Assembly: GCF_003337305.1 (NCBI RefSeq)
Contig: NZ_QPJO01000001.1
Location: 1,068,291-1,132,290, forward strand
Direction of reading: 5' to 3'
DNA from: Winogradskyella arenosi
Lineage (GTDB): Bacteria; Bacteroidota; Bacteroidia; Flavobacteriales; Flavobacteriaceae
DNA length: 64,000 nucleotides
The position numbers were made by a program, and so were the translations under genes. The notes beneath the pieces are model-generated. The model was given only the letters and a program-made list of their open reading frames with translations, did no database searches and was not told the DNA's origin. Each line of letters opens with the position of its first letter. Positions within the stretch are counted from its first letter, which is position 1. This document shows positions 1 through 64,000 of this stretch, one piece after another.

Positions 1-311
1 TTGTGTTTTTTAATAAAATGGCGTTCTGGCTAAAGCTAAATACAGAACATAACAGAATAAGTAGCGTGCTTATGTTTTTAATCATAACGTTCACTTTTAG
101 GGGTTAGAGAATAGAGGTATGAAACGCCCACTGTAGGGGTTTATATTAGTTTATATCCTAAGTTACAAAACAATAGGCTAAATGTTAAATTTTAAAGATG
201 TTCGGTTTATTTAATAGATAACCGACTGTTTATGACCTAATAATGACTAAAAAAGAGGGGTGTTTAGACGATTTTAAGATAATTTCACTCCTAATTTTAG
301 TACATTCGCTT
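1..311. other. Intergenic stretch with no recognisable feature
   Basis: No gene, RNA or clear promoter could be identified. An antisense reading frame overlaps its end and the next gene but has no recognisable motif. A weak inverted repeat (CGGTT / AACCG) lies near 208-228. Confidence 0.4.
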
Positions 312-935
312 ATGCGAAAAATACTACTAGGTGTTATTATTAGTCTCGTTGTTGTATTCACATTTAGATATTGTGAAAACAAACAAGAAGATAAAATTAT
401 GCTCAAAGAAAGCAGTGCGCTCATTCAAGAGCAAATAAAAAATGTTGGTAAATTGGTGGTTACAGAAGGTCACTTCAGTGAGGTGTTTACCTATAAGAAT
501 TCTAAAGGTGTTTTTGGAGATTTAATTTCAGCAGAAAAGAAAGCCGTTGTCATTGTCAATGCAGAGGTGACTATAGGTTACGATTTAAGTAAAATTGAAT
601 ACCATATTGATGAGGTGAATAAAACACTTCAAATTCTAAGGATTCCTGAAGAAGAAATAAAAATTAGTCCAGATTTTGAATATTACGATATGCAGGCCGA
701 TTACCTTAATCCGTTTGAAGCTAAAGACTACAATAGTATTAAGAAGACCGTCCGAGAGTCTTTAATGAAAAAGGTCGTAGCGTCCGAGTTAAAATCTAAC
801 GCTCAAAATCGGCTTATCAGTGAACTTTCCAAGTTTTTTATAGTAACGCGTTCGCTGGGTTGGACGCTAGAATACAACCAAAAACCGATTTCTAATTTAA
901 CTGAACTTAATAATATAGACGCTATACTTCAGTAA
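312..935 (+). CDS. DUF4230 domain membrane-anchored protein
   Basis: About 207 residues. Residues 4-20 form one hydrophobic segment, giving an N-terminal membrane anchor. The rest is soluble and matches the DUF4230 family as I remember it, with alternating strand and helix, a charged middle and a C-terminal region around 'SLGW'. The function of this family is not established. An in-frame ATG at 243 would add 23 residues; 312 is preferred because the membrane segment then begins at once. The stop lies 3 bases from the end of the convergent rhodanese gene, with no terminator between them. Confidence 0.7.
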   Translation: MRKILLGVIISLVVVFTFRYCENKQEDKIMLKESSALIQEQIKNVGKLVVTEGHFSEVFTYKNSKGVFGDLISAEKKAVVIVNAEVTIGYDLSKIEYHIDEVNKTLQILRIPEEEIKISPDFEYYDMQADYLNPFEAKDYNSIKKTVRESLMKKVVASELKSNAQNRLISELSKFFIVTRSLGWTLEYNQKPISNLTELNNIDAILQ

Positions 936-938
936 GGG

Positions 939-1247
939 TTAGGCTAATTTTCTCTGTAAGCTACCAATTCCTCCTCCGTTTATAGCATCAACAGCTTTAG
1001 ATTTTAATAAACTAGCTGCACTAGCAGAACGCATACCACTGGCACAATAGGTAATCACGGGTTTGTTTAATTTTTTCACTTCGTTAATGCGCTGTCCTAA
1101 CTCCTGAACCGGAATATGAATGGCATTCTTTATATGGCCACCTTGGTATTCACTTGCCGTTCTTACATCTAACAGCACTGCACCTTTTGCAACATATTCC
1201 GCAACGTTATTTGTCGATTTTCCAAATAGAGCATTTAATAATCCCAT
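939..1247 (-). CDS. Single-domain rhodanese-like sulfurtransferase
   Basis: About 102 residues forming one rhodanese fold. The active-site loop reads YCASGMRS with the catalytic Cys near residue 68, and the N-terminal 'VLLDVRTASEY' element is typical. Small single-domain rhodaneses carry persulfide sulfur in the cytoplasm; the acceptor here is unknown. The open frame extends 26 codons upstream to 1325, but the ATG at 1247 gives the usual family start. There is no exported signal. It converges on the DUF4230 gene and diverges from the TetR gene, so a direct link to phenylacetate breakdown is not indicated. Confidence 0.85.
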   Translation of the reverse strand: MGLLNALFGKSTNNVAEYVAKGAVLLDVRTASEYQGGHIKNAIHIPVQELGQRINEVKKLNKPVITYCASGMRSASAASLLKSKAVDAINGGGIGSLQRKLA

Positions 1248-1360
1248 AGTATTTATTTTTTGGCAAACTTCTGAAAAGTTCACGGAAGCATTGGTAACCA
1301 AAGTTACATTATTATAACGTGGCACATAAATTTCTTGCTATTTTAGTGGTTTAAATAGTT

Positions 1361-1936
1361 ATGGAAAACGAAACACGACAAGAGGAGATTATAAGAGTTG
1401 CTGCGAAGCTTTTTAAGGAAAAAGGCTATAGTGCGGTGACCATGCGCGATTTAGCGACGACCATGAATATGAAAGCCGCGAGTCTTTATAATCATATCAA
1501 CTCTAAGCAAGAGATTTTAGAAAAGATTATCATGAGGATTGCTCGCAAATTTTCAGTCGGAATGACCACTGTAAAATCTAGTAATGATTCGTGTATCGTA
1601 AAATTAAAAAAAATCATAGCACTTCATGTTGAGGTGTCGAGTCAGAATATCTATGGTATGGCAGCTCTAAATCATGATTGGGTGCATCTAGAGGCGCAAT
1701 TGGGGCCTTATAAAAAGTTGCGTAGTGATTACGAAAATGATTTTAAAGAGATTTTAAAGGAAGGCATAGCGGCAGGAGAAATTAGCCCTATTAAACCTGA
1801 TGTTATGATGTTCTCCATACTCACAACCCTACGTTCCTTATACCTATGGATTCCTAAAAAGGAGGTGATTCATCTTGAAGAATTAACAAATAACCTGAGT
1901 GAAATTCTCATAAACGGCATCATAAAGGAGAATTAA
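1361..1936 (+). CDS. TetR family transcriptional regulator, probable paa repressor
   Basis: 191 residues. The N-terminal helix-turn-helix spans about residues 10-55 (KLFKEKGYSAVTMRDLA, then MKAASLYNHINSKQEIL), as in TetR proteins. The C-terminal ligand domain is diverged. It lies just upstream of paaE on the same strand, and a perfect 7+2+7 palindrome sits in the gap between them. PaaR-type TetR repressors of phenylacetate genes respond to phenylacetyl-CoA in other bacteria. That this protein does the same is inferred from position and operator. It could also have other targets. Confidence 0.85.
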   Translation: MENETRQEEIIRVAAKLFKEKGYSAVTMRDLATTMNMKAASLYNHINSKQEILEKIIMRIARKFSVGMTTVKSSNDSCIVKLKKIIALHVEVSSQNIYGMAALNHDWVHLEAQLGPYKKLRSDYENDFKEILKEGIAAGEISPIKPDVMMFSILTTLRSLYLWIPKKEVIHLEELTNNLSEILINGIIKEN

Positions 1937-1950
1937 ATTTATTTCTTAAC

Positions 1951-1982
1951 TTTGTCTAATAGACTAACAAGTGTTAGTTTTA
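1951..1982 (+). promoter_or_regulatory. Promoter of the paa operon
   Basis: A TTTG -33 box at 1951-1954 and a TAGTTTTA -7 box at 1975-1982 (7 of 8 to TAnnTTTG) are 20 bases apart, matching the Bacteroidota promoter. The predicted start point lies just before the paaE ATG at 1999, so the leader would be very short. Confidence 0.65.
1963..1978. promoter_or_regulatory. Palindromic operator, probable TetR binding site
   Basis: ACTAACA-AG-TGTTAGT is a perfect inverted repeat with 7-base arms. It fills the space between the -33 and -7 boxes and touches the latter, the classical place for a repressor to block polymerase. The adjacent TetR gene is the obvious ligand (inferred). Confidence 0.7.
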
Positions 1983-1998
1983 TGTTTTAAACATTCGT

Positions 1999-3072
1999 AT
2001 GGCAGAGTTCTATAAACTAAAGATTAAAGAAATATATAAGGAAACCAAAGACACTTCGGTGATTACTTTTGATGTTCCTCAAGCATTATATGAGACTTTT
2101 AAGTTTCGTCAAGGGCAACATTTAACCTTAAAGGCAGACCTTAATGGACAAGATGTTCGTCGTTCGTACTCGCTTTGTTCAAGCCCTTATGAACAAGAAT
2201 GGAAAGTCGCAGTAAAGGCAATTCCAGAGGGTAAATTTTCAACCTATATTAATGAAAGCTTAACGGCAGGAGATGAACTAGAAGTGATGTCGCCAAGCGG
2301 AACTTTTGGTGTGGAATGCAATCCTAATAAAGCAAAAAACTATCTCTTTTTTGCAGCAGGAAGTGGTATTACACCTGTTTTATCCATGTTAAAAGCGCAT
2401 TTACAAGCCGAACCGAATGCAACTTGTAAGTTGTTTTATGTCAATAAAACCGCAAAATCCATTATCTTTAAAGAAGAACTAGAGCAATTGCGTAATACCT
2501 TTTTTGGTCGATTAGAAATCTATTATTTCTTAACCAAAGAGCGTAGAGATATCGAGTTGTTTAACGGAAGATTTGACGACGATAAAATGCAAGTCCTCAC
2601 AAAAACCTTTATCGATATTCCAGATACAAGTGAAGTGTTTTTATGTGGACCAGAAAAGATGGTCAACTACGTGAGCGAGTATCTTATAAATGCAGGATTG
2701 CCAAAAGAATTAGTGCATTTTGAACTCTTTATAACTGGGCTTTCAGAAGAAGACATTAAAAGAGCTGAGCGCTTATCGCAGCAAAATGTAGAAGGAACAG
2801 AAGTTGTCATTGTAGATGGTGGAAAAGAATTTGCGTTCACCATGACCACAGCATATGATAATATTCTCGACGCAGCCTTAGGCGCAGGAGCGGACTTGCC
2901 ATTTGCCTGTAAAGGCGGTGTGTGTAGCACCTGTAAATGTGAAGTCAAAGAAGGTAGCGTTGAAATGAAAATAAATTACGCACTAGATGATAAAGAAGTA
3001 TCACAAAACCTAGTGCTCAGCTGTCAGGCTGTACCAACATCAGATAAAGTCGTTGTTGATTTTGATGTATAA
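1999..3072 (+). CDS. paaE: Phenylacetyl-CoA 1,2-epoxidase reductase subunit PaaE
   Basis: 357 residues, the usual PaaE length. The order is an FAD-binding domain (RRSYSLCSSP near residues 51-60), an NAD(P)-binding domain (GSGITPVLSML near 120), and a C-terminal plant-type 2Fe-2S ferredoxin domain with ACKGGVCSTCKC from about residue 302 and a last Cys near 341. It passes electrons from NADPH to the PaaA diiron centre. It is first in the paa operon here, ahead of paaA, whereas in E. coli it is last of paaABCDE. The start ATG follows directly after the operator-promoter. Confidence 0.95.
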   Translation: MAEFYKLKIKEIYKETKDTSVITFDVPQALYETFKFRQGQHLTLKADLNGQDVRRSYSLCSSPYEQEWKVAVKAIPEGKFSTYINESLTAGDELEVMSPSGTFGVECNPNKAKNYLFFAAGSGITPVLSMLKAHLQAEPNATCKLFYVNKTAKSIIFKEELEQLRNTFFGRLEIYYFLTKERRDIELFNGRFDDDKMQVLTKTFIDIPDTSEVFLCGPEKMVNYVSEYLINAGLPKELVHFELFITGLSEEDIKRAERLSQQNVEGTEVVIVDGGKEFAFTMTTAYDNILDAALGAGADLPFACKGGVCSTCKCEVKEGSVEMKINYALDDKEVSQNLVLSCQAVPTSDKVVVDFDV

Positions 3073-3105
3073 TAAATTCTTTAGAAACAAGGAGTTTCAA
3101 CAATT

Positions 3106-3130
3106 TGTCATTTCTGTGTAAGCAGGAATC
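3106..3130. repeat. Short hairpin repeat (degenerate)
   Basis: An imperfect stem (ATTTCTG / CAGGAAT) of the TGTCATTCC-GGAATC type lies between paaE and paaA. The same short hairpin recurs through 3-21 kb. Confidence 0.5.
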
Positions 3131-3169
3131 CACTAATCATGAAATACGATTCACTAACAACTATATATT

Positions 3170-4126
3170 ATGAGTGAAGAACAAATAAAAAATCTAGAAG
3201 CGCAATTCGAAGCACGTATTGCTAGAGACGAGAAGATCGAACCAAAAGATTGGATGCCAGAAAAATATCGTAAAACGCACATTAGGCAAATGTCGCAACA
3301 CGCACATTCCGAAATTGTAGGGATGCTTCCAGAAGGCAATTGGATTACAAGAGCACCTTCCTTACGTCGTAAAGTAGCTTTATTGGCAAAAGTACAAGAC
3401 GAAGCAGGACATGGCTTGTATCTCTATTCTGCATGCGAAACCTTAGGGGTTTCTCGTGAAGAACTTTATGAACAATTACATTCTGGTAAAGCTAAATATT
3501 CTTCTATTTTCAATTATCCAACAGTAACTTGGGCAGATATGGGAGCTATAGGTTGGTTAGTAGATGGTGCAGCAATTATCAACCAAGTGCCTTTGTGTAA
3601 TACCTCTTACGGACCTTACGCTAGAGCCATGGTGCGTGTGTGCAAAGAAGAAAGCTTTCACCAACGTCAAGGTTATGAAATCATGATAAAATTGGCAAAC
3701 GGAACAGCAGAACAAAAGGAAATGGCGCAAGACGCTTTAAACCGTTGGTGGTGGCCAAGTCTTATGATGTTAGGCCCAACAGATGCCGAGTCTATTCATA
3801 CTGAACAATCCATGAAATGGAAATTAAAACGTAAGTCAAATGACGATTTACGTCAGCAATTTATAGATCAAACCGTACCACAAGCCGAGTTAATCGGTCT
3901 TACCATTCCAGATCCAGATTTAAAATGGAACGAAGAAAAAGGCGTTTACGATTTTGGTGAAATCAATTGGGATGAGTTTTGGCAAGTGGTAAAAGGGCAT
4001 GGCCCAATGAATAAAGAACGTATGAAAGCAAGAGTTGATGCCTGGGAAGAAGGGCAATGGGTACGTGATGCCGCTATGGCTTATGCCGAAAAGAAACAAG
4101 AACGAAAAGAAAAACGAGTAGTTTAA
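3170..4126 (+). CDS. paaA: Phenylacetyl-CoA 1,2-epoxidase catalytic subunit PaaA
   Basis: 318 residues. This is the diiron monooxygenase subunit that epoxidises the ring of phenylacetyl-CoA. Ferritin-like metal-binding motifs are visible: KVQDEAGHG near residues 74-82 and [11 protein letters not shown] near 158-168, each giving the Glu and His ligands. The N-terminal substrate region ([29 protein letters not shown]) is strongly conserved. It forms the A/C heterodimer core with PaaC. About 97 bases separate it from paaE, containing a short hairpin repeat. Confidence 0.97.
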
Positions 4127-4133
4127 AAGTGTT

Positions 4134-4180
4134 GTCAGTTCGAGTGAAATTGCCTTTTAGCAATTTTATATCGAGAACAA
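4134..4180 (+). repeat. R1 palindromic repeat, type a, copy 1
   Basis: Begins GTCAGTTCGAGTGAAATTGC, ends ATATCGAGAACAA, with an inner stem of AAATTGC/GCAATTT type (here with a changed loop). It lies in the paaA-paaB gap. Confidence 0.8.
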
Positions 4181-4205
4181 TATCTTATCAAATAACAATA
4201 ATATT

Positions 4206-4496
4206 ATGTCAAACAAAAAAAACTGGCCACTTTGGGAAGTCTTCGTAAGAAGTAAAAACGGATTAGAACACAGGCACTGCGGAAGTTTACATGCCGCAGA
4301 TGAAGAAATGGCATTAGAAAATGCTCGAGATGTTTACACAAGACGTAGTGAAGGCGTCAGTATTTGGGTGGTAGAATCTAAACACATCACAGCATCTAAT
4401 CCAGAACATAACGGCGAACTATTTGAGCCCGCTCAAGACAAAGTCTATCGTCATCCCACGTTTTACGATTTACCAGATGAGGTAAAACACATGTAA
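4206..4496 (+). CDS. paaB: Phenylacetyl-CoA 1,2-epoxidase subunit PaaB
   Basis: 96 residues, the full PaaB length. Conserved features include PLWEVFVRSKNGLEHRHCGSL at the N-terminus, ARDVYTRRSEGVSIWVV in the middle, and a C-terminal PTFYDLPDEVKHM. PaaB has no catalytic site of its own; it bridges A/C dimers in the epoxidase complex. It is separated from paaA by 79 bases carrying an R1 repeat. That unusually wide gap for this operon is explained by repeat insertion. Confidence 0.97.
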   Translation: MSNKKNWPLWEVFVRSKNGLEHRHCGSLHAADEEMALENARDVYTRRSEGVSIWVVESKHITASNPEHNGELFEPAQDKVYRHPTFYDLPDEVKHM

Positions 4497-4497
4497 A

Positions 4498-4520
4498 ATT
4501 CCTGCGAACGCAGAAATCTC
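4498..4520. repeat. Short hairpin repeat
   Basis: TTCCTGC-GAAC-GCAGAAA forms a near-perfect stem with a GAAC loop, directly after the paaB stop. Confidence 0.6.
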
Positions 4521-4536
4521 ATAAATTGAAACTAAA

Positions 4537-4583
4537 CGTCACTTCGAGTGATTTGTGAGAAACGAACAAATCGTATCGAGAAG
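4537..4583 (+). repeat. R1 palindromic repeat, type b, copy 2
   Basis: Starts CGTCACTTCGAGTGATTTGT and ends GTATCGAGAAG. The inner stem is ATTTGT/ACAAAT, different in sequence from other copies but still paired. It lies in the paaB-paaC gap. Confidence 0.85.
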
Positions 4584-4593
4584 TAATTAAAAA

Positions 4594-4616
4594 GATATCC
4601 ACTTTCGTGGGCCATT
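4594..4616. repeat. Short hairpin repeat abutting the paaC start
   Basis: TATCCAC-TTTC-GTGGGCCA forms a stem just 3-4 bases before the paaC ATG. A close relative lies upstream of paaZ at 12852. Confidence 0.6.
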
Positions 4617-4619
4617 AAG

Positions 4620-5372
4620 ATGAATAACAATTTATACAAATACATCCTTGGCATTGCCGATAATTCTCTAATCCTAGGACAAAGATTAGGAGAACTAACA
4701 GGTCATGAACCAAGCCTAGAAACAGATATTGCTTGTACCAATATATCATTAGATTTATTTGGTCAAGTACGAAGCTATTTTCAATACGCAGCAAAAATTG
4801 CAGGAGACCAGAGAACCGAAGATGATATCGCTATGCTTCGTAAAGAAAGAGAATACGTCAACGTTTTATTGGTAGAACAACCCAATAGAAATTTTGCCTA
4901 TACCATGGCACGTCAGTTTTTATTTGATGTATATCACTTGCTTTTTTTACAAGAATTACAGAAAAGCAAAGATTTAACATTGGCAGCAATAGCTAATAAA
5001 TCTATAAAAGAAGTGAGTTATCATTTGCGTTTTTCTACCGATTGGATCAAACGATTAGGTGATGGTACCGAAGAAAGCAAAGCAAAAATGCAAGACGCTA
5101 TAGATAGTTTATGGACCTATACCGACGAGCTATTTCATCAAACCGAAGCCGATAAAGTTATGGTTCAAGAAGGGATAGGTGTAGATGTTACGGTATTAAA
5201 GAAAGCTTATTATGAAAAAGTAAATGCTGTTTTAGAAGAGGCAACACTTGAAATACCAGAATCTAAATGGTTTCAAAAAGGTGGGAAACAAGGGATTCAT
5301 ACCGAACATTTAGGGTATTTGCTAGCAGAATTACAATACATGCAACGTGCATATCCTAATATGGAATGGTAG
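4620..5372 (+). CDS. paaC: Phenylacetyl-CoA 1,2-epoxidase structural subunit PaaC
   Basis: 250 residues of all-helical ferritin-like fold. It is the non-catalytic partner of PaaA: signature stretches such as LGDNSLILGQRLGE-like residues 13-26, SLDLFGQVRSYFQYAA, and the C-terminal KGGKQGIHTEHLGYLLAELQ are present, while the paired iron-binding EXXH motifs of PaaA are lacking, as known for the family. The ATG directly follows a small hairpin. The gap to paaB carries a hairpin, an R1 copy and another hairpin. Confidence 0.96.
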   Translation: MNNNLYKYILGIADNSLILGQRLGELTGHEPSLETDIACTNISLDLFGQVRSYFQYAAKIAGDQRTEDDIAMLRKEREYVNVLLVEQPNRNFAYTMARQFLFDVYHLLFLQELQKSKDLTLAAIANKSIKEVSYHLRFSTDWIKRLGDGTEESKAKMQDAIDSLWTYTDELFHQTEADKVMVQEGIGVDVTVLKKAYYEKVNAVLEEATLEIPESKWFQKGGKQGIHTEHLGYLLAELQYMQRAYPNMEW

Positions 5373-5390
5373 AAATCGACTTTTTTGTCG

Positions 5391-5412
5391 TTTCCGCGAA
5401 AGCGGAAATCTC
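5391..5412. repeat. Short hairpin repeat, perfect stem with GAAA loop
   Basis: TTTCCGC-GAAA-GCGGAAA is a perfect 7-bp stem closed by a GAAA tetraloop, 19 bases past the paaC stop. Confidence 0.75.
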
Positions 5413-5427
5413 ATAATTGAAGCTAAA

Positions 5428-5475
5428 CGTCACTTCGAGTGATTTGTGAAGCATGAGCAAATTGTATCGAGAAGC
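5428..5475 (+). repeat. R1 palindromic repeat, type b, copy 3
   Basis: Starts CGTCACTTCGAGTGATTTGT, ends GTATCGAGAAGC, inner stem ATTTG/CAAAT. An open frame runs through it into paaD, but this stretch is repeat and not likely translated. Confidence 0.85.
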
Positions 5476-5485
5476 AATAAAACAA

Positions 5486-5508
5486 GATTCCCGTTTTCAC
5501 GGGAAATG
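5486..5508. repeat. Short hairpin repeat abutting the paaD start
   Basis: TTCCCGT-TTTC-ACGGGAA is a perfect 7-bp stem; the first possible paaD ATG (5506) sits at its 3' edge. The same arrangement occurs before the E1 gene at 21361. Confidence 0.75.
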
Positions 5509-5511
5509 AAT

Positions 5512-6009
5512 ATGACAACAGAACAAAACATAGACGATATCTTAATTCCAATCTTGGAAAAAGTTTCAGATCCCGAAATTCCAGTATTATCCATTATGGA
5601 TATGGGCGTTGTTCGTACAGCTGTTATAGAAAATGAGTTGGTAAAGGTGCAAATCACACCCACTTATAGTGGTTGTCCTGCAATGGATGTTATTGGGGAT
5701 GATATCAAAGCAGCATTAAAACAAGCAGGATATGATGCTGAAATAGAATTAATTCTCGCACCAGCATGGACAACCGATTGGATAACACCAAGAGGTAGAA
5801 AAGCTTTAGAGGAATACGGTATTGCAGCACCTTTAGATGCCGAAGCAGATAAAAGTGTATTGTTAGAAGGAAAAAAAATGGTAAAGTGTCCACAATGCGG
5901 ATCCACAAATACCAGATTAGTAAGTCAGTTTGGTTCTACAGCATGTAAAGCACAATTTCAGTGCGACGATTGCCAGGAGCCTTTTGATTATTTTAAATGT
6001 TTAAAATAA
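5512..6009 (+). CDS. paaD: PaaD, MIP18-family epoxidase maturation protein
   Basis: About 165 residues. The N-terminal DUF59/MIP18 domain carries LSIMDMGVVR and TPTYSGCPAMDVI. The C-terminal zinc-ribbon-like tail has KCPQCGSTNTR and later Cys residues ending FDYFKC. PaaD-type proteins are thought to help assemble the iron-sulfur centre of PaaE or the diiron enzyme. Two in-frame ATGs lie at 5506 and 5512. A longer frame from 5446 runs through an R1 repeat and is rejected. Last of the epoxidase block. Confidence 0.93.
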   Translation: MTTEQNIDDILIPILEKVSDPEIPVLSIMDMGVVRTAVIENELVKVQITPTYSGCPAMDVIGDDIKAALKQAGYDAEIELILAPAWTTDWITPRGRKALEEYGIAAPLDAEADKSVLLEGKKMVKCPQCGSTNTRLVSQFGSTACKAQFQCDDCQEPFDYFKCLK

Positions 6010-6014
6010 ATTAA

Positions 6015-6060
6015 CGTCAGTTCGAGTGAAATTGCCTTTTGCAATTTTGTATCGAGAACA
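6015..6060 (+). repeat. R1 palindromic repeat, type a, copy 4
   Basis: Starts CGTCAGTTCGAGTGAAATTG, ends TATCGAGAACA, inner stem AATTGC/GCAATT. It begins 5 bases after the paaD stop. Confidence 0.85.
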
Positions 6061-6071
6061 TATCAAAGCAT

Positions 6072-6097
6072 TGTCATTCCTACGAAAGCAGGAATCT
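6072..6097. repeat. Short hairpin repeat
   Basis: TGTCATTCCTACGAAAGCAG followed by GAATCT; the stem is ATTCCT/AGGAAT around a GAAA-containing loop. Confidence 0.6.
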
Positions 6098-6114
6098 TAT
6101 AAATAGAAATAAAA

Positions 6115-6144
6115 TGTCACCTTGAGCGCAGTCGAAAGGTCTCA
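6115..6144. repeat. Separate short repeat, TGTCACCTTGAGCGCAGTCG type
   Basis: TGTCACCTTGAGCGCAGTCG then AAAGGTCTCA. I recognise this motif as one scattered through many flavobacterial genomes (memory, unchecked). Single copy here, ending 12 bases before paaG. Confidence 0.5.
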
Positions 6145-6156
6145 ATATAAAGAAAT

Positions 6157-6939
6157 ATGAACAAAAGTATTCAGCTTAAAATTGAAAACAAAATAGCAAC
6201 CATATCGCTAAACCGACCAGAAGTATTCAATAGTTTCAATCGTGAAATGGCATTTTTACTGCAAGACACTTTAGATGCCTGTGAGAAAAATGAAGACATA
6301 AGAGCGATTGTGCTTACAGGAAATGGAAAAGCATTTTGCGCTGGTCAAGATTTAAAAGAAGTTACAGACCCAGAATTAAACCCTGGATTCAAAAAAATAC
6401 TAGAAGAACATTACAACCCAATTATCACCAGAATTCGTGCTATTAAAAAACCCGTTATTGCAGCAGTCAACGGAGTGGCTGCAGGAGCAGGAGCCAATAT
6501 TGCTTTAGCTTGTGATATTGTGGTAGCGCACGAAAAAGTGAGCTTTATTCAAGCCTTTAGTTTAATAGGTTTAGTTCCAGATAGCGCTGGAACCTTCTTT
6601 TTACCTAGACTTATCGGATTTCAAAAAGCATTAGCATTAGCCATGCTCGGCGATAAGATTTCTGCAGAAGAGGCCGAGAACATGGGCATGATTTATAAAT
6701 GTGTACCAACTGAAGAATTTGAAGAAACAATTACTATGCTTGCTGTAAAAATGGCAAATATGCCTACTAAGGCTTTAGGTTTAATCAAAGAATTGTTTAA
6801 TAAGTCCATGACTAACGATTTAGAATCGCAATTAGCCTTAGAATCTAAATTACAAATCGAAGCAGCACAAAGCAATGATTATGCAGAAGGTGTTGCAGCC
6901 TTTATAGAAAAACGCAAACCAAATTTTAAAGGAAATTGA
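6157..6939 (+). CDS. paaG: Ring 1,2-epoxyphenylacetyl-CoA isomerase PaaG
   Basis: 260 residues of crotonase fold. It converts the ring epoxide to oxepin-CoA and also acts as a delta3,delta2-enoyl-CoA isomerase. The PaaG signature is present: FCAGQDLKEV, NGVAAGAGANIALACDIVVA, and GLVPDSAGTFFLPRLIG with the Asp that replaces the hydratase Glu, as in E. coli PaaG (GLIPDCGGTWLLP). The two hydratase Glu residues are absent, supporting PaaG rather than PaaF. It follows paaD after a 147-base gap filled with three different repeats. Confidence 0.93.
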   Translation: MNKSIQLKIENKIATISLNRPEVFNSFNREMAFLLQDTLDACEKNEDIRAIVLTGNGKAFCAGQDLKEVTDPELNPGFKKILEEHYNPIITRIRAIKKPVIAAVNGVAAGAGANIALACDIVVAHEKVSFIQAFSLIGLVPDSAGTFFLPRLIGFQKALALAMLGDKISAEEAENMGMIYKCVPTEEFEETITMLAVKMANMPTKALGLIKELFNKSMTNDLESQLALESKLQIEAAQSNDYAEGVAAFIEKRKPNFKGN

Positions 6940-6942
6940 TTA

Positions 6943-6973
6943 TCATTCAGAACGAAGCGTAAATTCTGATTAC
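6943..6973. repeat. Degenerate short repeat, CATTCAGAACGAAGCG type
   Basis: CATTCAGAACGAAGCGTAAA then TTCTGATT resembles a degraded flavobacterial interspersed motif (TCATTCTGAACGAAGTGAAG as remembered). Low certainty. Confidence 0.35.
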
Positions 6974-6984
6974 ATTTAAATGAA

Positions 6985-7032
6985 CGTCAGTTCGAGTGAA
7001 ATTGCTTTTTTGCAATTTTGTATCGAGAACAA
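6985..7032 (+). repeat. R1 palindromic repeat, type a, copy 5
   Basis: Starts CGTCAGTTCGAGTGAAATTG, ends TATCGAGAACAA. It ends 1 base before the ATG of the next gene, forming its whole immediate leader. Confidence 0.85.
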
Positions 7033-7033
7033 T

Positions 7034-7969
7034 ATGAACAAACAAACCCTCATACAAACCCACAACCGAATAAAACCCTTTATTCACAAAACACCCGTCT
7101 TAAGTTCAAGCTTAATAAATAAAATGATAGGAGCTACTATCGTGTTTAAATGCGAAAACTTTCAAAAAATGGGCGCCTTCAAAATGCGAGGCGCAGCAAA
7201 CGCCATTCTATCGCTTTCTGAAGAGGAACGCCAACGAGGAGTCGTAACCCATTCTTCAGGGAATTTCGCACAAGCAGTATCATTAGCGGCTCAGACCTTA
7301 GGTGTGAAGGCATATATTGTGATGCCAGAAAATGCACCACAAGTCAAAAAAAATGCCGTGAAAACCTATGGTGGTGAAATTATTGAATGCGAGGCGACCC
7401 CTCAAGCAAGAGAAGCTACAGCCAATCAAATAAAAGAAGATAAAGGCGCAACATTTTTACATCCCTCGAACCAAAAGGAGGTTATTTATGGCAACAGTAC
7501 AGCAGCCATAGAATTCCTAGAAGAACAACCGAATTTAGAGGTGATGATAACACCAGTTGGTGGTGGTGGACTCATTGCCGGAACAGCATTAGCGGCGCAT
7601 CATTTTGCTAAAAACTGTAAGGTTATCGGAGCCGAACCCAAAGCGGTTGATGATGCCTATCGGTCGTTGATTTCGGGTCATATTGAAATGAATAGCAGCT
7701 TTAACACCGTTGCAGATGGTCTAAGAACGCATTTAGGAGATTGTAATTTTCCCATCATTCAAAAACACGTTGAGAAGATTATTTGTGTTGAAGAAGATGA
7801 AATTATAACGGCAATGCAATTAATCTGGGAACGCATGAAGATTATTGTGGAACCCTCAAGTGCCGTGGCTTTAGCAGCCGTATTAAAACATAAAGAAGAA
7901 TTTAAAAATCAGAATGTCGGCATTATAGTCTCTGGCGGCAATGTAGATGTTAGAAATTTACCATTTTGA
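7034..7969 (+). CDS. PLP-dependent serine/threonine ammonia-lyase or serine racemase-like enzyme
   Basis: 311 residues, fold type II PLP enzyme of the threonine dehydratase/serine racemase group. The Schiff-base Lys is K50 in MGAFKMRGAAN, the substrate loop is SSGNFAQA (racemases usually SSGNHGQA), and the phosphate-binding loop is GGGGLIAGTALA. It has no ACT regulatory domain, so it resembles catabolic or racemase-type members. Substrate cannot be told. The frame is open 18 codons upstream through an R1 repeat; ATG 7034 fits the family. It lies inside the paa operon, where no role is known. Confidence 0.85.
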   Translation: MNKQTLIQTHNRIKPFIHKTPVLSSSLINKMIGATIVFKCENFQKMGAFKMRGAANAILSLSEEERQRGVVTHSSGNFAQAVSLAAQTLGVKAYIVMPENAPQVKKNAVKTYGGEIIECEATPQAREATANQIKEDKGATFLHPSNQKEVIYGNSTAAIEFLEEQPNLEVMITPVGGGGLIAGTALAAHHFAKNCKVIGAEPKAVDDAYRSLISGHIEMNSSFNTVADGLRTHLGDCNFPIIQKHVEKIICVEEDEIITAMQLIWERMKIIVEPSSAVALAAVLKHKEEFKNQNVGIIVSGGNVDVRNLPF

Positions 7970-8432
7970 TTAACGATTGAAGATTTATGATTATTGAACT
8001 TAAACAGAATAAAGATGAAACCTAATCAATTAGAAGAACGATTGATTCAATTGTCAATTGAGATTATTCTGTTGTGTAAAACAATAGATAAATCTTTTGC
8101 ATCAGAACATTTAGCTAAACAATTAATACGTTCGGCAACGTCTTCAGCTTTAAATTATGGAGAAGCTAGAAGTGGAGAATCTACAAGAGATTTTCTTCAT
8201 AAAATGAAAATTTGCTTAAAAGAATTAAGAGAGTCTTTTATAAACTTAAGAATATTAAAAGGAGCTAATCTTATCAAAGACTTTGAATTTTTAGAAAAAA
8301 TATTAAAAGAAAATGATGAATTAATTTCAATTTTTGTTGTTAGTATTAAAACAGCTTCAAACAAGTCGAAATCATAAAATATAGATGGAATATCAGGTAT
8401 GAGTAAAAATCAAAGATCAGAAATCGTTAATC
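7968..8432 (+). mobile_element. Putative four-helix-bundle cassette bounded by inverted repeats
   Basis: A 465-bp unit holds one gene. Its left end, 7968-7992, and right end, 8408-8432, are 25-bp imperfect inverted repeats (20 of 25 by hand; GATTAACGATT is exact). The left end overlaps the stop codon of the PLP gene. The right end lies inside the coding start of paaH. No transposase is present; that this is a mobile unit is inference. Confidence 0.5.
8015..8377 (+). CDS. Four-helix-bundle protein (S23/IVP family)
   Basis: 120 residues, all helical. It matches the S23/four-helix-bundle family by the N-terminal LEERLIQLSIEII, the central LIRSATSSALNYGEA (usual family motif ASSAxNxxEA), and SGESTRDFLHKMKICLKELRES. 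These proteins were first seen in intervening sequences of 23S rRNA genes, and similar genes occur in variable regions of many genomes; their job is unknown. A TTG start at 7994 is possible, but ATG 8015 is preferred. It sits within an inverted-repeat-bounded cassette between two catabolic genes. Confidence 0.85.
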   Translation: MKPNQLEERLIQLSIEIILLCKTIDKSFASEHLAKQLIRSATSSALNYGEARSGESTRDFLHKMKICLKELRESFINLRILKGANLIKDFEFLEKILKENDELISIFVVSIKTASNKSKS

Positions 8433-9616
8433 CACAATCTCAAATCAATAGAGTTGGAATAATAGGCTCAGGAACCATGGGGAGCGGCATTGCACAAGTT
8501 GCTGCAACTTCGGGTTGCCTAGTGAAATTATACGATACCAATCAAGCAGCTTTAGATAAAGCAAAAAGCGGTTTAGAGAAAATATTAAATCGTTTAATCG
8601 AAAAAGGACGCATAGATGCTACTGAAAAAGATAGAATTCAATCTAACATTTCATACGTCAGCAACTTAAAAGATTTAGCAGACTCTAACTTGACTATTGA
8701 AGCTATTGTTGAAAATTTAGAGATTAAAAAGAAAGTATTTTCAGAATTAGAAAGTTATGTTGCTGAGGATTGTATTATCGCCTCAAACACGTCTAGTTTA
8801 TCTATAGCATCTATTGCAGCATCGCTAAAAAAACCAGAACGATGTGTAGGGATTCATTTTTTCAATCCAGCACCTTTAATGAAATTGGTTGAGGTTATTC
8901 CTGCCATTCAAACTTCCAAAGCAGTATTAGAAAAGTCGATTCAAACCATCAAGGATTGGAAAAAAGTAGTCGCAGTCGCTAAAGACACACCTGGTTTTAT
9001 TGTTAACCGTGTAGCAAGACCTTTTTATGGGGAAGCATTACGTATTTACGAAGAAGGAATAGCCGATTTTGCGACCATCGATAACAGTTTAAAAAGCTTA
9101 GGTGGTTTCCGAATGGGACCATTTGAATTGATGGATTTTATAGGAAACGATGTCAATTACACCGTAACAGAAACCGTCTTTACCGCTTTTTATTTCGACC
9201 CAAGATACAAACCAAGCTTTACTCAGAAACGATTAAGTGAAGCAGGTTATTTAGGACGAAAATCAGGTAAAGGCTTTTATGATTATGATGAAAATGGAAA
9301 GCGTGTCATTCAGAACGATAGTGTAGAATCTCATGATGAAAAGTTATTAGAAACCATTTTCAATCGTGTCCTCGTCATGCTCATCAACGAAGCAGCAGAT
9401 GCCTTATTTTTAAATATCGCTTCCGCGGAAGACATAGACAATGCCATGACCAAAGGCGTTAACTATCCAAAAGGCTTATTAGCTTGGGCAGACGAAAAAG
9501 GTATCGATTGGTGTGTGTCTACATTAGATGCATTATATAACGAATATCATGAAGATAGATACCGTTGTAGTCCTTTGTTACGTAAAATGAATAAAGAAAA
9601 TAAAACGTTTTTTTAA
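8399..9616 (+). CDS. paaH: 3-hydroxyadipyl-CoA / 3-hydroxyacyl-CoA dehydrogenase PaaH
   Basis: 405 residues. The NAD-binding Rossmann motif GIIGSGTMGSGIA starts near residue 19. The catalytic and substrate residues are in SNTSSLSI, GIHFFNPAPLMKLVEVI and GFIVNRVARPFYGEA. Two C-terminal 3HCDH domains follow. In the pathway it oxidises 3-hydroxyadipyl-CoA to 3-oxoadipyl-CoA. The first 17 residues (MSKNQRSEIVN...) are not part of the family core and are encoded by the right inverted repeat of the preceding cassette, so the N-terminus appears to have been replaced. Confidence 0.92.
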   Translation: MSKNQRSEIVNPQSQINRVGIIGSGTMGSGIAQVAATSGCLVKLYDTNQAALDKAKSGLEKILNRLIEKGRIDATEKDRIQSNISYVSNLKDLADSNLTIEAIVENLEIKKKVFSELESYVAEDCIIASNTSSLSIASIAASLKKPERCVGIHFFNPAPLMKLVEVIPAIQTSKAVLEKSIQTIKDWKKVVAVAKDTPGFIVNRVARPFYGEALRIYEEGIADFATIDNSLKSLGGFRMGPFELMDFIGNDVNYTVTETVFTAFYFDPRYKPSFTQKRLSEAGYLGRKSGKGFYDYDENGKRVIQNDSVESHDEKLLETIFNRVLVMLINEAADALFLNIASAEDIDNAMTKGVNYPKGLLAWADEKGIDWCVSTLDALYNEYHEDRYRCSPLLRKMNKENKTFF

Positions 9617-9621
9617 TATAA

Positions 9622-9670
9622 CGTCAGTTCGAGTGAAATTGCTTTTTCTGCAATTTTGTATCGAGAACAA
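9622..9670 (+). repeat. R1 palindromic repeat, type a, copy 6 (pair with copy 7)
   Basis: Starts CGTCAGTTCGAGTGAAATTG, ends TATCGAGAACAA. With the inverted type b copy 5 bases on, it forms a composite a-b unit with CGTCA at both outer ends. Confidence 0.88.
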
Positions 9671-9675
9671 GTGAG

Positions 9676-9723
9676 GCTTCTCGATACAATTTGCTCGAAA
9701 CTCACAAATCACTCGAAGTGACG
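9676..9723 (-). repeat. R1 palindromic repeat, type b inverted, copy 7
   Basis: Reads GCTTCTCGATACAATTTG on the + strand and ends TCACTCGAAGTGACG, so it is a type b copy on the minus strand facing copy 6. Confidence 0.88.
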
Positions 9724-9734
9724 AAAGAATACAT

Positions 9735-10139
9735 ATGACAGGAGAACAAATCCCACATAAAATGTTAAGGCAAGACGCCTACAGCACCTGGCTAGGCATA
9801 GAAATTCTAGAATGTGAAATCGGACGCTGTAAAGTCGGAATGACCATTAGAAAGGAAATGCTAAACAGTATGGGAAAAGCACATGGTGGTATCAGTTATT
9901 CATTAGCAGATACAGCTTTCGGATTTGCAGCAAATACACATGGTAAATATGCCGTGTCTATAGAAACAAGTATTAATCATATCGAAGCTTTGGATGAAGG
10001 TGATTATATAGTTGCAGAATCTGTAATAGAATCTGTAAAAAATAGATTAGGCTTTAATATTATTGAAGTAAAACGAGGAGAAGAATTAGTGGCACTTTTT
10101 AAGGGTGTCGTTTATAGAACTCAAAAAGATTGGGAATAA
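9735..10139 (+). CDS. paaI: Acyl-CoA thioesterase PaaI
   Basis: 134 residues, single hotdog domain. The family motif is MGKAHGGISYSLADTAFGFAA, with the Asp used by PaaI-type thioesterases and an N-terminal LGIEILECEIGRCKVGM strand. PaaI releases CoA from dead-end ring-hydroxylated phenylacetyl-CoA thioesters, protecting the CoA pool. It lies 118 bases after paaH behind an R1 pair, and is followed by the metallopeptidase gene only 17 bases on, suggesting cotranscription of the two. Confidence 0.92.
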   Translation: MTGEQIPHKMLRQDAYSTWLGIEILECEIGRCKVGMTIRKEMLNSMGKAHGGISYSLADTAFGFAANTHGKYAVSIETSINHIEALDEGDYIVAESVIESVKNRLGFNIIEVKRGEELVALFKGVVYRTQKDWE

Positions 10140-10156
10140 AATAAAAATATTAAATT

Positions 10157-11017
10157 ATGAAATGGCAAGGTAGAAGAAAAAGCGGGAATCTTGAAGATCA
10201 ACGTGGAATGGGAAACAAGGGCAAGTTAGCTGCAGGTGGAGGAGTCATTGCTGTTGTCGTTATTCTATTGCAACTTTTTGGAGGTGAAACAGGACAACAA
10301 TTAGCGCCAATTATAGAGCAAGTAGCCAATAGTCAAACGACACAACAAGTTGAGCAACGAGATCTAACGAGTCAAGAAGTTGAAATGGGTAATTTTATGA
10401 ACGCAGTCTTGGTAGATACAGAAGATGTTTGGAATCGACTTTTTAGGGAATATAACCTAGGTGATTATAAAGAACCAAAACTTGTTTTATTTACAGATGC
10501 CGTAAGTACAGGTTGTGGAAATGCAAGTGCAGCTTCAGGTCCTTTTTATTGTCCAGCAGATCAAAAATTATATATGGATATGTCTTTCTTTGATGAACTA
10601 AAAACACGTTTCGGAGCAAAAGGTGGCGATTTTGCCATCGCTTATGTAACAGCGCATGAGGTCGGACATCATATTCAAACCATTCTTGGTACATCTAATA
10701 AAGTGAGACAATTACAAAGTCAGACCAACCAAACAGGAGCCAATAAATTATCGGTAGCTCAAGAGTTGCAAGCCGATTTCTATGCTGGTGTTTGGGCACA
10801 CCACAATAAAGAATATTTACAAGAAGGCGATATAGAAGAAGCGTTAAGTGCAGCCAATGCAGTGGGAGACGATGCCATTCAAAAACGAATGAGCGGAAGT
10901 GTCAATTCAGACAGTTTCACACACGGAACATCAGAGCAGCGTATGGAGTGGTTTATGAAAGGCTACAACACTGGCGATATTAGAAATGGAGATACATTTT
11001 CGGCCTTATTAAACTAA
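10157..11017 (+). CDS. Neutral zinc metallopeptidase, YpfJ/KPN_02809 family
   Basis: 286 residues, membrane-anchored. The N-terminus is Gly/Arg-rich and basic (WQGRRKSGNLEDQRGMG), followed by a membrane segment near residues 25-41. The zinc site is AHEVGHHIQT near residue 165, with a downstream ELQADFYAGVWAH supplying the third ligand. The N-terminal DQRG and the CGNASAASGPFYCPAD region are family hallmarks. Function of this family is unproven. It is 17 bases from paaI and in line with the paa operon. A catabolic role is not evident, and it may be a passenger. Confidence 0.9.
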   Translation: MKWQGRRKSGNLEDQRGMGNKGKLAAGGGVIAVVVILLQLFGGETGQQLAPIIEQVANSQTTQQVEQRDLTSQEVEMGNFMNAVLVDTEDVWNRLFREYNLGDYKEPKLVLFTDAVSTGCGNASAASGPFYCPADQKLYMDMSFFDELKTRFGAKGGDFAIAYVTAHEVGHHIQTILGTSNKVRQLQSQTNQTGANKLSVAQELQADFYAGVWAHHNKEYLQEGDIEEALSAANAVGDDAIQKRMSGSVNSDSFTHGTSEQRMEWFMKGYNTGDIRNGDTFSALLN

Positions 11018-11020
11018 AAA

Positions 11021-11042
11021 TTTCTGCGAAGGCAGAATTCTC
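11021..11042. repeat. Short hairpin repeat
   Basis: TTTCTGC-GAAG-GCAGAAT stem, directly after the peptidase stop. Confidence 0.6.
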
Positions 11043-11090
11043 TTAGCAAATAAAAAATGAGTTTGGAATAAGAAACAAGATTGCAAGCAA

Positions 11091-11261
11091 GTGCGTTAGG
11101 GATTACTCATTTATTCTATTTTATTAAATAAGAATTCGTGAGTGTTGCACAATTGTAACGGCATCCTTTTTTACGTCAGTTCGAGTGAAATTGCTTTTTG
11201 GCAATTTTGTATCGAGAACAAGTAAAAAAGATATAGTGGATAGCCCGACCTTTAGGTAACG
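11091..11261 (+). repeat. R2 element, copy A, left of paaJ
   Basis: 171 bp with the same sequence as 12652-12822 apart from about 7 substitutions and no indels (hand count). Outer parts read GCGTTAGGGAT and GGTAACG. GGCATCCTTTTTT and AAAAAAGATATAG flank a complete R1 copy in the centre. Found also in opposite orientation at 21084 without R1. It makes up most of the 297-base gap before paaJ. Confidence 0.85.
11174..11221 (+). repeat. R1 palindromic repeat, type a, copy 8, nested in R2
   Basis: Starts CGTCAGTTCGAGTGAAATTG, ends TATCGAGAACAA. It sits between the two poly-T/poly-A inner arms of the R2 element. Confidence 0.88.
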
Positions 11262-11288
11262 CCAAAATAAATAATTAGGAATTAATAA

Positions 11289-11310
11289 GATACCTGTTTG
11301 GGCAGGCATT
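11289..11310. repeat. Short hairpin repeat near the paaJ start
   Basis: TACCTG-TTTGGG-CAGGCA stem, 4 bases before the paaJ ATG. Confidence 0.5.
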
Positions 11311-11314
11311 AATT

Positions 11315-12529
11315 ATGAAAGAAGCATATATAATAGACGGCATAAGAACAGCAATAGGAAATTACAAAGGCACCTTATCGGCGGTTCGTACAGACGATTT
11401 AGGTGCATTAGTCATCAAAGAAATTGTAAAACGAAACCCAAACATTCCAAAAGAAGCATATGATGATGTGATAATGGGTTGTGCAAATCAAGCTGGAGAA
11501 GACAATCGTAACGTAGCGCGTATGTCATCTTTATTAGCAGGATTGCCATTTACCGTTCCTGGAGAAACCGTAAACAGATTGTGTAGTTCAGGACTATCGG
11601 CAATTATTCACGCAAACAGAGCCATAAAAGCTGGCGATGGCGATGTGTTTATTTCTGGTGGAGTAGAAAACATGACTCGCGGACCCTACGTCATGGCAAA
11701 ACCATCATCGGCATTTGGAGGTGATTCTAAACTATACGATTCTACTTTTGGATGGCGATTTGTAAATCCGAAAATGCACGAGATGTATGGTACAGATGGT
11801 ATGGGAATGACTGCCGAAAACCTAGTAGAAAAATATAATATCTCTCGCGAAGACCAAGATAAATTTGCGCTTTGGAGTCAGCAAAAGGCAAGCAAAGCAC
11901 AAGAAAACGGAAGATTAGCAAAAGAAATTGTAACCGTTGAAATTCCGCAACGTAAAAAAGACCCTATCCTTTTTTCAAAAGATGAGTTTGTAAAACCAAC
12001 GTCTTCTTTAGAAGTTTTAGGAAAACTAAGAGCAGCCTTTAAAAAAGAAGGCGGAAGCGTAACCGCAGGGAATTCTTCCGGATTAAACGATGGCGCAGCA
12101 GCAACCATTATTGCTAGTGAAGATGCCGTGAAAAAATACAATTTAAAACCATTAGCAAAAATTGTAAGTTCTGCAGTGGTTGGTGTCGAACCAAGAATCA
12201 TGGGAATTGGACCTGTACAAGCCTCTAATAAAGCCTTAGAAAAAGCAGGTTTAACCATGGACGATATGGATATTATCGAGCTTAACGAAGCTTTTGCAGC
12301 ACAAGCTTTAGCGTGCATTCGCGCTTGGGGATTGGCAGACAACGACCCAAGAATTAACCCCAACGGAGGCGCTATTGCTATTGGTCATCCGCTAGGTGTG
12401 ACAGGAGCAAGAGTTGCCTATTCAGCAGCTTTAGAATTGCAGACACAGAACAAAAAATACGCTTTAATTACCATGTGTATTGGCGTTGGTCAAGGTTACG
12501 CTTGCGTAATAGAAAATGCGAATAAATAG
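11315..12529 (+). CDS. paaJ: 3-oxoadipyl-CoA thiolase PaaJ
   Basis: 404 residues. The nucleophilic Cys is C90 in NRLCSSGLSAI. The C-terminal NEAFAAQALA, GGAIAIGHPLGVTGAR (catalytic His) and CIGVGQG (second Cys) complete the thiolase active site. The N-terminal IIDGIRTAIGNYKGTLSAVRTDDLGA is typical of 3-oxoadipyl-CoA thiolases (PaaJ/PcaF), which cleave to acetyl-CoA and succinyl-CoA and act twice in the pathway. The gene stands alone between two nearly identical 171-bp direct repeats. Confidence 0.93.
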   Translation: MKEAYIIDGIRTAIGNYKGTLSAVRTDDLGALVIKEIVKRNPNIPKEAYDDVIMGCANQAGEDNRNVARMSSLLAGLPFTVPGETVNRLCSSGLSAIIHANRAIKAGDGDVFISGGVENMTRGPYVMAKPSSAFGGDSKLYDSTFGWRFVNPKMHEMYGTDGMGMTAENLVEKYNISREDQDKFALWSQQKASKAQENGRLAKEIVTVEIPQRKKDPILFSKDEFVKPTSSLEVLGKLRAAFKKEGGSVTAGNSSGLNDGAAATIIASEDAVKKYNLKPLAKIVSSAVVGVEPRIMGIGPVQASNKALEKAGLTMDDMDIIELNEAFAAQALACIRAWGLADNDPRINPNGGAIAIGHPLGVTGARVAYSAALELQTQNKKYALITMCIGVGQGYACVIENANK

Positions 12530-12651
12530 AAAAACTCGACACGGAGTATTGTCTCCTTGAGGGGACTTTAGGGGTGTAAAGAAAATAGGTTTCCGATGTC
12601 TCGGGAACGATAAGAAAATAGCTTGGGTTAGTTAATAACGATAGCAAATTA

Positions 12652-12822
12652 GTGCGTTAGGGATTACTCATTTATTCTATTTTATTAAATAGGAATTCGT
12701 GAGTGTTGCACAATTAAAGTGGCATCCTTTTTTACGTCAGTTCGAGTGAAATTGCTTTTTGGCAATTTTGTATCGAGAACAAGTAAAAAAGATATAGCGG
12801 AAAGCCCGACCTTTAGGTAACG
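12652..12822 (+). repeat. R2 element, copy B, right of paaJ
   Basis: Direct repeat of 11091-11261, offset 1561 bases, about 7 mismatches in 171. It shares with copy A both the nested R1 and an extra block after GCGTTAGGGAT that the 21084 copy lacks, so A and B come from one ancestor. Confidence 0.85.
12735..12782 (+). repeat. R1 palindromic repeat, type a, copy 9, nested in R2
   Basis: Identical to copy 8 in sequence and in position within its R2 element. Confidence 0.88.
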
Positions 12823-12851
12823 TCATAAAAGAATAGAAGTCTAATTTAACA

Positions 12852-12874
12852 GATACCCACTTTCGTGGGCATTA
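12852..12874. repeat. Short hairpin repeat
   Basis: TACCCAC-TTTC-GTGGGCA stem, like the one before paaC, followed 3 bases later by the ATG of the small upstream frame. Confidence 0.65.
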
Positions 12875-12876
12875 AG

Positions 12877-12945
12877 ATGAAAAAAGTAGAACACATTGTT
12901 TCCGTGAAAACGGAAATCTTATCAAATGAAACACTAAGTTTATGA
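12877..12945 (+). CDS. Possible 22-codon upstream reading frame overlapping the paaZ start
   Basis: An ATG directly after a hairpin opens 22 codons starting MKKVEHIV; its stop overlaps the paaZ ATG as ATGA. The first residues resemble the paaZ start (MRKIEHYV), so this may be an old copy of the paaZ start displaced by the hairpin at 12899. It could be translated and coupled to paaZ, or be a relic. No independent evidence of expression. Confidence 0.3.
   Translation: MKKVEHIVSVKTEILSNETLSL
12899..12920. repeat. Short hairpin repeat, perfect stem with GAAA loop
   Basis: TTTCCGT-GAAA-ACGGAAA is a perfect 7-bp stem with a GAAA tetraloop, 26 bases before the paaZ ATG. Confidence 0.75.
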
Positions 12946-15479
12946 GAAAGATTGAACATTATGTAAACGGACAATGGACCACAGGAAAAGAAGAAGGACA
13001 GTCAATTTTTGATGCTGTAACAGGTGAGGAATTTGCAAGTATTGCTGTTGAAGGATTAGATATTCCCGAAATTCTAAATTACGGAAGAACCAAAGGAGGA
13101 GAAGTCCTTCGTAAAATGACCTTTCAAGAGCGTGGAAACATGCTTAAAAAATTAGCATTATATCTTACCAAAAGAAAAGACCAGTTTTATGAGCTAAGCT
13201 ATAGAACAGGAGCAACGCGTGTTGATAGTTGGATAGATATTGAAGGTGGTTTTGGAAACTTATTCGCCAACGCATCCTTACGTAAATTATTCCCTAATCA
13301 ACCCTATCATGTAGAAGGCGATGCTATCGATTTGTCTCGTGGTGGACGTTTTATGGCGCATCATATTATGGTGCCTAAAAAAGGGGTTGCTGTGCATATT
13401 AATGCATTCAACTTCCCAGTTTGGGGAATGTTAGAAAAATGCGCAGTAAACTGGATGGCAGGAGTTCCTGCTGTGGTGTTGCCTGCACCTTCGTCTTCGT
13501 ATTTAGCAGAAGCCGTTGCAAGAACCATTATAGATTCCGGGATTTTACCCGAAGGGGCTTTACAAATCATAAACGGAACAGTTAAAAATATTCTCGATAC
13601 TGTAGAGTCTCAAGATGTAGTAACCTTTACAGGTTCTGCACAAACTGGACGATTACTAAAAGCGCATCCAAGATTAATTCAAGAATCGGTACCTTTTACT
13701 ATGGAAGCCGATTCTTTAAACGCTTCCATTTTAGGAGAAGATGCGGTTCCTGGAACACCAGAATTCGACTTGTTCATCAAAGAAGTTAGAAAGGAAATGA
13801 CCGTTAAAGCTGGACAAAAATGTACAGCCATTAGACGCATCATTGTTCCTGAGAAATTAGTAGATGACGTACAAACTGCATTAGCAAAACAATTAGATAA
13901 AGTAACTATTGGAGACCCAAGATTAAAAGAGGTTAGAATGGGTTCTTTAGTGAGTCGTCAACAAGTACAAGCCGTTCGAGATTCGGTAAACGATTTATCA
14001 AAAGAAGCACAAATTGTATATGGTAATTTAAACGAAATTAATACCATTGGAGCAGATGCCAAAAAAGGCGCATTTATGAGTCCGATTGTATTACGAGCAG
14101 ACCATCCATTTCAAAATACCGTTATTCATGAGCGTGAAGCATTTGGTCCTGTAAGTACCATCATGCCTTATAAAAATCTGGATGAAGCTATAACTTTAGC
14201 GCAAATGGGTAAAGGTTCACTAGTGTCTTCCATTGCAACCAACGATGATAAAATTGCTAAAGACTATGTTATAAATGCAGCATCGCATCATGGTAGAATT
14301 TTAGTTCTAAATAGAGAAAGTGCAAAGCAAAGTACAGGACATGGTTCGCCATTACCATATTTAGTACATGGTGGTCCAGGACGTGCTGGTGGTGGAGAAG
14401 AAATGGGAGGTATGCGTGGAATTAAACATTATTTACAACGTACAGCCATTCAAGGTTCGCCAACAACTATTACTGAAATTACTGGAGTTTACCAACAAAA
14501 TGCAAAATATAAGGAAGCAGAAAAGCATCCGTTTCAATACCATTGGGAAGATATTCAACCAGGAATGTCTTTAAAAACCCACAAGCGTACCTTAACAGAT
14601 ACGGATATTCAGAATTTTGCCAATTTAACTTGGGATCACTTTTATGCACATACCGATATTACATCTTTAGACGGAAGTATTTTCGAAAAAAGAACAGCGC
14701 ATGGTTATTTTATAATTTCTGCAGCAGCAGGATTATTTGTGTATCCAAATAAAGGACCTGTAGCAGCTAATTATGGTTTAGATAGTATCCGTTTTTTACG
14801 ACCTTTATATCATAACGATACTATTTATGTGCGTTTAACCTGTAAAGAAAAAGTAGATAGAGATGTCGCTTCAGCAGAACATCCTAGCGGCATTGTAAAA
14901 TGGCATGTGGAAGTTTTTGACGCTAATTTTGAAAACCGTCCCGAAAGTCAGAAAACCGAAAAAGATAGTCCGTTAGTAGCTGTTGCAACCATTCTTACGA
15001 TGGTAGAGAAAAAGCAAGAAACTTTTGTGGAAATGACAGAAGAAAAAATAGAGAAATGTCTTTCTAAATTACAAGAAGATGCAAAACCAAAATGGGGAAT
15101 TATGACGCCTCAGCATATGATTGAGCATTTAGAATATACTTATAAAATTGCATCTGGAGAAATTCAAGATTTTGAAATTGCAACACCTTCAACCATTTTA
15201 GATAAAGTGCATCATAGTTTATATAACTACTATAAATTTCCGAAGAACAGTCAATTTCCACAATTAGAAAAAGATACTTTAGAGCCTTTAAAACATCCTG
15301 ATTTAGCAACAGCTATTGAGAAGTTTAAGGAACAAAGAAAAAAATATATAGAATATTATAAAGAGCATCCAGAAGCTAGATTGAAAAATTTGGTTTTCGG
15401 AGAATTAAACAAATATGAAGCGTACCTTTTAGAGCGAAAGCATTTGAATCATCACTTTGAGCAGTTTGGTCTCTTATAA
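12942..15479 (+). CDS. paaZ: PaaZ: oxepin-CoA hydrolase / 3-oxo-5,6-dehydrosuberyl-CoA dehydrogenase with extra C-terminal DinB-like domain
   Basis: 845 residues against about 680 in E. coli. Residues 1-515 are an aldehyde dehydrogenase with catalytic Cys near 294 ([11 protein letters not shown]) and Glu in TMEADSLN. Residues 530-680 are a MaoC hotdog hydratase with WDHFYAHTD (catalytic Asp and His) and [10 protein letters not shown]. Together these open the oxepin ring and oxidise the aldehyde to 3-oxo-5,6-dehydrosuberyl-CoA. Residues 690-845 form a third region ([19 protein letters not shown]) resembling DUF1569/DinB-like helical bundles. That last part is unusual compared with proteobacterial PaaZ, and its role is unknown. 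Confidence 0.93.
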
Positions 15480-15480
15480 G

Positions 15481-15506
15481 GTCAATGCGCACGCGTTGCG
15501 CATTCG
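15481..15506 (+). repeat. Left terminal inverted repeat of the GIY-YIG cassette
   Basis: AATGCGCA-CGCGT-TGCGCATT palindrome within GTC...CG context. Inverted partner at 15843-15868. Confidence 0.7.
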
Positions 15507-15522
15507 CTTAAATTGAAACGCA

Positions 15523-15840
15523 ATGTCTAAAAAATATTATACATACATTTTAACTCACGAAAGAAATCACATCTTTTATGTTGGTGTAACAAATAATATA
15601 GAACGACGAATGAGTGAACATAAAGCAGCAACTTTTGGAACTCATGTTAGACATTATAACATTAAAAAATTAGTTTATTTTGAAGCGCATTCCGATATAC
15701 GAATCGCCATCAAAAGAGAAAAGACCATTAAGAAATGGAAAAAAGTTTGGAAGAGAAACCTAATAACGAAAATGAATCCTGAATGGATGTATTTAAGTTT
15801 AGGTTGGAATCTTTCTAAATATAATAAGAACAAAGATTAA
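15523..15840 (+). CDS. GIY-YIG nuclease superfamily protein
   Basis: 105 residues, the compact YhbQ/UPF0213-like type. The GIY-YIG core is YYTYILTHERNHIFYVGVTN (residues 5-24) followed by IERRMSEHK with the conserved Arg and a His. The Lys/Arg-rich C-terminus (REKTIKKWKKVWKRNLI) is probably DNA-binding, and the catalytic-region residues N and W near the end match the family. Cellular role of such small proteins is mostly unknown. It is flanked on both sides by inverted copies of a palindrome, like a self-contained mobile unit, and splits paaZ from the PaaF-like gene. Confidence 0.88.
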   Translation: MSKKYYTYILTHERNHIFYVGVTNNIERRMSEHKAATFGTHVRHYNIKKLVYFEAHSDIRIAIKREKTIKKWKKVWKRNLITKMNPEWMYLSLGWNLSKYNKNKD

Positions 15841-15842
15841 TA

Positions 15843-15868
15843 CGAATGCGCAACACTTGCGCATTGAC
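15843..15868 (-). repeat. Right terminal inverted repeat of the GIY-YIG cassette
   Basis: AATGCGCAA-CAC-TTGCGCATT, a perfect palindrome with 9-base arms. On the minus strand it repeats the left end. Confidence 0.7.
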
Positions 15869-15880
15869 ATACTAAAAATA

Positions 15881-15903
15881 GATTCCTGCCTTCGCAGGAG
15901 TGA
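15881..15903. repeat. Short hairpin repeat upstream of the PaaF-like gene
   Basis: TCCTGC-CTTC-GCAGGA perfect stem, 18 bases before the ATG at 15921. Confidence 0.7.
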
Positions 15904-15920
15904 TAGTAAAAAATAAAAAT

Positions 15921-16673
15921 ATGAGAGACCCTTATGTTAAGTTAGAAATAATAAAAGAAGTAGGCTACATCGAATTCTTTCATCCTGCACACAATTCTCT
16001 TCCAGGAGATATATTAGCAGAACTAGCACAAACCATTACAGCTGCTGGAGACAACGATGCTATTAAAGTAATCGTTCTTAAAAGTGGAGGCGATAGAACC
16101 TTTTGTGCAGGAGCAAGTTTTAATGAACTTATCAATATTAATGACGAAGCTACAGGTAAAGTATTCTTTTCAGGATTCGCAAACGTAATTAATGCCATGC
16201 GTAAATGTCCAAAATTCATCATTGGTCGCGTACAAGGAAAAACCGTTGGTGGAGGTGTTGGTTTAGCCGCTGCAACCGATTATTGTATGGCTACTAAATT
16301 TGCTTCTATTAAACTTAGCGAACTAAATATTGGTATCGGACCATTTGTTGTCGGACCAGCCATCGAGCGTAAAATGGGATTAAGCGCCATGTCGCAAATC
16401 GCCATAGATGCGAATACATTTTATTCACCGGAATTTGCTAAAGACAAAGGTTTATATACTCATGTTTTTGATAGCACTGAAGCTTTAGACGAAGCTGTAA
16501 AAACAACAGCAGAACATTTATGTACTTACAATACCGAAGCGATGCTAGAAATGAAAAAAGTATTCTGGAAAGGAACAGACCATTGGGATACTTTATTGGC
16601 AGAACGCGCAGCAACTAGTGGACGATTGGTGCTGAGTGATTTTACAAAAGAGAAATTGAAAGGGTTTAAGTAG
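15921..16673 (+). CDS. Enoyl-CoA hydratase/isomerase family protein, probable PaaF role
   Basis: 250 residues of crotonase fold: FCAGASFNELININ oxyanion region, GGGVGLAAATDY, and KLSELNIGIGPFVVGPAIERKMG. Position in the operon, between paaZ and paaY, and the lack of another hydratase argue for the PaaF step (2,3-dehydroadipyl-CoA hydration). However the Glu normally found in GGGCELA of hydratases is Gly here, while the second Glu (LSEL) is kept. This pattern resembles methylglutaconyl-CoA hydratase-like proteins, so the exact reaction is uncertain. A GTG at 15900 is a weaker start lying in a hairpin repeat. Confidence 0.82.
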   Translation: MRDPYVKLEIIKEVGYIEFFHPAHNSLPGDILAELAQTITAAGDNDAIKVIVLKSGGDRTFCAGASFNELININDEATGKVFFSGFANVINAMRKCPKFIIGRVQGKTVGGGVGLAAATDYCMATKFASIKLSELNIGIGPFVVGPAIERKMGLSAMSQIAIDANTFYSPEFAKDKGLYTHVFDSTEALDEAVKTTAEHLCTYNTEAMLEMKKVFWKGTDHWDTLLAERAATSGRLVLSDFTKEKLKGFK

Positions 16674-16681
16674 TGATGAGG

Positions 16682-16696
16682 TTTGAGCTATGAGTT
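16682..16696 (+). repeat. Left inverted repeat of the second four-helix-bundle unit
   Basis: TTTGAGCTATGAGTT; matches 14 of 15 bases of the inverted sequence at 17124-17138. It starts 9 bases after the preceding stop codon. Confidence 0.55.
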
Positions 16697-16727
16697 GAGA
16701 GAAGTTTTATTCAAAAACAATTATAAT

Positions 16728-17106
16728 ATGGAATTTGAAAGCAAGTATCATTTTAGTTTTGAAAATTTAATTGTCTATCAAAAAGCAATTACTTTTGGAG
16801 AAGATATTGATAAGTTAGTAGAAACTTTTCCAAAAAAAAGAAATGTTTAGGTTAACGTCTCAATTTTCACGAGCAGCAGATTCTATAGCAGCAAATATAT
16901 CTGAAGGTTCGGCAAGTACGGATGCTAATTTTAATAGGTATTTAAAAATGGCTTGGGATAGTAGTCATGAGTGTGTAACATGGAATACAAAAGCCTATTT
17001 AAGAGCTTATATTTCTAAAGAAGAATTTGAATCAAACCGTGCTATGTTAACAGAAATAGGAAAAATGATTTCCGCTTTAAGAAGAAAACTGAATTTAAAA
17101 AAGTAA
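16728..17106 (+). pseudogene. Four-helix-bundle protein gene broken by a frameshift in an A8 run
   Basis: The ATG at 16728 opens MEFESKYHFSFENLIVYQKA and runs into a stop at 16848-16850. The rest of the family (FRLTSQFSRAADSIAANISEG, NFNRYLKMA) continues in another frame from about 16843 to 17106. Removing one A from the A8 run at 16832-16839 joins both into an intact 125-residue protein of the S23/four-helix-bundle family. It may be a real mutation, a base-calling error, or expressed by slippage on the A run. Function of the family is unknown. Flanked by inverted repeats. Confidence 0.8.
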
Positions 17107-17109
17107 TCC

Positions 17110-17138
17110 AACTCACAGCTAATAACTCACAGCTCAAA
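17110..17138 (-). repeat. Right inverted repeat of the second four-helix-bundle unit, in tandem
   Basis: Two tandem AACTCACAGCT units at 17110 and 17124, the second extending to AACTCACAGCTCAAA, the inverse of 16682-16696 with one mismatch. It ends 4 bases before the paaY ATG. Confidence 0.55.
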
Positions 17139-17142
17139 ACTT

Positions 17143-17739
17143 ATGATTTACAGTTTCAAAAAATACACACCAGTCGTACACCAATCCAGTTTCGTACATC
17201 CTTTAGCCGCAGTAACAGGCAATGTCATCATTGGAAAAAATTGCTATGTTGGTCCAGGAGCAGCTATTCGAGGAGATTGGGGACAAATTATTTTAGAAGA
17301 TGGCGTCAACGTACAAGAAAATTGTACCGTACATATGTTTCCTGGCAAGTCCATCACGTTAAAAGAAAGTGCACATGTTGGTCATGGAGCGATAATTCAT
17401 GGTGCTAATTTGGGTAAAAATTGCCTTGTTGGTATGAACACGGTAATCATGGATGATGCAGAAATAGGTGATGAATGTATCATTGGAGCCATGTCTTTTG
17501 TAAAAGCTGAAACTAAAATTCCATATCGAAGTTTGGTTGTAGGAAATCCTGCAAAAATCATCCGTGGTGTTACCGACGAAATGATAGCATGGAAAACAAA
17601 AGGCACACAATTATATCAGCAATTACCTTCAGATTGTCATGAATCTCTAAAGGAAGTAGAACCACTTCGTGAAGTTCCTGAAAACATGAAAGTTCAAGAT
17701 GAGGTGTATAAAACGCTTCGTGAAACGTTTAAGAAATAG
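17143..17739 (+). CDS. paaY: PaaY, hexapeptide-repeat thioesterase / gamma-carbonic anhydrase-like protein
   Basis: 198 residues. Left-handed beta-helix hexapeptide repeats run from about residue 15 to 130 (VIIGKNCYVGPGAAIRGDWG, AHVGHGAIIHGANLG, VGMNTVIMDDAEIGD). Metal-binding His residues are seen in NCTVHMFPG and VGHGAIIHG. A C-terminal helix follows. PaaY in other bacteria hydrolyses dead-end CoA thioesters such as those from spontaneous rearrangement of the ring epoxide. It is the last paa gene in the window and is followed by an R1 copy. Confidence 0.9.
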   Translation: MIYSFKKYTPVVHQSSFVHPLAAVTGNVIIGKNCYVGPGAAIRGDWGQIILEDGVNVQENCTVHMFPGKSITLKESAHVGHGAIIHGANLGKNCLVGMNTVIMDDAEIGDECIIGAMSFVKAETKIPYRSLVVGNPAKIIRGVTDEMIAWKTKGTQLYQQLPSDCHESLKEVEPLREVPENMKVQDEVYKTLRETFKK

Positions 17740-17744
17740 CATCA

Positions 17745-17792
17745 CGTCACTTCGAGTGATTCCGATTTTTTATCGGAATTGTATCGAGAAGC
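17745..17792 (+). repeat. R1 palindromic repeat, type b, copy 10
   Basis: Starts CGTCACTTCGAGTGA, ends GTATCGAGAAGC. The inner stem is ATTCCGAT/ATCGGAAT, unlike copies 2 and 3 but perfectly paired. It lies in the paaY-Lrp convergent gap. Confidence 0.87.
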
Positions 17793-17844
17793 GGTAATTT
17801 AATATTCAAAAATAAAGACTGTTAGGTTTTGAAAGCTTCCAAGA

Positions 17845-18321
17845 CTACAACACCTGACTCAAATCAATAGCATTAGTTGCCTTACTGGTAGACATCGCAA
17901 TCAAACTTTGTACATTGCCCAAATAAGGAAGTAAGGTTAGTTTCGAAATAATAAAAGTCTCATAAGCTTCAATATCTTCAACCACCAATTTTAGGAGATA
18001 ATCAAAATTACCACTCACCCTGTGACACTCTACAACCTCTGGAAAACCATTGATTTCTTTTACAAATTTTTCCAAGTAACTTCGGGTATGCCCTTGTAAG
18101 GTAATCCCGATAAAAACGGTCAATTTTAATCCAATTTTCTTAGGGTTTAAAACCGCCACATATTTTTCAATATAACCTTCTTTTTCCAATTTTTTAATGC
18201 GTTCAAATATTGGTGAAGTACTCATACCGAGTTCTTCAGCAATACTTTTCGTCGTTCTATTGCTGTCTTTTTGAAGGATATCTAAGAGTTGCGTGTCTAT
18301 TTTATCGAGCGTATGCGGCAT
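17845..18321 (-). CDS. Lrp/AsnC family transcriptional regulator
   Basis: 158 residues: N-terminal winged helix (LDKIDTQLLDILQKDSNRTTKSIAEELGMSTSPIFERIKKLEKEG, first 45 residues) and C-terminal RAM/AsnC ligand domain (FPEVVECHRVSGNFDYLLKLVVEDIEAYE). Such regulators sense amino acids as octamers. It is divergent from the branched-chain 2-oxo acid dehydrogenase E2 gene, so control of that module by branched-chain amino acids is a reasonable inference. Two palindromic sequences lie in the shared 172-base intergenic region. Confidence 0.92.
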   Translation of the reverse strand: MPHTLDKIDTQLLDILQKDSNRTTKSIAEELGMSTSPIFERIKKLEKEGYIEKYVAVLNPKKIGLKLTVFIGITLQGHTRSYLEKFVKEINGFPEVVECHRVSGNFDYLLKLVVEDIEAYETFIISKLTLLPYLGNVQSLIAMSTSKATNAIDLSQVL

Positions 18322-18379
18322 GAGGAAATTATTTGGTTTACAGGGTAAATTTAAGAATTAAAAGTTATATTTTCTGTAG

Positions 18380-18402
18380 TTATATTATTTTAAAGAATAT
18401 AA
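18380..18402. promoter_or_regulatory. Inverted repeat in the Lrp-E2 intergenic region
   Basis: TTATATT-9 bases-AATATAA, perfect arms. AT-rich dyads of this kind are typical of Lrp/AsnC sites; binding here is inferred. Confidence 0.4.
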
Positions 18403-18429
18403 TCCTTTTTAAAGTGATAAATATAGATT

Positions 18430-18443
18430 TTAACAATTGTTAA
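18430..18443. promoter_or_regulatory. Perfect 14-bp palindrome over the E2 -33 box
   Basis: TTAACAATTGTTAA reads the same on both strands and covers the TTG of the proposed E2 promoter. A regulator bound here would block transcription. Confidence 0.5.
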
Positions 18444-18464
18444 TAAGGGTATGTATTATCTTTA
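18437..18464 (+). promoter_or_regulatory. Promoter of the branched-chain dehydrogenase module
   Basis: TTG at 18437-18439, 17 bases, TATCTTTA at 18457-18464 (7 of 8 to TAnnTTTG), 30 bases before the E2 ATG. Confidence 0.5.
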
Positions 18465-18493
18465 ATTCTTGAATTATAAATTTATATAGCCTA

Positions 18494-19798
18494 ATGACTT
18501 TTGAATTAAAAATGCCTAAAATGGGCGAAAGTATAACCGAAGGTACCCTCATCAATTGGTTAATTGCTGAAGGGGAAACCTTTGAAGAAGGCGATATTAT
18601 TCTAGAAGTCGCTACAGATAAAGTCGATAACGAAGTCCCTGCACCAGCCTCTGGTACATTAGTAAAAACTTTATTCCAAGCTAAAGATGTGGTGCCTGTT
18701 GGAGAAGTTTTGGCAATTCTTGAAATATCAGAGGAAAAGAAATCGAATTCGAATATGAACTCGAAAGCAGAGACTAAAGCTGTCAGTTCGGGCGCAGTTG
18801 AGAACAAAGCCAATAAAAAAAGACCAAAACCAGTTCCGCAAACTTCAACGTCTTTTTCAACTTCAAACACCAACACTTTCTTTTCACCATTAATCATTAA
18901 AATAGCAAAAGAACACCACATAAGTTTTGAAGAATTAGCCCGAATTCCTGCCACAGGTCACGAAGGTAGACTACGCAAAAGCGATGTATTCAACTATATA
19001 GAAGACGGTAGACCGTACAAATTCGCACAACCAGTTGCCGAAAAAGACCCAACAGCCTATCGCATTCCACAATTACAATTCGATAAGGGCAAAGGCAAAG
19101 TCATTGAAATGGATCGCATGCGTCAAATGATTGCCGATCATATGGTGTATTCTAAACACACCTCACCTCATGTGACCGCTTATGTAGAAGCAGATTTAAC
19201 CAATATGGTCAATTGGCGTAATGCCAACAAAGTGGCCTTTCAAGAAAAGTATGGCGAACGCTTAACCTTTACGCCGTTATTTGTAGAGGCTGTTGCTAAA
19301 GCTGTAAAAGATTTTCCTAACATCAATGCCTCGGTAGATGGGAATAATATTATTGTAAAAGAAGACATCAATATTGGAATGGCAACGGCATTACCAAGTG
19401 GAAACTTAATTGTTCCTGTGGTAAAAAATGCAGATACTAAAGATTTAAAAACGATTGCTAGTAACGTCAATGAATTAGCAGGAAAAGCAAGAGAAAATAA
19501 ATTAGCGGGAGACGATATTAAAGGAAGCACCTTCACCATTTCAAACGTAGGCACCTTTGGTAGTGTAATGGGAACGCCAATCATCAACCAACCCGAAGTG
19601 GCCATTTTAGCTTTAGGAATCATAAAGAAACGACCAGAAGTTATCGAAACCGAAAATGGCGACGAAATCGCTATTCGTAGTATGATGTATTTATCATTAT
19701 CATTCGACCACAGAGTTGTTGATGGCTTTTTAGGCGGAAGCTTCGTAAGACGCGTCGCTGATTATTTCGAACAGTTTGATGTAAACCGAGAAATATAA
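18494..19798 (+). CDS. 2-oxo acid dehydrogenase E2 acyltransferase (branched-chain type)
   Basis: 434 residues. A single lipoyl domain (residues 1-78) has the lipoylated Lys at K43 in VATDKVDNEV. A linker rich in Ser/Lys/Ala is followed by a peripheral subunit-binding domain (SPLIIKIAKEHHISFEELARI, about 128-170), and the catalytic acyltransferase domain ends in SFDHRVVDGFLGG with the active His and Asp. It transfers branched acyl groups to CoA. Location beside the fused E1 and ilvE points to the branched-chain complex rather than pyruvate or oxoglutarate dehydrogenase. No E3 gene is nearby. Confidence 0.92.
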   Translation: MTFELKMPKMGESITEGTLINWLIAEGETFEEGDIILEVATDKVDNEVPAPASGTLVKTLFQAKDVVPVGEVLAILEISEEKKSNSNMNSKAETKAVSSGAVENKANKKRPKPVPQTSTSFSTSNTNTFFSPLIIKIAKEHHISFEELARIPATGHEGRLRKSDVFNYIEDGRPYKFAQPVAEKDPTAYRIPQLQFDKGKGKVIEMDRMRQMIADHMVYSKHTSPHVTAYVEADLTNMVNWRNANKVAFQEKYGERLTFTPLFVEAVAKAVKDFPNINASVDGNNIIVKEDINIGMATALPSGNLIVPVVKNADTKDLKTIASNVNELAGKARENKLAGDDIKGSTFTISNVGTFGSVMGTPIINQPEVAILALGIIKKRPEVIETENGDEIAIRSMMYLSLSFDHRVVDGFLGGSFVRRVADYFEQFDVNREI

Positions 19799-19805
19799 GA
19801 TGTAT

Positions 19806-19854
19806 CGTCACTTCGAGTGATTCCGATTTTTTCATCGGAATTGTATCGAGAAGC
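19806..19854 (+). repeat. R1 palindromic repeat, type b, copy 11 (pair with copy 12)
   Basis: CGTCACTTCGAGTGA start, GTATCGAGAAGC end, inner stem TTCCGAT/ATCGGAA. It follows the E2 stop by 7 bases. Confidence 0.87.
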
Positions 19855-19863
19855 ACATGATAA

Positions 19864-19906
19864 ACTTCGCGATATAAAATTGTAAAAAAAACAATTCCAC
19901 TCGAAT
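19864..19906 (-). repeat. R1 palindromic repeat, degenerate inverted type a, copy 12
   Basis: Reads CTTCGCGATATAAAATTG then CAATTCCACTCGAATC on the + strand, a decayed type a copy facing copy 11. Confidence 0.6.
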
Positions 19907-19930
19907 CAATAAAATTTAAATAATACTGGT

Positions 19931-19951
19931 ATTCCGCGTGTATTACGGAAT
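19931..19951. repeat. Short hairpin repeat
   Basis: ATTCCG-9 bases-CGGAAT, in the E2-ilvE gap. Confidence 0.5.
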
Positions 19952-19976
19952 CAAAAAAAATCAAATTAATAAAATA

Positions 19977-20000
19977 GATTCCTGCTTCTGCAAGAATGAT
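19977..20000. repeat. Short hairpin repeat near the ilvE start
   Basis: TTCCTGC/TGCAAGAA imperfect stem, 8 bases before the ilvE ATG. Confidence 0.55.
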
Positions 20001-20007
20001 ATAGATT

Positions 20008-21075
20008 ATGAAACACAACATTTCAATCACAAAAGTAACCGAATCACAAGTTAAAAACTTAGACTTCAGTAATATACCGTTAGGAACCACATTCACCGAT
20101 CACATGTTTATTTGCGATTATGATAATGGCGAATGGGTAAACCCAAGGATTGTGCCTATGGGACCAATACCAACACATCCAGCAGCTATGGCCTTGCATT
20201 ACGGACAAGCTATTTTTGAAGGGATGAAGGCTACCGTAGATGAAGAAGGAAATCCAATGTTGTTCAGAGCCGATAAGAATGCGGCACGATTAAATACTAG
20301 TGCAGACCGTATGGGAATGCCCCATTTTCCGGAAGATTTATTTGTCGAGGGTTTAAAACAGTTGGTCGATTTAGAGCGTCAGTGGATTCCCCCAACAGAC
20401 GGAAGTGCACTTTATTTACGACCTTTTATGTATGCCGATGAGCCTTTTATTGGGATGCGTGCCGCCACCCATTATAAGTTTATAATCATGGCCTCACCAG
20501 CAGGACCTTTTTTTAGTAAGCGTATTAAATTATGGGCAGAAAAGCAGTATATCCGTGCCGTCAATGGTGGTACAGGTGAAGCTAAAGCAGCTGGAAATTA
20601 TGCGGCGGCCATACGTCCAACAGAATTAGCAAAAGCGAAAGGTTTTGACCAAGTTTTATGGTTAGATGCTGTGGAGCATAAGTACATTCAAGAAGTTGGG
20701 ACCATGAATATTTTCTTTAAAATTGACGGTAAATTTATAACCCCAAAGCGCGATGGTTCCATTTTAGACGGGATTACGCGTATGAGTGTTATTACCATTT
20801 TAAGAGATAAAGGTTACGAGGTTACAGAACGCGCCATTACGCTCGATGAGATTCAAGAAGCAGCCGAAAATAACACCTTAGAAGAAGCCTTCGGAACCGG
20901 TACAGCAGTCGGGATTGCCTATATTCAAGATATCGGTGTGGGTGAAACTATCATTCATGTGTCTGATGAGAGTCCGGTAGGATTAGAGATAAATGAAACT
21001 TTAAACGCCATTAAAACTGGAAAGATTGAAGATAAATTTAATTGGGTTACTAAAGTAGAAAGTGTTTTAGTTTAA
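20008..21075 (+). CDS. ilvE: Branched-chain amino acid aminotransferase IlvE
   Basis: 355 residues, fold type IV PLP aminotransferase of the larger BCAT type. The Schiff-base Lys is K193 in GTGEAKAAGNYAAA. Substrate and cofactor loops HYGQAIFEGMKA, LYLRPFMYADEPFIG, EVGTMNIFF and GTGTAVG are all present. It interconverts Leu/Ile/Val and their 2-oxo acids. Between E2 and E1 of the branched-chain complex, it would feed 2-oxo acids to that complex, so a catabolic role is likely here, though the enzyme is reversible. Confidence 0.95.
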   Translation: MKHNISITKVTESQVKNLDFSNIPLGTTFTDHMFICDYDNGEWVNPRIVPMGPIPTHPAAMALHYGQAIFEGMKATVDEEGNPMLFRADKNAARLNTSADRMGMPHFPEDLFVEGLKQLVDLERQWIPPTDGSALYLRPFMYADEPFIGMRAATHYKFIIMASPAGPFFSKRIKLWAEKQYIRAVNGGTGEAKAAGNYAAAIRPTELAKAKGFDQVLWLDAVEHKYIQEVGTMNIFFKIDGKFITPKRDGSILDGITRMSVITILRDKGYEVTERAITLDEIQEAAENNTLEEAFGTGTAVGIAYIQDIGVGETIIHVSDESPVGLEINETLNAIKTGKIEDKFNWVTKVESVLV

Positions 21076-21083
21076 AATAATTT

Positions 21084-21167
21084 GGGCGTTACCACAAGGG
21101 TCGCGCTTTCCGTTATATCTTTTTTGCTTTTAAGGGCAAAAAAGGATGCCACATCAATCGCTAACGC
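21084..21167 (-). repeat. R2 element, inverted copy C without R1
   Basis: Begins GGGCGTTACC, then GCGCTTTCCGTTATATC, inner arms CTTTTTT and AAAAAAGGATGCC around a short GC-containing centre, and ends CTAACGC. This is the R2 plan in opposite orientation with a short centre instead of R1. Confidence 0.75.
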
Positions 21168-21193
21168 GGAAGTAACGGTCCAGCAGTAAATAA

Positions 21194-21241
21194 CGTCACT
21201 TCGAGTGATTTGTGAAGCATGAGCAAATTGTATCGAGAAGC
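21194..21241 (+). repeat. R1 palindromic repeat, type b, copy 13 (pair with copy 14)
   Basis: Matches copy 3 at 5428 closely: CGTCACTTCGAGTGATTTGT start, GTATCGAGAAGC end. Confidence 0.88.
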
Positions 21242-21252
21242 TAATCAAAAAG

Positions 21253-21298
21253 TTCTCGATACAAAATTGCAGAAAAAGCAATTTCACTCGAACTGACG
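21253..21298 (-). repeat. R1 palindromic repeat, type a inverted, copy 14
   Basis: TTCTCGATACAAAATTGC start and TTTCACTCGAACTGACG end on the + strand, a type a copy facing copy 13. Together they repeat the a-b composite seen at 9622-9723. Confidence 0.88.
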
Positions 21299-21356
21299 AG
21301 AAGTTGTCATTCTAGCTAGGACTGGCGGCCAGAATAGAAGAATAAGTATAATTAAA

Positions 21357-21381
21357 GGGATTCCCACTGTCATGGGAAATG
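21357..21381. repeat. Short hairpin repeat abutting the E1 start
   Basis: TTCCCA-CTGTCA-TGGGAA stem; an ATG at 21379 lies at its 3' edge and a second at 21385, exactly as before paaD. Confidence 0.65.
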
Positions 21382-21384
21382 AAT

Positions 21385-23436
21385 ATGAAAAAAGAAACAC
21401 TAAGAAAAGGATTTTCAAAACTCTGCACAGCAAAAGCGATGGCAGAATTATACGAAGCTAATTTTAAACAAGTTTCAAAATATGTGCATGCCACATCCAG
21501 AGGTCACGAAGCTATTCAAATCGCTTTAGGAATGCAATTACTACCTCAAGATTATGCGTTTCCGTATTATAGAGATGATGCCATGTTATTATCGTTCGGC
21601 TTAGAACCATACGATTTAATGTTGCAATTATTGGCCAAAAAAGACGATCCTTTTTCTGGTGGACGCACCTATTATTCACACCCAAGTTTAAAGGATGCCG
21701 ATAAGCCTAAAATTCCACATCAATCTTCGGCAACAGGTATGCAGGCTATTCCTGCAACAGGAGTGGCGATGGGGATGCAGTACAAAGAATTACAAGGTTT
21801 AGATGATGAAAACCTAAAAGACTTGCCATTTGTCGTGTGTTCTCTAGGCGACGCTTCCGTAACCGAAGGCGAAATTGCAGAAGCATTGCAAATGGCTGCA
21901 TTAAAACAAATGCCAATTTTGTATTTGGTACAAGACAACGGTTGGGATATTTCTGCAAACGCCGCAGAAACAAGAGCACAAAGTGCTTTTGAATATGCAC
22001 AAGGTTTTAAAGGCCTTGAAGCGATTTCTATAGATGGCGCTAATTTTATAGAAAGCTATGAAGCTTTAGAAAACGTAATAGAAACCATTCGTAAAGAACG
22101 CAGACCATTTTTAGTACACGCTAAAGTGCCTTTACTAAACCATCATACATCAGGTGTAAGAATGGAATGGTATCGTGACGATTTAGACGAAGCACGTTCT
22201 CGTGATCCTTATCCTGTAATTAAACAGCAATTATTAGACGCTGGTTTTTTGGAGGGTGAGGTCAAAGAGATTGAGACCTCCGCCTACGCGGAAGTACAAT
22301 CCGATTTCGAAAAAGCCTTACAGGCCGAAGACCCAAAACCGGAAGATTTATTTACTAACGATTTTGTACCAACACCCATAACCGAAGAACAAGGTACACG
22401 CGCACCAGAAGGTGTCGAAAAAGTAGTCATGGTAGATTGTGCTTTATTCGCGGTAGAAGAACTGATGAAAAAGCATAAAGAATGCTTATTATACGGACAA
22501 GATGTCGGTGGACGTCTAGGAGGCGTTTTTAGAGAAGCAGCAACTTTGGCACAAAAATTTGGTGACGACCGCGTTTTTAATACACCCATACAAGAAGCGT
22601 TTATTGTTGGTTCAACGGTGGGGATGAGTGCAGTAGGATTAAAGCCTATTGTTGAGGTGCAATTTGCCGATTATATTTGGCCTGGCTTAAACCAGCTATT
22701 TACCGAAGTGAGTAGAAGTTGCTATTTGTCTAACGGAAAATGGCCAGTGTCTATGATTTTACGTGTGCCAATTGGTGCGTATGGAAGTGGCGGACCTTAC
22801 CATTCATCTTCTGTAGAATCTGTGATTACCAATATTAGAGGTATTAAAATTGCTTACCCAAGTAATGGAGCCGATTTAAAAGGTTTAATGAAAGCAGCTT
22901 ATTACGATCCCAATCCGGTGGTGATTTTAGAACACAAAGGTTTGTATTGGTCTAAAGTACCAGGTACCCAAGGCGCAACCTCTGTAGAGCCAAGTGAAGA
23001 TTATGTCTTACCTTTTGGAAAAGCATGGGTGTTACAAGAAATTTGGAAGCAAGAAAATGTAGAAACCTTAACCATTGTGACTTATGGTATGGGCGTACAT
23101 TGGGCAATGAATGCTTGTGAAGAATTAGGCATGAAAGACCAAATTGAAGTCATCGATTTACGTACCTTATTTCCTTTAGACGAAGACACGATTATGACAT
23201 CGGTAAAGAAAACAGGAAAGTGTTTAGTGGTGACAGAAGAACCTTCTAATAATAGTTTTGCTAGGGCCTTATCAGGGAAAATTCAAGAAGAATGCTTTAA
23301 GTATTTAGACGCGCCAGTGATGACAATAGGTAGTGAGAATATGCCAGCCATTCCATTGAATTCTACTTTAGAACAAACCATGATTCCTTCAACAGAAAAA
23401 GTTAAAGCTAAAATTGAAACTTTGCTGAATTATTAA
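21385..23436 (+). CDS. Branched-chain 2-oxo acid dehydrogenase E1, fused alpha and beta subunits
   Basis: 683 residues from ATG 21385 (or 685 from 21379). The N-terminal half is E1-alpha: HATSRGHEAIQIALG, YYRDDAMLLS, and the TPP motif GDASVTEGEIAEALQMA ending in QDN. From about residue 350 the E1-beta half follows: LYGQDVGGRLGGVFREA, FNTPIQEAFIVG, ADYIWPGLNQL, and the C-terminal transketolase-like domain. It decarboxylates branched 2-oxo acids with TPP and loads the E2 lipoyl group. Alpha-beta fusions of this type are usual in Bacteroidota. The gene ends before a strong terminator. Confidence 0.93.
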   Translation: MKKETLRKGFSKLCTAKAMAELYEANFKQVSKYVHATSRGHEAIQIALGMQLLPQDYAFPYYRDDAMLLSFGLEPYDLMLQLLAKKDDPFSGGRTYYSHPSLKDADKPKIPHQSSATGMQAIPATGVAMGMQYKELQGLDDENLKDLPFVVCSLGDASVTEGEIAEALQMAALKQMPILYLVQDNGWDISANAAETRAQSAFEYAQGFKGLEAISIDGANFIESYEALENVIETIRKERRPFLVHAKVPLLNHHTSGVRMEWYRDDLDEARSRDPYPVIKQQLLDAGFLEGEVKEIETSAYAEVQSDFEKALQAEDPKPEDLFTNDFVPTPITEEQGTRAPEGVEKVVMVDCALFAVEELMKKHKECLLYGQDVGGRLGGVFREAATLAQKFGDDRVFNTPIQEAFIVGSTVGMSAVGLKPIVEVQFADYIWPGLNQLFTEVSRSCYLSNGKWPVSMILRVPIGAYGSGGPYHSSSVESVITNIRGIKIAYPSNGADLKGLMKAAYYDPNPVVILEHKGLYWSKVPGTQGATSVEPSEDYVLPFGKAWVLQEIWKQENVETLTIVTYGMGVHWAMNACEELGMKDQIEVIDLRTLFPLDEDTIMTSVKKTGKCLVVTEEPSNNSFARALSGKIQEECFKYLDAPVMTIGSENMPAIPLNSTLEQTMIPSTEKVKAKIETLLNY

Positions 23437-23473
23437 TTGTCAATAGTATAACGACTTTTAATTAAGAGATGTT

Positions 23474-23515
23474 AAAGGGCTTCATCACTGTGATCTACAA
23501 TGATGAAGCCCTTTT
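23474..23515 (+). terminator. Rho-independent terminator after the E1 gene
   Basis: AAAGGGCTTCATCA, 13-base loop, TGATGAAGCCCTTTT: a 14-bp perfect stem ending in a T run. It separates the branched-chain module from the thiamine operon. Confidence 0.9.
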
Positions 23516-23633
23516 GTAGAGCCTTAAATGATTAGAATGGTTACGGTCATAGCGGGACCTAGAATTGGGGTTTTCAAAAACCGACGATTTTAAAAATTAA
23601 CTAAAAAGCATTTTAAAGTCCTAAATAATCTTC

Positions 23634-23641
23634 TATATTTG
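23634..23641 (+). promoter_or_regulatory. -7 box of the thiamine operon promoter
   Basis: TATATTTG fits TAnnTTTG exactly; the expected -33 box is weak (TTTT at 23611). Transcription would start just ahead of the riboswitch. Confidence 0.5.
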
Positions 23642-23651
23642 GAGTGTAAAC

Positions 23652-23726
23652 TTTAGGAGTAGCTATTAAATTAGTTTGAGAAACATCCTTAGAACCTGAT
23701 TTGGTTAATACCAACGTAGGAAAAAG
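23652..23726 (+). promoter_or_regulatory. TPP riboswitch (THI element)
   Basis: The conserved pieces occur in order: AGGAGTAGC, a short arm, TTTGAGAAACATCC, TTAGAACCTGATTTGG, TTAATACCAACGTAGGA. CTGAGA is TTGAGA here. These match the TPP-sensing RNA known upstream of thiamine genes. It lies 60 bases before thiS, so it most likely shuts down the operon when TPP is plentiful; whether by termination or translation block is not clear, as no obvious terminator stem follows. Confidence 0.92.
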
Positions 23727-23785
23727 TTATGTTCGATCTTATATCGAGATACTACCATTTTGGTTTACAGTAATATTTTATAAAT

Positions 23786-23989
23786 ATGATTGCTATAAAA
23801 GTAAACCAAGAAGTCCACCACATTTTAGAAAACACCACCTTACAAGCCTTTGTTGAAAATTTAAAAATTCAAACAAACGGAATCGCTATTGCTATAAATA
23901 ATGCTGTAGTGAGAAAAACAGATTGGTCTTCAAGATTACTTCAGAATAACGATGATATTTTAATTATAAAATCTACTCAAGGAGGATGA
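23786..23989 (+). CDS. thiS: Sulfur carrier protein ThiS
   Basis: 67 residues, ubiquitin-like beta-grasp fold with the essential C-terminal Gly-Gly (TQGG). Middle motif GIAIAINNAVVRKTDWSSRLLQNNDDILII is typical. It is adenylated, turned into a thiocarboxylate and donates sulfur for the thiazole ring made by ThiG. First gene after the TPP riboswitch. Confidence 0.95.
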   Translation: MIAIKVNQEVHHILENTTLQAFVENLKIQTNGIAIAINNAVVRKTDWSSRLLQNNDDILIIKSTQGG

Positions 23990-24001
23990 TTTTTATTTTA
24001 A

Positions 24002-25879
<1,878 letters not shown>

Positions 25880-25972
25880 AATGATTAGGACGTTCCCGCG
25901 CTTATAGAAAAAGCGTGGGTGACTTTCCTTGGTAGCACGACGTTGTTATTGGTGCTTTTAATAATAGAAATT

Positions 25973-26575
25973 ATGATAATTCTTATTGCTCCAGAAAATG
26001 ACATTCCCAATGAGATTGAAATGTTACATCAATTGTTTCAAGAAGGATTAGCCTGCTATCATTTACGAAAACCGGGTAAAAACGACAACCAATTGTTGTC
26101 GTATTTAAATGATATTGATAGTGCTTACCACAATAGAATTGTGGTGCATCAATGTCATGAACTTATTAACGATTTTAATTTAAAAGGCATTCATTTTAAA
26201 GAACAAACAAGAAAAAATCATGGAGATCATCTCGATGCTTATTTAAAAAATTTAAACCTATTGCATAAAACAATCAGCGCTTCATTTCATGACCCGGAAG
26301 ATTTAGAGACTTGCCCTTTTCAATTTGATTACCATCTGTTAAGTCCTGTTTTTTCATCCATTTCTAAAGAAGGGTATAAGGGAAGGGGTTTTGATGTTGA
26401 GGCTATAAATAAAACCATCATAGGTCTTGGAGGTATCGTTCCAGAAACCATAGCTCCAACTTTAAAATTAGGTTATATGGGGATTGCGGTTTTAGGTGGT
26501 GTTTGGAATTCAAAACAGCCCTTAGAGCGTTTCAAACAGATAAAAGAAACCTATCAAAATAACACCAAGACATAA
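25973..26575 (+). CDS. ThiE/TenI-like protein, probable thiazole tautomerase homologue
   Basis: 200 residues of TIM-barrel ThiE/TenI fold. The stretch HLLSPVFSSISKEGYKGRGF and the end GYMGIAVLGGVWNSKQPLERF follow B. subtilis TenI as I recall it. The Asn-Asp pair that ThiE uses for the pyrimidine diphosphate (IINDHYK in the second copy of this operon) is replaced by VVHQCHE, so thiamine phosphate synthase activity is doubtful. The TenI catalytic His (GHVF) is Pro here. Start: ATG 25973 with MIILIAPEND; an upstream GTG at 25919 would add a hydrophobic stretch with no family match. Confidence 0.72.
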   Translation: MIILIAPENDIPNEIEMLHQLFQEGLACYHLRKPGKNDNQLLSYLNDIDSAYHNRIVVHQCHELINDFNLKGIHFKEQTRKNHGDHLDAYLKNLNLLHKTISASFHDPEDLETCPFQFDYHLLSPVFSSISKEGYKGRGFDVEAINKTIIGLGGIVPETIAPTLKLGYMGIAVLGGVWNSKQPLERFKQIKETYQNNTKT

Positions 26576-26614
26576 AAGGAATTAGTAACCGATTAAGGTT
26601 TAAAACGAAAACAG

Positions 26615-27379
26615 TTGAATCAAAAACAATACATTTTAACAATAGCAGGTTTAGACCCATCGAGTGGTGCCGGAATTACTTCAGATATTAAAACCTTTGA
26701 AGCCCATGGTCTGTACGGTTTATCCGTTTGTACCGCCATTACGGTCCAGAATGATATCGAATTCAAAGATTGTATTTGGGTTGAAAAAGAAACTATTTTA
26801 AATCAGATAGCACTCTTGTTTCAACGGTTTAGCATTACTGCGGTAAAAATAGGAATCATTGAATCTTGGTCTGTTTTAAGGGAGGTTGTTACGAGCTTAA
26901 AAACCTACAATCCTAGTATCAAAATTATATTAGATCCGGTGTTGAAAGCGAGTGCAGGCTTTAGTTTTCATAATGATCAAGATTTAGAAGTTTTAGAAGA
27001 GGTTTTAAAAAACTGTGATTTTATCACGCCAAATTACGAGGAGATTCGAGCTTTATTTCCGGAGAAATCTATTGAAGCGACCATCGAATTTATTTCAGAG
27101 CGAACCAATATCTATTTGAAAGGAGGTCATAGAACCGATAAACAAGGATGGGATGAGGTTTATTACAGTAAAATCGTAAAACTTAATATTCCGCCTTTCG
27201 CCGAATCGGTCTATCAAAAACATGGAAGCGGTTGTGTTTTATCGGCAGCATTAGTTTCAAATATACTTCAAGAACGTCCTATAGAGGAGGCTTGTAAAAA
27301 TGTAAAATGGTATACCGAACAGTTTTTAAATTCAAACCAATCCTTGCTAGGAACACATAAATACACAGATAATGCTTAG
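26615..27379 (+). CDS. thiD: Hydroxymethylpyrimidine/phosphomethylpyrimidine kinase ThiD
   Basis: 254 residues of ribokinase-like fold. It phosphorylates HMP and HMP-P to HMP-PP. Signatures: TIAGLDPSSGAGITSDIKTF at the N-terminus, VKIGIIESWSVL, ILDPVLKASAG, and the C-terminal anion hole HGSGCVLSAAL. The start codon is TTG; no in-frame ATG occurs before the conserved N-terminus. Its end overlaps thiE by 8 bases, a sign of translational coupling. Confidence 0.93.
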   Translation: MNQKQYILTIAGLDPSSGAGITSDIKTFEAHGLYGLSVCTAITVQNDIEFKDCIWVEKETILNQIALLFQRFSITAVKIGIIESWSVLREVVTSLKTYNPSIKIILDPVLKASAGFSFHNDQDLEVLEEVLKNCDFITPNYEEIRALFPEKSIEATIEFISERTNIYLKGGHRTDKQGWDEVYYSKIVKLNIPPFAESVYQKHGSGCVLSAALVSNILQERPIEEACKNVKWYTEQFLNSNQSLLGTHKYTDNA

Positions 27380-27977
27380 TAAATTACATTATATCTCTCA
27401 GGGAGAAACCCCAAAAGATCATTTAGAACACATACAAAAAGCATGTGAACACGGTGCAGAATGGGTACAACTTCGTTTAAAAGAATTGCCAACGGAAAGC
27501 ATTTTAGAAACCGCTAAAATAGCTAAAGACATGACGCGGAAATTTAAAGTAAAACTTATTATAAACGATCATTATAAAATAGCGAAAGCGGTGGATGCCG
27601 ATGGTGTGCATTTAGGAAAAACAGACACATGTCCGTTAATTGCAAGAGCTTATTTAGGAAATGATTTTATCATAGGAGGAACGGCCAATACTTTAGAGGA
27701 TTGTAGAACCTTAGTGAAAAAGAATGTCGATTATATGGGCGTTGGGCCATTCCGATTTACGGAAACAAAAAAGAATTTAAGTCCCATTTTAGGCATTGAA
27801 GGGTATAAGGAGCTTCTCACTAATTTAAATGAGACGACGCCTATAATTGCTATTGGAGGTATTGGTTTAGAAGATGTGTCGGGCCTTCTTAAAACGGGTA
27901 TTTATGGCGTAGCTGTTTCGGGGAGCATTACCAAGGATATGACCTGCATTTCTAAATTTAAAGCGCTGTTAAACTAA
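27372..27977 (+). CDS. thiE: Thiamine phosphate synthase ThiE
   Basis: 201 residues. It joins HMP-PP and thiazole phosphate. The full ThiE set is present: QLRLK near residue 36, IINDHYKIAKAVDADGVHLGKTD with the Asn-Asp pair, GGTANTLEDC, VGPFRFTETKKN, and IAIGGIGLEDV with the C-terminal phosphate loop. This is the catalytic paralogue, in contrast to the TenI-like gene at 25973. It overlaps thiD by 8 bases. Confidence 0.94.
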   Translation: MLSKLHYISQGETPKDHLEHIQKACEHGAEWVQLRLKELPTESILETAKIAKDMTRKFKVKLIINDHYKIAKAVDADGVHLGKTDTCPLIARAYLGNDFIIGGTANTLEDCRTLVKKNVDYMGVGPFRFTETKKNLSPILGIEGYKELLTNLNETTPIIAIGGIGLEDVSGLLKTGIYGVAVSGSITKDMTCISKFKALLN

Positions 27978-28111
27978 GTCATACATTAAGTAAGCCCCAT
28001 TTCAAGTAAAGCTCAAAATTTATACGATACCCATAGTAGTAAGGGCTGATTAGGGCATAATTATGAATCCGAATTCAAAAAAGGGTGTCGGAATTCAGAA
28101 CTAAAAATAAA

Positions 28112-28882
28112 ATGAATAAGAGATTAAAAATAGCAGATAAAGAATTTACCTCACGATTGTTTACAGGAACAGGGAAATTTAGCACTTCAGGCTTAATGAA
28201 GGATGCCTTATTGGCGTCTGAAAGTGAACTTGTAACGGTGGCTTTAAAACGGGTGGATGTTCAAAATAAAGACGATGATATTTTAACCCATTTAAAACAA
28301 CCTCATATCAATTTATTACCCAATACCTCTGGGGTTAGAACCGCTAAGGAAGCCATTTTTGCGGCAGAATTATCGAGAGAAGCTTTAGGAACCCATTGGG
28401 TGAAATTAGAAATTCATCCTGACCCTAGATACTTATTACCCGATCCTATAGAAACGCTAAAAGCCGCAGAAGCTTTAGTGAAATTAGGATTTGTTGTGAT
28501 GCCGTATATTCATGCAGATCCGGTGTTATGTAAACGTTTAGAAGATGTGGGGACGCAATGTGTTATGCCTTTAGGCGCGCCTATAGGTAGTAATAAAGGT
28601 TTAAAAACACAAGACTTTTTAGAGATTATTATAGAACAGTCTAATGTGCCAGTGATTGTAGATGCGGGTATTGGGGCGCCCTCGCATGCGGCTTATGCGA
28701 TGGAATTAGGAGCCGATGCCGTTTTGGTCAACACCGCAATTGCTGTGTCTCAAGATCCAGTGGCTATGGCAAAAGCTTTTAAAATGGCCGTGGAAGCAGG
28801 GCGTATGGCTTACGAAGCTAAACTAGCTCCGATTCAAAATAAAGCAGAGGCTAGTAGTCCTCTAACAAGTTTCTTAAACTAA
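28112..28882 (+). CDS. thiG: Thiazole synthase ThiG
   Basis: 256 residues. It forms the thiazole phosphate from ThiS thiocarboxylate, deoxyxylulose phosphate and dehydroglycine. Visible features are [13 protein letters not shown], the Schiff-base Lys region [38 protein letters not shown], and the phosphate loop [25 protein letters not shown] 28112 fits the family; a GTG at 28085 would add nine residues. A 134-base gap before it shows no clear terminator, so it is probably still in the operon. Confidence 0.95.
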
Positions 28883-28886
28883 AATT

Positions 28887-30002
28887 ATGGCTCATTTTAA
28901 AACACTTTTTGATACCTATAATTGGGATAATACCCTAGAAAGTATCTTTAGTAAAACTACAGCTGAGGTAGAAAGTGCCTTGGCAAAAGAAAAGCTAGAT
29001 TTAGAAGATTTTAAAGCCTTAATTTCTCCGGCTGCTCAGCCCTTTTTAGAGCAAATGGCACAGAAAAGTCGTAGGTTAACTAAAAAACGATTTGGTAATA
29101 CCATACAAATGTATGCCCCAATGTACTTAAGTAATGAGTGCCAAAATATATGTACCTATTGTGGGTTTAGTATGACCAATAAAATACCTAGGCGCACGTT
29201 GACGGATGCTGAAATTTTAAAAGAAGTCGCGTTTCTAAAAGCCAAAGGCTATGATCATATTTTGTTGGTAACTGGGGAAGCTAATAGAACGGTTGGCGTG
29301 GAGTATATTAAGAATGCAATAGCATTAATTCGTGATCAATTTTCTAATATTACTATAGAAGTGCAGCCTTTAGATCAGGAGGATTATGAGTTGTTAATAG
29401 AACATGGATTGTATGCGGTTTTAGTGTACCAAGAAACCTATCATAGAGACGAATATAAAAAACATCATCCTAAAGGAAAGAAATCTAATTTTAATTATCG
29501 TTTAGATACGCCAGATCGGTTAGGAAAAGCGGGAATTCATAAAATAGGTTTAGGCGCTTTGTTTGGTTTGGAAGATTGGCGTGCCGATAGCTTTTTTACC
29601 GCCTTACATTTAAAATATTTACAGAGAACCTATTGGAAGACAAAGTACTCTATTTCCTTTCCGAGATTACGACCGCATTCAGGTGGTTTAGACCCCAAAG
29701 TGGAAATGACGGATAAGGATTTGGTGCAGTTAATTTGTGCTTTTCGTCTTCTCGATGAGGATGTAGAGTTGTCTTTATCTACACGGGAAAATGAAATATT
29801 TAGGAACAATGTGGTTCAATTGGGGGCGACTTCCATTAGTGCCGAATCTAAAACAAACCCTGGAGGTTATACGGTAGAACCTCAGTCGTTAGAGCAGTTT
29901 GAAATTTCAGATGAACGCAGTACGGAAGCCATTGTTAACATGTTAAAAAATCAAGGCTTGGAAGTTGTTTGGAAAGATTGGGAACACTTTGAAAACATAT
30001 AA
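28887..30002 (+). CDS. thiH: 2-iminoacetate synthase ThiH
   Basis: 371 residues. A radical SAM tyrosine lyase that supplies dehydroglycine for the thiazole ring. The cluster motif is CQNICTYCGFS (CX3CX2C). Further matches are VTGEANRTVGVEYI, EVQPLDQEDYELL, VYQETYHRDEYKKHH and FPRLRPHSGG. No ThiO glycine oxidase gene is in the operon, so this is the ThiH route. It starts 4 bases after thiG and overlaps the next gene by one base. Confidence 0.96.
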   Translation: MAHFKTLFDTYNWDNTLESIFSKTTAEVESALAKEKLDLEDFKALISPAAQPFLEQMAQKSRRLTKKRFGNTIQMYAPMYLSNECQNICTYCGFSMTNKIPRRTLTDAEILKEVAFLKAKGYDHILLVTGEANRTVGVEYIKNAIALIRDQFSNITIEVQPLDQEDYELLIEHGLYAVLVYQETYHRDEYKKHHPKGKKSNFNYRLDTPDRLGKAGIHKIGLGALFGLEDWRADSFFTALHLKYLQRTYWKTKYSISFPRLRPHSGGLDPKVEMTDKDLVQLICAFRLLDEDVELSLSTRENEIFRNNVVQLGATSISAESKTNPGGYTVEPQSLEQFEISDERSTEAIVNMLKNQGLEVVWKDWEHFENI

Positions 30003-31063
30003 TGATCATGACGCTTAGTAGTGACGAACAAAAACAATACAACCGCCATCTTATTCTGAAAGAAATTGGGGAATCCGGGCAATTAAAACTTAAACAAGCT
30101 AAGGTTTTAGTTATTGGAGCGGGTGGTTTAGGCTGTCCGGTATTACAATATCTAACGGCTGCTGGTGTAGGCACCATTGGGATTATAGACCATGATGTTG
30201 TTGATCAAAGTAATTTACAACGTCAAATTCTATATACCATGGAGGATATTGGATGCTCCAAAGCAGGAACTGCAGCTAAACGTTTATCGAAATTAAATCC
30301 CTTTGTACACTTTAATACCTATGCCAAAAAACTTAGTATTGGCAATGCCTTGTCCTTATGTGGTGAATATGATATTATCGTAGACGGAAGTGATAATTTT
30401 GCTACACGTTATTTAGTCAATGATGCGGCAGTGCTAACCAATAAACCCTTGGTCTACGGCGCTATTTTTAAGTTTGAAGGGCAGGTGAGTGTCTTTAATT
30501 ATTTAGGAAGTGCTACTTACAGGTGTTTATACCCAACGCCACCGAAACCGGAAGATTCGCCTAACTGTTCAGAGATAGGGGTCTTAGGGGTGCTACCAGG
30601 GATTATAGGAAGTTTACAGGCTAATGAAGTCCTTAAAATGATTACAGGACTAGGTACGGTAATGACCAATAAATTGTTGCTGTTTGATGCCTTAAGTATG
30701 CAGCAGCAGGTTTTAAATTTTGAAAAAGATACGACTATACGTATTACGGATTTAAAGCAAGATTATGAGGGGTTCTGCGGAATTGTCCCGGTACAGCATA
30801 TCACGTATGGTGAATTAGAAAAAAACCGAGCACACTATAACGTATTAGATGTAAGAGAAGATGCTGAAAGAGAAGTACACCATATAGGTGGGCAACATAT
30901 TCCTTTAGGCGATTTGCCACAACGGTATCAAGATATTAATACAGCTTTGCCCGTGGTGGTGTATTGTAAAACCGGAAAGCGAAGTGGTGTTGCCATTTCA
31001 TATTTAAAAGATCGACTTAAAGATGCTGTCTTTTATAATCTACAGAATGGCCTGCCGTTGTAA
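30002..31063 (+). CDS. thiF: ThiF/MoeB-type adenylyltransferase with C-terminal rhodanese domain
   Basis: 353 residues. The N-terminal E1-like domain has the nucleotide motif VIGAGGLGCPVLQYLTAAGV, DHDVVDQSNLQRQIL, and DNFATRYLVND. A Cys in the middle (YRCLYPTPPKPE, later NCSEIG) fits the catalytic region. From about residue 270 a rhodanese domain follows with active Cys in VVYCKTGKRSG. Position in the thi operon says it adenylates ThiS; the rhodanese half may supply sulfur or serve MoaD as in MoeB-rhodanese proteins. ATG at 30002 or 30008. Confidence 0.88.
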   Translation: MIMTLSSDEQKQYNRHLILKEIGESGQLKLKQAKVLVIGAGGLGCPVLQYLTAAGVGTIGIIDHDVVDQSNLQRQILYTMEDIGCSKAGTAAKRLSKLNPFVHFNTYAKKLSIGNALSLCGEYDIIVDGSDNFATRYLVNDAAVLTNKPLVYGAIFKFEGQVSVFNYLGSATYRCLYPTPPKPEDSPNCSEIGVLGVLPGIIGSLQANEVLKMITGLGTVMTNKLLLFDALSMQQQVLNFEKDTTIRITDLKQDYEGFCGIVPVQHITYGELEKNRAHYNVLDVREDAEREVHHIGGQHIPLGDLPQRYQDINTALPVVVYCKTGKRSGVAISYLKDRLKDAVFYNLQNGLPL

Positions 31064-31100
31064 ATGAAAATGCTGTATGGTCTTTAAGCCAAAGCATAAA

Positions 31101-31130
31101 AAAAGCCTATCTAAAATAGATAGGCTTTTA
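31101..31130. terminator. Bidirectional terminator between the thi operon and cspA
   Basis: AAAAGCCTATCTA-AAA-TAGATAGGCTTTT, a perfect stem with A and T runs on its two sides, between converging genes. Confidence 0.9.
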
Positions 31131-31157
31131 TTCTTAAAAAGATTGTAAGATATATGC

Positions 31158-31349
31158 TTAGATAACTTTTACGTTAACTGCGTTTAAACCCTTTTTTCCT
31201 TCAGCTAAATCGAATTCTACATTATCACCTTCTCTAATCTCATCGACTAAACCAGAAATATGTACAAAATGCTCTTTATTGTTTCCTTCTTCTGTTATGA
31301 ATCCAAAACCTTTAGAGTCATTAAAAAATTTTACTGTACCAGTATTCAT
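31158..31349 (-). CDS. Cold-shock domain protein
   Basis: 63 residues, a single cold-shock OB-fold. The two RNA-binding motifs are KGFGFI and HFVHIS, and the start TGTVKFFNDSKGFGF is classical. It binds single-stranded RNA/DNA as a chaperone. The frame is open 9 codons upstream of ATG 31349, but this start matches the family exactly. Promoter boxes are seen at 31374-31402. Confidence 0.95.
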   Translation of the reverse strand: MNTGTVKFFNDSKGFGFITEEGNNKEHFVHISGLVDEIREGDNVEFDLAEGKKGLNAVNVKVI

Positions 31350-31373
31350 ATTAAAATATATTAAATTAAGGCT

Positions 31374-31402
31374 CAAAGGTAGTGTAATTAATTGAAATTC
31401 AA
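31374..31402 (-). promoter_or_regulatory. Promoter of the cold-shock gene
   Basis: On the minus strand TTG at 31402-31400, 18 bases, TACCTTTG at 31381-31374, an exact Bacteroidota -7 box. Confidence 0.65.
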
Positions 31403-31470
31403 TTATTTTAATAGGTTTATTTTAAATTTGCAGAACCTGCACTCTAGCCTATTTAAAGGCGGTTTTAATC

Positions 31471-33369
31471 TTAAACGTTATATTCAGATAAGGGTTTTGT
31501 AAATTTTTCTGGGTTAGCTGCTAAATGATAACGCGGATCATCAATAGCTTCAACAATAACATCTTTGAATTTAGGATTGGCTTTATAGAGTAATATTTTA
31601 CAATCTTCACTCAAGTGTTTTAATCGAATGGTTTTACCTTCAGCCTGATATTTTTCAACAATAATAAAGATGGCTTCAATAGCCGAGTGGTCGGAAACAC
31701 GCGCTTCAACAAAATCGATCTCTACATTATCGGGATCATTTTTAATATCAAATTTCTCGTTAAACGCAGTAATACTTCCGAAGAATAAAGGACCCCAGAT
31801 TTCATAGGTTTTAGTGCCATCATTTTGAATACGTTTACGCGCTCTAATCTTTTTAGCATTTTCCCAAGCGAAGGCTAATGCCGAGATAATAACCCCAACG
31901 AAAACAGCAATGGCTAAATCGAAAATTACAGTAACCACGGATACAATGACTAACACTACAGCATCTGAAACCGGTATTTTTTTCATGATACGGAAACTAG
32001 ACCAAGCAAAAGTTTCAATCACCATCATAAACATCACCCCAACTAGGGCGGCAATAGGGACTTGTTCAATATATTTATCCGCAAATAAAATAAATGTTAG
32101 AAGTGTCACGGCCATCATAACACCAGATAAACGGCCTCGGCCACCAGCGTTGATGTTAATAACAGTTTGTCCAATCATTCCACAACCACCAGTACCACCA
32201 AAAATACCACTAACCATGTTTCCTGCGCCTTGAGCCACACACTCTCTGTTTCCATCACCTCTTGTATCGGTAAGTTCGTCTACAAGATTCATGGTCATTA
32301 AGGTTTCAATAAGTCCTACAGAAGCCGCTAAAAAAGCATAAGGAGCAATAAATTTTAAGGTATCTAAATTGAATGGAAGGTGGCTCCAAAGTTCTCCTAG
32401 GTTAAGTTTGCTAGATAATTCATCAAAACCATTTAAACCAGCACCTCCACCATCTCTAATGAAATCACCAACATTAATGGATTCTAAACCACCAAAAATT
32501 GAAATTAAGGTCACAATTAAAATAGCGGTTAATGCCGCTGGCATTTTCTTAGTAAGTCGTGGTAGACCCCAAATAATAAGCATCGTTAAGAGTACTAAGC
32601 CTATCATAATATATAATTTTTTACCCTGCATCGTTGATTTTACAACCCCGCTGTCTTTTACAGAATAAAAACCATTGTCTTCATAATTAAACACCACTTT
32701 TTTAGTGTTTACATCGTAGACTTGATGGTCTGAAATGATAAACACCGCTTCGCCGGTAGTACTATTTTTTACAGTTTGGCCGTCAATAGAGAATAACTGT
32801 GTGTCTGAAATTAAATCGTTTACACTGTTGTTGTTAACATTATAAATTAATTCTTGAGACTCGGTCTGGCGCATGTTCTGACCAAAGAGGTCTTTGGTAT
32901 TTTCTTTAAACATACCTAACTGTGCCATAAAGATGACGATAGCTAAACCGTTAACAAAACCTAGCATTACGGGATGCGGAATTAAGCGTACAAATTTACC
33001 AAGCTTAAAAACACCGGCTAATATTTGAATTATTCCCATAAGGACAACGGCGGCAAGGAGGTAGAAATAACCCATGTTTTCCACAGGCGAATCAAATAAT
33101 AAGCCTTTCGCATGTCCTTCTTGAATCATATGAACAAAAATAACAGCAACGGCTCCAGCGGCTCCAGAGATTAATCCAGGTCTTCCACCAAAAAGTGCAG
33201 AAATCATACCGATGATAAAGGCACCAAAAAGGGCCACAATAGGGCTTATTTGCGCCACAAAGGCGAAGGCAACCACCTCAGGAATCATTGCTAAAGATAC
33301 CGTGATACCCGCTAGAATATCGTTTTTAGGGTTTTTGGTGAAGGTTTTCAGGGTGTTTTGACCGAACAT
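31471..33369 (-). CDS. SulP family anion transporter with STAS domain
   Basis: 632 residues. An N-terminal membrane core of many helices begins NDILAGITVSLAMIPEVVAFAF, and GGTGGCGMIGQTVINI is conserved. A cytoplasmic STAS domain fills about residues 520-610. Family members carry sulfate, bicarbonate or other anions with Na or H; substrate is not readable here. Odd: between helices, residues about 150-255 form a long polar insert (NVNNNSVNDLISDTQLFSID...) with strand-like repeats, absent from typical SulP proteins. No carbonic anhydrase gene adjoins it. Confidence 0.92.
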   Translation of the reverse strand: MFGQNTLKTFTKNPKNDILAGITVSLAMIPEVVAFAFVAQISPIVALFGAFIIGMISALFGGRPGLISGAAGAVAVIFVHMIQEGHAKGLLFDSPVENMGYFYLLAAVVLMGIIQILAGVFKLGKFVRLIPHPVMLGFVNGLAIVIFMAQLGMFKENTKDLFGQNMRQTESQELIYNVNNNSVNDLISDTQLFSIDGQTVKNSTTGEAVFIISDHQVYDVNTKKVVFNYEDNGFYSVKDSGVVKSTMQGKKLYIMIGLVLLTMLIIWGLPRLTKKMPAALTAILIVTLISIFGGLESINVGDFIRDGGGAGLNGFDELSSKLNLGELWSHLPFNLDTLKFIAPYAFLAASVGLIETLMTMNLVDELTDTRGDGNRECVAQGAGNMVSGIFGGTGGCGMIGQTVININAGGRGRLSGVMMAVTLLTFILFADKYIEQVPIAALVGVMFMMVIETFAWSSFRIMKKIPVSDAVVLVIVSVVTVIFDLAIAVFVGVIISALAFAWENAKKIRARKRIQNDGTKTYEIWGPLFFGSITAFNEKFDIKNDPDNVEIDFVEARVSDHSAIEAIFIIVEKYQAEGKTIRLKHLSEDCKILLYKANPKFKDVIVEAIDDPRYHLAANPEKFTKPLSEYNV

Positions 33370-33440
33370 AATTTTTGCTTTTAAAAGTCGGCAAAGGTAG
33401 ACTTTTTGAATTTAATCTAAAATAACTGATGTCTTCAAAT

Positions 33441-33472
33441 AAAAAAAGCATTGGATGGTTCCAATGCTTTAT
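33441..33472 (-). terminator. Terminator of the DUF4136 gene
   Basis: AAAGCATTGGA-TGGT-TCCAATGCTTT stem, followed on the minus strand by a T-rich run. Confidence 0.85.
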
Positions 33473-33491
33473 TTAAAAATAGTGTGTATCA

Positions 33492-34043
33492 TTACTGTTT
33501 GTCTGGAGGGAAAAGGAGCATCATTTCTGAGACAAACTCTTTAATCCGTGCTTCCTTCTTTTCCATATTTCTGGTTTCAAGAGACCCTGTTCCAGAGCCT
33601 TGCCAGATTAATTCCTTTTTATCGGCGTCTATAAGATCTATAAAAAGCATGCCTTCCGTAGTTGTAGAAACTTGGTTGTTGTTCCAACCGGTACGCCAGC
33701 CCCAACCGCCATAACCACCCCAGCCCCAAGCTCCACGGCCCCAAGCGTTGTTGTAGATATCTACACGTTGGTTAGATTTGGTAAAAATACTAACAAGCAT
33801 ATCTGGATTTTGAGATTTGGTATACCCCTTTGCCATGAGTTCTGCTTCAATGGCTCTTAAGATGCGGCGTTTATCAATATCATTTATTTCGGCCTTATCA
33901 ATACCCGGTTTAAAAAAAGCAAAGGTCTTATAATTATCAAAATTAGCTTCTCGGTCGTAGTCTGCAGCCACTTTAACGGAGCTACACGAGGCTAATCCTA
34001 TGAATAAAAGAAACATTGGAGTGAATTTGAGTAGTTTTTTCAT
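33492..34043 (-). CDS. DUF4136 domain lipoprotein
   Basis: 183 residues. The N-terminus is a lipoprotein signal with lipobox LASCSS (Cys near residue 20). The body matches DUF4136: VKVAADYDREANFDNYKTFAFF at the start, IEAELMAKGYTKSQNPDMLVSI in the middle. A Trp/Gly-rich loop (GRGAWGWGGYGGWGWRTGW) precedes the terminal strands. It is probably an envelope protein of unknown role. It is alone, with a terminator behind it. Confidence 0.85.
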   Translation of the reverse strand: MKKLLKFTPMFLLFIGLASCSSVKVAADYDREANFDNYKTFAFFKPGIDKAEINDIDKRRILRAIEAELMAKGYTKSQNPDMLVSIFTKSNQRVDIYNNAWGRGAWGWGGYGGWGWRTGWNNNQVSTTTEGMLFIDLIDADKKELIWQGSGTGSLETRNMEKKEARIKEFVSEMMLLFPPDKQ

Positions 34044-34066
34044 AATGGGTTTGAATTTAATTATAC

Positions 34067-36061
34067 TTAATTTAAGAGTCCATCATCAACGAAATTAGGC
34101 AAAGTAACTTTTAAGTTTGGTTCAATCTCCATGGCGCGTTTTATTGCAAAAACAGCCCCTTCATTTCTAGCCCAACTTCGTCTAGAAATTCCGTTATTAA
34201 CGTCCCAAAACAGCATTTGTTTTAATTTTTTTGATGCTTCCATAGTACCATCAAGAACCATACCAAAACCTCCATTAATGACCTCGCCCCAGCCTACACC
34301 ACCACCGTTGTGAATACTCACCCAAGTCGCACCTCTAAAACTATCGCCTATCACATTTTGAATGGCCATATCTGCTGTAAAACGCGAGCCATCATAAATG
34401 TTACTGGTTTCGCGATAAGGAGAGTCGGTTCCTGAGACATCGTGGTGATCACGACCCAAAATAACCATGCCTATTTCACCTTTTTCAATTGCATCGTTAA
34501 AGGCTTGTGCAATTTTCATACGTCCCTCGGCATCAGCATAGAGAATTCTAGCTTGTGAGCCTACGACGAGTTTATTTTCCTGAGCGCCTTTAATCCACTG
34601 AATATTATCAGCCATTTGTTGCTGAATTTCTTCAGGTGAATTTTTCTTAATCTCTTCTAAAACGGCACAAGCAATAGCATCTGTTTTGGCTAGATCTTCT
34701 GGTTTTCCTGAAGCACATACCCAACGGAAGGGTCCAAAACCGTAATCAAAACACATTGGGCCCATAATATCTTGAACATAGCTTGGGTATTTAAAATCAA
34801 TACCATTTTCAGCCATGATATCTGCACCTGCGCGTGAAGCTTCTAAGAGAAAAGCATTTCCATAATCGAAAAAATAGGTCCCCTTAGCGGTGTGTTTATT
34901 GATGGCATCGGTATGGCGGCGCAAAGAGTTTTGTACGGCTTCTTTGAATTGATCAGGGTCTTGCGCCATCATTTCATTGGCCGCTTCAAAAGAAAGACCA
35001 ACCGGATAATAGCCACCGGCCCATGGATTGTGTAAAGAGGTTTGATCACTTCCTAAGTCGATATGAATCTCTGCCTCATCAAATTTTTCCCAAACTTCTA
35101 CAACATTACCTAAGTAAGCAATAGAAATGGTTTCTTTTTGAGCTTTCGCTGTTTTTACTCGGGCGACAAGCGCATCTAAATCTGTAATTTTTTCGTCTAT
35201 CCAACCTTGATCGAGTCGTACTTGTGTGATTTTAGGATTCACTTCAGCACAAACCGTAATACAGCCGGCAATGTTTCCGGATTTGGGTTGTGCACCGGAC
35301 ATACCACCTAAACCAGAGGTAACAAAAAGATGGCCTTTGGTGGGTTTTTTAATTTTTCTGAAACCATTTAGTACAGTAATGGTTGTTCCATGTACAATAC
35401 CTTGCGGTCCAATATACATATAACTTCCTGCCGTCATTTGGCCGTATTGTGTAACGCCTAAGGCATTGAACTTTTCCCAATCATCGGGTTGCGAATAGTT
35501 AGGAATCATCATCCCGTTAGTGACCACAACTCTAGGCGCATCTTTATGCGATGGAAACAGTCCCATGGGATGACCAGAATACATCACCAAGGTTTGTTCG
35601 TCATTCATTTCCGCTAAATACTTCATCGTTAAGCGGTATTGCGCCCAATTTGAAAACACCGCACCGTTACCACCATAGGTAATCAATTCATGCGGGTGTT
35701 GTGCAACGGCATAATCCAGATTATTCTGAATCATAAGCATAATGGCTGCCGCTTGAGAGGATTGTGCAGGATATTCAGAAATAGGTCTCGCATACATCTT
35801 GTAATCCGGTCTTAATCGGTACATGTAAATACGACCATAGGTCTCTAATTCTGCTTTAAATTCTGGTAATAAGGTTTTATGATCTTTCTTGGCAAAATAA
35901 CGTAAGGCATTTTTAAGAGCTAATTTTTTCTCTTCAGCAGATAAAATAGCCTTGCGCTTAGGCGCGTGGTTCATAGCAGCGTCATAAGGTTTTGGCGCTG
36001 GTAAGATGTTAGGAATGCCTTCTAATATTTGGTCTTTAAAAGATAATTTGGTGCTTTGCAT
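34067..36061 (-). CDS. hutU: Urocanate hydratase HutU
   Basis: 664 residues, longer than the roughly 560 of proteobacterial HutU and close to the eukaryote-like long form. It adds water to urocanate, the second step of histidine breakdown, using NAD as an electrophile. Visible are the NAD loop VTSGLGGMSGAQPKSG, QYGQMTAGSYMYIGPQGIVHGT, SFEAANEM, and IHNGGGVGWGEVINGGFG near the C-terminus. HutH, HutI and HutG are not in the window, so the pathway genes are dispersed. The ATG overlaps the stop of the DUF5522 gene by one base. Confidence 0.94.
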   Translation of the reverse strand: MQSTKLSFKDQILEGIPNILPAPKPYDAAMNHAPKRKAILSAEEKKLALKNALRYFAKKDHKTLLPEFKAELETYGRIYMYRLRPDYKMYARPISEYPAQSSQAAAIMLMIQNNLDYAVAQHPHELITYGGNGAVFSNWAQYRLTMKYLAEMNDEQTLVMYSGHPMGLFPSHKDAPRVVVTNGMMIPNYSQPDDWEKFNALGVTQYGQMTAGSYMYIGPQGIVHGTTITVLNGFRKIKKPTKGHLFVTSGLGGMSGAQPKSGNIAGCITVCAEVNPKITQVRLDQGWIDEKITDLDALVARVKTAKAQKETISIAYLGNVVEVWEKFDEAEIHIDLGSDQTSLHNPWAGGYYPVGLSFEAANEMMAQDPDQFKEAVQNSLRRHTDAINKHTAKGTYFFDYGNAFLLEASRAGADIMAENGIDFKYPSYVQDIMGPMCFDYGFGPFRWVCASGKPEDLAKTDAIACAVLEEIKKNSPEEIQQQMADNIQWIKGAQENKLVVGSQARILYADAEGRMKIAQAFNDAIEKGEIGMVILGRDHHDVSGTDSPYRETSNIYDGSRFTADMAIQNVIGDSFRGATWVSIHNGGGVGWGEVINGGFGMVLDGTMEASKKLKQMLFWDVNNGISRRSWARNEGAVFAIKRAMEIEPNLKVTLPNFVDDGLLN

Positions 36062-36246
36062 TACTTCTTTTTTATGGTATTTTTATTGGCCTTGAGTGTC
36101 GTCGATGGATTAAACCCGTACGGACAATGTCTACAACCGCTTTCACAGCAATACCCGCGTTTTAAGTGGTATTGTTCTGTAAAGCAACGGTAGCCTTCAG
36201 GGGTTAAATAATAGTCGCCGTCTTCAATAGGAACATATTTTTTCAT
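36061..36246 (-). CDS. DUF5522 small Cys-rich protein
   Basis: 61 residues. The core GDYYLTPEGYRCFTEQYHLKR then YCCESGCRHCPYGF carries five Cys in a likely metal site, matching small DUF5522 proteins. Function unknown. It overlaps hutU by one base, so it is probably cotranscribed with it. Confidence 0.8.
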   Translation of the reverse strand: MKKYVPIEDGDYYLTPEGYRCFTEQYHLKRGYCCESGCRHCPYGFNPSTTLKANKNTIKKK

Positions 36247-36360
36247 AGGTAAACAAAGATACGCTAATTATAAGAAAAAATGGAGGGCGTCTTAGACAGG
36301 TATTTACAGGGCTTTAGCTTGTTTTTTAGAGAATGGTTTAATTTTTGAAGTCTGAAGTGT

Positions 36361-36684
36361 ATGATTGTAATTTCAAAATTTTTGGTGCCACGAGGGTATG
36401 TGGGGATTACACTATTTCCATTTATTGTTTTAAAAGATAGGAGCTTAAAACAAAATAAGGTTCTTCTTAATCATGAACGGATTCATCTTAGGCAACAATT
36501 GGAATTATTGGTATTGCCTTTTTATTTAATCTATTCGTTGGAATTTTTAATACGATTAATCCGTTACAAAAATGGGGAGCGTGCTTACAAGAATTTAAGC
36601 TTTGAGCGTGAGGCTTATGCCCATGAAAAAGATTTTGAGTATCTAAAATCTAGACCTGTTTTCAAATTTAAATCTTATTTTTAA
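36361..36684 (+). CDS. Small membrane protein with an HExxH motif, unrecognised
   Basis: 107 residues. An N-terminal strand-rich part (FLVPRGYVGITLFPFIVL) is followed by LNHERIHLRQQLELL, an HExxH zinc-type motif, then one membrane segment LVLPFYLIYSLEFLIRLI (about 71-88) and a charged tail with NLSFEREAYAHEKD, which could supply a third ligand. I do not know a named family with certainty; the arrangement suggests a minimal metallopeptidase-like protein. ATG 36361 begins the frame. It stands alone between the hutU group and the ACC deaminase-like gene. Confidence 0.65.
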   Translation: MIVISKFLVPRGYVGITLFPFIVLKDRSLKQNKVLLNHERIHLRQQLELLVLPFYLIYSLEFLIRLIRYKNGERAYKNLSFEREAYAHEKDFEYLKSRPVFKFKSYF

Positions 36685-36785
36685 GGCGAAAAATAATTGA
36701 GTTTTAATCCTGAGGTTGTATTGGGTTCAGATGGTGTTACAAGGTTACAGCATTGAAGATTCAAGTGCCGTAAAATACTAATAGT

Positions 36786-37691
36786 TTGTTTCACTTTCCC
36801 ATTCAAAATCAAGCTTTAAAGCTTAAGCACTCGTCTATAGAACTTGTTATTAAACGTGAAGATTTAATTCACCCTTTTATATCCGGAAATAAATTTCGAA
36901 AATTAAAATACAATTTAGAGGCCCTTAAAGCTACAGGCGCAACAGCGATGCTCACTTTTGGTGGCGCCTTCTCTAATCATATTGCGGCCGTTGCCTATGC
37001 TGGTAAAACCTACGGCGTAAAAACCATAGGGATTATCCGTGGAGAGGAATTAGCGACCAAGCGTAAGTTAAATGCTACTTTAGAATTTGCACAATCTTGT
37101 GGGATGCAATTAAAGTATGTGACGCGTGAGGTCTATAAAAATAAAATGAATCCTGAGTTTTTACAGGAATTAGAACAAGAATTTAAAGGCGTGTATATAC
37201 TTCCTGAGGGTGGAACCAATAGCTTGGCCGTAAAAGGATGCGAAGAAATTTTAACGCCCGAAGATGCACAATTTGATTATATCTGTAGTGCGGTTGGTAC
37301 TGGTGGTACGATAGCAGGACTGATAAATGCTTCTCAAAAGCATCAGAAAATATTGGGTTTTCCGGCTTTAAAAGGTGATTTTTTGCAAGAAGATATTCGT
37401 AAGTTTGCAACGCAAAAAAATTGGACCCTGATCAAGGATTATCATTTTGGAGGTTATGGTAAAATAAAGCCTGAATTGGTAACGTTTATTAATAACTTTA
37501 AGAAGGCCCATCAGTTGCCTTTAGATCCTATTTATACAGGTAAAATGCTCTTCGGTATTTTCGATTTAATAGATCGCGGATATTTCCCTGAGGATTCTAA
37601 AATATTGGCTATTCATACCGGAGGTTTACAAGGAATAGCTGGTGTTAATAACATGTTGAAACGTAAAAATCGCCCCTTAATTGAAGTATAA
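36786..37691 (+). CDS. 1-aminocyclopropane-1-carboxylate deaminase / D-cysteine desulfhydrase family protein
   Basis: 301 residues, fold type II PLP enzyme. The PLP Lys lies in FISGNKFRKLKYNLE, with FGGAFSNHIAAVAYAGKTYG as the substrate loop and GTGGTIAGLI as the phosphate loop. Members act on ACC or D-cysteine; in bacteria without ethylene links, D-cysteine desulfhydrase is common. Substrate is not decided by sequence here. The start is TTG 36786; no ATG precedes the conserved core. It is followed 3 bases later by a glucosaminidase gene. Confidence 0.85.
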   Translation: MFHFPIQNQALKLKHSSIELVIKREDLIHPFISGNKFRKLKYNLEALKATGATAMLTFGGAFSNHIAAVAYAGKTYGVKTIGIIRGEELATKRKLNATLEFAQSCGMQLKYVTREVYKNKMNPEFLQELEQEFKGVYILPEGGTNSLAVKGCEEILTPEDAQFDYICSAVGTGGTIAGLINASQKHQKILGFPALKGDFLQEDIRKFATQKNWTLIKDYHFGGYGKIKPELVTFINNFKKAHQLPLDPIYTGKMLFGIFDLIDRGYFPEDSKILAIHTGGLQGIAGVNNMLKRKNRPLIEV

Positions 37692-37694
37692 AAT

Positions 37695-38528
37695 ATGAAA
37701 TTGAAGTCTGTAATCTTAGTGATGGCTGTTTTAGCCATGAGTTGTGGTCCTAAGAAAGGAATTGTAACCAAAAAGAAACAAAGTAGCTCGTCTCAGCGAA
37801 CCGTTGCTAAAGAAACGAATAATACTGTGGAACCTACAGCGCCAAAAGAAACCGTTGTTACCACATCAAAACCACCAAGTAGTGTAGAGAAGTATATTAG
37901 TCTTTATGCTGAGATCGCTAAGTCTAAAATGCACAGTCATAAGATACCGGCAAGTATTACACTTGCTCAAGGAATTTTAGAGTCGGGATCGGGTAGTGGG
38001 CGCTTGGCTGTAAAAGCAAATAACCATTTCGGAATTAAATGTCACGGATGGAAAGGGGCAAAAATTTACCATGATGATGATCGCTCCCAAGAGTGTTTTA
38101 GAAAATATGATAAAGCCGAAATGTCTTATGAGGATCATTCTTTATTTCTTACCGGGCGCAGTCGTTATGCTAAACTCTTTCAATTAGATCAAGACGATTA
38201 TAAAGGTTGGGCTAAAGGCCTAAGAGCGGCGGGATATGCTACCGATAGAAAATACCCAGAAAAGTTAATCAGTTTAATTGAACGCTATAAGTTATATCAA
38301 TATGACCAAGAAGTGTTGAGTGGAACTAAGAGAACTTCAAGTCGGAAATCAACAACCCTTATTGAAGGGTCTAAAAAGGATAAAACGTCGAGTCATATTG
38401 TTGCCAAAGGCGATACCTTATATTCGCTTTCGCGTTTATATAAGACAACAGTTGAGGCTTTAAAATCCAAAAACAATTTAAAATCAAATGACCTAACCAT
38501 AGGTCAGAAACTTATTATTCCTAATTAA
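37695..38528 (+). CDS. Glucosaminidase-LysM lipoprotein (peptidoglycan hydrolase)
   Basis: 277 residues. Lipoprotein signal with lipobox AMSCG (Cys near 17), then a low-complexity Lys/Ser/Thr linker. The glucosaminidase domain at about 55-200 has SITLAQGILESGSGSGRLAVKANNHFGIKC with the catalytic Glu, and FRKYDKAEMSYEDHSLFL. A C-terminal LysM (HIVAKGDTLYSLSRLYKTTVEAL) binds peptidoglycan. It is probably a cell-wall remodelling enzyme at the inner face of the outer membrane. The gene lies 3 bases from each neighbour, so likely cotranscribed with hemL. Confidence 0.92.
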   Translation: MKLKSVILVMAVLAMSCGPKKGIVTKKKQSSSSQRTVAKETNNTVEPTAPKETVVTTSKPPSSVEKYISLYAEIAKSKMHSHKIPASITLAQGILESGSGSGRLAVKANNHFGIKCHGWKGAKIYHDDDRSQECFRKYDKAEMSYEDHSLFLTGRSRYAKLFQLDQDDYKGWAKGLRAAGYATDRKYPEKLISLIERYKLYQYDQEVLSGTKRTSSRKSTTLIEGSKKDKTSSHIVAKGDTLYSLSRLYKTTVEALKSKNNLKSNDLTIGQKLIIPN

Positions 38529-38531
38529 TTT

Positions 38532-39818
38532 ATGTTATATCAAAGAAGTAGTGCTTTATTTAAAGCGGCTCAAGAAGTTATTCCTGGAGGTGTGAATTCT
38601 CCGGTTCGAGCGTTTAATGCTGTTGGTGGAACTCCGATTTTTGCGAAGTCTGCAAAAGGGGCTTATGTTTACGATGAAGATGGTAACCGTTTTATAGATT
38701 ATATAAACTCTTGGGGACCTATGTTATTAGGGCATGCTTTTCCACCTGTTGTCGATGCTGTTGTAGAAAAAACAAAACAAGGAACTTCTTTTGGAATGCC
38801 TACAGCGATAGAAACTGAAATTGCTGAGTTAGCCGTTTCTATGGTTCCTAATATTGATAAAATTCGCTTTGTAAATTCGGGTACAGAGGCTTGTATGAGT
38901 GCTATTAGATTGGCGCGTGGCTATACGAAAAGAGATAAAATTATAAAATTTTCAGGTTGTTACCATGGGCATAGCGATTCGTTCTTAATTGCTGCCGGAA
39001 GTGGTGCGGTAACCTTTGGGACGCCTAATAGTCCTGGTGTGACTGAAGGCACAGCTAAAGATACGTTATTGGCAAGATATAATGATCTGGATAATGTAAA
39101 GACGCTTGTAGAAGGAAATAAAGATGAAATTGCAGCCATTATTATAGAACCTGTTGCGGGTAATATGGGTTGTATTCCACCTGTAGATGGCTTTTTAGAA
39201 GGGTTAAGAGCCCTTTGCGATGCTCATAATATTTTATTAATTTTTGATGAGGTCATGACCGGTTTTAGATTGGCTAAAGGTGGGGTGCAAGAATTAATGC
39301 AAGTAGATGCCGATATCGTTTGTTTTGGTAAAGTTGTTGGTGGTGGCCTACCAGTAGGAGCTTTTGCTGCTAGGAATGAAATTATGAATCATTTGGCGCC
39401 TTTGGGTCCGGTTTATCAAGCCGGAACATTAAGTGGTAACCCATTGGCTATAGCAGCCGGATTGGCAATGCTAAAATCGATTCATGCGGATGCTGATTTA
39501 ATGACAAGGCTAGAAGCAAAAACCAAATACCTTCATGAAGGGATGGCTCAGGCCTTAGATAAAAATAATGTTACCTATACCATTAACCGTATAGGTTCAA
39601 TGATCTCGGTTCATTTTGCTGAAACGGCAGTCACGGATTTTGACTCCGCAGCAGAAGGCAATAATGAGACGTTTAAAGCTTTCTTTCATGGAATGCTTGA
39701 TCGTGGTATTTATATTGCACCGAGTGCCTTTGAAACTTGGTTTATAACCGATGCCTTATCGTATGAGGATTTAAATGAAACCATAGCGGCCGTAGAGGAT
39801 ATTGCTAAAACCTTGTAA
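38532..39818 (+). CDS. hemL: Glutamate-1-semialdehyde 2,1-aminomutase HemL
   Basis: 428 residues, fold type I PLP enzyme making 5-aminolevulinate for heme. The PLP Lys is K267 in [17 protein letters not shown]-terminal [19 protein letters not shown] and [16 protein letters not shown] are diagnostic of HemL rather than ordinary class III transaminases. It ends in a strong terminator shared with the converging gene. Confidence 0.96.
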
Positions 39819-39819
39819 C

Positions 39820-39853
39820 AAAAAAAGTCTCGCCATTGGCGAGACTTTTTTTT
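39820..39853. terminator. Bidirectional terminator after hemL
   Basis: AAAAAAGTCTCGC-CATTG-GCGAGACTTTTTT stem with runs on both sides, between converging genes. Confidence 0.9.
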
Positions 39854-39869
39854 ATGAGTGAAACGACAA

Positions 39870-40226
39870 TTAGTGGTTCACTAAATTTTTATAACGTTTG
39901 TATTGTGTTGGTGTTAATACCTCTTCCATACCAGAGTCAAACTGTGCTTCAACAGCAGCAATCGCTTCTCTATTATCTTCGTTTTTAGTTTGATGAATCA
40001 TGTAAGAATCGTAAGTGTAAGTTCTTACAACATCGTAAACATCATCTAACTGCTCTTTTTCAAGCTCAATCATTTTTGCTAAACTTTCTGTTTTCTGAAC
40101 AGCTTTAGCATTGATTATAGAATTTAATTCCGTGTTTTTTTTTAATTTACTGTTTTGTGCCACAGCAGATTGTGTTCCTAATAAAAGTGCAAAAGCAAAT
40201 AGGCAAAGCGTAATTATTTTTCTCAT
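39870..40226 (-). CDS. Small exported protein, Spy-like, function unknown
   Basis: 118 residues. N-terminal signal peptide (LCLFAFALLLGTQSAVAQ). The mature part is helical and charged (SLAKMIELEKEQLDDVYDVVRTYTYD, EEVLTPTQYKRYKNL). The terminal LTPTQYKRYKNL recalls the LTPEQ motifs of Spy/CpxP-type proteins, as does the neighbour at 40337. No confident family assignment. A terminator-like stem separates it from that neighbour. Confidence 0.6.
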   Translation of the reverse strand: MRKIITLCLFAFALLLGTQSAVAQNSKLKKNTELNSIINAKAVQKTESLAKMIELEKEQLDDVYDVVRTYTYDSYMIHQTKNEDNREAIAAVEAQFDSGMEEVLTPTQYKRYKNLVNH

Positions 40227-40283
40227 TATGGATTAATTATTTGAAATTAGAAGACTAAAGTAACAATTTAATTCAATAAAATG

Positions 40284-40313
40284 AAAAAGTATCGCCATTG
40301 ACGATACTTTTTT
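40284..40313 (-). terminator. Terminator between two small exported protein genes
   Basis: AAAAAGTATCG-CCATTGA-CGATACTTTTTT stem with a T run on either strand. Confidence 0.85.
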
Positions 40314-40336
40314 CTTTTAGCTTAATGGGCTATACC

Positions 40337-40801
40337 TTATTTTCTATCTCCTCGATCCTTGCGATCGCCGTCATGCTTTCTTCTTTTTTGATCACGTTGT
40401 GGTTTCATTTTTTCGAATTTAGCATATTGTTCTTCGGTTAAGATAGATTTCATTTCACGCTTCATGGCAATCATCTGATCGAGTCTGTGATTTTCACGAG
40501 CAACTCTCTCTTCAGCTGTAGGTTTTTGTTTTCCTTCTGCTCTTGCCGCTTTATGAGCAGCTCTTAACTTCTCATTAGCTTCAGCTTGCTTAAAAATAAC
40601 CTTTTGTACTTTGGATTGTTGGGCCTCGGTTAAATCTAGCTTTAAGGTGAGTTTTTTAGATTTAAGGTCCGCAATATCTTTAGCAGACATTGTTTCTCTC
40701 ATTTCTGAACGTGTTCCTTTATCGTTGTTCTTACGGTCTTTTCTCTGTGCAAACCCGGTAGCAGTAACCAATACTAGGGCAATAATTACTAATTTTTTCA
40801 T
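40337..40801 (-). CDS. Spy/CpxP-like periplasmic protein
   Basis: 154 residues. Signal peptide (VIIALVLVTATGFA), then a Lys/Arg/Asp-rich helical body with LTEAQQSKVQKVIFKQAEANEKLRAAHKAAR and ILTEEQYAKFEKMKP, the LTxxQ repeats seen in Spy/CpxP family proteins and in flavobacterial small exported proteins. The tail is highly basic-acidic (RDQKRRKHDGDRKDRGDRK). Role as a chaperone or stress protein is a family-level guess. Confidence 0.7.
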   Translation of the reverse strand: MKKLVIIALVLVTATGFAQRKDRKNNDKGTRSEMRETMSAKDIADLKSKKLTLKLDLTEAQQSKVQKVIFKQAEANEKLRAAHKAARAEGKQKPTAEERVARENHRLDQMIAMKREMKSILTEEQYAKFEKMKPQRDQKRRKHDGDRKDRGDRK

Positions 40802-40965
40802 GTTGTTTTATTTTATTGTTATATCTGTTTAGATGTTATAAATGTTAAAACGTTTAATGCGTTACTGTATTTTAACAATGAATTTAACAGTCTGTAATAA
40901 ATTAGAACCGGCTAGTAGGGGCGTTTTTATGAGGTTTGTGGCACGTACAAAAAGACGTAAATAAA

Positions 40966-40993
40966 AAAGACTCCAAGCGAACTTGAAGTCTTT
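40966..40993 (-). terminator. Terminator of the DUF5117/DUF5118 metalloprotease gene
   Basis: AAAGACTCCAAG-CGAA-CTTGAAGTCTTT, 11 of 12 pairs, with a T run beyond on the minus strand. Confidence 0.8.
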
Positions 40994-41018
40994 ATATAAA
41001 GTAAATAAGGTATTAAAT

Positions 41019-43541
41019 CTATTTAGGGTCTAAAATGAGGTTGATACGTTCTATAGCATCTGCGATATGGATTTTACTCATTGTATCTCCACCACGAGCT
41101 GAACGTAATTGATTCTTTAAAGTCGTTAACTCTGCTCTAACAACGGCTCTAATATCAGATTGACTTGTGTTTACTGGTGTTACTTTTACATAAGCACTAG
41201 ATCTTCTACTTTGTCTTGGAGATTCCGCAGTCATTAAATATTCTAAACGGTCAATATAAGCACGTTGTAAATTACGTCTGTAAGTATCTATTTTTTTACC
41301 AGTTCGTAATTCACTCCACACCCCTTGACGAAGATCACTCATCATATCGGTTAAAGCGTAAGCTTTATTATCGTAAGTATAAGCTTCAATTAAACGTTGC
41401 ATTTTTCCTAGACTTAAAATGTTGTCTAAGGTTCTTGCTTGCATCGCTCTTACACGTTCAACAGAACCTGTAAACTCTATACGGTCAAAAATGTTTTTGT
41501 CTATTAACCATTCTGGTGTTTCGAACAATTGCTTCTGAATAAAAGCCATCGCTTTTTTCTGGTGTGCTTTAGGTACAGCAGTGTAAACTACACCTTCTTG
41601 CTCTGAGGTTTTGTAGTGTTCATAAACACCACCAATATTGTTAGAAACATGTCCCATATAACGGTTAAACTGAGAAACAACGTGTCCGTACATTTCATCT
41701 AAATCGTCATAATCTTCACCAGCTTCAGTAGTCCATTCAATAAGATTAGGTACAATACGTTTTAAGTTTTTAATTCCGTATTCACTAGCTAACATAGCAT
41801 CATCACCTAAATCTTCTGTTTGTGAGCTAGGGTCTACTACATCACCAGCTTGTTGGTGTCCAAAACGGTACATTGGGTCACCTTCATGCTTAGTGATCCA
41901 TTCGTTTAGAACAGGCTTTTCTTCTTCTGATGTTTTGTCTAAAATTGGTCGGTAACCCCAAGAAATAGCATACTTGTCATAGGTTCCTATTTCTGGCATT
42001 AAAGCAACACCTTCATCACCAGGTTGTGCCACGTAGTTAAAACGAGCATAATCCATAATAGATGGTGCTGTTCCGTATTTTTTAGTGAATTCAGCATCAC
42101 GTAATTTTTCAACAGGATAAGCAACACTACTTCCCATGTTGTGTGGTAAACCTAATGTATGACCTACCTCATGGGCAGATACAAAACGAATAAGACGTCC
42201 CATAACTTCATCTTTAAACTGTGGACTCTGTGCATCAGGGTTTATAGCCGCTGTTTGTACAAAGAACCATCCGCGTAGTAAAGACATAACATTATGGTAC
42301 CAGTTGATATCACTTTCTAAGATTTCACCAGTTCTTGGGTCACTAACGTGAGGCCCATTGGCATTTGGAATAGGTGAAGCTAAATAACGTACTACAGAGT
42401 AACGTGCATCTTCAGGGCTCCATTCTGGATCTTCTTCTATAGAAGGTGGGTCTTTAGCGATAATAGCCTCTTTAAAACCAGCAGCTTCAAAGGCAACTTG
42501 CCAATCTTCAATACCTTGCTTCAGGTACTTTCTCCATTTTTCTGGAGTGGCTCTATCAATGTAGTAAACAATTTGTTTCTTAGGAACAACAAGTTCTCCG
42601 CGCTTAAATTTTTCAATATCTTCATCTTTAACTTCTAGTCTCCAACGGTCTAAGAACGCAACAGATTTACTCTTCTGGTCTTCTAATCCGTAATCAGTTT
42701 GGCTACTTGTAAACCAACCTACACGTTCGTCAAAATAACGGCGCTTCATTGGGTTAGCCGGTAAAAGAATCATTGAATTATTAATTTCTACTGAGATAGC
42801 ACCGGTGTTAGAATTTGATGGTGGTGATCCTGCAGAATACGTTTTTACCGTTCTAGATTCAATATTAGTTGGGTAAGATTTAATAGATTCAATAAATGAA
42901 AGCTGAGCATCTAAACGTGAAATTTTATATTGTTTTCTGGCACGTTGTGGAAACCCTAGTGGCTTTACATCCTTTGCAAATAAGTCTGTTACATCAATAA
43001 CAGTATTTAAAGAATCTGTACTAAAAGCTTTAATTGGGAAGGTTGCAATAACAGGTTCAAAATTAGAGTTTTCAACAGCTTCATGTACAGGTAAAGAATC
43101 GGCTGCTACAACTTGGTGAGATACCATACGTAAAAGCACTTTTTTGTTTTTCTTTTCCCATCGTAAGACTTGCTCACTTAGTTTTCCTCCACCAAAACCA
43201 AGTCCTGATGCAGTTTTAGAAATACGAGTCACCATAAGCATTTCTCTATCGAAAAGTGAGTCTGGGATCTCGTAGAAGAATTTGTCGTCTACAGTATGTA
43301 CTGTAAATAAACCTTGGTCGCTTTTAGCATCTTTAGTGATGACTTTAGCATAAGGTTGAGGGTCGTTTTTTCCAGGTTTTTTACCTGAGTGTTGGGTGGT
43401 TGCGGTGGCATCTTTTTTAGATTTGCCAGCTTTTTTAGCCGTAGAACACGAAAATGCTAAAAAAGTAGTAACTACAAGGAGTAGCCTTAAGTTTAGGTGT
43501 TTCAAGATAGTCAATTTTTTTAAATTCGGTTGAAAATACAT
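41019..43541 (-). CDS. Zinc-dependent metalloprotease, DUF5117/DUF5118 type
   Basis: 840 residues. N-terminal lipoprotein-like signal (LLLVVTTFLAFSCS, Cys near 32). The DUF5118 and DUF5117 regions follow (FFYEIPDSLFDREMLMVTRI, VDDRVGW-like FDERVGWFTS). The zinc site is SAHEVGHTLGLPHNMGSS near residue 455, with DYARFNYVAQPGD downstream, the metzincin layout. These large lipoprotein proteases are common in Bacteroidota; substrates unknown. The start is the first ATG, 43541; a short basic leader precedes the hydrophobic signal. Confidence 0.9.
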   Translation of the reverse strand: MYFQPNLKKLTILKHLNLRLLLVVTTFLAFSCSTAKKAGKSKKDATATTQHSGKKPGKNDPQPYAKVITKDAKSDQGLFTVHTVDDKFFYEIPDSLFDREMLMVTRISKTASGLGFGGGKLSEQVLRWEKKNKKVLLRMVSHQVVAADSLPVHEAVENSNFEPVIATFPIKAFSTDSLNTVIDVTDLFAKDVKPLGFPQRARKQYKISRLDAQLSFIESIKSYPTNIESRTVKTYSAGSPPSNSNTGAISVEINNSMILLPANPMKRRYFDERVGWFTSSQTDYGLEDQKSKSVAFLDRWRLEVKDEDIEKFKRGELVVPKKQIVYYIDRATPEKWRKYLKQGIEDWQVAFEAAGFKEAIIAKDPPSIEEDPEWSPEDARYSVVRYLASPIPNANGPHVSDPRTGEILESDINWYHNVMSLLRGWFFVQTAAINPDAQSPQFKDEVMGRLIRFVSAHEVGHTLGLPHNMGSSVAYPVEKLRDAEFTKKYGTAPSIMDYARFNYVAQPGDEGVALMPEIGTYDKYAISWGYRPILDKTSEEEKPVLNEWITKHEGDPMYRFGHQQAGDVVDPSSQTEDLGDDAMLASEYGIKNLKRIVPNLIEWTTEAGEDYDDLDEMYGHVVSQFNRYMGHVSNNIGGVYEHYKTSEQEGVVYTAVPKAHQKKAMAFIQKQLFETPEWLIDKNIFDRIEFTGSVERVRAMQARTLDNILSLGKMQRLIEAYTYDNKAYALTDMMSDLRQGVWSELRTGKKIDTYRRNLQRAYIDRLEYLMTAESPRQSRRSSAYVKVTPVNTSQSDIRAVVRAELTTLKNQLRSARGGDTMSKIHIADAIERINLILDPK

Positions 43542-43597
43542 ATTCTATTAATGTTATGTTAATAACGGGCCTGACTTTAGTATTTTTTTAACGCGGT

Positions 43598-44857
43598 TTA
43601 ATCTAAGGTATTGAGGTAAGATTGAATAAGATCTACGCCTTTAGTGTGCTGCATAGAGGTGCCTATTAGTGGCATGCTAATTCCGTCTAAATAGAAGCTC
43701 ATTCTATAATCAATAAGAAAAGCTTGTTCTACAATATCACTATCCTCTAAAGGGGTTTCATAAGCCAGATTGAGTGTTGATAAATCTTCACAATGCCCAC
43801 CAGGAATATGGCAGTGGGCACAATTAATATCCATATACGCTCTCGCTCTTTCTTCTAGGGAAACACTAGTGTTGTCCCATTTAGGAAGGCTTCGTACGGA
43901 AGCACTACTTGAAACTCCTGATAGCTGCTGATTGCTTATCCATTGTTCTAATTGATTAGTACCATCAATGTCAAAATTTAATGATCTTAATTTTGGACCT
44001 ATAGGCTTCACCGTATTGGCATTAGCGTGGCAGGTAAAACAATCTGTGTTTGATGGAATTTTATAGTTCGCTGTTTGGGAGGTTCCTTCTAGATCTATCC
44101 AAGATACGGGAAGGGTGCTGCCTTCTGAGTCTAATGTAGCGTCTGTTTGTTCCTCATTCCAAATATAATTTCCGGTTTGCCAAGTGCCGTTAATTTTAAT
44201 TAAAATTCGTGTTTCAATAATGTGTTGGCCTAAGCTGAGGTCGCGTTCGTCATTATTGTAAAAAAAGGTTTTAGCAATAACTGTTTGGTCCGGGAAAATA
44301 GGGAGTCCGTCACCGTTAAATGCCATCGTTGTACCCGCGGGCAAGGCGATGAGGCGTTGTTTATGGGCATAATCGGTAAATAACGGTGTGCTAAGTTCGT
44401 ATGGAATGGCTTGTGGTGATATACTGAGTGAGTTTAAAGGCCCCAGAAATAAATTTAATTCAGATAATTGGGGTTTAAACTCAGGAATTACAGGAGCTGC
44501 TGTGGTACTTAAATTATATAATGCGGTACGCAGACTTTCATTATCGGTGTCGCATAGGTTTTGCACATAAACATTATAAGAAGTATTAGGTTCTAGTTGG
44601 TCAATGAGAACGGTAGTATTGCTGGTTATGAGTGCCGTTCCATTACCTACGGTAAACCCAGAAAGGCCATATTCTACCCGGTAAGATGAAGAGGTGTCGT
44701 TTGCCGCCCAAGTGATTGTTATGGAATGATGAGAAATGGCTGTGGCAGTAACATCGGTAGGGGCATCGCAAGCTGCAATAAGTTGGTCGGCATCGTCATT
44801 AGAGCAAGCGCTTAGTAAAACAAAAAGCAGAGATAATAAGCCAATTTTTCTAATCAT
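43598..44857 (-). CDS. Lipoprotein with fibronectin III domain and two heme-c motifs (SO2930-like diheme)
   Basis: 419 residues. Lipobox LSACSN (Cys near 18). Residues about 30-115 form a fibronectin type III domain (APTDVTATAISHHSITITWAAN). The rest resembles SO2930-type diheme cytochromes: ALPAGT, NYIWNEEQTDA, then CFTCHAN and CAHCHIPGG, two CXXCH heme-binding motifs. It is probably an outer-membrane or periplasmic electron-transfer lipoprotein. Partner unknown; the FN3-diheme combination is the unusual point. Confidence 0.82.
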   Translation of the reverse strand: MIRKIGLLSLLFVLLSACSNDDADQLIAACDAPTDVTATAISHHSITITWAANDTSSSYRVEYGLSGFTVGNGTALITSNTTVLIDQLEPNTSYNVYVQNLCDTDNESLRTALYNLSTTAAPVIPEFKPQLSELNLFLGPLNSLSISPQAIPYELSTPLFTDYAHKQRLIALPAGTTMAFNGDGLPIFPDQTVIAKTFFYNNDERDLSLGQHIIETRILIKINGTWQTGNYIWNEEQTDATLDSEGSTLPVSWIDLEGTSQTANYKIPSNTDCFTCHANANTVKPIGPKLRSLNFDIDGTNQLEQWISNQQLSGVSSSASVRSLPKWDNTSVSLEERARAYMDINCAHCHIPGGHCEDLSTLNLAYETPLEDSDIVEQAFLIDYRMSFYLDGISMPLIGTSMQHTKGVDLIQSYLNTLD

Positions 44858-44941
44858 GAGTGGTGAGTTGTTGATCTATAGTGTGTTGCTAAGTTAGTAA
44901 AAACTTTATCAACAGCGGCGTACAGGTGAGGTGAGACCAAA

Positions 44942-44973
44942 AAAAAGAGAATCGTTTGAAGGATTCTCTTTTT
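44942..44973 (-). terminator. Terminator of lysS
   Basis: AAAAAGAGAATC-GTTTGAAG-GATTCTCTTTTT, perfect 12-bp stem with runs on both sides. Confidence 0.88.
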
Positions 44974-44996
44974 GTAATGGATATATTATTTAGACT

Positions 44997-46685
44997 TTAG
45001 ACCAACGCAACAAATAAGCCGTCGTCGGTTTTTTCTACTTTAGTTAGTCCGTGTTTTCCTAGACCTTTAATGCCTTTATCCCAACCTTTGTTACTTAATC
45101 CTGATTGTGATTTTAAAACGTTAAGATCCATGCGTTTTTCAGATTTTAAAACCTCTAAGATGGCTTTTTCATTATCGCTAAGATCTACCTTTTTCTTTTC
45201 TGGTCGCATCTGTGGGAAGAATAATACTTCTTGGATACTTTGGTTATTGGTTAAGAACATAATTAAACGATCCATTCCAATTCCCATTCCAGATGTAGGA
45301 GGCATTCCGTATTCTAAAGCACGTAAAAAGTCATGATCGATAAATTCTGTGGCTTCATCATCCCCTTTTTTAGCTAATTTTAATTGGTGCTCAAAACGCG
45401 CTCTCTGATCAATTGGATCATTTAATTCTGAATACGCATTGGCAATTTCCTTACCACAAACCATTAACTCAAAACGTTCCGTTAATTCTGGGTTTTCTCT
45501 GTGCTCTTTACATAACGGGCTCATTTCCTTAGGGTAGTCCGTAATAAAGGTCGGTTGAATATAATTACCTTCACATTTCTCCCCAAAGATTTCATCGATA
45601 AGTTTACCTTTCCCCATCGTTTCATCCACTTCAATGTGCATGGCTTTAGCAGCGGCTCTTATTTCATCTTCCGTCTTATTATAAATATCAAATCCTGTAA
45701 ATTCTAGGATAGAATCGCGCATTGTGATACGCTTATAAGGGGCTTTAAAATTAATTTTATGTTCTCCAAAAGTCGCTTCAGAAGTTCCGTTTACAGCAAC
45801 AGCACAATGCTCTAAAAGTTGCTCACAGAAATTCATCATCCAGTTGTAATCTTTATAAGAAACGTAGATTTCCATAGCGGTAAACTCTGGATTGTGCGTA
45901 CGGTCCATACCCTCGTTTCTAAAGTTTTTAGAAAACTCATAAACCCCATCAAAACCTCCTACAATAAGACGTTTTAAATACAACTCATTAGCAATTCTCA
46001 TATATAATGGAATGTCTAAACTGTTGTGGTGTGTTATAAATGGGCGTGCTGCAGCGCCTCCAGGAATGGGTTGAAGTACTGGTGTTTCCACTTCAAAATA
46101 CCCAGCGTCGTTAAAAAATTGACGCATAGCATTAAAAAGTTTAGTACGCTTTATAAAAACTTCTTTTACGTGCGGATTTACAGCCAAATCAGCATATCGC
46201 TGGCGGTAACGTTGCTCCGGATCCGTAAAAGCATCATAGGTTTTTCCATCTTTTTGCTTCGGAATAGGTAAAGGCTTTAAAGCTTTGCTTAAAAGTTTAA
46301 AATCTTTAACCATTACTGTTTTTTCCCCAACTTGGGTTGTGAAAAGTGTGCCTTCAATACCCACGAAATCACCTAAATCTAAAAGCTTTTTAAAAACGTC
46401 GTTGTAAAGTGATTTGTCTTCTCCTTCACAGATTTCATCACGGTTAAAATAAACTTGAATACGACCTTCACTATCTTGTAGTTGAGCAAAAGAAGCTTTA
46501 CCTTGAATATTAATAGCCATTAGACGACCAGCAATGATAACCTGTTTACCTTCTTCGTAATCAGATTTAATCTGTTTGGAAGTATGGTTAACCGGATATA
46601 AATCCGCTGGATAAGGGTTAATCCCTAAAGCTCTTAGCTTTTCTAACTTTTGGCGTCTTACCAATTCTTGTTCTGAAAGTTGCAT
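44997..46685 (-). CDS. lysS: Lysyl-tRNA synthetase, class II
   Basis: 562 residues. The N-terminal OB anticodon-binding domain spans about 55-150 (VIIAGRLMAINIQGKASFAQLQD). The class II catalytic core has motif 2 NFRNEGMDRTHNPEFTAMEIY and motif 3 GMGIGMDRLIMFL. A tail of about 65 residues after the core (DLSDNEKAILEVLKSEKRMD...) looks like a small winged helix and is seen in several Bacteroidota LysRS as I recall. The start ATG follows a TAnnTTTG box at 46741-46734. Confidence 0.96.
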   Translation of the reverse strand: MQLSEQELVRRQKLEKLRALGINPYPADLYPVNHTSKQIKSDYEEGKQVIIAGRLMAINIQGKASFAQLQDSEGRIQVYFNRDEICEGEDKSLYNDVFKKLLDLGDFVGIEGTLFTTQVGEKTVMVKDFKLLSKALKPLPIPKQKDGKTYDAFTDPEQRYRQRYADLAVNPHVKEVFIKRTKLFNAMRQFFNDAGYFEVETPVLQPIPGGAAARPFITHHNSLDIPLYMRIANELYLKRLIVGGFDGVYEFSKNFRNEGMDRTHNPEFTAMEIYVSYKDYNWMMNFCEQLLEHCAVAVNGTSEATFGEHKINFKAPYKRITMRDSILEFTGFDIYNKTEDEIRAAAKAMHIEVDETMGKGKLIDEIFGEKCEGNYIQPTFITDYPKEMSPLCKEHRENPELTERFELMVCGKEIANAYSELNDPIDQRARFEHQLKLAKKGDDEATEFIDHDFLRALEYGMPPTSGMGIGMDRLIMFLTNNQSIQEVLFFPQMRPEKKKVDLSDNEKAILEVLKSEKRMDLNVLKSQSGLSNKGWDKGIKGLGKHGLTKVEKTDDGLFVALV

Positions 46686-46733
46686 TCTTATTGATTTTTA
46701 ATGGCTTATCTCCACTTTTTTGATAAGCAGGTG

Positions 46734-46741
46734 CAAAATTA
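46734..46741 (-). promoter_or_regulatory. -7 box of the lysS promoter
   Basis: On the minus strand TAATTTTG, an exact TAnnTTTG box about 50 bases before the lysS ATG. A -33 TTG at the right distance is not clear. Confidence 0.4.
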
Positions 46742-46924
46742 CAATTTTTAGAAAAATTAATGAGCTCCTTTTGGTTTTGATTTAGCTCTAGGTTCATTTT
46801 TTTTAAGTTGCTAAGGCCAATGGTGAGGTTAAAGGTTCTTAATTCGGGGTTTCTTATTCAGATATGTAACAATTAACGATCACCTTCGTCTAAATAGTTA
46901 TAACAATCTTATTAATCCCTAGAT

Positions 46925-47083
46925 ATGAGTTTTTGGCGTGTAATTCTTTCCATTATTTGTCCACCTTTGGCAGTCTTAGATAAAGGCTGTGGATCTATTA
47001 TCATTACTTTTCTCCTTTGGCTCTGTGGTTGGGTTCCTGGGGTTATTGCCGCACTGATTATTCTTAATAATCCGAAGCGATAA
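46925..47083 (+). CDS. YqaE/Pmp3 family small membrane protein
   Basis: 52 residues with two membrane segments: SFWRVILSIICPPLAVLDKG and IIITFLLWLCGWVPGVIAAL, ending NNPKR. The ICPPLAV and LCGWVPGVIAAL motifs are the Pmp3/YqaE hallmark. Family members are small proteolipids induced by salt or stress, exact role unclear. It is easily missed because it is short. It is followed 30 bases later by a lipoprotein gene on the same strand, which has its own likely -7 box. Confidence 0.92.
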   Translation: MSFWRVILSIICPPLAVLDKGCGSIIITFLLWLCGWVPGVIAALIILNNPKR

Positions 47084-47089
47084 AAAGCC

Positions 47090-47097
47090 TACCTTTG
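47090..47097 (+). promoter_or_regulatory. -7 box upstream of the 47114 lipoprotein gene
   Basis: TACCTTTG, an exact TAnnTTTG box 16 bases before the ATG. The -33 box is not convincing. Confidence 0.4.
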
Positions 47098-47113
47098 CAG
47101 TCTTAATTTTTTT

Positions 47114-47887
47114 ATGTCTACAATGAAAACAATAGTTACATTAGTTACAGGTTTAGCCTTTATGCTGTTGACAAGTTGTCAATTTTCAGAAAAGATCTAC
47201 ATCAATGAGGATGGTAGTGGTCAGGTTATATTTTCTATGGACGCTTCAGAAATGATGGGTTTTATGGGGCAAATGGGCGATGATGCTTCAGAAGGAATGG
47301 ATAAGGCTGTAGATTCTACAATTATCTTTAAAGAATTTTTAGTCGCGTATAAAGACAGTATTGCGTCTCTCTCTCCGGTGGAACAAGAAAAGATAAAAGC
47401 CATGGAAGATTACAAGCTTCATATGGTGATGGATCCGGATAAGGATAAAATGTTATTTGATATCGAGGCCGATTTTAAGAATGCCAATGAGCTGAGAGAT
47501 ATGTTTAAAGCGATGAATAGTTTTAATGATTTTAAGGGAGCTGAAAATGCAAGTGAAAATGCAGCATTTAGTCCTTTTTCTAACTTAGGAAATGACGGAG
47601 CAACAGCGGTGAGTTATGCCTACGACGGAAGGCTTTTTGAACGAAAGGCGGAAATCTTAGACGCCGAGAAGCATCAACAAGCTTTAGATAGTTTAGGTAA
47701 GTCTGAAATGATTTTTGCATCGTCTAAATATAAAATTGAATACCATTTTCCTAAGGCTATTAAATCCTTTTCAAAAGAGGGCGCTATGTATAGTTTAGAT
47801 AAAAAAACGGTAAGCTTTGAAGTTGGATTTTTAGAGATGCTTAAAAATCCTGAACTGCAGGATATAGAAGTTGTTTTAGAGGATTAA
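47114..47887 (+). CDS. Lipoprotein of unknown function
   Basis: 257 residues. Lipobox LLTSCQ (Cys near 22). The N-terminal FSEKIYINEDGSGQVIFSMDASEMMGFMGQ has a pattern seen in flavobacterial lipoproteins of unknown role. The middle is Met-, Asp- and Lys-rich and helical (VEQEKIKAMEDYKLHMVMDPDKDKM). C-terminal strands follow. No catalytic motif is visible. It precedes lipB by 12 bases and may be cotranscribed with it. Confidence 0.75.
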   Translation: MSTMKTIVTLVTGLAFMLLTSCQFSEKIYINEDGSGQVIFSMDASEMMGFMGQMGDDASEGMDKAVDSTIIFKEFLVAYKDSIASLSPVEQEKIKAMEDYKLHMVMDPDKDKMLFDIEADFKNANELRDMFKAMNSFNDFKGAENASENAAFSPFSNLGNDGATAVSYAYDGRLFERKAEILDAEKHQQALDSLGKSEMIFASSKYKIEYHFPKAIKSFSKEGAMYSLDKKTVSFEVGFLEMLKNPELQDIEVVLED

Positions 47888-47899
47888 AATCATATTATT

Positions 47900-48613
47900 T
47901 TGAACAAAACCATACTGCTCGAAGATTTAGGAAGAAAAGATTATAAAGAAACTTGGGATTACCAAGAAACCCTCTTTAAAGCCATCTTAGATACGAAGAT
48001 TAAAAACAGAAGAGAGGATTTGGGCTTGGAGACTCAGAATCACTTTTTGTTTGTAGAACATCCACATGTTTACACTTTAGGTAAAAGTGGAGATTTGTCT
48101 AATTTATTGCTTTCTGAAGCTGAATTAGCGGCAAAAGAAGCCACATTTTACAAAATAAATAGGGGTGGAGATATTACCTACCATGGACCTGGACAGGTTG
48201 TAGGATATCCCATTTTAGATTTAGATAATTTTTTTACAGACATCCATAAATACTTACGTTTTTTAGAAGAGGTTATTATTCTAACCCTTGCAGACTATGG
48301 TTTAGAGACTGAACGTAGTCCTGGTGAAACCGGGGTTTGGTTAGGAGTAGGAACACCCTTTGCCCGTAAAATATGTGCCATGGGAGTTAGAGCGAGCCGT
48401 TGGGTAACCATGCATGGTTTTGCTTTAAATGTCAATGCTGATTTAGGTTATTTTGATAATATTATTCCATGTGGAATTAAAGGGAAGGCGGTTACGACTT
48501 TAAATAACGAACTAGGAGTAGAGCATGTTGATGAGGACGCTGTAAAAGCTAAAATTTTAAAACATTTTAGTACCCTTTTTGAAGCTGAATTTAATTCTAA
48601 GAAGGCGGATTAG
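47900..48613 (+). CDS. lipB: Octanoyltransferase LipB
   Basis: 237 residues. It transfers octanoate from ACP to lipoyl domains, first step of lipoate synthesis, and so serves E2 proteins such as the one at 18494. The active site is present: FFVEHPHVYTLGK-like LFVEHPHVYTLGKSG, RGGDITYHGPGQ, KICAMGVRASRWVTMHGFALNV with the conserved Lys, and IIPCGIKGKAVT with catalytic Cys. The start is TTG at 47900. Its 3' end overlaps the converging DUF1275 gene by 17 bases. Confidence 0.94.
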   Translation: MNKTILLEDLGRKDYKETWDYQETLFKAILDTKIKNRREDLGLETQNHFLFVEHPHVYTLGKSGDLSNLLLSEAELAAKEATFYKINRGGDITYHGPGQVVGYPILDLDNFFTDIHKYLRFLEEVIILTLADYGLETERSPGETGVWLGVGTPFARKICAMGVRASRWVTMHGFALNVNADLGYFDNIIPCGIKGKAVTTLNNELGVEHVDEDAVKAKILKHFSTLFEAEFNSKKAD

Positions 48614-49355
48614 TAGGTTGGTTTTTGCGTTGTTGATGCCTACGTGTTGTGCGGATAAACTGATACCTAAAATCGTCATAGAATAAGCTAATCAGTAGGA
48701 TAATTGCTCCTATAATTAGCGTGTGGATGTTAAACTCTAGTTTAGAGTAGATAAAGCCTCCTATTAAGCCACCAGAAAAAAAGAAGCCGATAATAAATAG
48801 TCTTAAGGTTATAGTGGCTTTTAAGGCCTGATGCTTTGCCTTGTATTTCTTAAAAAAGAGCTGCGATAATTCGATTCCTAAATCGGTAAATAAGCCTGTA
48901 AGGTGTGTGGTTCTTACAACGGCATCAGAGATCTGTGTTACCAATGAATTCTGAAGTCCCATAGCAAATAAGAGGGCGCAGACAACAAGATTAGCAACGG
49001 TGTTTAGGGTTTCTAAGTTGAATAGACCTATAGAAATAAGAATAACAACTTCTAAGAGTGTAGGTAATACAAATACATTAAGTTTCTTGCTTTCTCTAAA
49101 GCGTTCAATTAAAAAACTTGAGCAAAAAGCCCCTGTTAGGAAAGAGAAAATATAGACTACGTAGATGGTTCCTTTCCAAAATTCAAAATTGGCAAGATCA
49201 CTAATAAAAAACGCAAAGTGGCCTGTAACGTTTGTGGTTAACTGACTAAAGGCTAGAAAACCAGAAACATTAACAATACCGGCCACAAAAGATAATACCG
49301 TGGCAATCCGCAGGTTGTGTATTAAGGTTCTGCTAGTGCCTTGGTGTCTAAACAT
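48597..49355 (-). CDS. YoaK/DUF1275 family membrane protein
   Basis: 252 residues with about six membrane helices. Family motifs: FVAGIVNVSGFLAF near the N-terminus, TTNVTGHFAFFISDLA, and AMGLQNSLVTQISDAVVRTTHLTGLFTDLGIEL. The function of DUF1275 is not established. A basic cytoplasmic tail ends in RRHQQRKNQPTNPPS. Its last codons overlap the end of lipB on the other strand by 17 bases, so the two genes have no room for separate terminators. Confidence 0.9.
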   Translation of the reverse strand: MFRHQGTSRTLIHNLRIATVLSFVAGIVNVSGFLAFSQLTTNVTGHFAFFISDLANFEFWKGTIYVVYIFSFLTGAFCSSFLIERFRESKKLNVFVLPTLLEVVILISIGLFNLETLNTVANLVVCALLFAMGLQNSLVTQISDAVVRTTHLTGLFTDLGIELSQLFFKKYKAKHQALKATITLRLFIIGFFFSGGLIGGFIYSKLEFNIHTLIIGAIILLISLFYDDFRYQFIRTTRRHQQRKNQPTNPPS

Positions 49356-49438
49356 GGGTTTTTAATTTGTAGTTATACCTTCAGTAATAATTAGGGTTTT
49401 ATGGGTGAAATATGACGCTCAATTTTTATGATTAAGGC

Positions 49439-50491
49439 TTAATTTTCATCGTTAAAAAACACCTTGTAATAATGCATTTTCTTGTCCTCGTCATAACCGC
49501 GTTCTAAATATTCAGCAGAAGCATCAGGAGCATCTACATCGAGTTTTATTTGAATGTTCGTGTCGAGTTTTATTTCAGTTTTAATCTTCTGTTTTTGCTT
49601 TTTTAAGGCGACTTCTGAAACGTCAAACTGATTTCTAATCAGGACTTTGTTGTCTAATTCGTAGGTTTTTTTATAGTCTTCAAATAGCTGAATTTTATCT
49701 TCTTCCTCAAAAACTTCTTCTTTAAAGGTCTCTATATTAACAATTTCGTTTTCTTTAAAAAAGTCAACCGTTTTAGCTAAGAAATTACTTTGCTCTTGAC
49801 CGCCAAAATTAGGTTGAAGAACCTCTTTAGAGAACTCTCTACATAACTCAATACAATTCTTTGTGTGTTGGTTACTATCGTCAGGGTATTTTATGTTTAA
49901 AAAACTCTTAATCCAATATTGCGTGTCGTAGCTATTGTTATCTACACTAAACACAATTTTTCCTTCCATATCGGAAGTATTCAAAATTAAGCAGCCTTTG
50001 TCTACTTTTTTAGCTTGAATACCTTTCTGTACGAGAATGTCGTAGTTGTTACCGTCCTCTAGATACGTTTGAAAAAATTCAGTTTTATTTTCAATCTTAT
50101 AGATCCCAATGGCATCCGTAAAATAGTCTTCGTACTGAATGTTGTCAAAATGGCAAATAAGAACATCACCCGTTTTTATTTGTGCCGAGTTACTCTGCTC
50201 AAACAAATGGTTAACAATATGTTTAGAAAGGTCTACAAAATCGGCATCATCTTTAAACAATTGTTCGCTATAAGTGTTAATTTCGTTTAAAGCAACATCG
50301 CTATGATGGTGAAAACGATAGCTCTCAGCCACACTAACAAAAGGTTTTAAAAGGTAAGGAAGCATAAGGTGGTAGGTCGCCTCGTCAAAATCTACAACAG
50401 CATCTGAAAATGCATTTTTAGTGCCATTAAATTTGTTACCTACTTTATGAATAATGCAACTTTTTATGGAAGCTTTTTGTCTTTTTATCAT
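49439..50491 (-). CDS. Nucleoid-associated protein, NdpA/YejK family
   Basis: 350 residues. The family pattern is seen in KASIKSCIIHKVGNKFNG at the start, DVLICHFDNIQYEDYFTDAIGIYKIENK in the middle, and GCLILN, then FLNIKYPDDSNQHTKNCIELCREFSKEV. NdpA/YejK proteins associate with the nucleoid; the exact function is unclear. The C-terminal 90 residues (IKTEIKLDTNIQIKLDVDAP) form a strand-rich tail. It is single-gene on the minus strand. Confidence 0.85.
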   Translation of the reverse strand: MIKRQKASIKSCIIHKVGNKFNGTKNAFSDAVVDFDEATYHLMLPYLLKPFVSVAESYRFHHHSDVALNEINTYSEQLFKDDADFVDLSKHIVNHLFEQSNSAQIKTGDVLICHFDNIQYEDYFTDAIGIYKIENKTEFFQTYLEDGNNYDILVQKGIQAKKVDKGCLILNTSDMEGKIVFSVDNNSYDTQYWIKSFLNIKYPDDSNQHTKNCIELCREFSKEVLQPNFGGQEQSNFLAKTVDFFKENEIVNIETFKEEVFEEEDKIQLFEDYKKTYELDNKVLIRNQFDVSEVALKKQKQKIKTEIKLDTNIQIKLDVDAPDASAEYLERGYDEDKKMHYYKVFFNDEN

Positions 50492-50552
50492 GGGAAATCT
50501 GCGGCTTTATAGCGTATTAATTATTATGAAATAAGAATAAACAATTTTGATC

Positions 50553-52916
50553 TTAGTTTATTTTATAGACCACAATCGTTTGGTCATCACTTTGCGAAAT
50601 GAGTTCTAAATCTCGTTCATCGTCTAGTTTTTCTAATGTGGCAGCACCTACACCAAAAACAGGGAAATTAGGAATCGGTTTCCCTTGACTATCAAATAAG
50701 TAAACTTTTTTAGCTTGCTTATCTGTTGTTGTAATATAAATTTTATCGTTTAAATAGAATATTCTTGGGGCGGTATAATCGCCATAATCCAAATCTATAG
50801 TTCTAGATTTTATGGTAAGCTTATTTTCATTTAGGGTTACCATAGTTTTACTTGTGGTATTTAGGTTATGATTATCCGTTAAATTAAGGTTTTCTCTAGT
50901 GATGGTTCCTCGGGTATTTACCTGTACAAGTTGTCCTAGGGTATTGGTGGTGGTAAACTTATTCTGATACAAATAAATAGAGTTGTCAGAAAATTGAAAG
51001 CCTTCCTTAAGGTTAATTCTGTTTTGCCCTTGTCGGTTTAGGATTTTTAAATCTTTACCTGCCGCGAAAACAATATAATCTTTTGTGCCAATACGGTAAT
51101 GTTGGGGTTGAGTTTTTAGGGCTGCACCATTGTTTTTATACTTAAAACCTTTTATAGGTTGGCCTTTAGCGTTATACATCAGTAAGTGCTTGCCTTGCGT
51201 CACTAATAAACGGTAGTCTTTACGTTTGTTGTAATCAAATACAGAAAGCGGTTGAGTAATAGGATCGTTAAATTTTAAAGGAAAAGGAGATACGTCGTTA
51301 CCGTTACGGTCTAAAACATAAAGCCTTTTTGGAGTGGTGAAAGCCAATTGCAATCGGCCATTTTTATACATGTCTATCTGTTCAATAGCGCCTAAAATTT
51401 GACCTTGTAATTGTTTTTTCCAAAGAATATTTCCGGTATTAGAAATGAGGTATAATATATTGTTTGCGTCTTGTGCTACGATGTCGTAGGTCTTGGTTAT
51501 ATGATTTTTTACCACTTGTGGCGCCAAAATTAGGGGGTGCTCTAATGTGGTTGTAAACGCTTCATTAACGGAGTTTGTTGCTGATCTCTTTTTAAATTTT
51601 TGAATTATACCGTGAACATGGGTGTAATGGTCTTCATGAATAAACTGAACAGCATTGGCATCATAACCTTTTAAAGATGCATCAAGGTAAGAAGATAGGG
51701 CGTCTGAGTCTTTATATATAAATAAGGAAGCCTCGTCGCTGAGTTGGGCTTGCATGTTAATGAAGGCTTCAGAATTTGAAAGGGTTTGGCGGTTGAGCGC
51801 ATTAACCAGAATAGATTTTAAAGCTTCGGGTTCGGCTGTGAAAATGACAAAGTTTTCAAAAACAGCGAAATATTTAGCTTCTTCAAACGTGATAAAAGGA
51901 TTTAAAATGGTCTTAAAGAAATCAGGATTCTCAAAATTGAAAATATCCAGATCTCTAAAGGTTTCAAAATGTGATTTTTCCTCTATAGCTTCAACCAAAA
52001 GTTTGGGATCTAAAGAATGAAGAATCAGAGCTTCATCGGTACGCGAAATCTCATTTGTAAAGTTTAAAAATGTTGGCGTTTCAGGGTTTAAATTGAGTTC
52101 CGTAGACGAATTATTTTTAAGAAATACCGAAAAGTCGTCGTAGGTAATACTCAATAAGGACTTGGTGCTTTTTGGTGCAATTTGTGGTGTGTTAATTTTT
52201 TGTGGAATAGTGAAATTAAAACGATCCATAAAATTCGTTATAGAATCCTTCGCGGTTAAAATACCATGATAGCTTAGACTTTTGTTGTGTGGGGTAAAAT
52301 CTAAAACCGTATAGTTAGAATGATCCTCCTCTATAAGCGGTGTAAACAATAATTCTGAATAATTAACGGCTGCGGATTTAAAAACAATCGAGGCGACCGC
52401 TTTGGTATCGGTCGTTTCAATAAGTTGGCTTAATGCGGTATTTTCATTTTCAGCATTTAAATTTTTCAAGAGGTTTAAATCGTTAGAACCTGCAAAGGTA
52501 TTGCCAATGACTGTATGGTAAATGACGGATTCATCGATTTGGGTCTTTGTAATTTTAGAATTCGCTAAAGTTTCAGAAATAAGATTTGGGAGGCTGTCTA
52601 TAACAAATAAGGTAGTGTCGTGTTTTGTTAGAATAAGATAATCCGTTACGGTAGAATCTTTATAGGTAAGATAAACAGGTGCTGTGGTGCTAAACTGTTT
52701 TAAAATTGGAGAGACAGCTTTAAGGTTGTCGCTGTAAACAGTTTCAAGAATGGTATTGTTAGTAATACTGTTTAAAAAGTCATTTAATTCATTAATCTGA
52801 ATAACGGCTTCAGCATTCGGTGGAATAAATTGATAGGAGTGTTTGGTTTTATTATAATCTTTCTGACACGAAATCATAAAAAGGAGTAAAATAGATAAAA
52901 AACCAAGTCGCTTCAT
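50553..52916 (-). CDS. Large lipoprotein with a PQQ/WD-like beta-propeller C-terminus, unknown
   Basis: 787 residues. Lipobox MISCQK (Cys near 17). Residues up to about 470 are diverged, resembling a DUF3352-like repeat of paired strands with loops such as EAVIQINELNDFLN. From about 475 to the end, blades with DANNILYLISNTGNILWKKQ, KRLYVLDRNGNDVSPFPL and KKVYLFDSQGKPIPNFPVFG suggest a PQQ-like or FG-GAP-like propeller. It is probably an outer-membrane-anchored protein. Similar genes next to rnhB in flavobacteria are my recollection, unchecked. Function unknown. Confidence 0.7.
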   Translation of the reverse strand: MKRLGFLSILLLFMISCQKDYNKTKHSYQFIPPNAEAVIQINELNDFLNSITNNTILETVYSDNLKAVSPILKQFSTTAPVYLTYKDSTVTDYLILTKHDTTLFVIDSLPNLISETLANSKITKTQIDESVIYHTVIGNTFAGSNDLNLLKNLNAENENTALSQLIETTDTKAVASIVFKSAAVNYSELLFTPLIEEDHSNYTVLDFTPHNKSLSYHGILTAKDSITNFMDRFNFTIPQKINTPQIAPKSTKSLLSITYDDFSVFLKNNSSTELNLNPETPTFLNFTNEISRTDEALILHSLDPKLLVEAIEEKSHFETFRDLDIFNFENPDFFKTILNPFITFEEAKYFAVFENFVIFTAEPEALKSILVNALNRQTLSNSEAFINMQAQLSDEASLFIYKDSDALSSYLDASLKGYDANAVQFIHEDHYTHVHGIIQKFKKRSATNSVNEAFTTTLEHPLILAPQVVKNHITKTYDIVAQDANNILYLISNTGNILWKKQLQGQILGAIEQIDMYKNGRLQLAFTTPKRLYVLDRNGNDVSPFPLKFNDPITQPLSVFDYNKRKDYRLLVTQGKHLLMYNAKGQPIKGFKYKNNGAALKTQPQHYRIGTKDYIVFAAGKDLKILNRQGQNRINLKEGFQFSDNSIYLYQNKFTTTNTLGQLVQVNTRGTITRENLNLTDNHNLNTTSKTMVTLNENKLTIKSRTIDLDYGDYTAPRIFYLNDKIYITTTDKQAKKVYLFDSQGKPIPNFPVFGVGAATLEKLDDERDLELISQSDDQTIVVYKIN

Positions 52917-53023
52917 TAAAGTGAGTTTTTAATTAAAGGACAAATATAAAAAGTAAAATGGAGTCTCATTTTAAAACGACGCATTAATAATAGTAAAGCT
53001 AAAGGTAATACGGTTACTTTCGC

Positions 53024-53626
53024 TTATAAATTTAATTCGTATTGTTCGGGTAATAAGCGAAAGGATTTACGGTGGTATTTTGTAATCCCGTATTTTTCAA
53101 TAGCGGCACGGTGTTCTTTGGTAGGGTAGCCTTTGTTTTGTTTCCAATTGTACATAGGGAATTCCTCATGTATTTTTTCCATGTAGGCATCTCTGTGGGT
53201 TTTAGCTAAAACGGACGCGGACGCGATACTCATATATTTTCCATCACCTTTAACAATGGTTTCATAAGGGATGTTCTTAAAAGGCTTAAACCGATTGCCG
53301 TCTACAATTATAAACTCAGGTGATATTTCTAATTTCTCAATAGATTGGTGCATGGCCAAAATAGAAGCGTTAAGAATATTAATGCTGTCAATTTCTTCTT
53401 CATAAATATGGGTAACTGCAAAACTGATACTGTCTTGTTCAATTAAGGGCTTAAGTAATGCTCGGTTAGATTTTGAGAGCTGCTTAGAGTCTGTTAAGAT
53501 GCTGTTCTTAAATCGTCTAGGTAAAATAACAGCGGCTGCCGTAACCGGACCTGCTAAACATCCGCGACCAGCTTCATCTGTTCCGCACTCTATTTTATGA
53601 TTTGAATATTGAAATTTTAGGGCCAA
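53024..53626 (-). CDS. rnhB: Ribonuclease HII
   Basis: 200 residues. It removes RNA from RNA-DNA hybrids, including single misincorporated ribonucleotides. The catalytic motif [15 protein letters not shown] gives the Asp-Glu pair, with IIVDGNRF and AKTHRDAYM adding the other acids. ATG 53626 begins the usual short N-terminus. It lies upstream of the propeller lipoprotein on the minus strand. Confidence 0.96.
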
Positions 53627-53839
53627 AATGTTAATTTTTGAACAAAGTTAAAATTTTAACGCAACCCTTTTGCTTTTTTTACATCTAAGAAGTGAGTAAT
53701 CCACGAAAACAGTAGAAAATTGTATTGTTGGAATTGTTGTCATTATCGTAACATACTTAACATTTTTTTAGCAAAAACGTTTGCTTATTTAATATTTAAT
53801 TAAGATGTTTGCAACTAGACTAACTCAAATAATTGTTTT

Positions 53840-56800
53840 ATGAAATTAAAGTTAACATGGTTATTAACGCTTTTTATGGCGTTCGTGATGCAATTTTCTT
53901 TTGCACAAGAGAAAACTGTCACAGGTACAGTTACAACGGCTTCGGATGGTTTACCTCTTCCAGGTGCAAGTGTAATTGTAAAAGGGACCTCTAGAGGTCA
54001 ACAAACAGATTTTGATGGTAAGTATACCATTCAAGTCAGTCAAGGAGATATTTTAGTAGTTTCATACGTAGGTATGAAAGATGCTGAAGTTCTTATTGGT
54101 TCAGGGAGCACATATGATGTTTCAATTGAAGAAGATAGTGCTTTAGATGAAGTAATTGTTGTAGGTTATGGAACAACAACTAAAGAAGCATACACAGGTA
54201 CTGCAACTCGTATTGAGACAGAAAATGTAGAAGCTAAGGCTGTTTCTAACGTTTCTGAAGCGCTTAGAGGTGAGGTTGCCGGTGTAAACGTAATTTCTTA
54301 TAGTGGTGCGCCAGGAGCGGATGCTACAATTAGAATTCGTGGTTTCGGTTCTGTAAATGGAAATTCAGATCCTTTATATATTGTAGATGGTGCTCCTTAT
54401 GCGAGTGACCTTTCTTCAATTAACCCTGCAGATATCGAAAGCATGACTGTATTAAAAGATGCTGCGGCAACTTCTATTTACGGTTCAAGAGGTGCTAACG
54501 GTGTAATCGTTATTACTACGAAATTAGGGAAATCTGGAAAAACAATTGTTTCTGTGGATTTTAAAACAAGTGTTAACACATTATCATTACCTCAGTATGA
54601 TATTGTTGAGTCTCCAGAGCAATATATTGAATTGTCTTGGGAAGCACTTAAAAATAAAGGAGCATTACTAGGGCAGTCAGATCCTGCTGCTTGGGCAAGT
54701 GCCAACTTATACGGTACTGCAGAAGGTATCAATAGTGCATACAATATCTGGGATGCAGATGGAGCTAACTTAATTAATCCTGCTACTGGAGAATTTAACT
54801 CAGGTGTTAATCGTAGGTACACACCAACTAAATGGTCAGATGCTGCTTTTGGTACAGGAATTAGAACTGAAGCTAACGTACAACTTAGTGGAGGTAATGA
54901 AAGAACACGTTTTTCTACATCTTTCGGTTATTTAAATGATGAAGGGTTTACAATCAACTCTGGTTATAACCGTTACACAACAAGATTAAATGTTGAAGAT
55001 AAGCCAGCAGAATGGTTAACAATAGGAGCTAATGTTGGTTTTACAGGAAGTAAGTATAACAACTCTTCTAGTGATGAAGGATCTTCAGGAAGTTCTGGAA
55101 ACATTTTTGCTTTAACAAATACAACACCAGCAATCTACGATGTATATTTAAGAGATGCTAATGGTGATTTGGTTGCCGATCCTATTTATGGAGGATACCA
55201 ATTTGATTATGGTTCTGAGTATGGAAGAAGAGCATGGAACTCTACCAATGGTATTGGTGATGCTACTTACGATTTAGCACGTACAGATGTAGTAACAATG
55301 TTAGGTAACTTCAATGTTGGTATTGATATTACTAAGAACTTGAAATTTGAAACACGTTACAGTGGTCAAATTAACACCTCTAACTATACATCAATGTCTA
55401 ACCCATATTATGGAAGTGGAGCGTCTAGTCAAGGTTACTTATTTAAAAGAGAATCTACTAACATTAACCAGAACTTCTTACAAATGTTACGTTACACGAA
55501 ACAATTTGGAAGTCATAATGTAGAAGCATTCGTAGCACACGAATCTACAGTAAACAGATATAACTATTTATCTGCTGCTGCTCAAACAGCTATTATTCCA
55601 AGATCTACAAGTTTAGATCAGTACACAACTGCAGTAGGTCAAGCCTCTAGTTATACATTAAGACAAAGTTTAGATAGTTACTTTTCACAGTTTAACTACA
55701 ACTATGATCAAAAGTATTTCTTTACAGGATCTGTTAGACGTGATGGGTCTTCAAGATTTATCCAAGACAAATGGGGTACTTTCGGATCTGTTGGTTTAGG
55801 ATGGGTTGTTTCAAACGAAGATTTCTTTGCTAATGTAGATTTCTTAGATTATTTAAAAGCTAAAGGAAGTTACGGGGTTATTGGTGATCAAGGTGTAAAT
55901 ACACTTTACGGATACAATTTCTTCACAATTAATACAACAGCTGACGGGTCTATATCTTATTCACCTAGTGGTGAGGCAGCAAACCCAGATTTAACATGGG
56001 AAACTTCTAAAATTGCTCAGTTTGGTTTAGAAACTACTTGGTTTGATGGTTATTTAAATTTAGATGTTGATTACTACGTTAAGAATACAACAAACTTATT
56101 CTTCACTCAAGCATTACCAACATCTCCTGGAGATTCGTTCATCAGATATAATGACGGTGAAATGAGAAACAAAGGTCTTGAATTTGATGCTCAGGTATTT
56201 ATTATTAAAAACCATGAAGATTGGAGATTGTCATTAAATGTAAATGGTGAGATGTTTGATAATGAAATTACTGAAATGCCAATAGATTACATTACAGGAG
56301 TAGATAAAGTTATCGATGGTAACTTATCTGTAGGAAGATCTTTATACGAATGGAATATGAGAGAATGGGCTGGTGTCGATCCTGCAACAGGAGCTGGTTT
56401 ATGGAGTGCATACTATAATGATGTTGATAATGATGGTGTTTTTAACTCTGCTAACGGAGATGAAAGTATTTCTAACTTAACATTATACCAATCAACGAAC
56501 CCAGATGCTAATATCGTAAAAACAACTACATCTTCTTATACGTACTCTGATGAAACTACATTAGGAGCTACTGAAGCTTACGTTGGTAAATCAGCTATTC
56601 CTAAAATAAGAGGTAGTTTCCGTTTAAATGCAGGGTATAAAAACTTTGACTTATCTGCACAATTCGGTTATAGTATCGGTGGATATGTTTATGATACAGG
56701 TTATGCAACGTTAATGAATAATAGAAGTTTAATAGGTACTAATAACTACCATACAGATGCCGCTAATGCATGGTCTGAGGTAGGTGATATTACTAATGTA

Positions 56801-57094
56801 CCAAGATTATCTGCTGGGTATGATACAGATGTAAATTACAGTGCTACTTCTTCTCGTTTCTTAACTAAAGCAGATTATTTATCATTAAATAACATTAGAT
56901 TAAGCTACTCTTTACCAAGTGATGCTGTAGAAGCTATGAAATTAAGACGTTTCAACATTTTCGTAACAGGTGATAATGTTATGATGTTATCAGCAAGAGA
57001 CGGTCTTAACCCTACAACATTCATTGGTACGTCAAATTCAGGTATATATATGCCTAGAACTGCATTTAGTGTAGGTGCTAAAATTGAATTTTAA
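53840..57094 (+). CDS. SusC/RagA family TonB-dependent outer-membrane transporter
   Basis: 1084 residues. Signal peptide (LTWLLTLFMAFVMQFSFA), then a carboxypeptidase-like regulatory domain (VTGTVTTASDGLPLPGASVIVKG), the TonB box DEVIVVGYGT near residue 105, the plug (ALRGEVAGVNVISYSGAPG, LKDAAATSIYGSRGANGVIVI) and a 22-strand barrel ending IEF. It imports large nutrients across the outer membrane with the SusD partner that follows 14 bases later. The substrate is unknown; the neighbouring secreted protease hints at peptide uptake, which is inference. Confidence 0.95.
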   Translation: MKLKLTWLLTLFMAFVMQFSFAQEKTVTGTVTTASDGLPLPGASVIVKGTSRGQQTDFDGKYTIQVSQGDILVVSYVGMKDAEVLIGSGSTYDVSIEEDSALDEVIVVGYGTTTKEAYTGTATRIETENVEAKAVSNVSEALRGEVAGVNVISYSGAPGADATIRIRGFGSVNGNSDPLYIVDGAPYASDLSSINPADIESMTVLKDAAATSIYGSRGANGVIVITTKLGKSGKTIVSVDFKTSVNTLSLPQYDIVESPEQYIELSWEALKNKGALLGQSDPAAWASANLYGTAEGINSAYNIWDADGANLINPATGEFNSGVNRRYTPTKWSDAAFGTGIRTEANVQLSGGNERTRFSTSFGYLNDEGFTINSGYNRYTTRLNVEDKPAEWLTIGANVGFTGSKYNNSSSDEGSSGSSGNIFALTNTTPAIYDVYLRDANGDLVADPIYGGYQFDYGSEYGRRAWNSTNGIGDATYDLARTDVVTMLGNFNVGIDITKNLKFETRYSGQINTSNYTSMSNPYYGSGASSQGYLFKRESTNINQNFLQMLRYTKQFGSHNVEAFVAHESTVNRYNYLSAAAQTAIIPRSTSLDQYTTAVGQASSYTLRQSLDSYFSQFNYNYDQKYFFTGSVRRDGSSRFIQDKWGTFGSVGLGWVVSNEDFFANVDFLDYLKAKGSYGVIGDQGVNTLYGYNFFTINTTADGSISYSPSGEAANPDLTWETSKIAQFGLETTWFDGYLNLDVDYYVKNTTNLFFTQALPTSPGDSFIRYNDGEMRNKGLEFDAQVFIIKNHEDWRLSLNVNGEMFDNEITEMPIDYITGVDKVIDGNLSVGRSLYEWNMREWAGVDPATGAGLWSAYYNDVDNDGVFNSANGDESISNLTLYQSTNPDANIVKTTTSSYTYSDETTLGATEAYVGKSAIPKIRGSFRLNAGYKNFDLSAQFGYSIGGYVYDTGYATLMNNRSLIGTNNYHTDAANAWSEVGDITNVPRLSAGYDTDVNYSATSSRFLTKADYLSLNNIRLSYSLPSDAVEAMKLRRFNIFVTGDNVMMLSARDGLNPTTFIGTSNSGIYMPRTAFSVGAKIEF

Positions 57095-57108
57095 AAAAAA
57101 AAATGATT

Positions 57109-58590
57109 ATGAGAAAAAAATTAATTTATTCAGTAGTATTATCCTCGTTAATGTTTATGGGGTGTAATGATGAATTCCTAGAAGGCGAAAATACAAGTGT
57201 ATTAACGGCTGAGGGTATTGCAGAACATTCTGATACTTATACTGCGCTCTTAGATGGTTCGCTTAACGGTATTACCAGTTTAATTATTGAGCCGTTTGGT
57301 ATCACTGGTGATAGCCATGATGACTTTGGTCAGAAAGGTGTTGATCTTTGGACGGATATCGTATGTGGTGATGTAGCATTATCTGCAAGTGCATATGGAT
57401 GGTATAATGCACCAGCAAATTTAGTTTCAACCGTAGATTTTACAGATGATACTAACTCTACAATTTGGGAGTATTACTATAGAATCATCAAAATTGCGAA
57501 TGGAGTTATTGAGAATAGTGGAGGTAATGAAACTATTCCTGAGACTGACGATGCAAAGCGTATTATGGGACAAGCTAAGGCATACAGAGCTTATGCTTAC
57601 TATAATTTAGTGCAGTTGTTCCAGAGAGCTTACGATCCAGATCAAGAAGTTTTACCATTCTATAACATCGATACTTATAGCTTAGAAAAAGTAAAAGCGT
57701 CAGTTATTTATGATCAAATTATTTCTGATTTAACAGATGCAACTAGTCTTTTAGATGGGTATACTCGTGAGTCTAAAAATCAGTTAGACAAAACAGTAGC
57801 ACAAGGTTTCTTAGCCTATACTTACGCTGCTATGGGGAACTATGCAGACGCTAAAGTTTATGCTGATGCTGTAATTAATGCAGGTTATCCTTTAACAACA
57901 ACAGGAGAATTAGCATATCCTGGTGCAGGTTCAGGGTTTAATGATATTAACGCCGCGTCATGGATTTGGGGTTATGATTTAACTGAAGATTTAGGTCACC
58001 AATTAATAGACTGGTGGGGACAAATGGATTATTTTACATATAGTTATGCTTGGGCCGGAGATACAAAATCAATTGATGATTTATTGTATTCAAAGATTCA
58101 AGATGGCGATGTAAGAAAAGATCAGTTCGGTACTGGTGCTGCACCATTACAACCAATCAACAAGTTTTTTGATCCGGGTAGAACGGTTGCAGGACAATAC
58201 GTAATTTCTACAGATTTAATTCTTATGCGTTCTGAAGAAATGTACTTATTAAGTGCTGAAGCGTCTGCTAATCTTGGAGATGATGCTACTGCTAAAGCAA
58301 TCTTATTAACTATGTTAACGGACCGTATGGGAAGCGCTGATGCTACAGCATACGTGTCACCGTTGTCAGGCCAAGCGTTAAAAAATGCTATTTACTTACA
58401 GACTCGTATTGAATTATGGGGAGAAGGTAAATCTTATTTCGCTATGAAGCGTAACCAAGCAACTGTGACAAGGGGTAGTAACCACGTGTTTAGAGCTGGA
58501 GAGTCTTTTTCTTACGATTCTGATGAAATGTCATTCCAGATTCCTGAAATTGAAATAACTAACAACCCAAGTATTACTGGGCAAAACTAA
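57109..58590 (+). CDS. SusD/RagB family outer-membrane lipoprotein
   Basis: 493 residues. Lipobox MFMGCND (Cys near 19). TPR-like helical repeats include MGQAKAYRAYAYYNLVQLFQRAYDP, typical of SusD, and C-terminal motifs such as ELWGEGKSYFAMKR. It caps the SusC pore and captures ligand. An ATG two codons earlier at 57103 is equally placed. It is followed 11 bases later by a third lipoprotein gene. Confidence 0.94.
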   Translation: MRKKLIYSVVLSSLMFMGCNDEFLEGENTSVLTAEGIAEHSDTYTALLDGSLNGITSLIIEPFGITGDSHDDFGQKGVDLWTDIVCGDVALSASAYGWYNAPANLVSTVDFTDDTNSTIWEYYYRIIKIANGVIENSGGNETIPETDDAKRIMGQAKAYRAYAYYNLVQLFQRAYDPDQEVLPFYNIDTYSLEKVKASVIYDQIISDLTDATSLLDGYTRESKNQLDKTVAQGFLAYTYAAMGNYADAKVYADAVINAGYPLTTTGELAYPGAGSGFNDINAASWIWGYDLTEDLGHQLIDWWGQMDYFTYSYAWAGDTKSIDDLLYSKIQDGDVRKDQFGTGAAPLQPINKFFDPGRTVAGQYVISTDLILMRSEEMYLLSAEASANLGDDATAKAILLTMLTDRMGSADATAYVSPLSGQALKNAIYLQTRIELWGEGKSYFAMKRNQATVTRGSNHVFRAGESFSYDSDEMSFQIPEIEITNNPSITGQN

Positions 58591-58601
58591 AAAATATTAA
58601 A

Positions 58602-59348
58602 ATGAAAAAATATTATAAATATCTAGCGGTTTTCGCAGCCATCGCAATGTTTAATTGTGAGGCGGATGATGAATCTAAATTAAGTAATTATGTAGGTTTT
58701 GAACAAGGAGATTTGCCTGTTGAAATAAAGAAAGATAGTCTTTTTACCAAGACTGTACAGGTGGCCGCATCTGAAGTTTCAAGTTCAGATCGTACTTACT
58801 CTATTTATGTTGATGGTGCATCTACTTTAGGAACTTATTATGAAGTGCCTGAGACGGTAACGATTCCTGCTAATACCAATGTTGGGTCTTTTGATGTTGT
58901 ACTAACAGATGATGAGACTTTAGAATATTTCGATCAAACATTGATTTTTCAATGGGAAGGTGAAAGAGGTTTAAATATTAGTAATCCTGTAACATTAAAT
59001 GTAACTGAGTTATGTGAGTTAACATTAATTAGTGTAGTGCTAGAGTTTGATGACTATCCTGGAGAGGCTTATTTCCAATTAGTTGATTTTTCAAGCGGAT
59101 CAGCAGTATTACTATATGATAGTCGTAATGAACTAAGCTTTAGTGGTTTAACAACCTATGAGCATAGGTTTTGTTTAGATGATGGTGACTATGGTATTGC
59201 AGTATATGATAGTTATGGTGATGGTGGAACTGATTATACAGTTTCAATTAAAGGTGAAGATATTGTTTTATCTGAAGGTTCTGTTCCTGATGCAGGTTCT
59301 GGTTATCCTGTTGTTACTAACATATCAGACATATTTACTATAGAATAA
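58602..59348 (+). CDS. Surface lipoprotein of the SusCD locus
   Basis: 248 residues. Lipobox-like MFNCEAD (Cys near 19). Residues about 30-140 are strand-rich with a Calx-beta/DUF-like pattern (TIPANTNVGSFDVVLTDDETLEYFDQTL). The C-terminal half has DDGDYGIAVYDSYGDGG, an Asp/Gly-rich loop probably binding calcium. Such third genes of SusCD sets often encode surface ligand-binding proteins. Family not named with confidence. It ends in a terminator, closing the operon. Confidence 0.7.
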   Translation: MKKYYKYLAVFAAIAMFNCEADDESKLSNYVGFEQGDLPVEIKKDSLFTKTVQVAASEVSSSDRTYSIYVDGASTLGTYYEVPETVTIPANTNVGSFDVVLTDDETLEYFDQTLIFQWEGERGLNISNPVTLNVTELCELTLISVVLEFDDYPGEAYFQLVDFSSGSAVLLYDSRNELSFSGLTTYEHRFCLDDGDYGIAVYDSYGDGGTDYTVSIKGEDIVLSEGSVPDAGSGYPVVTNISDIFTIE

Positions 59349-59368
59349 TTATTTTTATTACTTATTGT

Positions 59369-59401
59369 AAAGCCACCATATTTATTATGGTGGCTTTTTT
59401 T
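59369..59401 (+). terminator. Terminator of the SusC-SusD-lipoprotein operon
   Basis: AAAGCCACCATA-loop-TATGGTGGCTTTTTT, 12-bp stem and T run. Confidence 0.9.
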
Positions 59402-59469
59402 GTTACTTATATCTGTTATGAATTAATATAAAAAACCTGTATATTGCCAATAAATTTATTTAAAAAAAT

Positions 59470-61425
59470 ATGAAAAAATACTTACTATCTATAGCCTTAT
59501 TGGTTGCTTTCAATCAAAGTTATAGTCAAAACCCTGCTGACAGTAAGCTTTCACAAGGAAATCTTCAATTATTAGAGCAATTTAAGCTAGAGGAAACAAA
59601 CCGTTTGGCTAGAATAGATTCATATCTAAAGGCCCACCCAGAAACTAAAGTAAGCTTCAAAGATGGTTTCAATTATAGCCATATTTATGATGTTGTAGAT
59701 GGTGTAGTATTATACAAATCTACTGATAATTTAGATGCGGGACGCGCAACTAAAACTTCTTATCTACAAGTTGGCGGACAATTAAATTTAGACTTAGACG
59801 GGTCAGGGATGACAGTTGGTGTATGGGACGGAGGACCTGCTCAGAATACTCACGTTGAATTTCTTAATACTGAAGGTACAAATTCACGTATAACGGTTAT
59901 CGATAATATTACAACAGAAGGAGAATCAGCATTTAGTAGTCATGGAACACACGTTGTTGGTACAATTGCTGCTATTGGAGTAGATCCACGAGCTAAAGGT
60001 ATGGCAACTAATGTTTCTGTCAAGTCTTATAATTGGACAAATGATCTTTCTGAAATGGTTTCAGCTGTTAACGCGTCTTCTAATCCTATTATTCTATCCA
60101 ATCATTCTTATGGTATTCCTGTAATTGGTGATGACGGTGCTTTACCGTCTTGGTATATGGGAGCTTATACCCAAGATGCTGCCAGTATTGATAATATTGC
60201 GCTTAATAACCCTAAATATTTAATTGTGGCTTCCGCAGGAAATAGTGGACAGAGCAGTTATGAAGGGGGACTTTATCCAGGCTATGATAAACTTACTACA
60301 GATAAAAATGCAAAAAATAGTTTAATTATAGCCAACGCTAGCCCGGTTCTAGCACCTTTTACATATGATTTGGAGCCAGTTAGTATCAACTCAAGTAGTA
60401 GTCAGGGGCCAACTGACGATTTAAGAATAAAACCAGATATTGCTGCAGACGGAACGGGTTTATTATCTACAGTCCCTACGGATAGTTATGCAGAAATGAC
60501 TGGTACATCTATGTCAGCACCTAACACTACTGGTACCTTGGTTTTGTTACAACAATATTATAACCAACTTAATGGGGAGTATATGGATTCTTCTACTTTA
60601 AGAGGTTTAGTGAGTCATACTGCAGTAGATGATTTTTCAGAAGAAGGGCCTGATCCAAAGTTTGGTTGGGGATTTTTAGACGCCAAAGTTTCGGCAGAAA
60701 CTATTTTAGCAGCTTCAACAGGAGAGGCTATCATGGATGAATTGAATTTAATGCAAAATGAAACTTATACATTGACGTTTTCTGCAGAAGCGGGAGATAT
60801 TTTAAAGGCGAGTATATGCTGGATTGACCAGGTTGGACCTGTTTCTACAGGTGAGTTAAACGATCCAACCGCTAGGTTGGTAAATGATTTAGATTTGAGA
60901 TTATCTAAAGATGGATCTACTTTTATGCCTTGGAAATTAAATTATTCTGCAGATTCAGGATTCTCTAATTCTAAAGGAGATAATTCTGCAGATAATATTG
61001 AAATTATTGAAATTGAAGCACCATCATCTGGAGTTTATTCTTTAACGGTTTCGCATAAAGGAACGCTTAAAGGAAATGTAGGAGGACCTTTTGATCCACA
61101 AAGTCAAGACTTTTCATTAATTGTTACGGGTAATAATCTTACATTAGGTGTAGAAGAAAATGCACTTTCCAACAGCTTAGTGGTGTATCCTAACCCTAAT
61201 AAAGGTGAGTTTACAATCAGTTTCGATTCTAACTTAGCAACAACCTCAGATGTTGTTATTGATATTTATGATATCAGTGGACGTAAAGTGTATCAAAATA
61301 CTTTTGCAAACGTAAACGGACAGTTTAATAAAACCATAAACTTAACAGGAGTTGCTTCTGGAGTTTATGTTGCTAATATCGCTCAAGGCGCTAATAAAAC
61401 GTCTCAGAAGATTATTATTGAATAA
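59470..61425 (+). CDS. Secreted subtilisin-family serine protease with T9SS sorting domain
   Basis: 651 residues. Signal peptide (LLSIALLVAFNQSYS). The S8 catalytic triad is visible: Asp in VGVWDGGPAQ, His in SSHGTHVVGTIAAIG, Ser in GTSMSAPNTTGTLVLLQ; the oxyanion Asn is in VASAGNSGQ. A beta-sandwich domain follows at about 440-555. The end is a type A T9SS sorting domain (LVVYPNPNKGEFTISF, ISGRKVYQN, GVYVANI, KIIIE), so export across the outer membrane and surface anchoring or release are expected. It is monocistronic between terminators. Confidence 0.94.
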   Translation: MKKYLLSIALLVAFNQSYSQNPADSKLSQGNLQLLEQFKLEETNRLARIDSYLKAHPETKVSFKDGFNYSHIYDVVDGVVLYKSTDNLDAGRATKTSYLQVGGQLNLDLDGSGMTVGVWDGGPAQNTHVEFLNTEGTNSRITVIDNITTEGESAFSSHGTHVVGTIAAIGVDPRAKGMATNVSVKSYNWTNDLSEMVSAVNASSNPIILSNHSYGIPVIGDDGALPSWYMGAYTQDAASIDNIALNNPKYLIVASAGNSGQSSYEGGLYPGYDKLTTDKNAKNSLIIANASPVLAPFTYDLEPVSINSSSSQGPTDDLRIKPDIAADGTGLLSTVPTDSYAEMTGTSMSAPNTTGTLVLLQQYYNQLNGEYMDSSTLRGLVSHTAVDDFSEEGPDPKFGWGFLDAKVSAETILAASTGEAIMDELNLMQNETYTLTFSAEAGDILKASICWIDQVGPVSTGELNDPTARLVNDLDLRLSKDGSTFMPWKLNYSADSGFSNSKGDNSADNIEIIEIEAPSSGVYSLTVSHKGTLKGNVGGPFDPQSQDFSLIVTGNNLTLGVEENALSNSLVVYPNPNKGEFTISFDSNLATTSDVVIDIYDISGRKVYQNTFANVNGQFNKTINLTGVASGVYVANIAQGANKTSQKIIIE

Positions 61426-61450
61426 TCTAAGTAAAGCATTTTGCTAACTA

Positions 61451-61484
61451 ACGGCCAACAATCTATTTGTTGGCCGTTTTTTTT
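61451..61484 (+). terminator. Terminator of the subtilase gene
   Basis: ACGGCCAACAA-TCTAT-TTGTTGGCCGTTTTTTTT, 11-bp perfect stem and T run. Confidence 0.92.
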
Positions 61485-61559
61485 GTTAACTAATTTGTAA
61501 TTTTTTATTCTTAAACAATATTTTATAGTTTACTTTGTTTGAAATTTATAAAGTTTTAA

Positions 61560-63512
61560 ATGCATCATAAAAATCTATATGTTATCCTTTTTTGTTTGTT
61601 TTTAGTTCCTGTCGCGGCACAAACTAAATTAACAACAGGAAACGCACCCAATAGAACCGATACCTCGGCAACTAAAAAATCAAAGGCTTATAAAGATGTT
61701 GCTAGAATAGATATGTATCTGAAGTTTAAAAATGCTGCAGACTCTATAGCGGTAGACACAACCTTAACGCTAAAGAAAGATTATAAGTTTAATTATCTGC
61801 AAGAAGATAGTTTTGGACTTATGCCTTTTGCCAACATGGGACAAACTTATAATAGCCTTAGTTTCGATGCTTGGTCTAATCATATTGCTCCTCAATTTGC
61901 AGCACGGGCTAGACATTTTAATTACTTAGAACACGAGGATATCTACTTTTATGAAGTACCAACACCTTGGACACGTCTAACCTACAAAACAGCATTTGAA
62001 CAAGGTCAGCTCCTCGATGCCTTTTTTACCGTTAACCTTACCAAACAATTTAACTTCTCTATTGCCTATAAAGGATTAAGATCGCTAGGGAATTATCAAA
62101 ACGTGTTAACAAGTACAGGTAATTTTAGATTTACCTCTAATTACAATTCTAAAAACGATAAATACCATGCAAAAGGGTATATCGTTATGCAAGATTTACT
62201 AAACAATGAAAATGGAGGCTTATTAACAGAAGACCTGGTTAATTTTACCTCGGGTAATGAAGAATTTTTAGATCGTTCGGTTTTCGATCCACAATTTGAA
62301 GATGCAGAGAATATATTAGAAGGGAAAAGATTTAATTTAGAACATTCTTATGATTTGTTAAAGAAACAAGATTCCTTAGCGCAAAATAAAATTACCCTGT
62401 TTAATAAAATCTCGTTTGAAGATAAATATTACCGTTACAGTCAAACTTCAGCTGCAACTTCATTCTATGGCGATGCATTTGCCACAAGTATCTATGATAA
62501 GGTAACACTAGAAGACTTTAAAACATCCGTAGGCTTTCAATATGCAAATAATATAGTAGGAGATGTGGAGTTTGCCTTAAACTATACCGATCTTAATTAC
62601 GGTTACGATAGTTTAGTGTTATTCCCAGGAGAAACCATTCCCAACCGTATTCAAGCCAATTATTTCGGAGTGGAAGGGACTTACGCTAAAACGTATAAAG
62701 GATTTAAGCTCTCTGCCAATGCAGCCCTTAATTTGTCAGACAGTTTTGTGGGCAGTTATATAGACGGTAATATAAGTTTAAAACTCAATGACGATATACA
62801 ACTCTCGGGAGGATTAGCCATCAATTCCAGATTAGCCAATTATAATTTCTTACTGTATCAAAGTGATTACGTCAACTACAATTGGTATAACTTAGAAGAT
62901 TTCAAAAATGTTAATACCCAACAACTAAATATTAAGTTGCAATCCGATAAATGGTTCAACGCAAGTCTAGACATTTCTAATATCGACAACTATACCTATT
63001 TCAATCTAGACGAAACCGTAGATGATGTTAACGTTATCCGACCAAATCAATACACAGAACCTTTACAATACTTAAGGTTTAAACTTCAGAAAGAATTTAA
63101 GTTTGGTAAATTCGGCTTAGACAATACAATCATGTATCAAAACGTCGTTAGTAATGCAGATGTTCTTAATGTCCCAGATTTCATTACTAGGAATACACTT
63201 TATTATTCCGATGAAATATTTAAAAAATCTCTAAAGTTTCAAACCGGGGTCACATTAAATTACTTTACAACGTACTATATGGATGGTTACGATCCATTGC
63301 TAGCAGAATTCTACACACAAAACACAACAGAGATTGGCGCCTTTCCAAGATTAGACTTTTTTATCAACGCCAAGGTCAGACAAACTCGTATTTTCTTTAA
63401 GCTAGAACATTTCAATTCCTCTATCACAGGTTACGATTATTTCTCGGCACCCAATAATCCATACAGAGACCTTACCATTCGTTTTGGTTTAGTCTGGGAT
63501 TTCTTTCTATAA
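61560..63512 (+). CDS. Putative porin, Porin_10 type
   Basis: 650 residues. Signal peptide (YVILFCLFLVPVAAQ), then the family-typical N-terminus with DYKFNYLQEDSFGLMPFANMGQTYN and FYEVPTPWTRLTYKTAFEQGQ. The rest is rich in amphipathic strands and ends in Phe-Leu (LVWDFFL), as outer-membrane barrels do. Proteins of this type are called putative porins in Bacteroidota; cargo is unknown. It stands alone, and a repeat follows. Confidence 0.85.
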   Translation: MHHKNLYVILFCLFLVPVAAQTKLTTGNAPNRTDTSATKKSKAYKDVARIDMYLKFKNAADSIAVDTTLTLKKDYKFNYLQEDSFGLMPFANMGQTYNSLSFDAWSNHIAPQFAARARHFNYLEHEDIYFYEVPTPWTRLTYKTAFEQGQLLDAFFTVNLTKQFNFSIAYKGLRSLGNYQNVLTSTGNFRFTSNYNSKNDKYHAKGYIVMQDLLNNENGGLLTEDLVNFTSGNEEFLDRSVFDPQFEDAENILEGKRFNLEHSYDLLKKQDSLAQNKITLFNKISFEDKYYRYSQTSAATSFYGDAFATSIYDKVTLEDFKTSVGFQYANNIVGDVEFALNYTDLNYGYDSLVLFPGETIPNRIQANYFGVEGTYAKTYKGFKLSANAALNLSDSFVGSYIDGNISLKLNDDIQLSGGLAINSRLANYNFLLYQSDYVNYNWYNLEDFKNVNTQQLNIKLQSDKWFNASLDISNIDNYTYFNLDETVDDVNVIRPNQYTEPLQYLRFKLQKEFKFGKFGLDNTIMYQNVVSNADVLNVPDFITRNTLYYSDEIFKKSLKFQTGVTLNYFTTYYMDGYDPLLAEFYTQNTTEIGAFPRLDFFINAKVRQTRIFFKLEHFNSSITGYDYFSAPNNPYRDLTIRFGLVWDFFL

Positions 63513-63521
63513 AATAGTTTG

Positions 63522-63689
63522 GGCATTGCACTTTTGCTTTTCAGCAGCAAAAGTGCCGCGTCATCCGCTGTATCTTTTTTTTAGGGTCATATAAAGACCA
63601 AAGCAGGCTTTAGGATTTAAAATAACAAGAGCTTACATAACAACAATGATACTTTCAAAAAAAAGGATGCCGCTACTACCGCTAATGCG
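63522..63689 (-). repeat. R2-like element, copy D
   Basis: Outer left part GGGCATTGC with an inserted stem GCACTTTTGC/GCAAAAGTGC, then CATCCGCTGTATCTTTTTTT, a roughly 90-base centre, and AAAAAAGGATGCCGCT ending GCTAATGC. The plan matches the R2 copies at 21084 and 11091, with another centre again and no R1. Confidence 0.6.
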
Positions 63690-63848
63690 AAAAAAAGGAA
63701 ACCGTAAAACAAGGGGTTTACAAATCATTTTATAGGGGTAGAGTAGCAAGAATACCATAACCTATAGAAAAGCTATAATTTTATTTAGTTTTAAATCGCA
63801 GGTTTTTAAGGCTTTAAAAATTAAACAAAAATAAAACCTAAAAAGGGC

Positions 63849-63878
63849 TTGCGAGAAAGAAAAAGGGTTGTATATTTG
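63849..63878 (+). promoter_or_regulatory. Strong promoter, probably of an rRNA operon
   Basis: TTG at 63849, exactly 19 bases, then TATATTTG at 63871-63878, the best Bacteroidota promoter in the window. No gene follows before the edge. Confidence 0.6.
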
Positions 63879-63885
63879 CACCCGC

Positions 63886-64000
63886 TTAACAAAACAATGT
63901 TAAGTAAAAGTAAAGAAATAAGTTCATTAACATATTGAATTGACAGCGTAAAAATTAACTGGAAACGGTTAATTAAAAACAAGAGAATAAATCATTTAGA
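63886..64000 (+). other. Probable leader of an rRNA operon running out of the window
   Basis: After the promoter come AGTTCATTAACATATTGAAT and an AT-rich stretch with no reading frame. A TTCATTGACATATTG-like block shortly before 16S rRNA is what I recall from flavobacterial genomes. The mature 16S start is not within the window, so this is a prediction. Confidence 0.5.

Follow-up and report, generated by a model that had tools for sequence, protein, structure and literature searches.

Small GIY-YIG nuclease genes bracketed by outward-tagged palindromes in Winogradskyella and other bacteria, candidate partners of CGTC-tagged REPs

The window analysed here, a stretch of 64,000 nucleotides from Winogradskyella arenosi, contains a 388-bp unit (15481-15868) made up of one gene between inverted palindromic ends (Table 1). 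The last base of the upstream stop codon is 15479, position 15480 is a G and the unit begins at 15481, as stated in an earlier sequence-only reading of this DNA, which had placed the unit one base past the paaZ stop. The flanking genes are putatively named paaZ and paaG. For paaG the listing of open reading frames gave a GTG start at 15900, and we preferred the downstream ATG.

Table 1. The unit and its surroundings, in window coordinates
Feature	Positions	Strand	Details
Upstream gene (putative paaZ)	12942..15479	+	One base from stop to unit start
Left end	15481..15506	+	GTC tag 15481-15483, stem AATGCGCA 15484-15491, loop CGCGT, stem TGCGCATT 15497-15504, tail CG
GIY-YIG nuclease gene	15523..15840	+	105 aa, PF01541 match
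Right end	15843..15868	-	Left-end sequence inverted, GAC at 15866-15868
Decayed ATTCCTGCcttcGCAGGAgTGA palindrome	15882..15903	-	Aligns with right half of relatives' gene-less REP pair at same junction
Downstream gene (putative paaG)	15921..16673	+	ATG at 15921 is the authors' choice

When the right end was inverted and compared with the left (15481-15506 against 15843-15868), 24 of 26 positions were identical, a recount that corrects the 23 of 26 claimed previously. Across 60 dinucleotide shuffles of 15201-16200, inverted 26-mers matched at 20/26 positions at most, and the pattern recurs in relatives; a chance origin of the inverted ends was rejected on both counts. Both ends form hairpins with the arms AATGCGCA and TGCGCATT and a 5-nt loop, and the right end can be extended to a 9-bp stem with a 3-nt loop. 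Measured against its own shuffles, the right-end fold had a z of -4.85 (0/200 as good) and the left-end fold was modest (z -1.75, 13/200 as good). The tags, GTC at the outer left and GAC at the outer right, both point outward. Read from outside they are GGTC on the left and TGTC on the right, such that GTC is constant and the first base variable, and the tails are CGCT (left) and CGTA (right). With up to two mismatches allowed, the palindrome pattern was found only at the two unit ends in the 3.67-Mb genome. The decayed palindrome downstream of the unit (15882-15903) also folds, with a z of -4.25.

The description of the unit as a GIY-YIG gene between palindromic ends was borne out by the protein searches, in which the 105-residue product matched PF01541 with 57.5 bits (cut-off 22.6). 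T5orf172 barely passed (20.2 against a cut-off of 20). These were the only Pfam families identified, with no HUH tyrosine transposase, and an identity as a RAYT was rejected on that basis. Five residues are invariant in alignments of 12 proteins (Y6, Y17, R27, E64, and N83) and of 31 proteins (Y8, Y19, R29, E66, and N85); L236, in which a stop codon occurs, was for that reason kept out of the structure alignment. Catalytic roles belong to Tyr, Tyr, Arg, Glu, and Asn residues in GIY-YIG enzymes. The unit protein and its relatives also have in common, together with the active-site residues, the tail REKxxKKWxxxWKxxLIxxxNPxW. The predicted structure (pLDDT 86.8, pTM 0.79) had as its nearest solved folds in Foldseek UPF0213 protein BH0048 (1zg2) and the branched-DNA nuclease SLX1, with a best E of 1.1e-3 and no match at E <= 0.001. 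By sequence, the nearest solved structure was 1ywl (UPF0213, E 0.0089), and the unit protein resembles UPF0213 proteins (1zg2, 1ywl) in being a single GIY-YIG domain of about 95-105 residues. By its domain match and active-site residues the protein is assigned to the GIY-YIG nuclease superfamily, and it is predicted to be a metal-dependent DNA-cleaving enzyme. The median dN/dS of its gene was 0.09 (36 pairs, with dS saturated in five), and the gene is thus under strong purifying selection.

The genus set comprised 60 genomes, the window's own (G000) included. One of its proteins (L019, in G017) is identical to a protein that NCBI assigns to Winogradskyella. Nine of these carry a gene 77-100% identical to that of the window, all of them at the paaZ-paaG junction, and this unit (hereafter unit A) was found at no other place in the 60 genomes. 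The palindrome, as AATGCGCA or ACTGCGCA, is present in exactly two copies in each of the nine carriers and in none of the 51 non-carriers, and in six carriers an A-T to C-G change in the left stem is found on both sides, with the hairpin kept. Widespread gene-less copies of the unit-A palindrome, searched for as the exact pattern in the 60 genomes, were rejected by these counts. The sequence-only reading had named two findings that would speak against a mobile unit, and each proved to be true in part. Palindromes occurring widely without the gene are absent for unit A (0/51) and present for the sister palindrome ATTCCTGC. A position common to all relatives holds among the carriers and not among relatives at large.

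Comparison with the neighbouring paaZ gene indicated that unit A has not simply descended with its surroundings. At third codon positions the genes of G000 and G052 are 89.5% identical as opposed to 56.7% for paaZ (0/2,000 permutations). This excess identity over paaZ was present in 11 of 12 pairs between G000, G052, G048, and the near-identical group of G042, G019, and G005 (p <= 0.0015). It was missing from the twelfth, G000-G048 (p 0.16), and from all eight pairs that include G028. Over all pairs, the gene was more alike than paaZ at third positions in 17 of 36 (one-sided p < 0.05, no multiple-test correction). Purely vertical inheritance of unit A was rejected on the basis of these 17 pairs, and its inheritance is mixed. 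The unit has thus crossed lineages into the same junction, although not every time, and the window's gene has done so more recently than its neighbour genes.

The paaZ-paaG junction was read in 50 of the 60 genomes. Five junctions were left out despite a paaZ-like match (G006, G013, G017, G020, and G049), and five more genomes because the paaZ match was absent or weak. Of the junctions read, 17 were empty, nine held unit A, eight held a different GIY-YIG unit, three a gene-less ATTCCTGC pair, five another neighbour gene and five other inserts. By eye, the G047 junction holds a further different GIY-YIG unit (classed by the script as "other"), and those of G010 and G008 hold mixed or decayed REP pairs. 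In the empty junctions that were printed, the downstream gene begins one to three bases past the paaZ stop. Empty sites in relatives, which the sequence-only reading had suggested looking for, are therefore common. On a tree of paaZ ends (152 residues, 14 of 47 inner branches well supported), the junction states need 26 changes, with a minimum of five and 29.8 for shuffled labels, which gave values as low as 26 in 5/200 cases. The empty G023 and the REP-pair-bearing G010 are sisters on this tree (100/88). These junction states could partly reflect ordinary recombination of the gene cluster. The alleles found here (empty, REP pair, and two kinds of nuclease unit) constitute a natural experiment on the gain and loss of units.

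G003, G055, and G038 have a gene-less pair whose right half aligns with the decayed palindrome at 15882-15903 and its surroundings. On the paaZ tree, G003 clusters together with G000 and G057 (support 92/80). No half REP pair was found within 45 bases after the unit in the other eight carriers. The simplest reading of this arrangement is that in the window unit A entered a junction with a resident REP pair and replaced the left half of that pair. Comparison by eye of unit-A with empty junctions revealed no target duplication; the neighbouring bases also differ. For this copy the label of "tiny transposon" given by the sequence-only reading overstates the case, as unit A has a single junction in all nine carriers, no duplicated target was seen and rejoining of DNA is not a known part of GIY-YIG chemistry. 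In contrast to an insertion sequence, which would be expected at several sites, unit A is at one only; its sister clades are at several.

Four junctions that hold a second GIY-YIG unit (G016, G033, G040, and G029) had an additional peculiarity, in that paaZ ends in ~20 bases whose inverted copy comes next. The resulting long palindrome spans the paaZ stop, and the terminal codons of paaZ are not the same as in other genomes. The inverted copy is perhaps the footprint of a fold-back insertion.

Homing endonucleases with a GIY-YIG domain are a known class, and the behavior of unit A at its junction invites comparison with them. A free-standing homing endonuclease would have the same catalytic domain, and its spread by break repair into an empty allele would look alike. 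Under such an explanation, the target of the enzyme would be the empty paaZ-paaG allele instead of the palindrome, allelic repair would copy the nuclease gene in, and the palindromes would be terminators or would protect the carrier allele. That unit A is confined to one junction, has crossed lineages into that same junction and coexists with many empty alleles agrees with this explanation. Terminal palindromes and gene-less relatives, however, are not known to be part of this class, and the explanation has to be judged together with the sister units of the genus.

The 60 genomes contain many more distant GIY-YIG relatives, mostly at 33-50% identity among the matches listed. Of 127 profile matches, 105 were used for counting flanking palindromes, after duplicates, fragments, low-scoring matches and edge cases had been removed. 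A hairpin was present within 130 bp upstream of 55 of these 105 genes, downstream of 51 and on both sides of 37. An outward GTC tag was found upstream in 26, downstream in 27 and on both sides in 22, and an inward tag upstream in none and downstream in seven. In the same stretches, 123 control ORFs (at least 100 aa) included three with hairpins on both sides and one with both tags pointing outward. Among 2,100 flank pairs that had been shuffled, two had hairpins on both sides and none was tagged outward on both. A general richness in hairpins was rejected as the cause of the association because of these low values in controls and shuffles.

The palindrome sequence differs by clade, with ATTCCTGC common to the HQYY and WYVYIM clades. 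Using clade patterns that were defined post hoc, after the bracketing data had been seen, simple hairpins on both sides were counted in 8/8 distinct unit-A genes, 8/16 HQYY, 5/17 WYVYIM, 6/9 YHNYWVY, 3/4 YSFVYIM, 5/10 HYVYII, 1/6 YYCYIL, 0/4 GYVYI, and 1/6 unassigned genes. Palindromes were identified at none of eight "YhbQ-like" GIY-YIG genes in the same genomes, a label given by resemblance that includes the borderline L142 and L146; this sets the hairpin-bracketed genes apart from these presumably UPF0213-type genes of comparable size. The KCSD clade had no simple hairpins on both sides (0/17) and instead has larger repeats that start GTCA..TTCGAGTG. Such a repeat lies tag-out within 300 bp upstream of all 17 KCSD genes and on both sides of 12, as opposed to 1/88 tag-out and 2/88 tag-in near genes of other clades. 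The genome of the window has two near-identical KCSD-type genes (L001 and L002, contig C3, ~383 kb) within a tandem array of at least 13 palindromic units of ~133 bp, in which each GIY-YIG gene is mid-unit. One array unit was folded, with a z of -5.98, and the gene preceding the array is presumably secA-like.

The flanks of the sister genes were informative as to their sites. Among relatives at 85-95% identity, 26 pairs had non-homologous flanks (no common flank ORF of at least 70 aa at E <= 1e-8) and 42 had homologous ones, counts in which at least two of the 26 pairs come from one stretch (L133) and overlapping loci inflate the homologous number. All 19 pairs at 95% identity or more had homologous flanks. 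Occupation of non-homologous sites, another check suggested by the sequence-only reading, thus holds for some of these relatives and not for unit A with its one junction. It is also among the reasons why we consider the homing explanation introduced above to be unlikely: sister-clade relatives at 85-95% identity often have non-homologous flanks, and homing leaves unexplained the pairing of clade with palindrome, the outward tags and the dispersed gene-less sister palindromes.

At two of the sister loci, L020 (in G040) and L030 (in G011), the nuclease gene lies between direct repeats of ~60 bp. The repeat includes a palindrome and the start of the downstream gene, which is presumably lipoamide acyltransferase-like, as if insertion had duplicated the target.

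Gene-less copies of the palindromes are widespread for sister clades. The ATTCCTGC palindrome was identified in 55 of the 60 genomes, in up to 65 copies, and the reversed pattern in none of the 60. At 30 fetched REP sites with 34 palindromes, a GTC tag was on 16 and absent on 18, and all three close pairs in this small sample were tag-out, as are the unit ends. After subtraction of unit ends, the median REP number was 18 in the 24 genomes with a matching-clade gene and 7 in the 36 without (p 0.002), the matching genes being those of the ATTCCTGC clades, chosen by us among the matches listed. The correlation of REP and gene counts was moderate (Spearman 0.40), and G014 has 16 ATTCCTGC REPs and only one weak GIY-YIG match. 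A dense cluster of ATTCCTGC palindromes was observed around one GIY-YIG gene in G052 (L075, contig C29, 407775-409388).

These counts bear on the possibility that the nuclease is a host-domesticated guard, which would act for the cell on REP hairpins and cruciforms, resolving or removing them, and would adjoin repeats without moving them. The strong purifying selection, the presence of SLX1, a cutter of branched DNA, among the nearest solved folds, and the persistence of REPs in genomes that lack the gene would all suit a guard. Nevertheless, genomes with a matching-clade gene have more REPs and not fewer. The patchiness of the distribution, the scatter of junction states and the recent transfer of unit A also resemble a mobile element more than a housekeeping gene. 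We regard a guard function as improbable.

A scan beyond the genus, with one genome per species, identified at least 587 relatives, and the best 80 were kept. These are mostly from Alphaproteobacteria (Rhizobium, Caulobacter, Sphingomonas, and others), with Thiobacillus, Kangiella and metagenome-assembled genomes labelled Bacteroidetes, Nitrospirota, Omnitrophota, Parcubacteria and more (labels as given). Bracketing was assessed at 75 of the 80 loci, five without full flanks or an in-frame stop being left out. An outward-tagged hairpin lay within 200 bp on any side at 55 of the 75 loci (44 upstream, 38 downstream) and on both sides at 27; by this strict rule 20 of the 75 had none. The corresponding numbers for 461 control ORFs of at least 150 aa from the same contigs were 23 on any side (13 upstream, 12 downstream) and two on both (Fisher, any p 1.8e-39, both p 2.7e-23). 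Inward-tagged hairpins on both sides were also raised (9/75 versus 2/461), a consequence of REP clustering. Of the 27 brackets, 19 had the same arms at both ends, compared with 1.7 expected from re-pairing between loci, and mean arm identity was 0.91 versus 0.62 when re-paired (0/10,000 shuffles). The two ends of one bracket thus belong together. With 105 genus genes and 75 loci elsewhere forming a broad pattern, the unit of the window is not a lone case.

The same data allow the palindromes to be considered as ordinary transcription terminators or mRNA stabilisers that flank small inserted genes. In the survey by Di Nocera et al. (2013; PMC3733652), positions downstream of genes are described for REPs, and transcription as RNA elements is considered plausible for many of them. 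In the genomes studied, outward-tagged hairpins are about equally frequent upstream and downstream (44 and 38 of 75). Control ORFs, which are longer (at least 100 or 150 aa), are rarely flanked, and the equally small YhbQ-like genes are not flanked at all (0/8). A role as terminators or stabilisers therefore has very little probability in our view.

A further set came from a plasmid collection, of which 15 of 33 records were examined by eye and without a control. At 13 of the 15 loci, a hairpin bearing a tag of the GTC or CCTC type lay within 300 bp on one side or both, and these include loci of S. meliloti, A. lipoferum, N. aromaticivorans, and N. gonorrhoeae. The frame used for Sinorhizobium K101 ended at once, and only the upstream side of this locus was counted. 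The A. lipoferum unit sits between sufB and sufC, and no hairpin was seen by eye within 300 bp of the Planktothrix and Spirosoma loci. The Planktothrix agardhii locus (L154, plasmid p1) is a relative without palindromes that lies between a MmeI-type restriction enzyme and DISARM drmA. S. meliloti, A. lipoferum, N. aromaticivorans, and Neisseriae are also named as holders of CGTC-REPs in the survey (PMC3733652).

Copy numbers in 20 named genomes were compared with their units. Exact GTCATCCTCGGGnnnnnCCCGAGGATCC copies, unit ends included, numbered 43, 62, 15, and 26 in the genomes of L165, L172, L174, and L175, whose units bear the same stem and tail as the copied REP. Of the remaining 16 genomes, four had one to three GTCATCCTCGGGnnnnnCCCGAGGATCC copies and 12 had none. 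Exact copies of the ATCCTCGGG REP likewise numbered 43, 62, 15, and 26 in the first four genomes and did not exceed three in these 16. The L213 genome had no GTCATCCTCGGGnnnnnCCCGAGGATCC copies, though its unit has the same stem with a different tail. Close REP pairs in the 20 genomes occur in both orientations.

The bracketing palindromes have features in common with CGTC-tagged REPs. The survey that defined these REPs reported them from five phyla and stated that they "apparently lack a dedicated transposase" (PMC3733652). These REPs form the classes CGTC-1 to CGTC-4, including dRS3 of Neisseria and RPE-4 and RPE-6 of Rickettsia, have the tag variants TGTC and CCTC, and have a tail that is mostly CCA, as described in the same survey. 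Points of likeness are the unpaired GTC-type tag at one end, the stem of 8-9 bp opening with two A/T pairs, the loop of 4-5 nt and the inverted pairs; the palindrome of the window has such a stem (AATGCGCA) and a 5-nt loop, and in its tags GTC is kept and the base before it varies. It differs in being confined to a single unit, in its tail (CG, not CCA-like) and in its two copies per carrier genome as opposed to a high copy number, and on these last two points does not match the published families. The survey reports no associated transposase and contains no mention of GIY-YIG (PMC3733652). Nor was a paper linking GIY-YIG with REPs found among the matches listed by a full-text literature search, whose scope excluded most subscription papers and all preprints.

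REP/RAYT systems (REPtron, TnpA-REP) offer the nearest parallel in architecture. There, too, a small nuclease gene is bracketed by inverted tagged palindromes, and gene-less palindromes are scattered as singles and inverted pairs. The enzyme and the tag are different, being an HUH tyrosine transposase with GTAG in those systems and a GIY-YIG protein with GTC here. No GIY-YIG enzyme is known to form the covalent DNA-protein intermediate that transposases use in rejoining DNA. What we rate as new is a combination of tagged REPs with a dedicated nuclease, itself of a known kind, that is built on an unrelated enzyme, GIY-YIG.

Based on the bracketing, the pairing of clades with palindromes and the lability of sites, which can be read directly in the genomes, we infer cutting and movement. 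We think it probable that the unit of the window is one of a widespread group of small GIY-YIG nucleases, many of them hairpin-bracketed, that cut their own repeat and thereby spread both the unit and gene-less copies. The enzyme would bind its own hairpin in single-stranded or cruciform DNA and would cut near the GTC tag. Host break repair would then fill the break with a copy of the whole REP-gene-REP unit or of just the REP pair, such that both would spread through cutting and repair without a classical transposase. The phrase "palindrome-mobilising element" in the sequence-only reading fits this proposal, in that relatives are bracketed alike, with empty sites and non-homologous flanks, and fails only in the transposon sense for the copy in the window. 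Several observations stand against the proposal. Unit A has no dispersed gene-less copies in the 60 genomes, some REP-rich genomes have no matching gene, and REP and gene counts correlate only to a moderate degree. Outward-tagged hairpins are missing from 20 of the 75 loci in the broad set, inward-tagged ones are raised as well, close REP pairs occur in both orientations, and 18 of 34 dispersed REPs in the genus had no GTC tag. The absence of a Foldseek match at E <= 0.001, the lack of a known covalent intermediate and the possible part of ordinary recombination in the junction states also count against it.

As the pairing of enzyme and repeat recurs across many bacterial groups, the GIY-YIG family may well be the long-missing mover of CGTC-REPs. 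On balance we lean towards small GIY-YIG nucleases being the missing mobilisers of the CGTC-REP superfamily, dRS3 included, moving units and gene-less pairs by hairpin cutting and break repair; the GIY-YIG units would then be the mobilising partner that these REPs were said to lack. The clade-specific palindromes around this nuclease family make the origin of CGTC-REPs, a question since at least 2013, directly testable. If the proposal is correct, hairpin-repeat systems would have arisen twice, with unrelated nucleases (HUH and GIY-YIG) that would handle DNA differently.

Some minor features were observed elsewhere in the window. Degenerate relatives of the ATTCCTGC palindrome core, with two mismatches each, are at 11023-11036, 6079-6092, and 4501-4514, and the start of the minus-strand ORF 11124-11309 reads like a translated REP. 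A small ORF at 16843-17106 has a product that presumably resembles a four-helix-bundle protein of the 23S intervening-sequence type.
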